A DNA stretch of 39,491 nt. It comes from an uncultured Sphingomonadaceae bacterium. Lineage in GTDB: Bacteria; Pseudomonadota; Alphaproteobacteria; Sphingomonadales; Sphingomonadaceae. The position numbers and the translations under genes are program-made. The stretch lies in contig CAIQHF010000033.1 in the NCBI GenBank assembly GCA_903871605.1, forward strand, positions 1 through 39,491, given 5' to 3'. Positions 1 to 39,491 of this stretch are shown here, piece by piece. The notes under the pieces were generated by a model, which did not search any database, had not been told where the DNA came from, and saw nothing but the letters and a program-made list of their open reading frames with translations. Each line of letters opens with the position of its first letter. The stretch's first letter is position 1.

Positions 1-94
1 CGGCGGACGCCGCGGACGCGGCGGGCGCGGCGGACGCCGCGGCGGACAGACTGCTCCCGACGAGCAACGCGACGGCGAGACGGGCGATGGACAT
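1..94 (-). CDS. N-terminus of a secreted, Ala-rich protein (truncated by window edge)
   Basis: An ATG at 94 on the minus strand is preceded by a perfect AGGAGG (complement of 101-106) with 6-base spacing. The 31 visible codons begin MSIARLAVALLVGSSLSAA and continue with Ala/Ser/Pro residues, which is a classic Sec signal peptide with an Ala-rich cleavage region. The gene leaves the window, so its function cannot be told. The Ala-rich stretch is encoded by imperfect GCGGACGCC-like repeats at 1-48. The start is well supported; the product is unknown. Confidence 0.7.
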   Translation of the reverse strand, partial: MSIARLAVALLVGSSLSAAASAAPAASAASA

Positions 95-262
95 GATAAG
101 CCTCCTGTTTGCATCAGGGCTAGCAGCGCGCCCGGCGCCGGACAATCGGCGACGACGCGGCGGCAGAGGCCCCTCCCCGTCCGGCAAGGGAGCGATGGGC
201 GACCACCGACGATTGACGCGACCCGCCACACCCCGCATCGCTTGCAAAAAGGAAGGTAATCC
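95..262. other. Divergent intergenic region
   Basis: This 168-base spacer separates the leftward secreted protein from the rightward amidase. It should hold both promoters. I see the two ribosome binding sites (AGGAGG complement at 101-106, AAGGAAGG at 249-256) but no convincing promoter hexamers or operators. Confidence 0.4.
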
Positions 263-1759
263 ATGCCCGCACTCGCGCTGCTTCTCGCCCTTGCCGCATC
301 CGATGCCGAGACCAACACGAAGGCCGCGATCGACCGCGTGCAAAAGATCGATCCGCAGATCCACGCGGTGCTGGCGCTCGACCCGACGGCGCTCGACCAG
401 GCGCGCGCGCTCGATCGCAGCCGTGTGGCGCGCGGGCCGCTGTTCGGCCTGCCGATCCTGATCAAGGACAATATCGAGACCCGGGGCCCGCTCCCGACCA
501 CCGCGGGCAGCCTCGCGCTCGCCGCCAACGTCACCGGCCGCGACGCGCCGCTGGTCGCGCGGCTGCGCGCCGCGGGCGCGGTGATCCTCGGCAAGACCAA
601 CCTGTCCGAATGGGCGAACATGCGTTCGTCGGCGTCGATCTCGGGGTGGAGCGCGATCGGCGGGCAGACGCACAATCCGTTCGCGCTCGATCGCGACCCC
701 TGCGGCTCGTCGTCGGGCAGCGCCGCGGCGGTCGCGGCAGGGCTGACCAACGCCGCGATCGGCACCGAGACCGACGGCTCGATCACCTGCCCCGCCTCGC
801 TCAACGGGATCGTCGGGCTCAAGCCGACGGTCGGGCTGGTCAGCCGTACGCACATCGTCCCGATCAGCCACAGCCAGGACACCGCGGGGCCGATGGCCAG
901 CGACGTCCGCACCGCCGCCATGGTGTTGCAGGCGATCGCCGGGACCGATCCCGCCGATCCCGCGACCGCGGCGGCGGACGCGCACAGGACCGATTATCTC
1001 GCCGCGCTCAAGCCCGATGCGCTCAACGGCGTGCGGATCGGCGTGCTGCGCTTCGTCGGCCCCTGGTCGCCGCCGGTCGACGCGCTGTTCGCGCAGGCGC
1101 TTGCCGTGCTGCACAGCAAGGGCGCGACGCTGGTCGACATCGCCGCGATGAAGGATCGCGACAAGATCGGGCCGGCCGAACTCAGCGTGCTGCTGACCGA
1201 GCTCAAGGCCGACATGAACACCTATCTGGCGACGACACCCAAGGCGGTCGCGTCGCGCACGCTTGCCGGGCTGATCGCGTTCAACCGGGCGAACCCGCGC
1301 GAGCTCGCGCTGTTCGGGCAAGACAGTTTCGAGAAGGCGGAGGCGACCAGCGGTTTGTCGGATCCCGCCTATCTGGCGGCACGCGCGCTGTCGCTGCGGC
1401 TGGCGGGACATGACGGGATCGACGCGATGCTCGCCGCCAATAACGTGGTCGCGCTGGTCGCGCCGACGATGCCGCCGGCGTGGAAGATCGACGCGGTCAA
1501 CGGCGACCAGATCGCCGGCGGCGGACCCGCCGACCTCGCCGCGGTCGCGGGCTATCCGCATCTGACCGTGCCGATGGGCGCGGTTCGCGGGCTGCCGGTC
1601 GGGCTGTCGTTCGTCGGGCCGGCATGGAGCGAGGCCCGGCTGCTCGGGCTCGGCTATGCCTATGAACAGGCGGCGAAAGTGCGTCTCGTGCCGACGTTCG
1701 CCGCGTCGATCGAGCAGACGGAGCCCATGGCGGGGCTGCTGGCGCCGCTGGCGCGGTAG
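263..1759 (+). CDS. Amidase signature family hydrolase, probably exported
   Basis: This 498-residue protein of the amidase signature (AS) family hydrolyses a carboxamide bond; the substrate cannot be read from sequence. The Ser-cisSer-Lys triad is visible: Lys68 in LPILIKDN, cis-Ser150 in CGSSSGSAAAVAAG, and nucleophile Ser173 in TDGSITCPAS, followed by the family's NGIVGLKPT. The first ~15 residues (MPALALLLALAAS) look like a short signal peptide, so a periplasmic location is likely but not certain. The start ATG follows AAGGAAGG with good spacing. Length fits stand-alone AS amidases; no GatB or GatC is nearby, so this is not a tRNA amidotransferase subunit. It stands alone and faces the pqi operon across a repeat element. 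Confidence 0.9.
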   Translation: MPALALLLALAASDAETNTKAAIDRVQKIDPQIHAVLALDPTALDQARALDRSRVARGPLFGLPILIKDNIETRGPLPTTAGSLALAANVTGRDAPLVARLRAAGAVILGKTNLSEWANMRSSASISGWSAIGGQTHNPFALDRDPCGSSSGSAAAVAAGLTNAAIGTETDGSITCPASLNGIVGLKPTVGLVSRTHIVPISHSQDTAGPMASDVRTAAMVLQAIAGTDPADPATAAADAHRTDYLAALKPDALNGVRIGVLRFVGPWSPPVDALFAQALAVLHSKGATLVDIAAMKDRDKIGPAELSVLLTELKADMNTYLATTPKAVASRTLAGLIAFNRANPRELALFGQDSFEKAEATSGLSDPAYLAARALSLRLAGHDGIDAMLAANNVVALVAPTMPPAWKIDAVNGDQIAGGGPADLAAVAGYPHLTVPMGAVRGLPVGLSFVGPAWSEARLLGLGYAYEQAAKVRLVPTFAASIEQTEPMAGLLAPLAR

Positions 1760-1768
1760 ACCCGAAAG

Positions 1769-1873
1769 CCCTCTCCCTCCGGGAGAGGGTTGGGTGAGGG
1801 TCTCCCATCCCGAAGCCGGGACGCGACGCTGGCGCATCGCTCCCCCTCACCCTCTCCCCCGCCGGGGAGAGGG
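1769..1873. repeat. Pair of inverted repeats between convergent genes (REP-like, possible bidirectional terminator)
   Basis: Hairpin 1 is CCCTCTCCC-TCC-GGGAGAGGG at 1769-1789, followed by TTGGGTGAGGG. Hairpin 2 lies at 1850-1873 (CCCTCTCCCC, short loop, GGGGAGAGGG) and is preceded by CCCTCACC, so the two halves are inverted copies of each other. This is a widespread proteobacterial intergenic repeat. It sits exactly between the amidase stop and the pqiC stop, so a role in ending both transcripts is likely, though no T-run follows. Confidence 0.75.
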
Positions 1874-1880
1874 GGCAAGG

Positions 1881-2444
1881 CTACCGTCCCGCCATGTCCG
1901 CTGCGATCCGGTCCGCAAGCTCGCCGATCAGCGCGCCGAACGCCTGTGCGGTCGGGACCGGCGCGGCGCCTGCCCCCGGTGTCGCGAGCGAGAGTTGCTG
2001 CACCGCGCCGCCTGGCACCACGCGATACGCGACCTGCATCGTCGCACCGGCCGGCCCCGCCTGGAAGGCGAGGATCGTCACGTCGAGCGTCCGCGCCTTG
2101 CCCGCGGCGCCCACGGTGCCCGGCGGGAGCACCGCGCCCGCCGGCAGCCGCGCCGTCAGATCCCGCACCAGCGCGTCGCGCGCGAGCAGCCCGAGCGGCG
2201 CGGTCCAGCGTGCGAAATCGTCGACCTTGACCTCGCCCGCGCTCTCCTGATGGACGAACTCGGCGCGGTCGAGCGCGACGGGCAGATGCACCGCCGGCAC
2301 CGCGATCGGCAGGCCGCGATAGTCGGCATGCACCGCGTCCGCCGGTGGCGGCGATGCGTCGAGCGTCAGCAGCGTCGTCTTGGGGCTGGTGCAGCCGGCG
2401 AGCACGACCAGCGCCGCCAGGCCGATCACAGGCAAGGCCCTCAT
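1881..2444 (-). CDS. pqiC: PqiC-type outer-membrane lipoprotein (ABC-type transport auxiliary lipoprotein)
   Basis: This 187-residue lipoprotein is the third gene of a pqiABC operon. A signal sequence ends in the lipobox LAGC (Cys18), so it should be acylated and placed in the outer membrane, where PqiC-family proteins dock the periplasmic tube made by PqiB. The order A-B-C and the overlap with pqiB support the call. The ATG at 2444 shares one base with the pqiB stop (TGATG) and lies 8 bases after AAGGAG. A GTG at 2447 (4-base overlap) is an alternative start adding one residue. Sequence identity within this DUF330/PqiC family is low in general, so position and lipobox are the main evidence. 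Confidence 0.85.
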   Translation of the reverse strand: MRALPVIGLAALVVLAGCTSPKTTLLTLDASPPPADAVHADYRGLPIAVPAVHLPVALDRAEFVHQESAGEVKVDDFARWTAPLGLLARDALVRDLTARLPAGAVLPPGTVGAAGKARTLDVTILAFQAGPAGATMQVAYRVVPGGAVQQLSLATPGAGAAPVPTAQAFGALIGELADRIAADMAGR

Positions 2445-4132
2445 CACTTCTTCTCCTTCGCCTTGCCGCGGATCAGCGCCTCGGGGTGGCGCCCGAGATA
2501 GTCGGTGAGCGACCGGATCGAGCGCGACATCTCGTCGATCTGCTGGATCGCATCGGGGAGGCTGCGATCCTGTGCCGCCCCCTCGCCCGAGAGCACGGTG
2601 CGCGCCGCCGCCGCGGCGCCGTGGAGCTCGTCGGCGGTCTGGTTGAGCTTGGTCATCAGCGGCCCGATCTGCGGCTTGACCTGCCCCATGATCGCATCGA
2701 GCTGCTTCAGCGTGCCGTCGAGATGCGCGATGCTGTCGCGGACCTGGCCCGATCCGCTGATCCGCGCGAGATTGCCGCTCAGCCGGTTGAGATTGTTGCC
2801 GATCTGCTCGAGCGGGATGCGGTTGATCTTGGCCATGATCTGGTTGGCGCTCGCGATCAGATCGTCGGTGCCGCCGCCGCCCTCGGCGACCGGGATCAGC
2901 GGATAGGCGCCGCCGTCGTGGCCGAGGCTTGCCGCGCCGGTGCCGCGGTCCGCCGCGAGCTGGATGACGTGCGCGCCGACCAGCGGCGGCGACTGCACCA
3001 TATGCGCGCGGTAGCCTTGCGCGAGCAGCCGCGAGACCGCGCGGTCGGTCGCCTCGCGCCAGGTGGCGGCGGGGGCGTCCTTGGGCAGGTCGATGTCGAG
3101 CTTGCGCGGGAAGATCGCCAGCACCGCCTCGGTATAGGGCTTGCCGCCGGGCGCGAAGAGCAGCTTGGCCGAGCGCACCCGGCCGATCGTGTAGCCCAGC
3201 ATCGACACGGTCGAGTTGCTCGACAGGTCGCCCGCGGCGCCGGCGAGGATCAGGCGATAGGGGATGTCGGGTCCGGTCGGGCCCTGCTCGGCGCTCGACT
3301 GGTCGTCATAGAGCGTGAAACTGGTGCCCGCGGGCGCCTGCGGCATGGCGCGCGCGTCGTGCGGCAGCTCGAACTGCACCGATCCCTGCAGCACGCTCGC
3401 CGGCGAGGCGAGCCCCGCCGACAGGCTCGCGCCCGACAGCGAGAGCTTGAGCGGACTCCCCGTCCAGAATTCGGCGCCCGGCTTGACGTAACGATCATAG
3501 GGCGCGTTGATGAACATCTGCATCCGAAACCGGTCGAGCCCGACCAGGGCGGTGTCGACGATCTTGCCGATCGGCAGGCCATGATAGCTGACCGCGGCCC
3601 CCGGCTGGAGCGAACCGACCGCGGCGGCCGTCAGATAATAGGCGGTGCCGCGGGCATCGGGCGGAATGATCGGCGGCTGATCGAGCCCGGTGAAGTGGCG
3701 CGTCGGGGTGCCGCCCGTGCCCGGCACCATCGCGATGATCACCCCGGCGACCGCGGCGCGGATCGACTGGATGTCGGTGATCGACGGATTCTCGCCGATC
3801 AGCCAGAATTTGGTGTTGGTGTTGAGCGCCGCCTTCTCGCGGGGATCGAGCCGCAGCGTCACCTCGACATGATGCGTGTCGGGCGAGACGCGGACGCGCG
3901 AGACCTCGCCCGCCTCGACCCCCGAGACGAGCACCTTGGTATTGCCGGGCGTGACCCCCTCGGCATTGCCGAACGTCACCGTCACGTCGACGCCGTGGCG
4001 CGTCAGCGCACGGATGCCGAGGAAGGCAACGATGATCAGCGCGGCGAGCGGCACCGCCCACACCAGCCCGGGCCAGCGGCTGCGGATGCTGCGCGCCTCC
4101 GGAAAATCCTCGTCTTGGCGGTCGTCGGTCAC
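2444..4132 (-). CDS. pqiB: PqiB-type MCE protein, lipid transport across the periplasm
   Basis: This 562-residue protein has one N-terminal membrane anchor (residues ~21-41) followed by repeated MCE domains; the first starts near residue 46 (GVDVTVTFGNAEGV). PqiB proteins form a hexameric tube from stacked MCE rings that bridges inner and outer membranes and carries lipids. The length is close to E. coli PqiB (about 546). The C-terminal ~120 residues are rich in heptad-like leucines and may form the helical needle. The start is GTG at 4132, overlapping the pqiA stop by 4 bases (GTGA). The same frame stays open upstream, but that part lies inside pqiA and is a shadow. The end overlaps the start of pqiC. 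Confidence 0.92.
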   Translation of the reverse strand: MTDDRQDEDFPEARSIRSRWPGLVWAVPLAALIIVAFLGIRALTRHGVDVTVTFGNAEGVTPGNTKVLVSGVEAGEVSRVRVSPDTHHVEVTLRLDPREKAALNTNTKFWLIGENPSITDIQSIRAAVAGVIIAMVPGTGGTPTRHFTGLDQPPIIPPDARGTAYYLTAAAVGSLQPGAAVSYHGLPIGKIVDTALVGLDRFRMQMFINAPYDRYVKPGAEFWTGSPLKLSLSGASLSAGLASPASVLQGSVQFELPHDARAMPQAPAGTSFTLYDDQSSAEQGPTGPDIPYRLILAGAAGDLSSNSTVSMLGYTIGRVRSAKLLFAPGGKPYTEAVLAIFPRKLDIDLPKDAPAATWREATDRAVSRLLAQGYRAHMVQSPPLVGAHVIQLAADRGTGAASLGHDGGAYPLIPVAEGGGGTDDLIASANQIMAKINRIPLEQIGNNLNRLSGNLARISGSGQVRDSIAHLDGTLKQLDAIMGQVKPQIGPLMTKLNQTADELHGAAAAARTVLSGEGAAQDRSLPDAIQQIDEMSRSIRSLTDYLGRHPEALIRGKAKEKK

Positions 4133-5472
4133 ACCCGTCTCCTGGCGGCGGCATCCCACATCAGGCGGGGATCGAAGGTCTTGGCGCTGATGATGGTCAA
4201 CACCACCACTGCGGTAAACGGCAAGGCGGCCGCCTCGGCGCGGCCGTAGATCAGCGCATTGTAGTTCATCACCGGAACGAACGCGCCGATCACGAAAGGA
4301 TCCACCATCGACCAGCGGCCGATCTCCTCGACGACGCGGTAGGTCCTCGCCTTGGCGACGAGATGGCGATCCGATCGGCTGAGCACCGACCAGACGCACC
4401 AGCTGATCCCGACCAGCTTGAGGAAGGGGATCAGGAAGCTCGCGCAGAACACCAATATGGCGAGATCCCACAGCCCGGCATGGACGAGATCGATCACGCC
4501 TTCGAGCACGGTATATTTGGTCGGCTGGTAATTGATCGGCAGCGTCGCCAGCGGATAGATATTGGCGGGGATGTAGAGCAGCAGCGCCGCCAGCGTCAGC
4601 GCGATCGTGCGGCTGATGCTCTGTGGCTTGCGGCGGCGGATCGGCGCCGCGCAGCGCGGGCAGCTCTGCCCTTCGCGGTGCGGCGGGAGCAGCAGGTCGC
4701 AATCCTGGCACTCGATCGCGTGCGCCGGATCGGCCGGGCAGCTATCGGGCGCTATCCGTTCCCATATCGCCGCCTTGTCGAGCGTCGCGCGCACCACCAG
4801 CGACAGCACGCCGGCAGCGATGAATGCGATCGCGCCGGGCCCGACGCGCACCGCGATCGAGGCCGCAAGCCGCGCATAGGCGACCGCGAGCCCGAGCAAG
4901 AACACATCGGGCATCGCCCAGGTCTCGAGCCGGTTGGACCAGCGGAAGGCGCGGCCCATCCAGGGCTCGACGCGGCCATAGGCGAGCAGGCCCAGCACCG
5001 CGCTCAGCAGCGCGAAGCGGACGAGCGGGAATATGACGACGAACAGCAGCACGGCCAGCGCCAGCAATGGCAATCCGTCGCCCAGCATCGCCCCCGCCGC
5101 CGAGGCGAGGTGGCTGCTGCGCGACACGCCGAGCGCGTCGGTGCGCAGGAACAGCGAAAGATTGGCGGGGATCAGCAGCAGCAACGTCGCGAGCGAGCAG
5201 GCCAGCGCAGCAGGCACGCTGCGCCCATGGGTGCGTTCGATCGTCGCGTCACAGGTGATGCAGTGCGTGACCGTGGCGGGACGCGCGGAGGGCAATCGCT
5301 GACGCGTGCCGCAATCGGGGCAGCCGACGATCGCAATGCCGGTTCCGCCGTGTGCGATGGCCGTCACGATGTTCGCATAACCTTTTCGAAAGCCACCCCA
5401 GGCAGAGCCCACCCCGTCCTGTCCAAGCCGGTCGGCGATGTAAAGCGCATTCCCGCGCGCCGCGTCGCTCAT
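4129..5472 (-). CDS. pqiA: PqiA-type integral membrane protein with two zinc-ribbon/PqiA modules
   Basis: This 447-residue inner-membrane protein has two tandem PqiA modules. Each begins with a Cys4 zinc ribbon (C51xxC54...C71xxC74 and C255xxC258...C271xxC274), followed by about four membrane segments. PqiA works with the MCE protein PqiB, probably feeding lipids to or from the periplasmic tube. It is the first gene of a three-gene overlapping operon. Its start lies 53 bases from the divergent Rieske oxygenase gene, so both promoters share that short gap. In enterics the operon is induced by paraquat through SoxRS; nothing in this sequence shows the local regulator. The ribosome binding site is weak. 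Confidence 0.92.
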   Translation of the reverse strand: MSDAARGNALYIADRLGQDGVGSAWGGFRKGYANIVTAIAHGGTGIAIVGCPDCGTRQRLPSARPATVTHCITCDATIERTHGRSVPAALACSLATLLLLIPANLSLFLRTDALGVSRSSHLASAAGAMLGDGLPLLALAVLLFVVIFPLVRFALLSAVLGLLAYGRVEPWMGRAFRWSNRLETWAMPDVFLLGLAVAYARLAASIAVRVGPGAIAFIAAGVLSLVVRATLDKAAIWERIAPDSCPADPAHAIECQDCDLLLPPHREGQSCPRCAAPIRRRKPQSISRTIALTLAALLLYIPANIYPLATLPINYQPTKYTVLEGVIDLVHAGLWDLAILVFCASFLIPFLKLVGISWCVWSVLSRSDRHLVAKARTYRVVEEIGRWSMVDPFVIGAFVPVMNYNALIYGRAEAAALPFTAVVVLTIISAKTFDPRLMWDAAARRRV

Positions 5473-5525
5473 TGACGGATCGTCCGCGATTGACGAGGCT
5501 CGGCGAATCCTCCGGGGACGATAGC

Positions 5526-6581
5526 ATGCTCATATCCGCCGAAGCTCGCGACGACATCCTCCCGTTGGTGCGCGACCTGCGTCGCGTCGATGCGCACCCC
5601 GATCATTGGTACCCGATCGCGTGGAGCCGCGAGCTCAAGCCGGGCGGGATGCTGGCGCGCAAATATGCCGGCGAGCCGATCGTCGTGGTCCGCTCCAAAG
5701 ACGGCACGCTGTTCGCGCTGGAGGATCGCTGCGCGCATCGCCAGGTGCCGCTCAGCCACGGCGTGGTGAAGGGCTGCACCGTCCGCTGCGGCTATCATGG
5801 CTGGGCCTATGACGAGACGGGCACGTGCGTCGACGTACCCTATCTCGGCCGCGAGCGACTGCCCAATGGGGTGAAGTGCTATCCGGTCCACGAAGTCGAC
5901 GGGCTGATCTTCGTCTTTCCGGGCAATCCCGCGCTCGCCGAGGCGCGCCGTCCGGCAGCACTCGGCGCCAAGGCCAGGCGCGGCTACAAGACGCGCGAGC
6001 TCAACCGCGAGGTCGCCGCGCACTATACGTTCATGCACGAGAACCTGTTCGACATGAACCACCAGTTCCTCCACCGCCGTCAGATGGGGATGATCAGGGC
6101 GACCTGCCTCGGCCGCGACAGCGGGCCCGACTGGGCGGAGGTGCGCTACACATTCGATCGGACGTCGGGTCGCGCGAGCGTCGGCGAAGGCGCGATCCTC
6201 GGGATGATGCGCGCAACCGACGCGGCCACGCGCAAGGACGTCATGGTGATCCGCACCGACTATCCCTATCAGACGCTGACCTTCGCGATGGACGACGGCG
6301 ATCCGGTGCTGTCGGTATGGCTCGGCTACACCCCGCTCGATTCCGCGCAGAAGACCAATCGCACCTTCGGCTATCTCTCGGTCAAGCGGCCCGGCGTGCC
6401 GCTGCTGATCGACGCGGCGTGGCCGTTCATCACGATGTTCACCGAATCCATCTTCAAGGAGGACAAGGAGATCGTCGAGATGGAGCAGGCCGCGCACGAC
6501 GCGCAGGGCGGCGACCGCAACAACGAGGTCTTCCCCCCGATCAAGGATCTGCGCGCGGTGCTCGAACGCTGCGGCATATGA
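5526..6581 (+). CDS. Rieske [2Fe-2S] non-heme iron oxygenase, alpha subunit
   Basis: This 351-residue oxygenase component has an N-terminal Rieske domain (Cys69-x-His71 and Cys88-x2-His91) and a C-terminal catalytic domain. The mononuclear iron site is seen in HENLFDMNHQFLHRR (Asp176, His179, His183). Size and layout resemble the VanA/dicamba-monooxygenase type, which demethylates or hydroxylates aromatic or cyclic substrates using electrons from a separate reductase. No ferredoxin, reductase or beta subunit is encoded nearby, so electron supply must come from elsewhere and the substrate is unknown. The chosen ATG at 5526 gives the natural N-terminus; the frame is open further upstream but without a good start. 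Confidence 0.9.
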   Translation: MLISAEARDDILPLVRDLRRVDAHPDHWYPIAWSRELKPGGMLARKYAGEPIVVVRSKDGTLFALEDRCAHRQVPLSHGVVKGCTVRCGYHGWAYDETGTCVDVPYLGRERLPNGVKCYPVHEVDGLIFVFPGNPALAEARRPAALGAKARRGYKTRELNREVAAHYTFMHENLFDMNHQFLHRRQMGMIRATCLGRDSGPDWAEVRYTFDRTSGRASVGEGAILGMMRATDAATRKDVMVIRTDYPYQTLTFAMDDGDPVLSVWLGYTPLDSAQKTNRTFGYLSVKRPGVPLLIDAAWPFITMFTESIFKEDKEIVEMEQAAHDAQGGDRNNEVFPPIKDLRAVLERCGI

Positions 6582-6670
6582 GCGCCGATCGCGCCTTTCC
6601 GGTTGCGTTTGCGCATCGCAGCACAGCCCCCTAACGTCCCGCCAGCGCGGACTGCACGAGGGACGAGACG

Positions 6671-8134
6671 ATGGCCAAAGTATCCCCGGACGTCGGCCCC
6701 AAGGATCCGCAGATCGTCACGCTGTTCGGCGCGACCGGCGACCTCGCGCGGCGCAAGCTGCTGCCCGGGCTGTTCCACCTGGTCAGCGGCGGCTTCATTC
6801 CCGGCTGCCGGATCGTCGGCCTGTCGCTCGACGAGCTCGATGCGGAAAGCTTCCGCACGCTGGCGCGCGGCGCGCTCGACGAATTCTCGACGCGCAAGAT
6901 CGACGAGGCGGACTGGGCGGCGTTCGCCGACATCCTCGATTATGTCCCGCTCGCCGCCGGCCCCGACGCGCTGCGCGGCGCGGTCGCGCGCGCCGAGGCG
7001 GTGCTCGGCAGCCATTCGCAGCGACTCCATTATCTGAGCGTCCCGCCGAGCGCGGCGCTCTCTGCGGTGCGCCTGCTCGGCGAGGCCGATCTGGTCCAAC
7101 GCTCCCGCGTGGTGATGGAAAAGCCGTTCGGCACCGATCTGACCAGCGCGGTGATCCTCAACACGCGGCTGCACGAGGTCTTCTCCGAGGACCAGATTTT
7201 CCGCATCGACCATTTCCTGGGCAAGGAGCCCGCGCAGAACATCCTCGCCTTCCGCTTCGCCAACGGCCTGTTCGAGCCGATCTGGAACCGCAACTTCATC
7301 GATCATGTCCAGATCGACGTTCCCGAGACGCTCGGCCTCGGCAAGCGCACCGGCTTCTACGAGCAGACCGGCGCGTATCGCGACATGGTCGTCACGCATC
7401 TGTTCCAGATCCTCGCCTTCATGGCGATGGAGCCGCCGACCGCGCTCGAGCCGCGCGCGATCGGCGAGGAGAAGAACAAGGTGTTCCGCTCGATGCTGCC
7501 GATCGATCCCGAGGACGTCGTGCGCGGCCAGTATATCGGCTATCGTTCGGAAGAGGGCGTCGATCCCGAGTCCGAGACCGAGACGTTCATCGCGCTCAAA
7601 TGCCTGATCGACAATTGGCGCTGGGCGGGCGTGCCCTTCTATCTGCGCACCGGCAAGCGGCTCGCCGAGGGTCAGCGGGTGATCTCGATCGCCTTCCGCG
7701 AACCGCCCAAGAGCATGTTCCCGGCCGGCTCGGGGGTCGGCGCGCAGGGGCCGGATCACCTCACCTTCGATCTCGCGGACGCCTCGAAGATGTCGCTGTC
7801 CTTCTACGGCAAGCGCCCGGGCCCGGGCATGCGCCTCGACAAGCTCAGCCTCCAGTTCGCGATGCAGGAGACCGGGCGGATCGGCGACGTGCTCGAGGCC
7901 TATGAGCGGCTGATCCTCGACGCGATGCGCGGCGACCGCACGCTGTTCACCACCGCAGAGGGGATCGAGCGGCTGTGGGAAGTCTCGATCCCGCTGCTCG
8001 AATCGCCGCCGCCGGTGCGGCTCTACCAGCCCGGATCGTGGGGCCCGAAATCGATCCACCAGCTGGTCGCGCCGCATGCCTGGCGACTGCCGTTCGAGCG
8101 CGCCTGGCGCGACCCCAATCCGACCGGCGCCTGA
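6671..8134 (+). CDS. zwf: Glucose-6-phosphate 1-dehydrogenase
   Basis: This 487-residue enzyme oxidises glucose 6-phosphate to 6-phosphogluconolactone with NAD(P)+, the entry to the Entner-Doudoroff and pentose phosphate routes. The Rossmann motif is FGATGDLARRK (residues 19-29). The active-site signature RIDHFLGKE contains His181, and the C-terminal domain has the usual FYLRTGKRL. The length is normal for bacterial Zwf. In many sphingomonads zwf is grouped with pgl, edd and glk; here none of these follows, so it is a separate copy or a broken-up cluster. The start ATG follows GAGGGACGAG. Confidence 0.95.
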   Translation: MAKVSPDVGPKDPQIVTLFGATGDLARRKLLPGLFHLVSGGFIPGCRIVGLSLDELDAESFRTLARGALDEFSTRKIDEADWAAFADILDYVPLAAGPDALRGAVARAEAVLGSHSQRLHYLSVPPSAALSAVRLLGEADLVQRSRVVMEKPFGTDLTSAVILNTRLHEVFSEDQIFRIDHFLGKEPAQNILAFRFANGLFEPIWNRNFIDHVQIDVPETLGLGKRTGFYEQTGAYRDMVVTHLFQILAFMAMEPPTALEPRAIGEEKNKVFRSMLPIDPEDVVRGQYIGYRSEEGVDPESETETFIALKCLIDNWRWAGVPFYLRTGKRLAEGQRVISIAFREPPKSMFPAGSGVGAQGPDHLTFDLADASKMSLSFYGKRPGPGMRLDKLSLQFAMQETGRIGDVLEAYERLILDAMRGDRTLFTTAEGIERLWEVSIPLLESPPPVRLYQPGSWGPKSIHQLVAPHAWRLPFERAWRDPNPTGA

Positions 8135-8165
8135 TCGCCGCATCATTTGGCGCATCCGGCGCGCG

Positions 8166-8876
8166 CTATGGGCAGGCGACCTGCCGCAACTGGACCGAAC
8201 GCGACAGCGCCTCGCTAAAGTCCCGCCGAAATTGATCCAGCAGCGCCGGATAGCTGGACCCCAGCGCGCTGGTGCTGCCACACTGGGCGGACCGGCCATC
8301 GGCAGAGACGTCCCAGCGCAGCTGGACATTGATATCGCTGCCGATCCGCGTTTCGGCAACGGTTCCGCTGATCATCAGCCACGATGCCTGCGCACCGCCG
8401 AGGCGCCCATCAAAGACAGTGTTGAGCATCCGCGCCCACCCATCGTCGCCGGCATTTCTCGGAACGAAGACCACCTTGGCGCCGCTCGCCGCATTCGCGC
8501 GGGCGGGCGCCGGAGGAACGTAGCGCGGGTCGCTGGCCGGGGCGCCCGCCACGGTCCTCTCGGCAGGAGCGGCGACCACGACATCGGGGATCGCCGCACC
8601 GACCCGCTGGAGGCCGAAGACGTCGGTACGGGCGGCCAGCGTCGTCAGCGAAGCGATGATGAAGAGAATCTCCACGCCGCGTAACCAGCCCGGCATCGTC
8701 ACGCGGCACAGCACGATGATCTCCGCGGCGCCGACGGCATAGAGGAGGACGAGCAACGGCACCGTTGCCCGATTCTCGCCGAGCGCGAGATAGGCGCCCG
8801 CAAAAACCGTCACCACTGCCGCAAGGCTGGCCGCCGCCCCGTAACGGCTGATCAGCGCCTCTGTCCCACCCGTCAT
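8166..8876 (-). CDS. Membrane protein of unknown function
   Basis: I do not recognise this 236-residue protein. The N-terminal third has about three membrane segments (around residues 13-30, 38-57 and 66-83). A Pro/Ala-rich linker (~95-130) leads to a soluble C-terminal domain of ~100 residues with two cysteines (in SAQCGSTSA and QVACP) that could pair. It lies 45 bases downstream of the Phd-PAS protein gene on the same strand, so the two are probably co-transcribed. It does not look like a RelE/ParE/PIN toxin. The start ATG at 8876 has only a weak ribosome binding site. Confidence 0.65.
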   Translation of the reverse strand: MTGGTEALISRYGAAASLAAVVTVFAGAYLALGENRATVPLLVLLYAVGAAEIIVLCRVTMPGWLRGVEILFIIASLTTLAARTDVFGLQRVGAAIPDVVVAAPAERTVAGAPASDPRYVPPAPARANAASGAKVVFVPRNAGDDGWARMLNTVFDGRLGGAQASWLMISGTVAETRIGSDINVQLRWDVSADGRSAQCGSTSALGSSYPALLDQFRRDFSEALSRSVQLRQVACP

Positions 8877-8921
8877 TTCGCCGGCCGACGCCGTCGGTGG
8901 GCCATGGGCACGACCCCGCGC

Positions 8922-9833
8922 TCAAACCGTCTGCGTCGGTCGGTCGGCGCCTGCCGCCTCGCCCGCATCCGGCGTTAAGACGACCGTCAGACTGCGTGCG
9001 CTGTTGCCGGCTACCAGCAACGCCAGCGAGAAGCGGATCGTCCGGCGCTCGCCCGCCTCGCGCAGCAGCGTCGAGACGAATGTTTTCGGCTCCTGCGTCG
9101 CCAGCGTGCGCTCCACCGCATCGGTCGCACGGGCGCGATCATTGAACGTGAGGATATCGACGAGCCGGCTGCCCACCAGCCGATCCGCCGGAAAGCCTGC
9201 GATCCTGGCGAAGGCGGGGTCGACGCTGACAAAGGTGCCGCGCACGCTAACCTCGGCCATGCCGATGGCGCCGTGCACCTGCAGCGCCTGACGGAGCGAC
9301 AAGGCGGCCAGCATTCGCTCCTCGGTGCCGTCCTCGACGGTCGAACGGCGAAAGGTCAGCGCAACGCCTGTAGGCCAGGGAAAAGCGTGGACGCGAAATT
9401 CGTAATTTGGGCCGGCGGCGAAGAAATGCCCGTCCTCGCCGCTGCGGATCGTGCGCCGCAGCTGCGATTCGCCCGGCCCATTTCGAAATGCCGGCAAGGC
9501 ATCGAGCAACGAAGCGCCCACGAGCAGTTCGCGCGAGCAGGCCAGCATCATCGCGCCGATCGCGTTGGCGGAGACGATGGTGAGCGAGTAGTCCATCGCG
9601 AGGAAGCCGTCGTCCATCCGCTCGGTGAGCACCGCATGCTCGAGCGCGGTGCGATTGGTGCCGTCGGCCGGCCCACTCTCCGAACGCATCGAATCGTAGA
9701 GTTCGGTCGAGAGAAGCACGCAGCGCGGTCGGCCATGGCTCGTCACCACGACGGGCGCGCGCACGACCTTGTCCTGCCAGCTCCCGAAATTTCGAACGAT
9801 TTCTGCAGAAGTCACGTAAACTGGATTCTGCAT
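8922..9833 (-). CDS. Phd/YefM-like DNA-binding domain fused to two PAS domains
   Basis: This is a 303-residue protein. Residues 1-52 (VTSAEIVRNFGSWQDKVV, then APVVVTSHGRPRCVLLS and TELYDSM) fit the Phd/YefM antitoxin N-terminal fold: helix, 'pVvvTshGrprcvLls' strand pair, then 'eLYDsM'. Two PAS-like segments follow: ~65-170 (DDGFLAMDYSLTIVSANAIG) and ~185-295 (VSVDPAFARIAGFPADRLVG). No typical output domain is present, so the Phd-like part may be the DNA-binding end of a one-component sensor. The ATG at 9833 lies 8 bases after AAGGA and begins directly at the domain; an upstream in-frame extension lacks such support. It is divergent from tadE. Function is inferred from domains only. Confidence 0.8.
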   Translation of the reverse strand: MQNPVYVTSAEIVRNFGSWQDKVVRAPVVVTSHGRPRCVLLSTELYDSMRSESGPADGTNRTALEHAVLTERMDDGFLAMDYSLTIVSANAIGAMMLACSRELLVGASLLDALPAFRNGPGESQLRRTIRSGEDGHFFAAGPNYEFRVHAFPWPTGVALTFRRSTVEDGTEERMLAALSLRQALQVHGAIGMAEVSVRGTFVSVDPAFARIAGFPADRLVGSRLVDILTFNDRARATDAVERTLATQEPKTFVSTLLREAGERRTIRFSLALLVAGNSARSLTVVLTPDAGEAAGADRPTQTV

Positions 9834-9874
9834 TTTACTGATCCTTACGCTGGATACCGAAGTCACCCCAAAAG

Positions 9875-9936
9875 ATCGGCCGCGCAATTAGACATTGATC
9901 CAAGCGGTTTTCTGCGGATTCCACATTATCGGCCGC
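9875..9936. promoter_or_regulatory. Direct repeats ATCGGCCGC in a divergent promoter region
   Basis: The 9-mer ATCGGCCGC occurs at 9875-9883 and again at 9928-9936, both in the 150-base gap between the divergent Phd-PAS gene and tadE. Each copy contains the palindrome CGGCCG. They could be operator sites for the divergent regulator. CGGCCG is not rare in such GC-rich DNA, so the support is modest. Confidence 0.25.
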
Positions 9937-9983
9937 AGACGTCGAAAGAAATCCGTTCAGAAAGCACACGCTATCGTCGCGCG

Positions 9984-10430
9984 ATGATTTTCCCCCATCC
10001 CAACCGTCAGCGTCATCGAACGAGGCCCGCATGCTCTGCGGCTAATCAGCGCGGCGCGGTGCTCGTCGAAATGGCGATTTCGCTCCCGATCCTGCTGACG
10101 CTGATCATGGGGATCATCTCGTACGGCGACTGGTTTTTCACCGCGCACAGCATCCAGCAGACCGCTAACGATGCCGCGCGCTCGGCGATCAGCGGACTGA
10201 CCGCGACCGAACGCCAGGCGACCGCGATCGCGACGGCGCAGACCGATATGCGACGCGGCGGCGTCCTCAACCCGGTGCGCGCGACGTTTTCGGTCAATGA
10301 CGACAATACGACCGTCGTCGTCGCGGTCAGCTACGATGCGTCGAACGATCCGCTGCTCCACCTGAGCTTCGTGCCAATGCCGGCGAGCGTAATTCGGCGT
10401 AGCGCCGTCATCCGACTGGATGGATTGTGA
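9984..10430 (+). CDS. TadE-like pseudopilin/pilus assembly protein
   Basis: This 148-residue protein has the TadE/TadG N-terminal signature GAVLVEMAISLPILLTLIMG, with conserved Glu29 at the start of a single membrane helix, and a short extracytoplasmic tail. TadE-family proteins are minor pseudopilins of Flp/Tad pilus systems, processed by the prepilin peptidase TadV. It overlaps the next gene by 4 bases (GTGA). The ATG at 9984 has no clear ribosome binding site; a later GTG start is possible. No tadA, tadB, tadC, rcpA or flp is seen in the window, so it would have to serve a Tad machine encoded elsewhere or have another role. Confidence 0.8.
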   Translation: MIFPHPNRQRHRTRPACSAANQRGAVLVEMAISLPILLTLIMGIISYGDWFFTAHSIQQTANDAARSAISGLTATERQATAIATAQTDMRRGGVLNPVRATFSVNDDNTTVVVAVSYDASNDPLLHLSFVPMPASVIRRSAVIRLDGL

Positions 10431-12094
10431 CGATGCCATTCCGCCGCAGCGGCCCTTGTTTCCTTGGAAAATTGCTTGACGATCGGCGCGGCGGCGTGAC
10501 GATGATCATGGCCGGGTCGCTCGTGACGCTTCTCACCATGACCGCGCTCGCCGTCGATGTCGGTTCGCTCTACGTCGCCAAGCGGTCATTGCAGGGGACC
10601 GCGGACGCGGCGGCACTCGCCGCAGTGGATAATCCGAGCAACGAGACGGGCGCCGCGCAACGCACGATCGCATCGAGCGCGTCGAAGACCGCCCAGGTGT
10701 CGGTCCTGACGCCCGGCGGCTACACGCCCAACGCGGCGCTGGCGCCCGCCGCCCGTTTCGTCGCCAACGCGAACCCCGCCAATGCCACGACGGTCACGCT
10801 GGTCCAGGACGTGCCTGTCTATTTCAGCGGCATCTTCACCGGGCACCGCACCGTCCGGATCGCGACCACGGCGACGGCGGCACGCATCGATTATGCCGCC
10901 TTCTCGATCGGCACGCGATTGGCATCGGTGCAGGGCGGCCTGCCCAACGCGCTGCTCTCCGCGTTCGCGGGTACCAACATCAACCTGTCGCTGATGGACT
11001 ATAATTCGCTGGTCGGCGCCAACGTCAACATATTGGCTTTCTCGCAGGCGCTCGGCACACAGCTCAACCTGACCGGGCTGAGCTTCGGGCAGATACTGGC
11101 GACGACCGTGACGCTGCCGCAGGCTTTGTCGGCGCTTGCCGCCGTGATCGGCGACCCGACGGCTGCCGCGGCGCTCCGCTCGATCGCGCTGACCGTCCCC
11201 GGCACGACCATCCAGCTCTCCAATCTCATCAATCTCGGCCCCTACGCGTCCGAGGATCATGCCGCGCCAGGAAGCGTCATCAACGTCGACGGCTATTCAG
11301 TGCTCCGCGAGATGTTGGAGCTGTCCAGCGGACCACGCCAGCTTTCGCTCAATCTCGGTCTCTCGCTGCCCGGTCTCACCTCGACGACGCTGACGCTCGC
11401 GATCGGCCAGCGCATGGCCAGTTCGCCCTGGCTCGCGGTGGCGCAGGACGGTTCCTACATCGTCCACACCGCGCAGGCACGGCTTTATCTCAACTCGCAG
11501 ATCGGCGGGGCGGCGACGCTCGGGCTGCTGTCGCTCCAACTGCCCGTATATGTCCAGCTCGCCGAGGCGCAGACCAAGCTCGCAGCGCTGTCCTGCACCG
11601 GCGGGGTGGCAAACGAGACCGCATCGCTCGACGTCATGCCCTCGCTCGGCCATGTCTCGATCGCCAACGTGGACACCTCGTCGCTCAGCAATTTCGGTGC
11701 CGTGCCGGCGGAGACCGCCGCGATGATCGCGGCGACGCCGCTTGCCACGGTCTCGGGCAAGGCGACGGTGGCGCTCGGCGGAACGGCCTGGCAACGCGTG
11801 TCCTTCTCGGCCTCGGACATCGCCAACAACACCGTCAGGACGGTGTCGACCCCGGATGCCGTGACAGGCGTCGTCGCGTCGCTGGTCGGCAATCTCAATC
11901 TGCAGGTCAATCTGCTCGGGCTGGGGATAAACTTGTCGCCGCTGGCTTCGGTCGTCGGCGCCGCGCTGACCCCGATCGCCCCCGTTCTCGACACACTGGT
12001 CGATCAGCTTACCGGGCTGCTCGGCGTCCATCTCGGCCAGGCCGACGTCCGGATCGACGGCGTGCGCTGCGGCAAGCCGACGCTGGTGGCATGA
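10427..12094 (+). CDS. TadG-like pilus/surface protein
   Basis: This 555-residue protein has the TadG-type N-terminus DDRRGGVTMIMAGSLVTLL followed by AVDVGSLYVAKRSLQGTADA: one membrane helix (~24-46), then the conserved Asp44 region. The large extracytoplasmic part is rich in Ala, Leu, Thr and Ser. It holds two cysteines (LSCTGG and GVRCGK) that could form a disulfide. TadG-family proteins sit in the envelope and may anchor Flp pili to the surface or peptidoglycan. Translation is coupled to the TadE-like gene: GTG at 10427 overlaps its stop, and an ATG at 10433 is the alternative. No von Willebrand A domain is obvious. Confidence 0.8.
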   Translation: MTMPFRRSGPCFLGKLLDDRRGGVTMIMAGSLVTLLTMTALAVDVGSLYVAKRSLQGTADAAALAAVDNPSNETGAAQRTIASSASKTAQVSVLTPGGYTPNAALAPAARFVANANPANATTVTLVQDVPVYFSGIFTGHRTVRIATTATAARIDYAAFSIGTRLASVQGGLPNALLSAFAGTNINLSLMDYNSLVGANVNILAFSQALGTQLNLTGLSFGQILATTVTLPQALSALAAVIGDPTAAAALRSIALTVPGTTIQLSNLINLGPYASEDHAAPGSVINVDGYSVLREMLELSSGPRQLSLNLGLSLPGLTSTTLTLAIGQRMASSPWLAVAQDGSYIVHTAQARLYLNSQIGGAATLGLLSLQLPVYVQLAEAQTKLAALSCTGGVANETASLDVMPSLGHVSIANVDTSSLSNFGAVPAETAAMIAATPLATVSGKATVALGGTAWQRVSFSASDIANNTVRTVSTPDAVTGVVASLVGNLNLQVNLLGLGINLSPLASVVGAALTPIAPVLDTLVDQLTGLLGVHLGQADVRIDGVRCGKPTLVA

Positions 12095-12155
12095 TCGATC
12101 GGCACATGAGGGGGCGGCATGGCGACATCGGGCCAATGGGGAGAAGGCATTCGAC

Positions 12156-12452
12156 ATGGAATTGAGAGCGATCCGGTTCGCCGAAAGCGCGGCGGGAATG
12201 ACCGGCGATCTGTGGTATGCGCCCGTCCAGATCCGGCGACGCAGAACGGCCGACACGCGCAACGGCTGGAGCGAATTCGGGCCTGTGCTGACGCTCGGCC
12301 GCGCCGTGCGCGACGCGCTCACGATGCTCGAATCGGAGACGGTGACGATCCACTTCGTCCACCCCTCGAACGTACATGGCAAGATTGGCGAGATCGATAT
12401 TCTCCGTCTGTCGCGGCACGCGGACTATCCGTTCAGGGACATTGCACGGTGA
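12156..12452 (+). CDS. Small protein of unknown function (98 aa)
   Basis: An ATG at 12156 lies 8 bases after GGAGAAGG, a strong site that argues this is a real gene. The product (MELRAIRFAESAAGMTGDLW...) is basic in the middle (QIRRRRTADTR), has no signal peptide or membrane helix, and ends with HADYPFRDIAR. I do not recognise the family. It follows tadG by 61 bases on the same strand and precedes the cardiolipin synthase by 63 bases. Confidence 0.65.
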   Translation: MELRAIRFAESAAGMTGDLWYAPVQIRRRRTADTRNGWSEFGPVLTLGRAVRDALTMLESETVTIHFVHPSNVHGKIGEIDILRLSRHADYPFRDIAR

Positions 12453-12515
12453 TCGACCGCCCTTCGATGTCGAACGCCATGTTCCTCGGCCGTCGTTGTC
12501 GCTACGACCGCTGCG

Positions 12516-13928
12516 ATGTCGATATCGAGCAGCAGCGCGGAAACCGCTTATTATATTCTCGAATGGTTGATCCGCATCGCCGCGATCGCGGTGGTGCCGC
12601 TGCGCCGCCCGCCCGCCGCCGCGCGCGGCTGGCTCTTGCTGATCTTCTTCCTGCCGGTGCCCGGACTACTGCTGTTCTTCGCGATCGGCAGCCCGCGCTT
12701 CCCGAAATGGCGGACCCAGCGTTTCCGCGAGCTGCGTCCCTTCTTCGACGCGCTCGGCGACCGGCTGCGCGCCGCGGCACCCGCCGACTGCGGCCAGGCC
12801 GAGCCGATCGCCGCGCTCGCCCGCACGCTCGGCTATCTGCCCGCGACCGGCGGCAACCGGATCGAGCTGATCGACGATTATGACGGCGTGATCGCGAGGC
12901 TGGTCGAGGATATCGACGCGGCCCGCCATCATGTCCGCCTGCTCGTCTATATCTTCGCCGACGACGACGTCGGACGGAAGGTCGCCGCAGCACTCGCCCG
13001 CGCGGTCAAGCGCAGCGTCGCGTGCCGGGTGATGCTCGATCCGGTCGGGTCGCACAAATGGACCAAGGGCACGATGACGCTGCTGCGCGCGGCCGGCGTC
13101 GAGGTGGTCGAGGCGCTGCCCTTCCGCCTCACCAAGCGACGCACGCGGCGCGACATGCGCAACCACCGCAAGCTGTTCACGATCGACGGCCGCATCGGCT
13201 ATGCGGGATCGCAGAATATCGTCTCCAAGAATTTCCGCCCGGGCGTCGTCAACCGCGAGCTGGTGGTGCGCGTCGTCGGGCCGGTGGTCGCCGAGATCGA
13301 GGCGGTGATCCGCGCGGACTGGTGCCTCGAGACCAACACGATCCCCGAATCCGCAATCGAGATCCCGCCAGCCGCGGGCGACACGCAGGCGCAGATGCTG
13401 CCGAGCGGATCGGACTATCCGCTGGAGGGCTTCGAGACGTTGCTCGTCTGGCAGGCGCATCAGGCGCGCGAGCACATCATCATGGCGACGCCCTATTTCA
13501 TCCCCGACGAGGACGTGCTCGGCGCGATGCGCACCGCGGTCGCGCGCGGCGTCGCGGTGCATCTGGTGCTCTCCGAGGTGGTCGACCAGCGGCTCGTCAA
13601 CCTCGCGCAGCGCTCTTACTATGACGATCTGCTCAAGGCAGGCGTGCGCATCCACCTATTCCGCGACTTTCTGCTCCACGCCAAGAATGTCAGCATCGAC
13701 GGGCGGCTCGCGATCATCGGATCGAGCAATGTCGACCTGCGCTCATTCCAGCTCAACGAGGAGGCGAGCCTGTTGCTCTACGACGCGCCGGCGGTGGCGT
13801 CGCTCGAGGCGATCCAGCGCGCCTATCTCGACAAGAGCGACGAGATTGCGCTCGATACGTGGCGCCAGCGCCCGATGGTGCAGAAGCTGCTCGAAAATCT
13901 CGCGCGGCTGGTGGGGTCGCTGTTCTGA
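12516..13928 (+). CDS. cls: Cardiolipin synthase, bacterial PLD type
   Basis: This 470-residue phospholipase D superfamily protein has two membrane helices at the N-terminus (residues ~15-30 and 38-57). Two complete HKD motifs are present: His217-x-Lys219-x4-Asp224 (NHRKLFTIDGR, followed by GSQN) and His388-x-Lys390-x4-Asp395 (LHAKNVSIDGR, followed by GSSNVD). It joins two phosphatidylglycerol molecules to give cardiolipin plus glycerol at the inner membrane. Length and layout match ClsA-type enzymes. The ribosome binding site for the ATG at 12516 is weak, but the N-terminal helices fit. It is the first of several membrane-lipid genes in the window. Confidence 0.93.
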   Translation: MSISSSSAETAYYILEWLIRIAAIAVVPLRRPPAAARGWLLLIFFLPVPGLLLFFAIGSPRFPKWRTQRFRELRPFFDALGDRLRAAAPADCGQAEPIAALARTLGYLPATGGNRIELIDDYDGVIARLVEDIDAARHHVRLLVYIFADDDVGRKVAAALARAVKRSVACRVMLDPVGSHKWTKGTMTLLRAAGVEVVEALPFRLTKRRTRRDMRNHRKLFTIDGRIGYAGSQNIVSKNFRPGVVNRELVVRVVGPVVAEIEAVIRADWCLETNTIPESAIEIPPAAGDTQAQMLPSGSDYPLEGFETLLVWQAHQAREHIIMATPYFIPDEDVLGAMRTAVARGVAVHLVLSEVVDQRLVNLAQRSYYDDLLKAGVRIHLFRDFLLHAKNVSIDGRLAIIGSSNVDLRSFQLNEEASLLLYDAPAVASLEAIQRAYLDKSDEIALDTWRQRPMVQKLLENLARLVGSLF

Positions 13929-13936
13929 GTTTTCGG

Positions 13937-14012
13937 TGCTTCCGCGTAAGGGGGGAGCCCAGGGGAAGCAAGCGCGGCGCCTGCAATCCTGGGCTCCTGC
14001 CCGCGCAGGAAC
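13937..14012. repeat. REP-like inverted element (GCTCCTGC family)
   Basis: Between the convergent cls and GH63 genes lies a hairpin GCTCCTGC-CCGC-GCAGGAAC at 13993-14012, preceded by CCTGG. A degenerate opposite arm (GTGCTTCCGC..GGGGGGAGCCCAG) is at 13937-13963. The same core is found at 19561-19580 and 19705-19775, and a GC-richer relative at 39414-39431. It probably ends the cls transcript or is simply a dispersed REP. Confidence 0.65.
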
Positions 14013-14038
14013 ACGGCGCGTTTGGGGCGAACGCCCCG

Positions 14039-16711
14039 CTATTCCGCCGCCTTGCGCGGCTGGAGCAGCAGCGCGACCAGCCCCGTCCACCCGGTCTGGT
14101 GCGCAGCGCCCAGCCCCGCCCCGGTCTCGCCGTGGAAATATTCGTGAAAGGGCACGAGGTCGCGGAAATGCGGATCGTCCTGAAGCAGCGCGCTCGCGCC
14201 GAGCACCGGCCGCCGCCCCTCGGCATCGCGCAGGAACAGCCCGGTCAGTCGCCGCGACAATTCGCCGGCGACCTCGGCGAGCGAGGTGTCGTTACCCGAT
14301 CCGGTCGGCAGCTCGATGACGATGTCCTTGCCGTAGAAGGCCTCGAATTCGTACAGCGCCTCGATCAGCAGATAGTTGATCGGCATCCACACCGGCCCAC
14401 GCCAGTTCGAATTGCCGCCGAACATCGCGGTGGTCGATTCGCCCGGCTCGTAATCGACCGAGAAGCGCGTGCCGTGCGCGTCGTAGGTATAGGGGGCCGC
14501 CGCATGGACCTTCGAGACCGAGCGGACGCCGTGATCGGAGAAGAACTCGCCCGGATCGAGCATCCGCTCGAGCAGCCGCGTCATCCGCGTCGCGCGCAGC
14601 AGCGAGAGCAGCATTCGCCCCTCCTTGCCGGGTTCGTTCCACCGCGACACGAGCTTCGCCAGATCGGGGCGATGCGACAGCAGCCACCGCAGCCGCGCGG
14701 TGAAGGCGGGATGGCTTTCGGCGGCGCGCCCGCTCAGCACCGCGACCGCGCATAGCGGGATCAGCCCGACCAGCGAGCGCACGCGCAGCGGCACGCGCGT
14801 TCCGTCGTCGAGATCGAGCATGTCGTAATAGAAGCCGTCCTGCTCGTCCCACAGCCCCGTCTTGCTCTCGTCGGTGTCGTCGTCCTCGTCGCCAAGATCG
14901 GTCATGGCCTGCGCGATCAGCAGGAAATGCTCGAAATATTTGGTCGCGATATCCTCATAGACCATATTGTCGACCGCCAGTTCGAGCGCCATCCGCATCA
15001 GATCAAGCGCGTACATCGCCATCCACGCGGTGCCGTCGGCCTGGCTGATGTGCCCGCCGGTCGGCAGCGGCTTCGAGCGATCGAACACACCGATATTGTC
15101 GAGCCCCAAAAAGCCGCCCTGGAAGACGTTGCGGCCATCGGGATCCTGCCGGTTCACCCACCAGGTGAAGTTGAGCATCAGCTTGTGCATCATCCGCTCG
15201 AGGAAGGCGCGATCGCCCTGCCCTGTCGCCGCGGTCTCCATCCGGTAGATTTGCAGCGCCGCCCATGCCTGGACGGGCGGATTGACGTCGCCGAACGCCC
15301 ATTCATAGGCGGGCAGCTGGCCGTTGGGGCTCATATAGCGCTCGTCGGTGAGCAGCAGCAGCTGGCGCTTGGCGAAGGCGGGGTCGATTAGCGCGAAGGT
15401 GACGCAGTGGAAGGCGAGATCCCACGAGGCGTACCAGGGATATTCCCAGGTATCGGGCATCGAGATGATGTCGGCATTGTCGAGATGCTGCCAATTGCCG
15501 TCGCGCCCCATGCGGCGCTCCGGCGGTGGCGGCGGCTGGGTCGGGTCGCCCGCCAGCCAGCGGCGCACGTTGAACGCATAATATTGCTTCGACCACAGCA
15601 TGCCCGCGAGCGCCTGGCGCTGCACCAGCCGCTGGTCGGCATCGGCGATGCCCCGCTGGAGCGTCGCGTAGAAGGCGTCGGCCTCGGCGATACGGTCGGC
15701 GAAGACCGCATCGAAGCCGGCGACGTCGAGCGTTGAGGCGGACGACGGCGAAAAGCGGAAGCGCAGCGTGACGGTCTCGCCGGGCGCGACATCGAGCCGG
15801 GTCCAGGCGGCGCATTTGGTGCCGCTGGCGCCGACCGCCGACAGATCGCCGCCGACGACGCGATCGTTGATGCCGTCCTTGACCAGCCCCGCATTGGGCC
15901 GGCCGAACAGCCGCTGTTCGTTGGTGTCGTTGTCGCAGAACAGCCACTCGGTCGCCTGCAGCGCCGCGAACCGACGCGCGACGTCGCCTTCGCGCGTCGC
16001 ATCCACGCATCCGTCGGCAGCGGGCGCAAGCGACGGCCGCGGCGCGCCGACGTCCCATGACCAGCTGTTGCGCGCCCACAGATGCGGCAGGACGTGGAGC
16101 GGCGCGGCATCGGGCCCGCGATTGTCGATCGTCACCCGCATCAATATGTCGTCGGGCGCCGCCTTGGCATAGTCGACCGCGACGTCGAAATAGCGGCGCT
16201 CGTCGAACAGGCCGGTATCGACCAGCTCATATTCGGGGAGATTGCGGCCCTTGCGGCGGCCATTCTCCTCGACGAGGTCGTCATAGGGGAATGCCCCCTG
16301 CGGATATTTGTAGAGCATCCGCATATAGCTGTGCGTCGGCACGCCATCGAGATACCAATAGAGCTCCTTGACGTCCTCGCCGTGATTGCCCTCCTCGTTG
16401 GTGAGCCCGAACATGCGCTCCTTGAGGATCGGATCGCGCCCGTTCCACAGCGCGAGCGCGAGGCACCAGTCCTGCCTGTCGTCACTATAGCCGGCGATGC
16501 CGTCCTCGCTCCATCGATAGGCGCGCGAGCGCGCGTGATCGTGCGGGAAATATTCCCATGCGTCGCCCCCGGCGCTGTAATCCTCGCGCACCGTTCCCCA
16601 TTGCCGCTCGGCGAGATACGGCCCCCAGCGCTGCCATGCGGGATCGGCGAGGCGCCGGCCTTCGATCGTCTGCTGGAGCTCGGAGGATGGCGCGTCGGGG
16701 GTCTGGGGCAT
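14039..16711 (-). CDS. GH63-type (MGH1-like) glucosidase
   Basis: This 890-residue protein matches the bacterial GH63/mannosyl-oligosaccharide-glucosidase-like family, inverting alpha-glucosidases with an (alpha/alpha)6 barrel. Conserved segments seen: EYPWYASWDLAFH (likely catalytic Asp), FGDVNPPVQAW, NWRGPVWMPINYLLIEAL, and near the end FHEYFHGETGAGLGAAHQTG (likely catalytic Glu). No signal peptide is seen, so it is probably cytoplasmic and acts on an alpha-glucoside or glycosylglycerate type sugar; the substrate is not shown. The ATG at 16711 follows GAAGGATTCC; the frame is open further upstream but that lies in the neighbouring gene. It is 16 bases downstream of a polytopic membrane protein gene, so the two form an operon. 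Confidence 0.88.
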   Translation of the reverse strand: MPQTPDAPSSELQQTIEGRRLADPAWQRWGPYLAERQWGTVREDYSAGGDAWEYFPHDHARSRAYRWSEDGIAGYSDDRQDWCLALALWNGRDPILKERMFGLTNEEGNHGEDVKELYWYLDGVPTHSYMRMLYKYPQGAFPYDDLVEENGRRKGRNLPEYELVDTGLFDERRYFDVAVDYAKAAPDDILMRVTIDNRGPDAAPLHVLPHLWARNSWSWDVGAPRPSLAPAADGCVDATREGDVARRFAALQATEWLFCDNDTNEQRLFGRPNAGLVKDGINDRVVGGDLSAVGASGTKCAAWTRLDVAPGETVTLRFRFSPSSASTLDVAGFDAVFADRIAEADAFYATLQRGIADADQRLVQRQALAGMLWSKQYYAFNVRRWLAGDPTQPPPPPERRMGRDGNWQHLDNADIISMPDTWEYPWYASWDLAFHCVTFALIDPAFAKRQLLLLTDERYMSPNGQLPAYEWAFGDVNPPVQAWAALQIYRMETAATGQGDRAFLERMMHKLMLNFTWWVNRQDPDGRNVFQGGFLGLDNIGVFDRSKPLPTGGHISQADGTAWMAMYALDLMRMALELAVDNMVYEDIATKYFEHFLLIAQAMTDLGDEDDDTDESKTGLWDEQDGFYYDMLDLDDGTRVPLRVRSLVGLIPLCAVAVLSGRAAESHPAFTARLRWLLSHRPDLAKLVSRWNEPGKEGRMLLSLLRATRMTRLLERMLDPGEFFSDHGVRSVSKVHAAAPYTYDAHGTRFSVDYEPGESTTAMFGGNSNWRGPVWMPINYLLIEALYEFEAFYGKDIVIELPTGSGNDTSLAEVAGELSRRLTGLFLRDAEGRRPVLGASALLQDDPHFRDLVPFHEYFHGETGAGLGAAHQTGWTGLVALLLQPRKAAE

Positions 16712-16727
16712 GGAATCCTTCGGGCGA

Positions 16728-18125
16728 TCAGATACGCGCGGCGACGCACAGGAGGGTGACGAGCAGCAGCGGCACGAATGCGAGCGCCAGCCGGCGTTTC
16801 GGTATCGAACGCGCATCGGCCAGCACGATGACGGTGGCGAGCGCGATCCCCGTCGCGGTCCAGAAATGATAGCGCACCTCGGAGGCGACGCTGAGCGGCA
16901 GATAGCTCATCCCGTACAGCCACGCAGAGAGCGCCAGCGGCAGCGCGATCGTCCGCTCCGCCTGCCGCCAGGCCAGCCACAATGTGCCGAGCCCCAGCGC
17001 CAGCCAGCAGATCGGCCAGCCGAGCGGCGTATGGCTGCTCCCAATCGCGATTGCGCCGAGCGTGTCGCGCAGCGCGCTGGGCGCGCGCTGGAAACTCCAC
17101 GGATTGGGATCGGTCTGCAGCGAGAGCGTCGGCAGGTCGGCATCGTGGACGAGGAAGCGGCTGTTGTTGTTGAAATGCGCGAGCCGGTGCTCGGCATAGG
17201 CGAGCGGGTGTGCGGCGATCGCGGTCGCCCACAGCGCATAGGGATCGAGATGCCGCGCGGCGAAGGCGGGCTGGAGGTTGGTGAAGCCGATCGGGCACGG
17301 CTCGGGGCCCCACCAGGCATAGGCATCCCACGAGACCGGCTTGTAGCACTGCGCGTTGACCGCGACCGGATCGGCGACGCCAACCGGCGGGAAGGTATCG
17401 ACGCCGGCGAATTTCCCGATCCCGCCGAGATCGTAGATCACCAGCGACAGCTCGACCCCGCTGCGCTGCGCGTCGAGCAGCCGGTTGGCGATCGGCATCG
17501 CCAGCACCAGCGGGATCGCGGCGATCGCCGTCGCCAGGGCCAGCCTCCGCCATGTCCGCCGCCACGCGGCGGGCAGTGCCATGACGAACAGCGGCAGGCA
17601 GGCGGGCACCGCGTTGAAGCGCAACGTCGCCGCGGCGACGAGCAGCAGGATCGCGACGATCCTAAGCGGCCACTCGTCCGCGCGTCGCCACGCGATCAGC
17701 CCGCCGGCGAACAGCAGCGCGCCCGCCATCAGACTGTCCTTGAGCACCGCGCCCGTCAGCACGAACGGGATCGGCAACAGCGCGCAGGCGACGATCGCCA
17801 CCGCCAACCAGTGGCGCCCGGCGCGCAATGCCGTTGCCGCGAGCAGCACGAAGCCGCCCCAATAGAGCAGCGCCTGCAGCACCAGCATCGGCGCCGGGCC
17901 ACCGTGGATCGGCAGCAATTGCCGCCACAGCCAGTTCATCGCGGGCGGATGCCAATCGTCATAGACGCCGCTCAGCGACTGGCGATATTGGCGGATCGCA
18001 TCCCAGATCATGATGCCGGGCCAGAAGGCGGCGAGCTGCACCGCCGCCGCCGCGATCATCGCCAGCAGCAGCGCCGCGCCTATGCGCGCGGTGCCGGATC
18101 GCCGTTCAGGTCTGCGTGGGATCAT
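16728..18125 (-). CDS. Polytopic membrane protein, glycosyltransferase-like
   Basis: This ~465-residue protein has about ten to eleven membrane helices. Near the N-terminus, after the first helix, lies a conserved-looking loop WDAIRQYRQSLSGVYDDWHPP. Acidic/HPP loops of this kind occur in GT-C membrane glycosyltransferases (ArnT/GT39-like), but I cannot place it in a named family. A large loop around residues 225-335 holds two cysteines (NAQCYKP and EPCPIG) that may pair in the periplasm. It is followed within 16 bases by the GH63 gene, which suggests a shared sugar substrate. The start is ATG 18125 or GTG 18134; neither has a good ribosome binding site. Confidence 0.7.
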   Translation of the reverse strand: MIPRRPERRSGTARIGAALLLAMIAAAAVQLAAFWPGIMIWDAIRQYRQSLSGVYDDWHPPAMNWLWRQLLPIHGGPAPMLVLQALLYWGGFVLLAATALRAGRHWLAVAIVACALLPIPFVLTGAVLKDSLMAGALLFAGGLIAWRRADEWPLRIVAILLLVAAATLRFNAVPACLPLFVMALPAAWRRTWRRLALATAIAAIPLVLAMPIANRLLDAQRSGVELSLVIYDLGGIGKFAGVDTFPPVGVADPVAVNAQCYKPVSWDAYAWWGPEPCPIGFTNLQPAFAARHLDPYALWATAIAAHPLAYAEHRLAHFNNNSRFLVHDADLPTLSLQTDPNPWSFQRAPSALRDTLGAIAIGSSHTPLGWPICWLALGLGTLWLAWRQAERTIALPLALSAWLYGMSYLPLSVASEVRYHFWTATGIALATVIVLADARSIPKRRLALAFVPLLLVTLLCVAARI

Positions 18126-18209
18126 CCCGGCCACCGATCCGCGAAGCGCGCGGCCACGTCAATCGCCGTGCGCCATTCCCTCGTGCCCGATCCATGCTAT
18201 CGCTCCGCC

Positions 18210-18608
18210 ATGCGCAAGCGTCCCGCCTGGCCCATCGTGACACTGATCGCGCTGCTGATCGTCGCGATCCTGGTCACCGTCATGGTTGGTCATCGCGCCC
18301 CACCCGCGGTTGCGACGATCGCCGCGCCGCCGGAGACGCGGACCGTGGCGCCGGCCGAGCCGACACCGCCGCCGCTGGTCGGGCCCGGCGGCTTCGTCCC
18401 GCTCGAATCGCAGGCGGTCAAGGACGCGATCCACCACGCGCTCTCTACCGGCACGACGCAGCGCTGGCAGGACGGCGCGCTGAGCGGCTACGCGGTGCCC
18501 AGCCTGACCACCGGCGCCAATGGCTGCCGCGCGGTGCGCTACACGATCGACCAGATGCCGGGCGCCCCCTATGGATCGATCACCGCCTGCGATGCGTCTG
18601 CGCATTGA
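18210..18608 (+). CDS. Small membrane-anchored protein of unknown function
   Basis: This 132-residue protein has one N-terminal membrane helix (WPIVTLIALLIVAILVTVMV), a Pro/Thr-rich linker (~40-60), and a small C-terminal domain: QRWQDGALSGYAVPS, then NGCRAVRYTID, ending GSITACDASAH. The pattern of a Trp-x-x-x-x-Gly-x-x-Gly run followed by 'GCR' and a final Cys loosely recalls the C-terminal part of Rickettsia 17-kDa surface-antigen-like proteins. That is weak, and I would call it hypothetical. It stands 62 bases before the transglutaminase-like gene on the same strand. Confidence 0.65.
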   Translation: MRKRPAWPIVTLIALLIVAILVTVMVGHRAPPAVATIAAPPETRTVAPAEPTPPPLVGPGGFVPLESQAVKDAIHHALSTGTTQRWQDGALSGYAVPSLTTGANGCRAVRYTIDQMPGAPYGSITACDASAH

Positions 18609-18669
18609 TCCGGATTTCCCTACCCATCGGCCGCGCCTCACCCCGTCGCCCACTCTCCGAGGTACGCCC

Positions 18670-19494
18670 ATGTTGATCCGCGCCGGCTACGATATCGCCT
18701 TCACCACCACGCAGCCCGTGCCGCTGCTCGCCAATCTCAGCATCCACCCCTCGCGCAACCGCGACCTGCGCACCGCGCAGCGGATCATGACCACGCCCGA
18801 CGTGCCGATCTACGACTATGTCGACGCGTTCGGGAACATCTGCACGCGGCTGACCATCCCGACCGGCGGGATCACCATCTCGACCGGCTTCGTCATCGAG
18901 GATTCGTTCGAGCCCGATCCGGTCGTCCCGCAAGCGCGCCAGGTGCCGGTCGAAAAACTGCCCGACGAGATCCTCGTCTATCTGCTCGGCAGCCGTTATT
19001 GCGAGACCGATCGGCTCTCCGAGATCGCCTGGTCGCTGTTCGGCGGGACGACGCCGGGCGGGGCGCGCGTGCAGGCGATCGTCACCTATGTCCACGAGCG
19101 CATCCGCTTCGATTACCAGACCGCGCGCCCGACCAAGACCGCCTGGGATGCGCATGAGGAACGCGAAGGTGTCTGCCGCGACTTCGCGCATCTCGCGATC
19201 GCGCTGTGCCGCTGCATGAACATCCCGGCGCGCTATTGCACCGGCTATATGGGCGACATGGACCTGCCCGCGATCGTCGGCGACATGGATTTTTCGGCGT
19301 GGTTCGACGCCTATCTCGACGGGCAATGGTACACGTTCGACGCGCGCCACAACCGCCCGCGGCGCGGCCGCATCCTGATGGCGCGCGGACGCGACGCGAC
19401 CGATGCCGCGCTCACCAACAGCTTCGGCCCGGTCGTGCTGACGCGCTTCCAGGTCTATACCGACGAGGATCGGCTGGGCCTGCCGCTGAGCTGA
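18670..19494 (+). CDS. Transglutaminase-like (TGc superfamily) protein with altered catalytic site
   Basis: This 274-residue protein has an N-terminal beta domain (residues 1-95, usual in bacterial transglutaminase-like proteins) and a TGc core. The nucleophile Cys169 is in EREGVCRDFAHLAIALCR. The segment that normally reads 'HAWxE(V/A)YL' reads SAWFDAYLDGQWYTFDARHN, with Ser209 in place of the catalytic His. Asp224 and a nearby His227 are present. Such proteins may act as peptidases or be non-enzymatic. No signal peptide is seen. The ATG at 18670 follows GAGGT with 6-base spacing. Confidence 0.85.
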   Translation: MLIRAGYDIAFTTTQPVPLLANLSIHPSRNRDLRTAQRIMTTPDVPIYDYVDAFGNICTRLTIPTGGITISTGFVIEDSFEPDPVVPQARQVPVEKLPDEILVYLLGSRYCETDRLSEIAWSLFGGTTPGGARVQAIVTYVHERIRFDYQTARPTKTAWDAHEEREGVCRDFAHLAIALCRCMNIPARYCTGYMGDMDLPAIVGDMDFSAWFDAYLDGQWYTFDARHNRPRRGRILMARGRDATDAALTNSFGPVVLTRFQVYTDEDRLGLPLS

Positions 19495-19503
19495 GCCACC
19501 GCC

Positions 19504-19583
19504 CATGTGCTCGTGCGAAAGCAAGATCTTAAAGTTGCAGGCGTTGCGGCTCATCCCTGGGCTCCTGCCTACGCAGGAGCACG
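19504..19583. repeat. REP element copy 1, partly decayed
   Basis: The right hairpin is intact (GCTCCTGC-CTAC-GCAGGAGC, 19561-19580). The left hairpin (19507-19524, GCTCGTGCGAAAGCAAG) has lost its pairing. It aligns with the copy at 19700-19778 at an offset of 195-196 bases and belongs to the same tandem duplication as the adjoining GST remnant. Confidence 0.75.
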
Positions 19584-19589
19584 AGGTAG

Positions 19590-19685
19590 CTAGCGTCGCG
19601 GGTGCATCGGGCCGCCGATCTCGGGCGCGCGGACCGGCGCCGGGCGGGACGTGAGCGTCGCAAGATAAGCGCTCAAGGCCGTATG
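19590..19685 (-). pseudogene. 3' remnant of a GST-like gene
   Basis: Reading leftward, the last 32 codons end in EIGGPMHPRR-stop, identical to the last ten residues of the intact GST gene 195 bases away. The codons align one-to-one without indels: LSAYLATLTSRPAPVRAPE here against LSLYLVMLKSRPALVRALE in the intact gene. Upstream of 19685 the similarity stops and no start codon or N-terminal GST part exists. This is therefore the tail of a duplicated or deleted paralogue, lying in a 195-base tandem repeat together with a REP element. Confidence 0.75.
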
Positions 19686-19699
19686 TGCGCTCTACCGGC

Positions 19700-19778
19700 C
19701 ATGTGCTCCTGCGAAAGCAGGAGCCCAGAGTTGCAAGCGCTGCGGCTGATCACCTGCTCCTGCCTACGCGGGAGCACG
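19700..19778. repeat. REP element copy 2, two inverted hairpins
   Basis: The left hairpin is GCTCCTGC-GAAA-GCAGGAGC (19705-19724), a perfect 8-base stem with a GNRA-type loop, followed by CCCAGAG. The right hairpin is GCTCCTGC-CTAC-GCGGGAGC (19756-19775), followed by ACGAGG. The two are inverted to each other across a 31-base spacer, as in paired REP (BIME-like) units. It lies just after the stop of the leftward GST gene. Confidence 0.8.
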
Positions 19779-19784
19779 AGGTAG

Positions 19785-20411
19785 CTAGCGCCGCGGGTGC
19801 ATCGGGCCGCCGATCTCGAGCGCGCGGACCAGTGCCGGACGGGATTTGAGCATCACGAGATAGAGGCTCAATCCCGGATGCTCGCCCAGCATCCCCGAAG
19901 ACTCGGCGACGTCGATCAGATAGGCGAGCTGGATGTCGGCGATGGTGAAGGTCTCGCCCATCAGATAGGGGCCGCCGGCGGCGAGCCTCGCCTCGATATG
20001 GTCGAACGCCTTGACGAGTTCGGGCTGGGTGAAGCGCGTGATATGATCGGGCAGCCCGCCCAGCATCCCGCCGAGCAGCGTCATCATGATCGGCAGCCCC
20101 GCCGAACTTTCGGCATATTGCAGCCATTCGTCGTGGATCGCGGCGTCCGCGGTGCCCGCCGGCGGCATGAAGCGGCCATTGCCGTAGCGCTCAGCGAGAT
20201 AGGCGAGGATCGTCGCGCTCTCGGCGAGCGTCAGATCGTCGTCCTGCAGCACCGGCGCTTTGCCGAGCGGATGCGCCTCCTTGAGCGTCTCGGGCGCGCG
20301 GAAGCCCGGCGTGCGCTCGTAGCGGACCAGATCATAGTCGATCCCCAATTCCTCGAGCAGCCAGAGCACGCGCGTCGAGCGCGAGAAATTGAGGTGGTGG
20401 AGCGTGATCAT
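19785..20411 (-). CDS. Glutathione S-transferase
   Basis: This 208-residue protein has an N-terminal thioredoxin-like GSH-binding domain: the first strand-helix MITLHHLNFSRSTRVLWLLEE with Ser10/Ser12 near the active-site position, the cis-Pro segment GKAPVLQDDDLTLAES, and the ESATI Ser. The C-terminal helical domain carries the usual FTIADIQLAYL N-capping box. It conjugates or reduces electrophilic substrates with glutathione in the cytoplasm; the substrate is unknown. Length is standard. It has its own decayed 3' copy downstream. Confidence 0.92.
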   Translation of the reverse strand: MITLHHLNFSRSTRVLWLLEELGIDYDLVRYERTPGFRAPETLKEAHPLGKAPVLQDDDLTLAESATILAYLAERYGNGRFMPPAGTADAAIHDEWLQYAESSAGLPIMMTLLGGMLGGLPDHITRFTQPELVKAFDHIEARLAAGGPYLMGETFTIADIQLAYLIDVAESSGMLGEHPGLSLYLVMLKSRPALVRALEIGGPMHPRR

Positions 20412-20494
20412 CGGGGAGGCGCCTTCGCTGGGTCAGGTCGTCGCTGAACATAGCCGGGGCCGGTTGGTTGCGCCGCGCCGTCGCGCAAACGAAG

Positions 20495-20520
20495 CGGCCC
20501 GAGGCGTTCGCCCCGGGCCG
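20495..20520 (-). terminator. Intrinsic-type terminator hairpin after aceA
   Basis: The complement reads CGGCCCG-G-GGCG-AA-CGCC-T-CGGGCCG, a stem of 7 plus 4 pairs with one mismatch pair between. On the minus strand it is followed by CTTCGTTTG, a weak T-rich stretch. It lies 33 bases after the isocitrate lyase stop codon. Confidence 0.7.
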
Positions 20521-20552
20521 TCCGCACCCTCTCCGGTTTGCGACCGTCCGCT

Positions 20553-22145
20553 TTATGCGAACTGGTTCATCGTGTTGTGCGCGCCGCCCGCCTTGAGCGC
20601 GGCCTCGCCGGCGAAATATTCCTTGTGGTCGTCGCCGAGATCCGATCCCGACATATTCTGGTGGCGGACGCAGGCGATGCCCTCGCGGATTTCCTTGCGC
20701 TGGACGTCACGGACATAGCCGAGCATCGCCGCATCGCCGAAATACTCCTTGGCGAGGTTGTCGGTGCTGAGCGCCGCCGTATGATAGGTCGGCAGCGTGA
20801 TCAGATGGTGGAAGATACCCGCGCGCTTCGCCGCATCCTTCTGGAAGGTACGGATCCGCTCGTCGGCCTCCTTGGCCAGTTCGGTCGTGTCGTAGATCAC
20901 GCTCATCAGCGCGGCGCGCTCATAGTCCGAGACGTCGCGACCCGCCTCCGCCCAAGCATCATAGACCTGCTGGCGGAAGTTGAGCGTCCAGTTGAACGAC
21001 GGCGAATTGTTGTAGACCAGCTTGGCGTTGGGCACGACCTCGCGGATACGATCAACCATGCTGGCGATCTGCTCGATATGCGGCTTCTCGGTCTCGATCC
21101 ACAGCAGGTCGGCGCCATGCTGGAGCGAGGTGATGCAATCGAGCACGCAGCGATCCGCCCCGGTCCCGGCGCGGAACTGGTAGAGATTGCTGGGCAGCCG
21201 CTTGGGGCGCAGCATCTTGCCGTCGCGATTGATCAGCACGTCGCCGTTGCGCGCGGTCGAGGGTGTGACCTCCTCGCAGTCGAGGAAGCCGTTATACTGG
21301 TCGCCGAGATCGCCGGGCTCGTTCGACACCGCGATCTGCTTGGTGAGGCCGGCGCCCAGCGAGTCGGTGCGCGTGACGATGATCCCGTCCTCGATGCCGA
21401 GCTCGAGGAAGGCGTAGCGGCAGGCGCGGACCTTCTGGAGGAAATCCTCGTGCGGCACGGTGACCTTGCCGTCCTGATGCCCGCACTGCTTCTCGTCGGA
21501 GACCTGGTTCTCGATCTGCAGCGCGCAGGCGCCCGCCTCGATCATCTTGCGCGCGAGCAGATAGGTCGCCTCGGCGTTGCCGAAGCCCGCATCGATGTCG
21601 GCGATGATCGGCACGACGTGCGTCTGGAAGGCATCGACCTGCTCGAGCAGCCTGGCTTCCTTGGCGGCGTCGCCCGCCTCGCGCGCCGCGTCGATCGCGC
21701 GGAACAGGCCGCCGAGCTCGCGCGCATCGGCCTGGCGCAGGAAGGTGTAGAGCTCCTCGATCAGCGCGGGAACGCTGGTCTTCTCGTGCATCGACTGATC
21801 GGGCAGCGGCCCGAACTCCGAGCGCAGCGCCGCGACCATCCAGCCCGACAGATAGAGGTATTTCCCCTTGGTCGTGCCGAAATGCTTCTTGATCGAGATC
21901 ATCTTCTGCTGGCCGATGAAACCGTGCCAGCAGCCGAGCGACTGGGTGTAATTGGCGGGATCGGCATCATAGGCGGCCATGTCGTCGCGCATGATCTTCG
22001 CGGTGTAGCGCGCGATGTCGAGCCCGGTCTGGAAACGGTTCTGCAGCCGCATACGCGCGACCGCTTCGGCGTCGATCCCGTCCCAAGTGCCGCCCTGGCC
22101 GCGGATCAGCTTGGTCGTGTCGATGATGTGGGTCTGGTAGGTCAT
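20553..22145 (-). CDS. aceA: Isocitrate lyase (long form)
   Basis: This 530-residue enzyme splits isocitrate to succinate and glyoxylate, the first step of the glyoxylate shunt used for growth on acetate and fatty acids. The catalytic Cys221 is in SDEKQCGHQDGKVTV, the variant KQCGHQ signature of the long Pseudomonas-type enzymes. The Mg-binding segment is ADIDAGFGNAE (Asp183/Asp185). Length matches that subfamily, about 100 residues longer than E. coli AceA. The ATG at 22145 starts MTYQTHIIDTTKL; the frame is open upstream but without a start. A small gene lies 41 bases upstream on the same strand. No malate synthase or regulator is nearby. Confidence 0.95.
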   Translation of the reverse strand: MTYQTHIIDTTKLIRGQGGTWDGIDAEAVARMRLQNRFQTGLDIARYTAKIMRDDMAAYDADPANYTQSLGCWHGFIGQQKMISIKKHFGTTKGKYLYLSGWMVAALRSEFGPLPDQSMHEKTSVPALIEELYTFLRQADARELGGLFRAIDAAREAGDAAKEARLLEQVDAFQTHVVPIIADIDAGFGNAEATYLLARKMIEAGACALQIENQVSDEKQCGHQDGKVTVPHEDFLQKVRACRYAFLELGIEDGIIVTRTDSLGAGLTKQIAVSNEPGDLGDQYNGFLDCEEVTPSTARNGDVLINRDGKMLRPKRLPSNLYQFRAGTGADRCVLDCITSLQHGADLLWIETEKPHIEQIASMVDRIREVVPNAKLVYNNSPSFNWTLNFRQQVYDAWAEAGRDVSDYERAALMSVIYDTTELAKEADERIRTFQKDAAKRAGIFHHLITLPTYHTAALSTDNLAKEYFGDAAMLGYVRDVQRKEIREGIACVRHQNMSGSDLGDDHKEYFAGEAALKAGGAHNTMNQFA

Positions 22146-22186
22146 GGTGATTCCTGGCGTTTTCGAACGGGATGACGGCGCGCGGT

Positions 22187-22366
22187 TCAGCCCAGCCGGC
22201 CCAGCCGGTGGTAGAGATTGCTGAACTTGACCGATTCCGGCTCGTCCTGGATGTGCTGGAGATAATGCTGGACCGCGGTGCGGAGCAGACTGAAGTCCTC
22301 GGTCGAGAACACCGCGCGCGCGCGCGCCGGCTCGGGGCTGGTAATGGTGTCGGTCTGCGTGGACAT
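22187..22366 (-). CDS. Small protein encoded upstream of aceA (59 aa)
   Basis: The ATG at 22366 follows AAGGAGG by 6 bases, among the best ribosome binding sites in the window; an ATG at 22372 would abut it and is unlikely. The product has a disordered start (MSTQTDTITSPEPARARAVF) and a likely helical part (STEDFSLLRTAVQHYLQHIQ...NLYHRLGRLG). It has no membrane helix. It is 41 bases ahead of isocitrate lyase and surely on the same transcript, so a link to the glyoxylate shunt is plausible. I do not recognise the family. Confidence 0.75.
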   Translation of the reverse strand: MSTQTDTITSPEPARARAVFSTEDFSLLRTAVQHYLQHIQDEPESVKFSNLYHRLGRLG

Positions 22367-22460
22367 AATCATCCTCCTTCTGGGCTGTACGTCCGATAAC
22401 GCACAGATGGAGGGAGGGCGGCGCGCCGGGAAGGACGATCAGTGACGCGAGGTCAGGCCA

Positions 22461-22499
22461 TGACATGTCTTGCGTGTCACGATGTGACTACGTGACCGT
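22461..22499. promoter_or_regulatory. Clustered TGACA/GTCAC inverted repeats upstream of the aceA operon
   Basis: Two palindromes lie side by side: TGACA-TGTCTTGCG-TGTCA (22461-22479) and GTCAC-GAT-GTGAC (22476-22488), with a further GTGAC at 22491-22495. They are 95-130 bases upstream of the start of the 59-residue gene that precedes aceA. The spacing would suit an operator for a dimeric regulator; the regulator is unknown. Confidence 0.35.
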
Positions 22500-22510
22500 G
22501 TAAATCTGCC

Positions 22511-22589
22511 CGTTCGCCCGAGCGAAGTCGACGTGCGTGCGGCGGGCGGAGCGCTTGGCCATGTCCCTCGATGTCGCCCGGGACGAACG
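22511..22589. repeat. Long imperfect inverted repeat
   Basis: Arm 1 (22511-22531, CGTTCGCCCGAGCGAAGTCG) is matched by the complement of 22568-22589, which begins CGTTCGTCCCGGGCGACATC, with a 36-base spacer. It lies just downstream of the SDR gene stop, so it may end that transcript or be a dispersed intergenic repeat. Confidence 0.55.
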
Positions 22590-22593
22590 GACG

Positions 22594-23343
22594 TTATTCG
22601 CTGGTGCGCGAAACCTGGAAGCCCGCGAAGGACTGGCTGACCGGCATCAGCTCGAGCGTGTTGATGTTGAGATGCGCGGGCAGGCTCGCGACCCACAACA
22701 TGGTCTGCGCGATGTCCTCACCGGTCATCGGATGCGCGCCGGCATAGAGTTTGTCCGACGCCGCCTTGTCGCCGGTGCGCACGGTGGTGAATTCGGTCTC
22801 GACCATGCCGGGCTCGATCGAGGTGACGCGCACACCGGTGCCCGCGAGATCCGAGCGCAGCCCCAGGCTGAACTGCCGCACGAACGCCTTGGTCGCGCCG
22901 TAGACGTTGCCGCCGGTATAGGGATAGGTCGCCGCGACCGACGACAGATTGATGATCGCGCCCTTGCGCGCGACGAGCCCGGGCAGCAGCAGCCGCGTCA
23001 TCGCGACGCAGGCGGTGACGTTGGTGTCGATCATCGTCGTCCAGTCGTCGAGCTTGGCGTCCTGCGCGGGCGAGGTGCCGAGCGCGAGCCCGGCATTGTT
23101 GACCAGCAGGTCGATGTCGCGGAAGCCGTCGGGCAGATCATGGACCGCCCGCTCGCGTGCGGCGGCGTCGCGAATGTCGAACGCGATCGTGTGCAAGCGG
23201 TCGTGCCCGACTTCCTCGGCGAGCGCATCGAGCCGGTCGGCGCGGCGGCCCGTGCCGATCACGCGCCATCCTGCTGCCGCGAAGGCGCGGACCGCTGCTT
23301 CGCCAATTCCCGAGGTGGCGCCGGTGACGATCGCGGTCTTCAT
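22594..23343 (-). CDS. SDR-family oxidoreductase, YdfG-like
   Basis: This 249-residue classical short-chain dehydrogenase has the NADP-binding motif TGATSGIG (residues 7-14) with GRRADR after beta-2 favouring NADP(H), and NNAG (82-85). The catalytic Ser135-Tyr148-Lys152 lie in NLSSVAATYPYTGGNVYGATK. Spacing and the C-terminal 'EPGMVETEF' fit E. coli YdfG-like 3-hydroxy acid/serine dehydrogenases, which reduce malonic semialdehyde or oxidise L-allo-threonine. The true substrate is open. The ATG at 23343 lies 9 bases after AAGGA; the ATG at 23352 abuts that site and is less likely. Confidence 0.9.
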   Translation of the reverse strand: MKTAIVTGATSGIGEAAVRAFAAAGWRVIGTGRRADRLDALAEEVGHDRLHTIAFDIRDAAARERAVHDLPDGFRDIDLLVNNAGLALGTSPAQDAKLDDWTTMIDTNVTACVAMTRLLLPGLVARKGAIINLSSVAATYPYTGGNVYGATKAFVRQFSLGLRSDLAGTGVRVTSIEPGMVETEFTTVRTGDKAASDKLYAGAHPMTGEDIAQTMLWVASLPAHLNINTLELMPVSQSFAGFQVSRTSE

Positions 23344-23438
23344 GGCAGGCATTCCTTCGACGATGGGTCTCGCACCGCCGAATGACAGCAGACCGGCGGA
23401 GTTCCAACCCCTCCGCGCGCGATTGGTCCCGCCGCGCG

Positions 23439-23849
23439 TTATTTACCCGCGAGGCTCATCATCATCAGCGCCGTCTTGCGTTCGCCGAGATCGACGACGC
23501 CGTCATGGTTGGTGTCGGCCATGTCGAACATCTTGAGCGGATGCGCCTCGGCCTCGGCGAGTGTCACGCGGCCCCGGCCATCGACGTCGGCATGATCGAA
23601 CCAATGCCCGCCGACATGCCCGAACAGGCCGCCCGCGCCCGGTGCCTGCTGCGCCCGATAGGCGGCGAACTCGTCGCGGGTGACCACGCCATCATGATTG
23701 CTGTCCATCGCGGCGAATTGCTGCCTGACCCCGGCGATCACCTCGCTGCGCTCAATCGGGCGATCGGGAATCGCGGGGCCGCTCTGGGCGAAGGCGGGCA
23801 TCGCGGCGAACAGCGCGAGTGCGCAGGCGGAAGACAAACGCTGGATCAT
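23439..23849 (-). CDS. Secreted EF-hand calcium-binding protein
   Basis: This 136-residue protein has a Sec signal peptide (MIQRLSSACALALFAAMPAFA) and three EF-hand loops: Asp49-Glu60 (DSNHDGVVTRDE), Asp88-Glu99 (DVDGRGRVTLAE, degenerate at position 5) and Asp112-Glu123 (DTNHDGVVDLGE). It should bind calcium in the periplasm. Small EF-hand proteins of this type are common in sphingomonads, with no settled role. The frame is open further upstream, but the signal peptide fixes the start at 23849. Confidence 0.85.
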   Translation of the reverse strand: MIQRLSSACALALFAAMPAFAQSGPAIPDRPIERSEVIAGVRQQFAAMDSNHDGVVTRDEFAAYRAQQAPGAGGLFGHVGGHWFDHADVDGRGRVTLAEAEAHPLKMFDMADTNHDGVVDLGERKTALMMMSLAGK

Positions 23850-23922
23850 GGATACACCCGGGCAATGAAGGACGCGGGCGTTGTGCCCGGCCTCGCCTGT
23901 CTCCAGCTTGAATGTCCGATCG

Positions 23923-24456
23923 TTAACCTGCGACACCGATCGCGAGCCGCTCCACCATCGCGGCATTGCCCTGCGCCTGCGCGACCGACGCCGCGCTGTT
24001 GCCCGCCGCATCCACTGCCCCGACGTCGGCGCCCGCCGCGATCAGCAGGTCGACGATATCGGTCTTGCCGAACAGCGCGGCCATCATCAGCGCGGTCTGG
24101 CCGACGCCGTTGCGGCGGTCGACCTCGGCACCCGCATCGAGCAGCAGCCGCGCGATCGGTTGGTAGCCCTTGAAGCAGACGCCCATCAGCGCGGTGTTGC
24201 CGCGCTCGTCGCCTGCGCCGTCGACCGCCGCGCCATGCAATAGAAGCAGAGCGGTCGTCGATGGCCGGTCGTTGTAGCTCGCCAGCACCAGCGCGCTGTG
24301 ACCGCGCGCATCGCGGCACTCGATATTCACGCCCGCCTTGAGCAGCGCGGGGATCATATCGTCGCGGCCCACGCGCGCGGCCTCGAACCACAATTCCTGC
24401 AGCCGCTCCATCGAGGGGAGCGGCGGCAGGCTGTGCGTCACGTCGCTCGGCGACAT
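23923..24456 (-). CDS. Ankyrin-repeat protein
   Basis: This 177-residue protein has about four ankyrin repeats between residues 20 and 170, for example ARGHSALVLASYNDRPSTTA, GNTALMGVCFKGYQPIARLL, and GQTALMMAALFGKTDIVDLL followed by IAAGADV. No signal peptide is seen, so it is likely cytoplasmic and binds a partner protein. In pseudomonads similar short ankyrin proteins sit beside catalase; no catalase is present here. The start at 24456 lacks a clear ribosome binding site, and the Met at residue 16 (MERLQELWFEA) is an alternative. Confidence 0.88.
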   Translation of the reverse strand: MSPSDVTHSLPPLPSMERLQELWFEAARVGRDDMIPALLKAGVNIECRDARGHSALVLASYNDRPSTTALLLLHGAAVDGAGDERGNTALMGVCFKGYQPIARLLLDAGAEVDRRNGVGQTALMMAALFGKTDIVDLLIAAGADVGAVDAAGNSAASVAQAQGNAAMVERLAIGVAG

Positions 24457-24469
24457 GCGTCGTCGCCGA

Positions 24470-24619
24470 CTAGACGGTGCGGCGCCCGGTGATGAAGTGA
24501 AGCACGATCATGATCACCGCGATCACGAGCAGGATATGGATCAGTCCGCCAGCGACATGAAAGGCGAAAAAGCCCAGCAGCCACATGACGACGAGCACGG
24601 CAGCGATGATTCCCAGCAT
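24470..24619 (-). CDS. Lmo0937-family small membrane protein (49 aa)
   Basis: The ATG at 24619 follows AGGAG by 7 bases. The 49-residue product is almost all membrane: MLGIIAAVLVVMWLLGFFAF, a short HVAGG turn, a second helix LIHILLVIAVIMIVLHFI, and the tail TGRRTV. This matches the lmo0937/DUF5670 family, whose members are often stress-induced. A good EcfG-type promoter lies 60 bases upstream. Confidence 0.8.
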   Translation of the reverse strand: MLGIIAAVLVVMWLLGFFAFHVAGGLIHILLVIAVIMIVLHFITGRRTV

Positions 24620-24679
24620 CGAAACACTCCTAGCAACCTCCCGACCTGCCAGAGTGGCGCCGGTGACGATTGTTTCGGA

Positions 24680-24705
24680 AACGTATGCTTCGCCGTGCGG
24701 GTTCC
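24680..24705 (-). promoter_or_regulatory. EcfG (general stress sigma) type promoter
   Basis: On the minus strand GGAAC (24705-24701) is followed by a 17-base spacer and CGTT (24683-24680), matching the alphaproteobacterial EcfG/sigma-T consensus GGAAC-N16/17-CGTT. It reads into the lmo0937-family gene, with a 5' leader of about 55 bases. It lies between the end of the GDPD gene (stop at 24715) and that small gene, which separates the two transcripts. Confidence 0.65.
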
Positions 24706-24714
24706 GTCCGCCAG

Positions 24715-25833
24715 CTAGAGCGGCTCGCCGGCAAAGCCCGCCGTACCCAACGCCTGCCGCCCGAGCGCGGGGTCGTCGGTGAAGAAGCCGTCGATCCCGG
24801 CGGCGACGCAGGCGCGGATTTCGGCGATCGACCCCGCCGGATTGCGCGCGGCGGGCCCGGCGTCGCTCTGGAAATTCTTGGCGAGGAAATAATTCTCCGG
24901 ACGGAAGGTCCATGGCATCACCACCAGGCCGGCCTCGTGTGCGTCCGCGGTCACCGGCGCCACCGCCGCCAAGCGTCCGTCGGCGCCGAGCGGGATGATG
25001 CTGCGCGTATCGGGCGCGAGGATGTCGGCATAGCCCGCTATGTCGGCGAGGCCCGCGGGCATCATCATCTGCCGGTAGGTGAGCGTGCCGCCCGCCTTGA
25101 CCACATCCGCGGGCCGCGCGTCGGCACCGATGGCGAGCTGCATCAGCCGCATGTTGGCGGGGCGGCCGAGCTTGGCGCGCAGATAGCGCAGGTTGGCGAT
25201 CTCGAACGACTGGATCACCAGCGGCGCGCGGCGGGTATAGTCGTGCGCGGCCAGCGTCGCCAGGAAACGATCCTCGAGCGGCATGCCGACGCCCGCGAAA
25301 TAGGTCGAATGCTTGAGTTCGGGCACCAGCCCGATCTTGCGGCCGCGCGCGAGCGATTCCGCTGCGGCGAAGTCGATCATCTCCTGCCAGGTGACCAGAT
25401 CGAAGCGGCCGTCGAACGCGGCGTTCTGCGGGCGCAGCTTGGGCAGCCGCTCGATCGCGCGCAGCGTCTTGAGTTCGGCGAGCGTGAAATCCTCGACGAA
25501 CCAGCCGAGCTGGCGTTCGCCGTCGACCAGCTTCTCGGTCTTGCGATCAGCGAATTCGGGGTGGCGCGCGATGTCAGTGGTCTCGGCGATGTTGTTTTCG
25601 TGGCGGATGATCAGCACCCCGTCCTTGCTGATCACCAGATCGGGCTCGATGAAATCGGCGCCGTCCTGGACCGCCTTGGCATAGGAGGCGAGCGTATGTT
25701 CGGGGCGCAGCGCAGAGGCGCCGCGATGCCCGAACACCTGCACGTCCTTGCGCAACGGGATCCCCACCGCAGCGCCGCTGGCAGAGGCCAGTAGCGCTGC
25801 GCCGGCCGCGCCCATCGTTTCCCGTCGCGTCAT
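24715..25833 (-). CDS. glpQ: Tat-exported glycerophosphodiester phosphodiesterase
   Basis: This 372-residue enzyme cleaves glycerophosphodiesters (deacylated phospholipids) to glycerol 3-phosphate and an alcohol. Catalytic residues of the GDPD TIM barrel are present: His36-Arg37 in FGHRGAS, Glu63 and Asp65 in FIEPDLVISKDG, and His78 in IIRHEN. The N-terminus MTRRETMGAAGAALLAS is a twin-arginine signal, so it should act in the periplasm. The ATG at 25833 has the best spacing after GGCAGGA. It starts 17 bases after the TonB-dependent receptor stop, in one operon, which suggests scavenging of glycerophosphodiesters for phosphorus or carbon. Confidence 0.92.
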   Translation of the reverse strand: MTRRETMGAAGAALLASASGAAVGIPLRKDVQVFGHRGASALRPEHTLASYAKAVQDGADFIEPDLVISKDGVLIIRHENNIAETTDIARHPEFADRKTEKLVDGERQLGWFVEDFTLAELKTLRAIERLPKLRPQNAAFDGRFDLVTWQEMIDFAAAESLARGRKIGLVPELKHSTYFAGVGMPLEDRFLATLAAHDYTRRAPLVIQSFEIANLRYLRAKLGRPANMRLMQLAIGADARPADVVKAGGTLTYRQMMMPAGLADIAGYADILAPDTRSIIPLGADGRLAAVAPVTADAHEAGLVVMPWTFRPENYFLAKNFQSDAGPAARNPAGSIAEIRACVAAGIDGFFTDDPALGRQALGTAGFAGEPL

Positions 25834-25850
25834 GTGCATATCCTGCCGCC

Positions 25851-28316
25851 TCAGAAGCCGAAGCGCAGCGTACCGAACCATTCGCGCGGCGCCAGCGGGA
25901 AGGCGTTGTAGGTGCCCGACGCCGCACCGATCGACAGCGTCGACGCCGCCTTCTTGTTGGTCAGGTTGGTGACGTTGAGGCTGACGCCGAGCGTCTTGAT
26001 GAAGCGGTTGTCGAGCGGGATGGTCGCGCCCAGCCGCGCCGCCATGGTGAAATAGCCCGGCACATGGAGATCGTTGGTATAGGTCGCATAGCGCTTGCCG
26101 AGATAGTCGCCGACGAGTTGGGCGTTGAAGATGCCGTAATTGACCGACGCCACGAACTTGTCGAGCCAGGCGGGCGAACCGGGCACCTTCTTGCCCTTGG
26201 TCGGCACGATCGTCTGCGCGATGCCGGTGGTATAATTATCCTGAAAACGTGAGTTATTGTAGGACAGCGCGTCGTAGAGCGAGAAATGCGGGCCGAAATG
26301 CAGCGTGCCCGCAATGTCGACGCCGTCGGTCTTCACGCTGCCGACATTCTCCAGGATCGCCGCGCCGCTCTGGATCGAGGTGATGACCACGGTCGGGCTG
26401 ATCGCGAGCAGCCGGTTCTTGAAATCGACATGATAATAGCTGACCTGCCCCTCGAAGCCGGTGATCGGCCCGAGATCGAACGAACGCTGCGTGCGCGCGC
26501 CGATCTCGTAGGTCCAGCTCGTCTCGGGCTTCACCGAATCCTTGAACTGGTCGAACACCTGCTGGCTGCCCAGCGCGAAGGGCGACAGGCCCGAGGCGGC
26601 GCTGGTCTGGAACTGGCGGATATTCTTCTGCGCGTTGACGAAGATCTGCTCGTGCGGCGTCACGTCCCACAATGCGCCGAGCTGCGGCAGGAACGGCTTG
26701 CTCGTGTCTAGCTTGCCGACCGGCAGCGCGGTCGAGTTGGAGAAGGAGCCCGGGATCGGCTGGACCGGCACCGCCTGCGAGGCGTTCTGGAACGTGCTCT
26801 TGAAGCCGCCCAGCACGGTCACGTTCGGCAAAACGTGCCAGCTGTCCTGGATATGCGTCTGATATTCGTCGACGCGCACCTGGCTGCCATATTGGGTGAT
26901 CAGCGGCGTCTCGTAATCCGCGGGGCGCGTATAGGGCGAGGTCGGATTGTTGACGTCGTCGGCATACCAGCGACGATAGGCCGACGAGCTCTGATGCTCG
27001 TACCAGCCGCCGATCTCGATCTGATGCTTGCCGAGATCGACGTGCAGCGTCGAGACGATGCCTTCGCGATCAATCCGATATTCGGTCGTCCGCGTCGCCA
27101 GGCCGGAACCGCCGAAGATGTTGGAGATGCGCGCGAGGTTCGCGGTGGTGACCGGCGCCGAGGTCGAGCAGGCCTGCCCCGCGACCGGGAAATAGCAGGA
27201 GAACAGCCCGACCAGACCCGCCGCGGACACCGGCCCGGAGACGACGCCGACGCCGTCGTCATGATGGTAATAGGCCTGGTTGGACCAGTGGACCCGATCG
27301 CTGACGTTCCAGTCATACTTGGCATAGACCAGATAGTCGGTGCGCTGCGCGTCGCTGTAATAATCCTGATAGTTGGAGCCCGCCGCGCGGTACGCCGCCG
27401 AGCCCAGATAGCCGTTCTGCGCGCTCGGGATATAGGCCTCGGCGGCGGCGAAGTTCGGGTAGAGGAACGGGCGCGTATAGGGATAGCTGCCCTGCGTCGC
27501 GGTGGTGACGACGCTGGCGTCCTCGTTGGGCTCGGTCTTGTCCGAATAGACGCCGTAGATCGTCAGTTTGCCCGTCGCATCGTCGTGGACGAACTTGGCG
27601 TCGGCCTGATAGCCGCCCTGATGGCCGTCGAAATCCCAGGCCCGGGCATCCTGCCGCACCCCCGATGCATAGAAGCTGTTGCCGTTGCCGAAGGTGCCGC
27701 TGTCGATCCGCGCATAGGTGCGGAACGCCGAATAGCTACCGAACGTCTGCTCGACGGTCGCGCCGCGCTCGGCCTTGGGGTCGCTCGAGAAGGTGTCGAT
27801 CGTGCCGCCGAGATTGCTCGTCGAGGCCGTGCCGAGATCGCCCGCGCCCGATGCCAGCGTGACGCGGCCGACATCCTCCGAGATGATCGCGCGCTGCGGC
27901 GAGAGGCCGTTGTAATTGCCGTAGGTCTGGTCGCCGAGCGGGATGCCGTCCATCGTATAGCCGAGCTGGCCGGCGCTGAAGCCGTGGACGTAGAGCGAGA
28001 TGTTCTGCTCGTTATTGCCCCACGGATCGGCGGTGAGAAAGGTCACGCCGGGCAGCGTCTGGATCGCCTTGAGCGGGCTGATGCCGGGAAGGATCTTCTG
28101 GATCTCCTTGCCCTCGAGCGTCACCACCGATCGCGTGCGGCGCGAGGTGACGATGATCGCCGCATTCTGCGTGGCATCGGAAGCGTCTGCGCCCGGCTCG
28201 GCCGGTTCGGCCGCGACGGCGGTCGCGGCGGCGTCGGCGGCATGCGCGCCGGCGATCGGCAACCCGAAGGCGAAGCTCGCCGAAAGCGCGAGCAGAGAAG
28301 CCCGAGAAAGACGCAT
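25851..28316 (-). CDS. TonB-dependent outer-membrane receptor
   Basis: This 821-residue protein has a signal peptide (MRLSRASLLALSASFAFG, ending near GAHA), a plug domain (~50-190, with TLEGKEIQKILPGISPLKAI and TMDGIPLGDQTYGNYNG) and a 22-strand barrel ending in the outer-membrane C-terminal signature REWFGTLRFGF. It imports a substrate across the outer membrane with energy from TonB-ExbBD. Co-transcription with a glycerophosphodiesterase suggests a phosphodiester or phosphorylated ligand rather than iron. The ATG at 28316 follows AAGGGG. The upstream region holds a Pho-box-like site and is shared with a divergent porin gene. Confidence 0.93.
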   Translation of the reverse strand: MRLSRASLLALSASFAFGLPIAGAHAADAAATAVAAEPAEPGADASDATQNAAIIVTSRRTRSVVTLEGKEIQKILPGISPLKAIQTLPGVTFLTADPWGNNEQNISLYVHGFSAGQLGYTMDGIPLGDQTYGNYNGLSPQRAIISEDVGRVTLASGAGDLGTASTSNLGGTIDTFSSDPKAERGATVEQTFGSYSAFRTYARIDSGTFGNGNSFYASGVRQDARAWDFDGHQGGYQADAKFVHDDATGKLTIYGVYSDKTEPNEDASVVTTATQGSYPYTRPFLYPNFAAAEAYIPSAQNGYLGSAAYRAAGSNYQDYYSDAQRTDYLVYAKYDWNVSDRVHWSNQAYYHHDDGVGVVSGPVSAAGLVGLFSCYFPVAGQACSTSAPVTTANLARISNIFGGSGLATRTTEYRIDREGIVSTLHVDLGKHQIEIGGWYEHQSSSAYRRWYADDVNNPTSPYTRPADYETPLITQYGSQVRVDEYQTHIQDSWHVLPNVTVLGGFKSTFQNASQAVPVQPIPGSFSNSTALPVGKLDTSKPFLPQLGALWDVTPHEQIFVNAQKNIRQFQTSAASGLSPFALGSQQVFDQFKDSVKPETSWTYEIGARTQRSFDLGPITGFEGQVSYYHVDFKNRLLAISPTVVITSIQSGAAILENVGSVKTDGVDIAGTLHFGPHFSLYDALSYNNSRFQDNYTTGIAQTIVPTKGKKVPGSPAWLDKFVASVNYGIFNAQLVGDYLGKRYATYTNDLHVPGYFTMAARLGATIPLDNRFIKTLGVSLNVTNLTNKKAASTLSIGAASGTYNAFPLAPREWFGTLRFGF

Positions 28317-28385
28317 ACCGAACCCCTTGAATTCATGCTGCTATGCAGCGTTGCAGCCCCGGTAGGCCGACTGTCGGTCAGTCGC

Positions 28386-28414
28386 GTGACGCTTTGATAG
28401 CAGCGCGATGACAC
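28386..28414 (-). promoter_or_regulatory. Pho-box-like direct repeats upstream of the TonB receptor-glpQ operon
   Basis: Read on the minus strand, three 7-base units with 4-base spacers (11-base period) are seen: GTGTCAT, CTGCTAT, GCGTCAC. They match the PhoB unit CTGTCAT at 6, 5 and 4 of 7 positions. A fourth weaker unit, CTGACCG, follows in phase. The site is 70-98 bases upstream of the receptor start. The period is right, but the matches are imperfect. Confidence 0.4.
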
Positions 28415-28538
28415 GCGATTTCGATCGCGCATTCCGGCATCATCCCCCTTGGCGTGCGCCGTTGGCGATGGGAGAAGCGCGCTGCCGATTCGCGGGCCGG
28501 CGCTGTCCGGGACGCGGCGATCGAGGGGGGACTGCAAG

Positions 28539-29858
28539 ATGCGATACGGCTGCAGCGCGCTGGCGGCGCTTGTCATTTCGATCGCCGCACCTGCCGCCCG
28601 CGCCGACGATGCGCCCGCGCCAGCGCAGGATTATGCGATCCACGGCCAGGCGACGTTCGTGCTGCAGGGCACGCCGGGCTTCCCCTCGCCCTATGCGGGC
28701 GCCAACAGCCTGACGCCGCATCAGCGCAAGGAGACGATCGACGCGACGCTCTATATCGGCGTGCGGCCCTGGGCGGGTGCCGAGATCTGGGCCAATCCCG
28801 AGGTCGATCAGGGCTTTGGCCTGTCCAACACGCTGGGGGTCGCAGGTTTTCCCAGCGCGGAAGCCTACAAGGTCGGCAAGAAATATCCCTATGTGCGCTT
28901 GCAGCGCGCCTTCCTGCGCCAGACGATCGATCTCGGCGGCGCGGACGAGACGGTCGCGGGCGCGGCCAACCAGCTCGGCGGCATGCGCACCGCCGATCGC
29001 CTCGTGCTGACGATCGGCAAATTTGGCGTCGGTGACGTGTTCGACGCCAATTCCTATGCGCACGACCCACGCGGCGACTTTCTCAACTGGTCGCTCGTCG
29101 ATGCGGGCAGCTTCGACTATGCCGCCGACGCTTGGGGCTATTCGACCGGCGTCGCGGCCGAATGGTATCGGGGGCCTTGGACGCTACGCGTCGGCGCGTT
29201 CAACCTCTCCAAAATTCCCAACGGCGCGACACTGGAGAGCGGCTTCGGCCAGTACCAGCTCGACGGCGAGATCGAGCACCGCCACCAGATTGCTGGCCGC
29301 AACGGTGCGGTACGCGTCACCATCTTCCGCAACCGCGGCCGGTTCGGCCGCTTCGACGATGCGCTCGCGCTCGCCGCCGCGACCGGCGCTGCGCCCGATA
29401 CCGCGCTGGTCCGCGCGCGACGCACCCGCATCGGCGCCAGCGTCGACATCGAGCAGGCGGTGACCGACAGCGTCGGCGTCTTCGCGCGCGCCGGGCTCGC
29501 GAACGGCCAGATCGAGCCCTATGACTTCACCGACATCGATCGCACCGCGCAGCTGGGCGTCGCGATCGACGGCAAGCGCTGGGGCCGCGCCGGCGACACG
29601 ATCGGCATCGCCGCGGTGGTCAACGGCATCACCAGGACCCACCAGCGCTATCTCGATGCGGGCGGGGTCGGCGTGCTGGTCGGCGACGGGAGGCTGCCGC
29701 ATCCGGGCGCAGAGGCGATCGGCGAGGCCTATTACGACTGGAAGCCGGCCAAGGGCGTCGCACTCAGTCTCGACTATCAGCTCGTCGGCAACCCCGGCTA
29801 CAACCGCGACCGCGGCCCCGCCAACGTCTTCGCGGTGCGGCTGCACGGCGCATTCTGA
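28539..29858 (+). CDS. Outer-membrane porin, OprB/carbohydrate-porin-like
   Basis: This 439-residue protein has a signal peptide (MRYGCSALAALVISIAAPAARA) and a beta-rich body. Features recalling OprB-type carbohydrate-selective porins are HGQATFVLQGTPGFPSPYAGANSL near the N-terminus, RADRL/GKFG-type strands in the middle (TADRLVLTIGKFGVGDVFDAN), and a C-terminal aromatic residue (VRLHGAF). It should form a channel for small solutes. The ATG at 28539 follows GGGGGG by 8 bases; the frame is open further upstream without a better start. It is divergent from the TonB receptor-glpQ operon across 222 bases, so joint regulation is possible. Confidence 0.82.
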   Translation: MRYGCSALAALVISIAAPAARADDAPAPAQDYAIHGQATFVLQGTPGFPSPYAGANSLTPHQRKETIDATLYIGVRPWAGAEIWANPEVDQGFGLSNTLGVAGFPSAEAYKVGKKYPYVRLQRAFLRQTIDLGGADETVAGAANQLGGMRTADRLVLTIGKFGVGDVFDANSYAHDPRGDFLNWSLVDAGSFDYAADAWGYSTGVAAEWYRGPWTLRVGAFNLSKIPNGATLESGFGQYQLDGEIEHRHQIAGRNGAVRVTIFRNRGRFGRFDDALALAAATGAAPDTALVRARRTRIGASVDIEQAVTDSVGVFARAGLANGQIEPYDFTDIDRTAQLGVAIDGKRWGRAGDTIGIAAVVNGITRTHQRYLDAGGVGVLVGDGRLPHPGAEAIGEAYYDWKPAKGVALSLDYQLVGNPGYNRDRGPANVFAVRLHGAF

Positions 29859-29875
29859 GCGGACGAGCCGTCCGC
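29859..29875. terminator. Hairpin between convergent porin and kinase genes
   Basis: GCGGAC-GAGCC-GTCCGC directly follows the porin stop codon and precedes the kinase stop on the other strand. It has a 6-base perfect stem. No T-run follows on either strand, so it is a possible bidirectional terminator only. Confidence 0.4.
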
Positions 29876-29885
29876 CCGTCCATGA

Positions 29886-32867
29886 TCAGGCGTCGAGCAT
29901 CTCGGCGATTCGATGCGACAGATCCGCCATCACGAAGGGCTTGGTGACCACCGCCATGCCCGGATCGAGATGGCCGTTGCCCACCGCGGCATTCTCGGCG
30001 AAGCCCGTGACGAACAGGATCTTGAGATCGGGCCGGCCGATCCGCGCCGCATCCGCCACCTGCCGCCCGTTCATGCCACCGGGCAGGCCGACATCGGTGA
30101 TCAGCAGATCGACCGTGCCGAGCGCATCGAGCTTCCTCAGCCCGGCCGGGCCATCCTCGGCCTCGATCACCGTATAGCCCGCCTCGTCGAGCAGTTCGAC
30201 GATCAGCATGCGCACCGTCGGCTCGTCGTCGATGACGAGGATCGTCCGCCCCGCCCCGTCGTCGCCGACCGGCATCGCCCGCGGCTCGGCCTCATCGGCG
30301 AGCGCACCGGCGTGGCGCGGCAGATAGAGGCACATCGTCGTGCCCTGGCCCGGCTCGGTATAGACCCTGACCTGCCCGCCCGATTGGCGGACGAAGCCGT
30401 GGATCATCGAGAGGCCGAGTCCCGTCCCCTGCCCGATCGGCTTGGTCGTGAAGAAGGGATCGAAGATGCGATCGGCGACGTCCTTGGCCATGCCCGTGCC
30501 CGTGTCGCTGACGCAGATCGACAGATACTGGCCCGGCGGCAGATCGCGCGATCGCGCCCAGCGTTCGTCGAGCCATTTGTTGGCGGTCTCGATCGTCAGC
30601 CGTCCGCCCTCGGGCATCGCGTCGCGCGCGTTGATCGCGAGATTGAGCAGCGCGCTCTCGAGTTGCGCCGCATCGACGCGCGCCGGCCACAAACCGCCCG
30701 CGCCGACGACCTCGACCGTGATCGCCGGCCCGACGGTGCGGCGGATCAGCTCCTCCATGCCGAACACCAGCCGATTGACGTCGATCGGCTTGGGATCGAG
30801 CGTCTGGCGGCGTGAGAAGGCGAGCAGCCGCTGCGTCAGCGCGGCGGCGCGCTGCGCCGAAGTGCGCGCGCCGTCGAGGAAACGATCGATCCCGTCGGTG
30901 CGGCCCTGCGCGATACGCCGCTCGATGATCTCGAGGCTGCCGCTGATCCCGGTGAGCAGATTGTTGAAATCGTGCGCGATCCCGCCGGTCAGCTGGCCGA
31001 CCGCCTCCATCTTCTGGGCCTGACGCAGCGCCTCATGCGCATCGGAGAGCTCGGCGGTCCGCTCCGCGACGCGCTGCTCGAGCGTGTCGCGCGCGGCCTG
31101 CAACTCCTGGAACAGCCGCGCATTATCGATCGCGATCGCGGCCTGCGCGGCGAGGCCGACGATCAACCGCTCGTGCGTCTCGTCGAACTGGGCCGGCTCG
31201 GGATGGCCGAACAGCAGGCCGCCCAGCACGTCGCCCGATCGCGAGACGACCGGGACGGCGAGATAGCTGCGCACCGGCAGGTGGCCTGCGGGCATGCCGC
31301 GATGCGGCTCGGAGAGCCCGTAGCGCGGATCGGCAACGATGTCGCCGGATCGCACGACTCCCTCGTTGCGGAAGGTCGGCGCGAACACCGCGGTGGCACG
31401 CGGCCGGCCGAGCGGGGCAAACGCCTCGCGCGCCGCGCCCGATAGCGTGAAGAGCGCGAGCCGCTCGCCCGTCTCGTCCATTATATTGTGGAAATAGGCG
31501 CCGAATTTGGCGCCGGTCAGCTCGACCGCGGCATCGGTGATCAGCTGGATCAGCGATTCGAGGTTGAGCTCGCCCGAAATCGCGGCGCCCGTCCGGTTCA
31601 GCGTCTCGAGGACGCGGCCTTGTTCGCGCAGCGCCATTTCGGTCTGCTTGCGATCGGTGACGTCGAGAACGAATTCGAACCCCGTCCCGTCCGGCAGCAG
31701 CTTGGCCGCGAACAGCGACCACCAGCGCGTGCCGTCCTTACGGATATATTGCTTCTCATAGGGCGTCGTCTGGCCGTGCCGCTTGAGGTCTGCGAACGCC
31801 TGTTCCGATTCCGCCATCCATTCGGGCGGGGTCAGCGAGCGCCAGCTGAGACTGCCCGATTCGAGGTCGGCGCGGTCGTAGCCGCTCATCCGCAGGAAGG
31901 CGTCGTTGGCGTCGATCAGCACGCCGTCCATGTCGAACTGCAGCGCGCCGACCGTCTCGATCTCGAGCGCGGTTCGGAACCGCGCCTCGCTGCGGCGGAC
32001 CGCCTCCTGCGCGAGATGCTCTTCGGTGACGTCGGCGCCTTCGCACAAGACGCCGACGATACCGCCGTCCGCATCGCGCATGGCATCGCACACGAAGGTC
32101 AGGAATCGCTCCTCGACGACGCCGCTGGGTTGGCGGAAGCTCGCCGGTGCCGCGGTCGCGCCCGCGCGTTCGCCGGTTGCGTAAACCCGGTCGAGCATCG
32201 CGAACAGGCTTTTGCCCTCGTCCTGACCGAAGGACGCGCGGATCGGCTTGCCGATCCAGTCGCTGCTTGCGAACGCCCGCCGATGCGCCGCGTTGACGAA
32301 CTCGACCACGTGCGTCGGGCCGCGCATCGCGATGATGAAGCCCGGCACCTGCTCGAACGCCTGAAACAGCCGCTCGCGCTCGGTCGCGGCGCGACGATCG
32401 GCCTCGATGCGCTCGGTGGTCTCGATGACGATGGCGATCACGCCGGCGGGGCGCCCCGTCTCGTCGAGCACCGGCGAATAATCGAGGTTCATCCAGACCT
32501 GCTCGGGGCGGCCATGGCGATGCAGCGTCAGCTCCTGGTCGCGATAGGCGAGCGTGCCGCCGGCCAGGCCGACCTTCATCACATGATCGTTGAAGTCGGC
32601 GACCTCGGGCCAGCCTTCACGGACATTCGATCCGAGCAGCGCGGGGTGGCGCCCGCCCGCGAACAGCGAATAGGCGTCGTTGTAGAGCATCACGCCCGCC
32701 TCGCCCCAGAGCATCACGATCGGGACGGGAGACAACAGCACCATGCCGAGCGCGGTATTGAGGCATTGCGGCCACCCGGCGATCGGCCCCAGCGGCGTGG
32801 TCGACCAGTCGCGCTGCGCGATCAGGCGTCCGGTCTCTCCGGCTTCACTCAGCCAATCCATGCCCAT
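29886..32867 (-). CDS. Hybrid sensor histidine kinase (PAS x3, GAF, HisKA, HATPase, receiver)
   Basis: This ~993-residue kinase has no membrane helices. In order: three PAS regions (~30-155, 165-290, 295-415), GAF (~440-585), a short coiled coil, HisKA with phospho-acceptor His632 in GGIAHDFNNLLTG, HATPase_c (~730-850, with DTGTGMAKDVADRIFDPFFT and GQGTGLGLSM), and a C-terminal receiver (VIDDEP...) with phospho-acceptor Asp925 in LLITDVGLPGG and the conserved Lys in VVTKPF. It senses a cytoplasmic signal, perhaps light, redox or a ligand; LOV-type Cys motifs are not seen. No response regulator is adjacent. The start is ATG 32867 or 32861; the open frame upstream overlaps the TDT gene and is not coding. 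Confidence 0.92.
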   Translation of the reverse strand: MGMDWLSEAGETGRLIAQRDWSTTPLGPIAGWPQCLNTALGMVLLSPVPIVMLWGEAGVMLYNDAYSLFAGGRHPALLGSNVREGWPEVADFNDHVMKVGLAGGTLAYRDQELTLHRHGRPEQVWMNLDYSPVLDETGRPAGVIAIVIETTERIEADRRAATERERLFQAFEQVPGFIIAMRGPTHVVEFVNAAHRRAFASSDWIGKPIRASFGQDEGKSLFAMLDRVYATGERAGATAAPASFRQPSGVVEERFLTFVCDAMRDADGGIVGVLCEGADVTEEHLAQEAVRRSEARFRTALEIETVGALQFDMDGVLIDANDAFLRMSGYDRADLESGSLSWRSLTPPEWMAESEQAFADLKRHGQTTPYEKQYIRKDGTRWWSLFAAKLLPDGTGFEFVLDVTDRKQTEMALREQGRVLETLNRTGAAISGELNLESLIQLITDAAVELTGAKFGAYFHNIMDETGERLALFTLSGAAREAFAPLGRPRATAVFAPTFRNEGVVRSGDIVADPRYGLSEPHRGMPAGHLPVRSYLAVPVVSRSGDVLGGLLFGHPEPAQFDETHERLIVGLAAQAAIAIDNARLFQELQAARDTLEQRVAERTAELSDAHEALRQAQKMEAVGQLTGGIAHDFNNLLTGISGSLEIIERRIAQGRTDGIDRFLDGARTSAQRAAALTQRLLAFSRRQTLDPKPIDVNRLVFGMEELIRRTVGPAITVEVVGAGGLWPARVDAAQLESALLNLAINARDAMPEGGRLTIETANKWLDERWARSRDLPPGQYLSICVSDTGTGMAKDVADRIFDPFFTTKPIGQGTGLGLSMIHGFVRQSGGQVRVYTEPGQGTTMCLYLPRHAGALADEAEPRAMPVGDDGAGRTILVIDDEPTVRMLIVELLDEAGYTVIEAEDGPAGLRKLDALGTVDLLITDVGLPGGMNGRQVADAARIGRPDLKILFVTGFAENAAVGNGHLDPGMAVVTKPFVMADLSHRIAEMLDA

Positions 32868-33056
32868 ACCTGCGTCGCAGCTCCACGCCCGCGATACCGC
32901 GTCGCCCGCGCCGTCGCCAGCGACTTGATGGAGGTGCCGGCGGCAGTCGTCGCGGATCACGGTTGGACGGAGCGATCCGATCGGCCTATCGCGACGCTTG
33001 TGGCGCGCGCCGTCCGAACGGCCGCCCCAAGACGCGGATCCGAGCGAGGAAGCGAT

Positions 33057-34214
33057 ATGATCGACAGGCGCAATCTCGGCGCGACGCTGCGCGGACTGAA
33101 GCCGCTCGGTCATCTCGATCATCCCCGTGAGATGATCCGCCAGTTCACCCCGAATTGGTTCGCCGCGACGATGGGCACGGGCATCCTCGCGCTCGCACTG
33201 CCGCAGCTGCCCGCGATCGGTGCGGTGCTGCGCCCGGTCGGAGCGGCGCTGTGGCTGTTCGACATCCTGCTCTTCCTCGTCTTCACCGCCCTCTATGCGG
33301 CGCGTTGGATCCTGTTCGGCCATGAGGCGCGCCGGATTTTCGGGCACAATACCGTGTCGATGTTCATCGGCACGATCCCGATGGGATTGGCGACGCTGCT
33401 CAACGGCGCGCTCGCCTTCGGGCTGCCGCGCTGGGGCACGGGCGTGATCCCCGTCGTCGAGGCGCTGTGGTGGATCGACGTGGCGATGGCGATGGGCTGC
33501 GGCGTTGCGATCCCCTATCTGATGTTCACGCGGCAGGAGCACCGGCTCGACGACATGACCGCGGTATGGCTGCTGCCCGTCGTCGCAGCCGAGGTGGCGG
33601 GCGCCAGCGGCGCGCTGCTGGCACCGCATCTGGCCGGCGCCCAGGCGCAATTCGCGGTGCTGGTGACCTCCTATGTCCTGTGGGCCTATTCGGTGCCCGT
33701 CGCGTTCGGGATCCTGTCGATCCTGGTGCTGCGCATGGCGCTCCATCGGCTGCCGCACGAGAGCATGGCGGCGTCGAGCTGGCTCGCTTTGGGGCCGATC
33801 GGTACGGGCGCGCTCGGGCTGCTCGTGCTCGGCGGCGACGCGCCCGCGATCTTCGCGGCGCACGGCATGGCCGAGACCGGAATCGTCGCGCAGGGCATCG
33901 GCGTCGTCGGCGGGCTTTTGCTATGGGGCACCGGCCTGTGGTGGCTGCTGCTCGCAACGATCATCACGCTGCGCTATTTCCGCGCCGGGGTGCCGTTCAA
34001 CCTCGGCTGGTGGGGTTATACCTTCCCGCTCGGCGTCTATACCGTCGCGACGTTCCGGCTGGGGACGACGCTTCACCTCGCGCTGTTCGGCATGATCGGC
34101 GCGGTGCTGACCGCGACGCTCGCGATCATGTGGACTCTCGTCGCCGGTCTGACGATCCGCGGCGGCTGGAAGGGCAAGCTGTTCGTCTCGCCCTGCATCG
34201 CCAACATCCCCTGA
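33057..34214 (+). CDS. TDT-family transporter (TehA/SSU1/Mae1-like)
   Basis: This 385-residue protein has about ten membrane helices. It opens with the family-typical IRQFTPNWFAATMGTGILALAL and later carries FNLGWWGYTFPLGVYTVATF. The tellurite-resistance/dicarboxylate transporter (TDT) family exports or conducts dicarboxylates, sulfite or anions; the exact substrate cannot be read. The length fits the SSU1/Mae1 side better than short TehA. The ATG at 33057 follows GAGGAAGCGAT. It is divergent from the hybrid kinase, with 189 bases between them, and converges on pitA at a perfect palindrome. Confidence 0.88.
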   Translation: MIDRRNLGATLRGLKPLGHLDHPREMIRQFTPNWFAATMGTGILALALPQLPAIGAVLRPVGAALWLFDILLFLVFTALYAARWILFGHEARRIFGHNTVSMFIGTIPMGLATLLNGALAFGLPRWGTGVIPVVEALWWIDVAMAMGCGVAIPYLMFTRQEHRLDDMTAVWLLPVVAAEVAGASGALLAPHLAGAQAQFAVLVTSYVLWAYSVPVAFGILSILVLRMALHRLPHESMAASSWLALGPIGTGALGLLVLGGDAPAIFAAHGMAETGIVAQGIGVVGGLLLWGTGLWWLLLATIITLRYFRAGVPFNLGWWGYTFPLGVYTVATFRLGTTLHLALFGMIGAVLTATLAIMWTLVAGLTIRGGWKGKLFVSPCIANIP

Positions 34215-34238
34215 GCGGCCGCGATCGCGGCCGCTCAG
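34211..34238. repeat. Perfect 28-base palindrome containing the stop codons of two convergent genes
   Basis: A fully self-complementary sequence is centred on CGATCG, with two NotI-type GCGGCCGC blocks and ends CTGAGC/GCTCAG. The TDT stop (TGA, 34212-34214) and the pitA stop (TCA on this strand, 34235-34237) sit at mirrored positions. It could act as a bidirectional terminator, though there is no T-run and almost no loop. Confidence 0.85.
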
Positions 34239-35836
34239 AACAGCGCGGAGAAGATCGCGTAGAGCACCCCCGCGATCAGGATCGAGCAGGGCAAGGTGAG
34301 CACCCACGCCATCACCATGTTGCGCAGCGTCGCGGCCTGCAGCCCCGATCCGTTGGCCGCCATCGTCCCGGCGACGCCCGAGGACAGCACATGCGTCGTC
34401 GAGACCGGCAGGCCGAAGCTGTCGGCGAGCCCGATCGTCGCCATCGCGACGATCTCGGCCGAGGCGCCCTGCGCATAGGTGAGGTGGGTCTTGCCGATCC
34501 GCTCGCCGACGGTGACGACGATCCGCTTCCACCCGACCATCGTGCCGAGCCCCAGCGCGAAGGCGACCGCGACCTTGACCCAGGTCGGGATGAAGCGCGT
34601 CGCCTTGTCGAGATCGCCCTTATAGGCGGCGAGCGCCTTGCCGTCCGCGCCCGCGAATGCGGCCTTGTCGGCAGTCAGCCGCTTGATCGCCTCGGACGCC
34701 AGATACATGTCGTTGCGCATGTTCTTGGTGGCGCCCGCGGGGACCAGCGCGAGCGCGCCATAGCCCTGGACCTGCCGGTCGATGTCGCCCGACAGCGCGG
34801 CGAGCGCCGGGAGCGTCGCGGCGTCGGGCTTCTTGGTGGAAATGAAGGCGGTCACCGCCGCGCGCACGTCGGCCGGCTCGGCGGCACCGGCGGCACGCCT
34901 CGTCAGCACCGTCTGCGCGGCGACCGTATCGCTGTGGAACTGCGCGCTATATTGCACGGGAACGGCGCGGTTGAGCGCATAAGCGGTGGGCACCGTGCCG
35001 ATCAGGATCAGCATGATCAACCCCATGCCCTTCTGCCCGTCGTTCGATCCGTGCGCGAAGCTGACGCCGGTGCAGGTGAAGATCAGCAGGCCGCGAATCC
35101 ACATTGGCGGCGGCGCGCCGTCCCTGGGCTCCTCGTACAGCGCCTTGTTCTTGATCAGCAGTTTCGCCACGCGGAACAGCAGCAGCGAGCCGAGGAAACC
35201 GAGCAGCGGCGAGAGCAGCAGCGAATAGCCGATCGTCGCGGCCTGGCTCCATTCGACTCCGCTGGTGCCGCTGCGGCCGTGGAGCAGCGCGTTGGCGACA
35301 CCGACGCCGATGATCGATCCGATCAGCGTGTGCGAACTCGAATTGGGGATACCGAACAGCCAGGTCGAAAGGTTCCAGATGATCGCCGCGATCAGCAGCG
35401 CGAACACCATCGCGAAGCCGGCGTGCGAGCCGACCTGGAGGATCAGCTCGACCGGCAGCAGCGAGACGATGCTGAACGCGACCGTCCCGGTCGACAGCAG
35501 CACGCCCAGGAAGTTGAAGAAGCCGGACCAGACGACCGCGACGCGCGGCGCCATCGAATTGGTGTAGATCACGGTCGCGACCGCATTGGCGGTGTCGTGG
35601 AAGCCGTTGACGAACTCGAAGCCGAGCGCGATCAGCAGCGCGACGAACAGCAGCGCGAACGGCAGAAAGGTGACCGCGTGGACGTGCGCGGCCGACGCGT
35701 CCGCGTAGATGCTCGAGGCGACGTAGCCGATCGCGACGACGATCGCGGCGAGAAATCCGATCTTGCCCGCCGGGCCGAGCCCGTGGTCGAGATCCTGCCT
35801 GGCGGAGACGTGCGGGCGCGCGAGTGTCGCAGTCAT
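34235..35836 (-). CDS. pitA: PiT-family inorganic phosphate transporter
   Basis: This 533-residue inner-membrane protein has both Pit signatures: ALGFEFVNGFHDTANAVATVIY (about residues 70-91, N-terminal half) and VSFAHGSNDGQKGMG (258-272, C-terminal half). It also has GIPNSSSHTLIGSIIG and a mirrored GLPVSTTHVLSSGV. It carries metal-phosphate in symport with protons. A ~150-residue soluble loop between the halves (ALNRAVPVQYSAQF... to LDKATRFIP) is longer than in E. coli PitA. The ATG follows AGGGAGA. It lies directly downstream of the agt/plcP pair on the same strand, with 80 bases between. Confidence 0.95.
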   Translation of the reverse strand: MTATLARPHVSARQDLDHGLGPAGKIGFLAAIVVAIGYVASSIYADASAAHVHAVTFLPFALLFVALLIALGFEFVNGFHDTANAVATVIYTNSMAPRVAVVWSGFFNFLGVLLSTGTVAFSIVSLLPVELILQVGSHAGFAMVFALLIAAIIWNLSTWLFGIPNSSSHTLIGSIIGVGVANALLHGRSGTSGVEWSQAATIGYSLLLSPLLGFLGSLLLFRVAKLLIKNKALYEEPRDGAPPPMWIRGLLIFTCTGVSFAHGSNDGQKGMGLIMLILIGTVPTAYALNRAVPVQYSAQFHSDTVAAQTVLTRRAAGAAEPADVRAAVTAFISTKKPDAATLPALAALSGDIDRQVQGYGALALVPAGATKNMRNDMYLASEAIKRLTADKAAFAGADGKALAAYKGDLDKATRFIPTWVKVAVAFALGLGTMVGWKRIVVTVGERIGKTHLTYAQGASAEIVAMATIGLADSFGLPVSTTHVLSSGVAGTMAANGSGLQAATLRNMVMAWVLTLPCSILIAGVLYAIFSALF

Positions 35837-35862
35837 AGCGAATCTCCCTTTGAGCGGAGGCT

Positions 35863-35880
35863 AGTAAGTGTTTGTGACAG
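35863..35880 (-). promoter_or_regulatory. Pho-box-like sequence upstream of pitA
   Basis: On the minus strand the gap before pitA reads CTGTCACAAACACTTACT. The first half-site matches PhoB CTGTCAY exactly and is followed by an A-rich spacer; the second half-site is poor. It is 27-44 bases before the start codon. In some rhizobia pit is repressed by PhoB, so either sign of control is possible. Confidence 0.35.
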
Positions 35881-35916
35881 TTCGGTGGAGGCGACGGTGA
35901 CGTCGGCGGCGCGTCG

Positions 35917-36939
35917 TCAGGCGGCCATGTGCAGCTGGTGCCGGACGAGCCCGGCAGCGAACTGCGCGGTGCAGGTCGCCCAGCTATAGCCCTGCCCTAT
36001 GCGCGCGCAAGTGGCGCGATCGAGGCTGAGCGCCGCAACCGCCGCCTCGGCGAGGTCGTCGCGCATCACGCCGCTTCCGGGCGTCACGAGGATGTCGAGC
36101 GGGCCCGGAACGGGGTAGGCGGCGACGGGTACGCCGCTCGCCAGAGCCTCGATCATCACCAGCCCGAACGTATCGGTGCGGCTGGGGAAGACGAGCAGGT
36201 CGGCGCCGCGATACGCCGCTGCAAGCCGCTCGCCCGCGAGGCTGCCGAGGAAGCGGACATGCGGATAGCGCGCGCGCAGGCTCGCCAGCGCCGGCCCCTC
36301 GCCCACCACCACCTTCGTCCCCGCGACATCGAGCTGGAGGAACGCCTCGATATTCTTCTCGACCGCGACGCGGCCGACATGCAGCAGGATCGGACGTGGC
36401 AGATCGTCATAGTCGGCAAGCGACGGGCCCGCGGGGTTGAACTGCGCGGTGTCGACGCCGCGTGACCAGCGATGCGTGTGCGCCAGGCCGCGCCTGTGGA
36501 GTTCCGCCTCGAGCGTCGGCGTCGCGGCGAACACCGCGGCGGCGGGCGCATGGAAGCGCCTGACCGGCGGCCAGAACCAGTCCGCGGGGAGATGCGTGCG
36601 CATCGCCAGATATTCGGGGAAGCGCGTGTGGAAGGAGGTTGTGAACGGCATGCCGCGGTCGAGGCACCAGCGCCGCGCCGCCCAGCCCAGCGGGCCCTCG
36701 GTCGCGATATGGACCGCCTCGGGAGCGAATGCGGCGAGCCGCCGACCGAGCGCCGGTCCCGCGAGCAGCGCCAGGCGGATCTCGGGATAGGTCGGACAGG
36801 AGACCGTCGCGAACTGGTCGGGCGTGAAGGTCTCGACCGCATGCCCGATCCGGCGCAGCCACGCGACCGTGGTGGTCAGCGTGCGCACGACACCATTGAC
36901 CTGCGGCGCCCAGGCGTCGCTGACGAGCGCGATCTTCAT
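35917..36939 (-). CDS. agt: GT4-family glycosyltransferase, candidate lipid glycosyltransferase (Agt-like)
   Basis: This 340-residue GT-B protein begins MKIALVSDAWAPQVNGVVRT, with HTRFPEY (His104), SRGVDTAQFNP (160-169), HVGRVAVEKN (187-196) and the donor-binding SRTDTFGLVMIEALASG (253-269, Asp256/Glu264). This subfamily includes PimB/SQD2-like enzymes and the Agt glycolipid synthases that glycosylate diacylglycerol. It lies 10 bases downstream of the metallophosphoesterase gene, the arrangement of plcP-agt lipid-remodelling modules in which PlcP releases diacylglycerol and Agt makes glycolipid from it. In a sphingomonad a ceramide acceptor is also possible. The symbol is by context, not proof. 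Confidence 0.82.
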   Translation of the reverse strand: MKIALVSDAWAPQVNGVVRTLTTTVAWLRRIGHAVETFTPDQFATVSCPTYPEIRLALLAGPALGRRLAAFAPEAVHIATEGPLGWAARRWCLDRGMPFTTSFHTRFPEYLAMRTHLPADWFWPPVRRFHAPAAAVFAATPTLEAELHRRGLAHTHRWSRGVDTAQFNPAGPSLADYDDLPRPILLHVGRVAVEKNIEAFLQLDVAGTKVVVGEGPALASLRARYPHVRFLGSLAGERLAAAYRGADLLVFPSRTDTFGLVMIEALASGVPVAAYPVPGPLDILVTPGSGVMRDDLAEAAVAALSLDRATCARIGQGYSWATCTAQFAAGLVRHQLHMAA

Positions 36940-36949
36940 AGCTCGATCC

Positions 36950-37879
36950 TCATGCCGGCACCGCGACCGGAGCCGCTGGCTTGGCGGCGAGCGCGCGCTC
37001 GCGCATCGCCGCCTCGCGATGGCGTTCCGCCCAGTCGAGGATCTCCATCGCGCCGTCGGCATGTTCGACAAGCGCGGTGCAGCTCTCCACCCAGTCGCCG
37101 TCGTTATAATAGGTGATCGCGCCGAACTGGCGGATCTCGGCGGAGTGGATATGCCCGCAGACGACGCCTTCGACCTGACGTTCGGCGGCGGCCTGCGCGA
37201 CGACCTCCTCATATTTGCCGATGAACGCGACGGCATTCTTGACGCGCTTCTTGAGGTGCGCGGCGAGCGACCAATAGGGCAGGCCGAACCGCTTGCGCAC
37301 GCCGTTGACCAAGGCGTTGCTCTTGAGCAACAGCGTGTAGGCACTGTCGCCGAGAAAGGCGAGCCAGCGCGCGTAAAGCACGATATTGTCGAATTGGTCG
37401 CCGTGCAGCACGAGCAGCCGGCGGCCGTCGGCGGTGACGTGGATGTCTTCGGGAAGCAGCTCGACATCGCCGAAATGGAGGCCGGTGAAGTCGCGGAAGG
37501 CTTCGTCGTGATTGCCGGGAATATAGACGACGCGGGCGCCGCGCTTCGCCATCTTGAGCACACAGCGCACGACGTCGTTGTGCGCGGCGGGCCAATACCA
37601 GCCCTTGCGCAGTTGCCAGCCGTCGACGATGTCGCCGACCAGATAGAGCGTCTCGCATTCGATCGACTTGAGGAAATCGAGCAGCAGCGCGGCATTGCAT
37701 CCCGGCGTGCCGAGATGCGTGTCCGAGATCCAGACGGTGCGGAAGCGGAGCCGGGCTGCGTGGCGGTCGCGCGGCTCGGTGTCGCCAAGCCAGGCGGGAA
37801 GCGGCGCCTGGCGCCCGATCGGGCGACGCGGGCGGGATTCGGTGCGTGCGGTGATCGGCTGCGTGGGCGAAACGGCCAT
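36950..37879 (-). CDS. plcP: Metallophosphoesterase, PlcP-like phospholipase C candidate (LpxH-related)
   Basis: This 309-residue calcineurin-like phosphoesterase has all metal ligands: Asp53-x-His55 (ISDTHLG), Asp83 (VGDIVDGW), Asn123-His124 (PGNHDE), His159 (LHGDQFD), and His243/His245 (CGHIHSAEI). Automatic annotation would call this UDP-2,3-diacylglucosamine diphosphatase. However, sphingomonads lack lipid A, and the gene is followed by an Agt-like glycosyltransferase. That is the layout of PlcP, which in Sinorhizobium meliloti and marine bacteria cleaves phosphatidylcholine/ethanolamine to diacylglycerol during phosphate shortage. The divergent neighbour is a PmtA-like enzyme that would make that lipid. 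No signal peptide is seen; it probably acts at the inner face of the membrane. Confidence 0.85.
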   Translation of the reverse strand: MAVSPTQPITARTESRPRRPIGRQAPLPAWLGDTEPRDRHAARLRFRTVWISDTHLGTPGCNAALLLDFLKSIECETLYLVGDIVDGWQLRKGWYWPAAHNDVVRCVLKMAKRGARVVYIPGNHDEAFRDFTGLHFGDVELLPEDIHVTADGRRLLVLHGDQFDNIVLYARWLAFLGDSAYTLLLKSNALVNGVRKRFGLPYWSLAAHLKKRVKNAVAFIGKYEEVVAQAAAERQVEGVVCGHIHSAEIRQFGAITYYNDGDWVESCTALVEHADGAMEILDWAERHREAAMRERALAAKPAAPVAVPA

Positions 37880-38101
37880 GCGCTGCTCCGGTCTGCGACG
37901 GCGGGGCCGTCCGGTTCGGCTGCTGTAATCGGACTTGAAGACGATTGGAGGAAGTCTCGATGACAGCTTTCTTACGACGTCATTGTCGCGGCTTCGTCTT
38001 GCCGTTGTCGCCGAACTGAAACGCTTGACTGCGAAACCGCAGCGAATAGGCGGCGCGGTCTTGTCACGCGCTGCTCGCCCGGCACAGGAGTAGCGCGAGC
38101 G
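37880..38101. other. Divergent promoter region between plcP and pmtA
   Basis: This 222-base spacer carries the promoters of two oppositely directed lipid genes. I see one exact Pho half-site (see 37960-37966) and an AGGAG ahead of pmtA (38085-38090 region). There are no long inverted repeats and no small gene. Confidence 0.5.
37960..37966 (-). promoter_or_regulatory. Exact PhoB half-site CTGTCAT upstream of plcP
   Basis: On the minus strand CTGTCAT lies 80-87 bases before the plcP start. The units one period (11 bases) to either side match only 3 of 7 positions, so this is a single half-box. It is noted because two other phosphorus genes in the window have similar motifs. Confidence 0.25.
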
Positions 38102-38761
38102 ATGGCACTTCCCATGAGCACCGACGGCGTCGCCCAGGCCTATGGCCGCTGGGCGCCGGTCTATGATCTAGTCTTCGGGCCGGTGTTCCGGCAGGGCCGA
38201 TCCGCGGCGATCCGGGCCGCCGAGCGGCTCGGCGGCCGCATCCTCGAGGTCGGCGTCGGCACCGGCATCTCGCTGCCGGGCTATTCGCCGTCGAGCAGCC
38301 TCTACGGCGTCGACATCTCCGAACCGATGCTGGTCAAGGCGCGCCAGCGCGTCCGCAAGCTCGGCCTTGCCAATGTCGAGGCGATCGCGGTGATGGACGC
38401 CGAAGCGCTCGATTTTCCCGATGCCAGCTTCGACGTGGTGGTCGCGCAATATGTCGTGTCCGCGGTGCCCAATCCCGAGCGCGCGCTCGACGAGTTCGCG
38501 CGCGTCGTGAAACCGGGCGGCGAGATCATCATCACCACGCGCGTCGGCGCCGAGGCGGGAATCCGCAAGACGATCGAGAAGGGGCTGATGCCCGTCACCA
38601 GCCGGCTCGGCTTCCGCACCGATTTCCCCTTCGAGCTTTACACCGATTGGGCGAAGGACCGCCGCGACGTGACGCTGGTCGAGAAGCGCGCGCTGCCGCC
38701 GCTCGGCCATTTCTCTTTGGTCCGCTACGCCAAGCACGACGCGACGCAAGGGAACGCCTGA
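38102..38761 (+). CDS. pmtA: SAM-dependent methyltransferase, PmtA-like phosphatidylethanolamine N-methyltransferase
   Basis: This 219-residue class I methyltransferase has motif I LEVGVGTGISLPGY (48-61), Asp71 at the end of beta-2 and PPLGHFSLVRY near the end. The opening RWAPVYDLVFGPVFRQGRSAA is the Rhodobacter-type PmtA pattern for enzymes that methylate phosphatidylethanolamine stepwise to phosphatidylcholine at the membrane surface. The ATG at 38102 follows AGGAG with 11-base spacing. The stop overlaps the next gene (TGATG), so the two are translated together. It is divergent from plcP, a candidate for degrading its product. A quinone or other methyltransferase is a less likely alternative. 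Confidence 0.85.
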   Translation: MALPMSTDGVAQAYGRWAPVYDLVFGPVFRQGRSAAIRAAERLGGRILEVGVGTGISLPGYSPSSSLYGVDISEPMLVKARQRVRKLGLANVEAIAVMDAEALDFPDASFDVVVAQYVVSAVPNPERALDEFARVVKPGGEIIITTRVGAEAGIRKTIEKGLMPVTSRLGFRTDFPFELYTDWAKDRRDVTLVEKRALPPLGHFSLVRYAKHDATQGNA

Positions 38762-39408
38762 TGCCTGCCCTCCGCAAATTGCAGTTCGAGGCCGACGACG
38801 GTTCGGCGGGGTTCCGCGCACAGCTCAATGAGCAGCGCTGGGACGACCATCGCTTCTATCATCACAGCCTGGTCAACCAGAGCCTGCACTTCGTCAGCGC
38901 CTGCACCTTCCTCACCGCCTATGCGCTGCTGTTCAAGGATCCCGCGATCGCCAGCCTGCTCGCCTGGGGCGTCGCGATGACCAGCCGCCAGGCCGGCCAC
39001 TTCTTCTTCGAGCCCAAGGGCTATGACCATGAGAACCAGGTCACGCACCATTATAAGGAGGAGGTGAAGGTCGGCTATAATCTGTTCCGCAAATGGGTGC
39101 TGATGAGCATCTGGGCGGCGGTGCCGATCGTGCTGGCATTCGAGCCGAGCCTGTTCGGCACGCTCGAGCGGCCGGCGGGGTTCGTTGGCTATCTGCGTCA
39201 TGTCGGGATCGGCTGGCTCTGCCTGGGCGTCAGCGCGATCCTGTTCCGTACGCTCCAGCTGTTCGTCCAGCGCGACATCGAGACCGGGATCGTATGGGCG
39301 ACCAAGATCGTCACCGACCCGTTCAACGACTTCAAGATCTACCGGGGCGCCCCGGCCCGCCTGCTCAAGGGCGAGCGGCGCGACGACGAAGATCGGATTG
39401 CCGCCTAA
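38761..39408 (+). CDS. Histidine-rich membrane protein, Mpo1-like (2-hydroxy fatty acid dioxygenase?) candidate
   Basis: This 215-residue protein has three or four membrane helices (~44-58, 62-76, 112-128, 148-163). Histidines cluster in the first half: His34-His35, Asn39, His43 in FYHHSLVNQSLHF; GHFFFEPKGYDH with His80, Glu84 and His90; and THHYKEE with His96-His97. The 'YHH...N...H' and 'GHxxFE' pair matches the Mpo1/DUF962 pattern of Fe(II)-dependent dioxygenases that shorten 2-hydroxy fatty acids. A fatty-acid hydroxylase-type diiron site is the alternative. It overlaps pmtA by one base, so a role in membrane lipids is likely. I did not recognise an exact family. Confidence 0.75.
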   Translation: MPALRKLQFEADDGSAGFRAQLNEQRWDDHRFYHHSLVNQSLHFVSACTFLTAYALLFKDPAIASLLAWGVAMTSRQAGHFFFEPKGYDHENQVTHHYKEEVKVGYNLFRKWVLMSIWAAVPIVLAFEPSLFGTLERPAGFVGYLRHVGIGWLCLGVSAILFRTLQLFVQRDIETGIVWATKIVTDPFNDFKIYRGAPARLLKGERRDDEDRIAA

Positions 39409-39413
39409 CCGTT

Positions 39414-39491
39414 CCCCGGCGAAAGCCGGGGCCCAGGCCCGGAATCTGTGGCGGGCGCGGCGTTTGAACAGCGGAGTGGGGCCTGGGCCCC
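39414..39491. repeat. REP element with GAAA-loop hairpin, cut by window end
   Basis: CCCCGGC-GAAA-GCCGGGG at 39414-39431 is followed by CCCAGG. The window ends in GGGGCCTGGGCCCC, the start of the inverted partner. This is the typical sphingomonad intergenic element, with the same build (stem, GAAA, stem, CCCAG) as the GCTCCTGC hairpins at 19705-19724. It directly follows the last gene and may end its transcript. Confidence 0.8.

Follow-up and report, generated by a model that had tools for sequence, protein, structure and literature searches.

Phosphate shortage is frequent in soil, fresh water and the sea, and lipids without phosphorus aid bacterial survival. The closest described system is the remodelling of membrane lipids by PlcP and Agt, which has been reported for Sinorhizobium (PlcP), Agrobacterium (Agt), SAR11, and Erythrobacter NAP1 (PMC4796936, PMC8231724). 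The locus described here shares with it a metallophosphoesterase gene followed by a GT4 glycosyltransferase gene, an arrangement already known from Erythrobacter NAP1, and relatives of the locus also share the predicted Pho boxes. Unlike those systems, some genomes with this locus add genes for a methyltransferase, an Mpo1-like membrane protein, an aminotransferase, and a decarboxylase. None of these four is named in section 13 of PMC4796936, which describes six arrangements of plcP.

The locus lies at the end of a contig from an uncultured Sphingomonadaceae bacterium (GCA_903871605.1, CAIQHF010000033.1), the entire 39,491 nucleotides of which are referred to as the window. Its features are as follows:

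34235..35836, minus strand: PiT phosphate transporter (PHO4, E 1.4e-86), outside the conserved unit
35917..36939, minus strand: agt-like GT4 lipid glycosyltransferase, 340 aa (P0001; Glyco_transf_4 and Glycos_transf_1 above cut-off)
36950..37879, minus strand: plcP-like metallophosphoesterase, 309 aa (P0002; Metallophos above cut-off)
37880..38101, no strand: divergent promoter region, 222 bases, with weak Pho-box-like sites phased by 11 bases
38102..38761, plus strand: PmtA-like SAM methyltransferase, 219 aa (P0003; Methyltransf_11, E 1.8e-23)
38761..39408, plus strand: divergent Mpo1-like His-rich membrane protein, 215 aa (P0004; PF06127, E 0.0024; H-x8-H and H-x3-E)
39427..39491, no strand: contig end; contig C29 opens with the same 65 bases

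The plcP and agt genes are separated by 10 bases on the minus strand, the methyltransferase and Mpo1-like genes overlap by one base at 38761, and the PiT gene lies on the strand of agt, 80 bases past its end. The gene positions, strands, and spacings given in a preliminary description of the window were all re-found. Window proteins exceeded the Pfam gathering cut-offs for GT4, Metallophos, Methyltransf_11, and PHO4, with the Mpo1-like protein alone below. Four genes of a larger conserved set of six lie in the window; the other two, a convergent aminotransferase gene and then a decarboxylase gene, start contig C29 of the same genome. They were missed in the preliminary description because the window's contig stops 83 bases beyond the Mpo1-like gene.

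Gene content was surveyed in 147 genomes of the Sphingomonadales (the order sample), an order that includes Erythrobacter NAP1. Both plcP and agt were identified in 83 genomes and were neighbours on one strand in 29 of the 29 loci checked. Homologs of the methyltransferase (E <= 1e-30), the Mpo1-like protein (E <= 1e-3), and the aminotransferase (E <= 1e-40) were identified in an identical five genomes from four genera, and the set was absent from 142; the island decarboxylase is an extra copy in all five carriers. One scan with the Mpo1-like family found 272 relatives, of which 80 named loci were kept. Among these, matches were identified to the methyltransferase (77), aminotransferase (73), decarboxylase (72), Agt-like protein (35), and PlcP (30, counted inside the fetched flanks), in the order pmtA> mpo1L> <aminotransferase psd>. 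A survey of Pseudomonadota yielded 25 aminotransferase-positive genomes, comprising four order-sample carriers, G596, and 20 from which loci were fetched; the aminotransferase, decarboxylase, Mpo1-like protein, and GT4 (E <= 1e-6) occurred together in 19 of those 20. In L185, the lysophospholipid transporter gene lplT comes after the GT4 gene, and in Hyphomicrobium L121 the island adjoins genes for phosphonate use, with matches to PhnH and TIGR03308 that exceed the cut-offs. The set may be compared with the BtaA-BtaB route to betaine lipid (DGTS), in which BtaB is a methyltransferase. That pathway yields a phosphorus-free lipid, as the set may do, and is present in plcP-bearing members of the order (BtaA in 16 of 147 genomes, all among the 83 with plcP); unlike the set, it is absent from the five carriers, and no BtaA was detected in the window's genome, although zero overlap would often be expected by chance.

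Judged from sequence comparisons, we consider it fairly probable that the locus belongs to a six-gene, PhoB-controlled island for membrane-lipid remodelling with a nitrogen-lipid branch that has not been described before. Its PlcP-Agt half is already known biology from Erythrobacter NAP1 and SAR11: during phosphate starvation PlcP would cleave phospholipids to diacylglycerol, which Agt would convert to glycolipid. The second unit, comprising the PmtA-like methyltransferase, the Mpo1-like membrane oxygenase, the aminotransferase, and a second phosphatidylserine decarboxylase, would be co-induced with PlcP-Agt and would build or modify a nitrogen-containing lipid. The aminotransferase would aminate a lipid at a keto or aldehyde group that the Mpo1-like enzyme might supply, the decarboxylase would generate an amine head group, and in alphaproteobacterial loci the methyltransferase would methylate that head group. 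A more specific proposal can be put forward tentatively: the aminotransferase, Mpo1-like protein, decarboxylase, and GT4 might constitute an undescribed pathway, independent of BtaA and ornithine-lipid routes, whose product would be an amino- or N-methylated membrane lipid lacking phosphorus, such as an aminated glycolipid or a phosphate-free choline-like lipid; at phosphate starvation this product would take the place of phosphatidylethanolamine and phosphatidylcholine in alpha- and betaproteobacteria and probably in other Pseudomonadota.

A relative of the aminotransferase (P0006) scored 119.9 bits against PF00202 (class-III aminotransferase with PLP fold; cut-off 30.5), and Lys 378 (GKTLGGG) was invariant in 49 of 49 rows selected from 76 full-length matches (alignment A6), the first row being the window genome's own protein. 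By sequence, the nearest solved protein is the aminotransferase domain of mycosubtilin synthase MycA (PDB 6kfm; E 2.6e-46 with a single sequence and 6.8e-62 with a profile), which is also the nearest by fold (Foldseek E 8.7e-29). MycA is a fatty-acyl enzyme. Unlike MycA, the aminotransferase is free-standing (Pfam identified Aminotran_3 only) rather than a PKS/NRPS domain with a carrier protein, and more than 100 residues precede its matched part, opening with a long helix predicted at low confidence; the enzyme is probably membrane-anchored. The relative of the decarboxylase (P0007) scored 187.7 bits against PF02666 (phosphatidylserine decarboxylase; cut-off 22) and 143.8 bits against TIGR00163 (cut-off 111.75), and the window genome's own copy scored 186.9 bits (cut-off 22).

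The top NCBIfam model for the methyltransferase (P0003) is the PmtA phospholipid N-methyltransferase (NF045882), with 139.4 bits against a curated cut-off of 390; two relatives scored 126.1 and 156.1 bits. PmtA is by far the best-matching family, with a score far under its curated threshold. Assignments of both the methyltransferase and the Mpo1-like protein sit under curated cut-offs. The divergent arrangement of plcP against the methyltransferase and its partner is real, being found in 29 of the 80 named loci with a median gap of 224 bases between matched parts. In four of the five order-sample carriers the methyltransferase gene lies apart from plcP (on another contig or more than 800 kb away), and a shared promoter is therefore optional.

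An alternative closer to the preliminary description is that PlcP is simply supplied with more of its substrates, phosphatidylethanolamine and phosphatidylcholine, by the second decarboxylase and PmtA, with the aminotransferase and Mpo1-like protein recycling the released acyl or head-group parts. The scores of a relative's decarboxylase above both family cut-offs, the PmtA affinity of the methyltransferase, and the divergence of plcP are consistent with this model, which we nevertheless regard as unlikely. No methyltransferase match was identified in nine of nine loci that keep the rest of the set (L185-L187, L189-L194), nor in three betaproteobacterial named loci, although these genomes may carry one elsewhere, and plcP matches in the fetched flanks were confined to 30 of 80 loci. 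Furthermore, the aminotransferase resembles the fatty-acyl enzyme MycA, and no phospho-lyase was named among the 60 of 65 aminotransferase matches listed.

Regulation was evaluated with Pho boxes, defined by at most 3 mismatches of 14, upstream of first genes, which the script took to be those lacking another match to the cluster in the preceding 450 bases of the same strand; upstream regions under 100-150 bases were omitted. Boxes preceded 115 of 266 first genes, 7 of 167 internal genes, and 12 of 485 other genes, counts that ignore shared ancestry. The main set had boxes upstream of PlcP (15 of 31) and the methyltransferase (38 of 78), and decarboxylase genes had 2 in 96. Where the methyltransferase is internal, in an alphaproteobacterial set, boxes preceded Agt (7/9) and the aminotransferase (8/10) and never the methyltransferase (0/9), and L185-L187 have a box between the divergent Mpo1-like and Agt genes (3/3). 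In several lineages the position of the Pho box follows that of the leading gene. On the aminotransferase side the box overlaps the decarboxylase start codon and so is about half coding. Boxes were identified in 24 of 60 plcP upstream regions, a count outside which the window's own plcP falls with 4 mismatches, and in 9 of 29 plcP genes distant from the set. The window's candidate sites, at 37949-37966 and 37960-37977 on the minus strand (the sense of plcP), each have 4 of 14 mismatches, and 50 of 485 control regions were as good or better.

These data uphold the previously claimed link to phosphate through the relatives, the window's own sites being weak. They do not support the proposal of a single promoter region that sets synthesis of a lipid against its degradation: in relatives both units and also the aminotransferase have boxes ahead of them, a pattern suggestive of joint induction, and not all carriers have the shared promoter. 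The link to the PiT neighbour is likewise unsupported, with a PiT match within 10 kb in just 3 of 80 named loci. As a whole, the earlier interpretation is partly supported.

It is improbable that this is a phosphate-independent housekeeping lipid cluster in which the Pho-box matches reflect another regulator or shared ancestry. Sites are often degenerate, the counts ignore phylogeny, the window's sites are weak, and certain lineages do not fit: betaproteobacterial L117/L119/L123 (Agt 1/3, Mpo1-like 0/3, aminotransferase 0/3), L185-L187 (aminotransferase 0/3), and L189-L194 (aminotransferase 2/6, yet internal Mpo1-like 4/5), in the last of which the fused GT4 is miscounted as first (0/5). Against this, internal genes of the same loci are seldom boxed, several lineages have the site shifted along with the leading gene, and plcP genes distant from the set are boxed too.

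The set comprises up to six genes, which many bacteria keep together in whole or in part. It is probably switched on at phosphate exhaustion and seems to replace membrane lipids that contain phosphorus by others, of which one or more may be new to science. If so, the wide retention of the set, its apparent phosphate control, and the pairing of a fatty-acyl-type aminotransferase with a divergent Mpo1-like protein would point to an overlooked lipid class, or a large remodelling step, in common plant and soil bacteria. Labels from automated annotation, such as LpxH-type phosphatase, class-III aminotransferase, or hypothetical protein, can conceal such a pathway.

The Mpo1-like protein (P0004) scored 18.4 bits against PF06127 (gathering cut-off 24; E 0.0024), which matched 19 of 19 scanned family members, P0004 included (best E 1.1e-4). 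The motifs H34-x8-H43 and H80-x3-E84 were invariant in 58 of 58 rows (alignment A5: 61 of 80 loci were taken, L045 and L086 (stops), L051, and L052 were excluded, and P0004 was added to the remaining 57). The frame of L107 contains a stop. In DUF962 proteins, H21-x8-H30 and H68-x3-E72 occurred in 25 of 25 (from 30 loci; L134, L139, L146, and L163 gave no frame and L158 a wrong one). The protein thus resembles the Mpo1/PF06127 dioxygenases of 2-hydroxy fatty acids in both motifs and in near-equal spacing between them; it differs in being about twice the domain length, in its sub-threshold score, and in a weak profile-profile comparison in which the motifs align (probability 4.9, E 0.0082, shallow profile). 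No solved structure stood out as similar.

Mpo1 acts on 2-hydroxy fatty acids and Pfam names the PF06127 family 2-hydroxy-palmitic acid dioxygenase, which would suit a sphingolipid side pathway in which 2-hydroxy acyl or 3-keto-sphingoid compounds are the substrates of the Mpo1-like protein and aminotransferase. About 8 kb separate the methyltransferase/mpo1L pair of L036 from serine palmitoyltransferase, and lptF sits in this interval; on a plasmid of S. parapaucimobilis, genes for lptF, lptG, and a desaturase function are found in the vicinity of the set. However, five carriers in Hyphomicrobium and Roseateles/Mitsuaria have serine palmitoyltransferase relatives of just 31-35%, compared with best hits of 69-100% in four sphingomonads, and 142 of 147 order genomes lack the set although sphingolipids are typical of Sphingomonadales. 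We consider this pathway improbable.

The phosphoesterase (P0002) scored 41.1 bits against PF00149 (Pfam cut-off 21.5) and 43.8 bits against the curated LpxH model (cut-off 190.35), and is 49.6% identical to an S. meliloti relative and 27.4% to E. coli LpxH. None of the 147 order-sample genomes gave an LpxC match, whereas 4 of 14 control genomes did, including E. coli and Caulobacter. Together with the 83 genomes encoding both plcP and agt, these comparisons identify the pair as PlcP-Agt rather than LpxH, as the preliminary description had argued. That the enzyme is LpxH for lipid A synthesis, with divergent neighbours by chance, is highly improbable: its top NCBIfam models are LpxH and relatives are annotated accordingly, yet the model score is far below cut-off, LpxC is absent from the order sample, and plcP adjoins agt in every locus checked. 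Phosphoesterase relatives on plasmid records carry the label UDP-2,3-diacylglucosamine diphosphatase.

The window is the entire contig C33, one of the 54 contigs that make up a 4.28-Mb genome. All of the gene coordinates noted for it in the preliminary description were confirmed, and the genes considered here are as follows.

Metallophosphoesterase (PlcP-like): minus strand, 309 aa
GT4 glycosyltransferase (Agt-like): minus strand, 340 aa, 10 bases past the phosphoesterase gene
PiT transporter: minus strand, 80 bases past the GT4 gene
Methyltransferase (PmtA-like): plus strand, 219 aa
His-rich membrane protein (Mpo1-like): plus strand, 215 aa, 1-base overlap with the methyltransferase gene
Aminotransferase: window's own genome, C29:100-1713, at the very start of contig C29

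The top NCBIfam matches of the phosphoesterase were LpxH models, but at 43.8 bits versus a cut-off of 190.35, and the protein is 49.6% identical to a relative from S. meliloti (a record that may not be the characterised PlcP) and 27.4% identical to E. coli LpxH. The LpxC search, which matched 4 of 14 control genomes, including E. coli and Caulobacter, detected the gene in none of 147 genomes of the order. The phosphoesterase therefore has no evident lipid A route to serve, and both the score and the LpxC result bear out the earlier view that the LpxH label fits poorly. A PlcP-like phosphoesterase gene was present in 83 of the 147 genomes. The glycosyltransferase was matched at E <= 1e-30 in 86, strongly (E <= 1.7e-92) in the identical 83 genomes and weakly in the other three, and plcP and agt were same-strand neighbors in all 29 loci checked. 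Sebastian et al. (PMC4796936) reported plcP-agt in Erythrobacter NAP1 and SAR11, plcP clusters with predicted Pho boxes, and glycolipids at low phosphate; the pair itself is already known.

The METHYLTRANSFERASE and Mpo1-like genes were each found in five of the 147 genomes, the same five for both and adjacent in every one (5/5); among these five, the pair adjoins plcP in the window's genome only. At E <= 1e-40, the aminotransferase was identified in exactly these five genomes. On C29 it lies next to a divergent decarboxylase gene. The window's final 65 bases (39427-39491) are identical, in the same orientation, to G000:C29:1-65 (locus L129 of the window's own genome), and because of this identity C33 and C29 very probably abut, with ~100 bases between convergent stop codons. 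The shared bases belong to a GC-rich, palindrome-like element. This decarboxylase is an extra copy: the five carriers encode two or three, versus one in four of the five non-carriers tested and two in the other (G005). BtaA (betaine lipid) was detected in 16 of the 147 genomes and in none of the five carriers, the window's genome included. This is suggestive of BtaA and the set being alternatives, although zero overlap would also often be given by chance.

When named genomes were searched using the Mpo1-like family, 272 relatives emerged, of which 80 loci were kept, chiefly from Sphingomonas but also from Novosphingobium, Croceibacterium and relatives, Hyphomicrobium, and Roseateles/Mitsuaria; two records, one labeled as a Bacillus and the other as an actinobacterial MAG, have improbable names. 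Near the Mpo1-like gene (tblastn, E <= 1e-15), we identified the methyltransferase in 77 loci, a class-III aminotransferase in 73, phosphatidylserine decarboxylase in 72, an Agt-like gene in 35 (four merely 28-35% identical), and PlcP in 30. Six of the seven loci that lack the aminotransferase have a contig end <=1.3 kb from the Mpo1-like gene, the other being L107. Gene order was steady, with the methyltransferase followed by the Mpo1-like gene on one strand in 77 loci, the aminotransferase convergent with this unit (within 1 kb in 61), and the decarboxylase divergent from the aminotransferase in 72. The divergent plcP/methyltransferase layout that had been described in the window recurs in 29 of the 80 loci (median gap, 224 bases). 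Rough clustering of neighboring reading frames revealed no further widely shared family, frames overlapping the set's genes aside. The closest relative's Mpo1-like gene (L086:10001-10644, uncultured Sphingomonas MAG; 95% identical over the matched part) has an in-frame stop that could be an assembly error. Lone Mpo1-like genes on Bradyrhizobium plasmids (L131, L133; 51-52% identical to that of the window) lie amid transposases and unrelated genes, with the rest of the set absent from the stretches shown. In genome G110 (L036:5-7905), serine palmitoyltransferase (718.1 of 670 bits), lptF (245.3 of 230), and, by eye, kinase-, desaturase-, and GNAT-like frames lie upstream of the methyltransferase/Mpo1-like pair, and an S. 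parapaucimobilis plasmid (L132) carries lptF, lptG, and desaturase genes close to the set.

Across Pseudomonadota, the aminotransferase was identified at E <= 1e-60 in 25 of 398 sampled genomes. A decarboxylase, an Mpo1-like gene, and an Agt-like GT4 match (E <= 1e-6; short in L179, with 17 reaching E <= 1e-15) accompanied it in 19 of 20 fetched loci, and the remaining locus, L188, is a contig of 4.4 kb. Ten of the 20, all from the window's class, have the methyltransferase. Thus, GT4, Mpo1-like, aminotransferase, and decarboxylase genes form the core, whereas the methyltransferase and PlcP look like lineage-specific additions. In L189-L194, the GT4 forms the C-terminus of a larger protein, where it follows an unnamed N-terminal region of ~500 residues; the two such proteins scanned are 911 and 958 aa long. 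The lysophospholipid transporter gene lplT (510.9 of 297 bits) comes after the GT4 gene in L185, and phosphonate genes (PhnH, 180.1 of 91.5 bits; TIGR03308, 327.9 of 201.65) flank the set in Hyphomicrobium (L121).

The Pho-box consensus comprises two copies of CTGTCAT separated by 4 bases (PMC3131613). With <=3 of 14 mismatches allowed and the 200 bases before each start codon considered, boxes preceded 115 of 266 first genes of units, 7 of 167 internal genes, and 12 of 485 other genes in the loci; the box counts are not corrected for shared ancestry. The decarboxylase (2/96) was kept apart, since its box runs into its own start and was assigned to the aminotransferase, whose site takes in ATGAC of the decarboxylase start. 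In the main set, boxes preceded PlcP in 24/60, the methyltransferase in 38/81, and the aminotransferase in 25/72. Where Agt leads, in alphaproteobacterial loci of the phylum set, they preceded Agt in 7/9, the aminotransferase in 8/10 (seven with <=2 mismatches, the best at -42), and the internal methyltransferase in 0/9. With Mpo1L and Agt divergent (L185-L187), a box lies between the two in 3/3 and before the aminotransferase in 0/3; the betaproteobacterial L117/L119/L123, also divergent, have 1/3 before Agt and 0/3 before both Mpo1L and the aminotransferase. In L189-L194, boxes lie before the aminotransferase in 2/6 yet before the internal Mpo1L in 4/5. Such misfits (here, in the betaproteobacterial loci, and before the aminotransferase of L185-L187) count against phosphate control, as do the overlap with the decarboxylase start and the sites of the window itself, the best of which have 4 mismatches and are equaled or bettered by 50 of 485 control regions.

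The aminotransferase, which starts with a long helix predicted at low confidence, retains the PLP lysine in 49 of 49 alignment rows. Among solved proteins, the MycA aminotransferase domain, which aminates a beta-keto fatty acyl chain, is nearest to it by single sequence, profile, and fold (212.8 bits by profile versus 164.6 for the best glutamate-semialdehyde aminomutase). All 58 aligned rows of the Mpo1-like protein, like 25 of 25 DUF962 proteins, retain H-x8-H and H-x3-E, with 36 and 37 residues between the motifs, respectively. Because family score and profile comparison are both weak, it is best called Mpo1-like in motif rather than a proven member of the family; its structure model is confident and no solved fold matched it well.

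Most likely, the six genes would act jointly at low phosphate. PlcP and Agt would form glycolipid from phospholipid, as established in relatives; for the other four, the gene content, their co-occurrence, and the Pho boxes lead us to infer a role in producing or altering a nitrogen lipid. Such joint induction is likelier than the earlier proposal that one promoter balances synthesis and breakdown of a single lipid. We recognized no account of a linkage of plcP-agt to the aminotransferase, Mpo1-like, decarboxylase, and methyltransferase set among the titles and abstract openings of the open-licence papers searched, and there is a real chance that the linked set points to a new lipid class.

Elsewhere on the contig, 29886-33863 (minus strand) encodes a hybrid sensor kinase with three PAS_4 stretches and GAF, HisKA, HATPase, and receiver domains, overlapped on the opposite strand by a frame labeled by eye as a TehA-like transporter. 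Another envelope-lipid gene, at 2444-4711 (minus strand), encodes a protein with two MlaD stretches.
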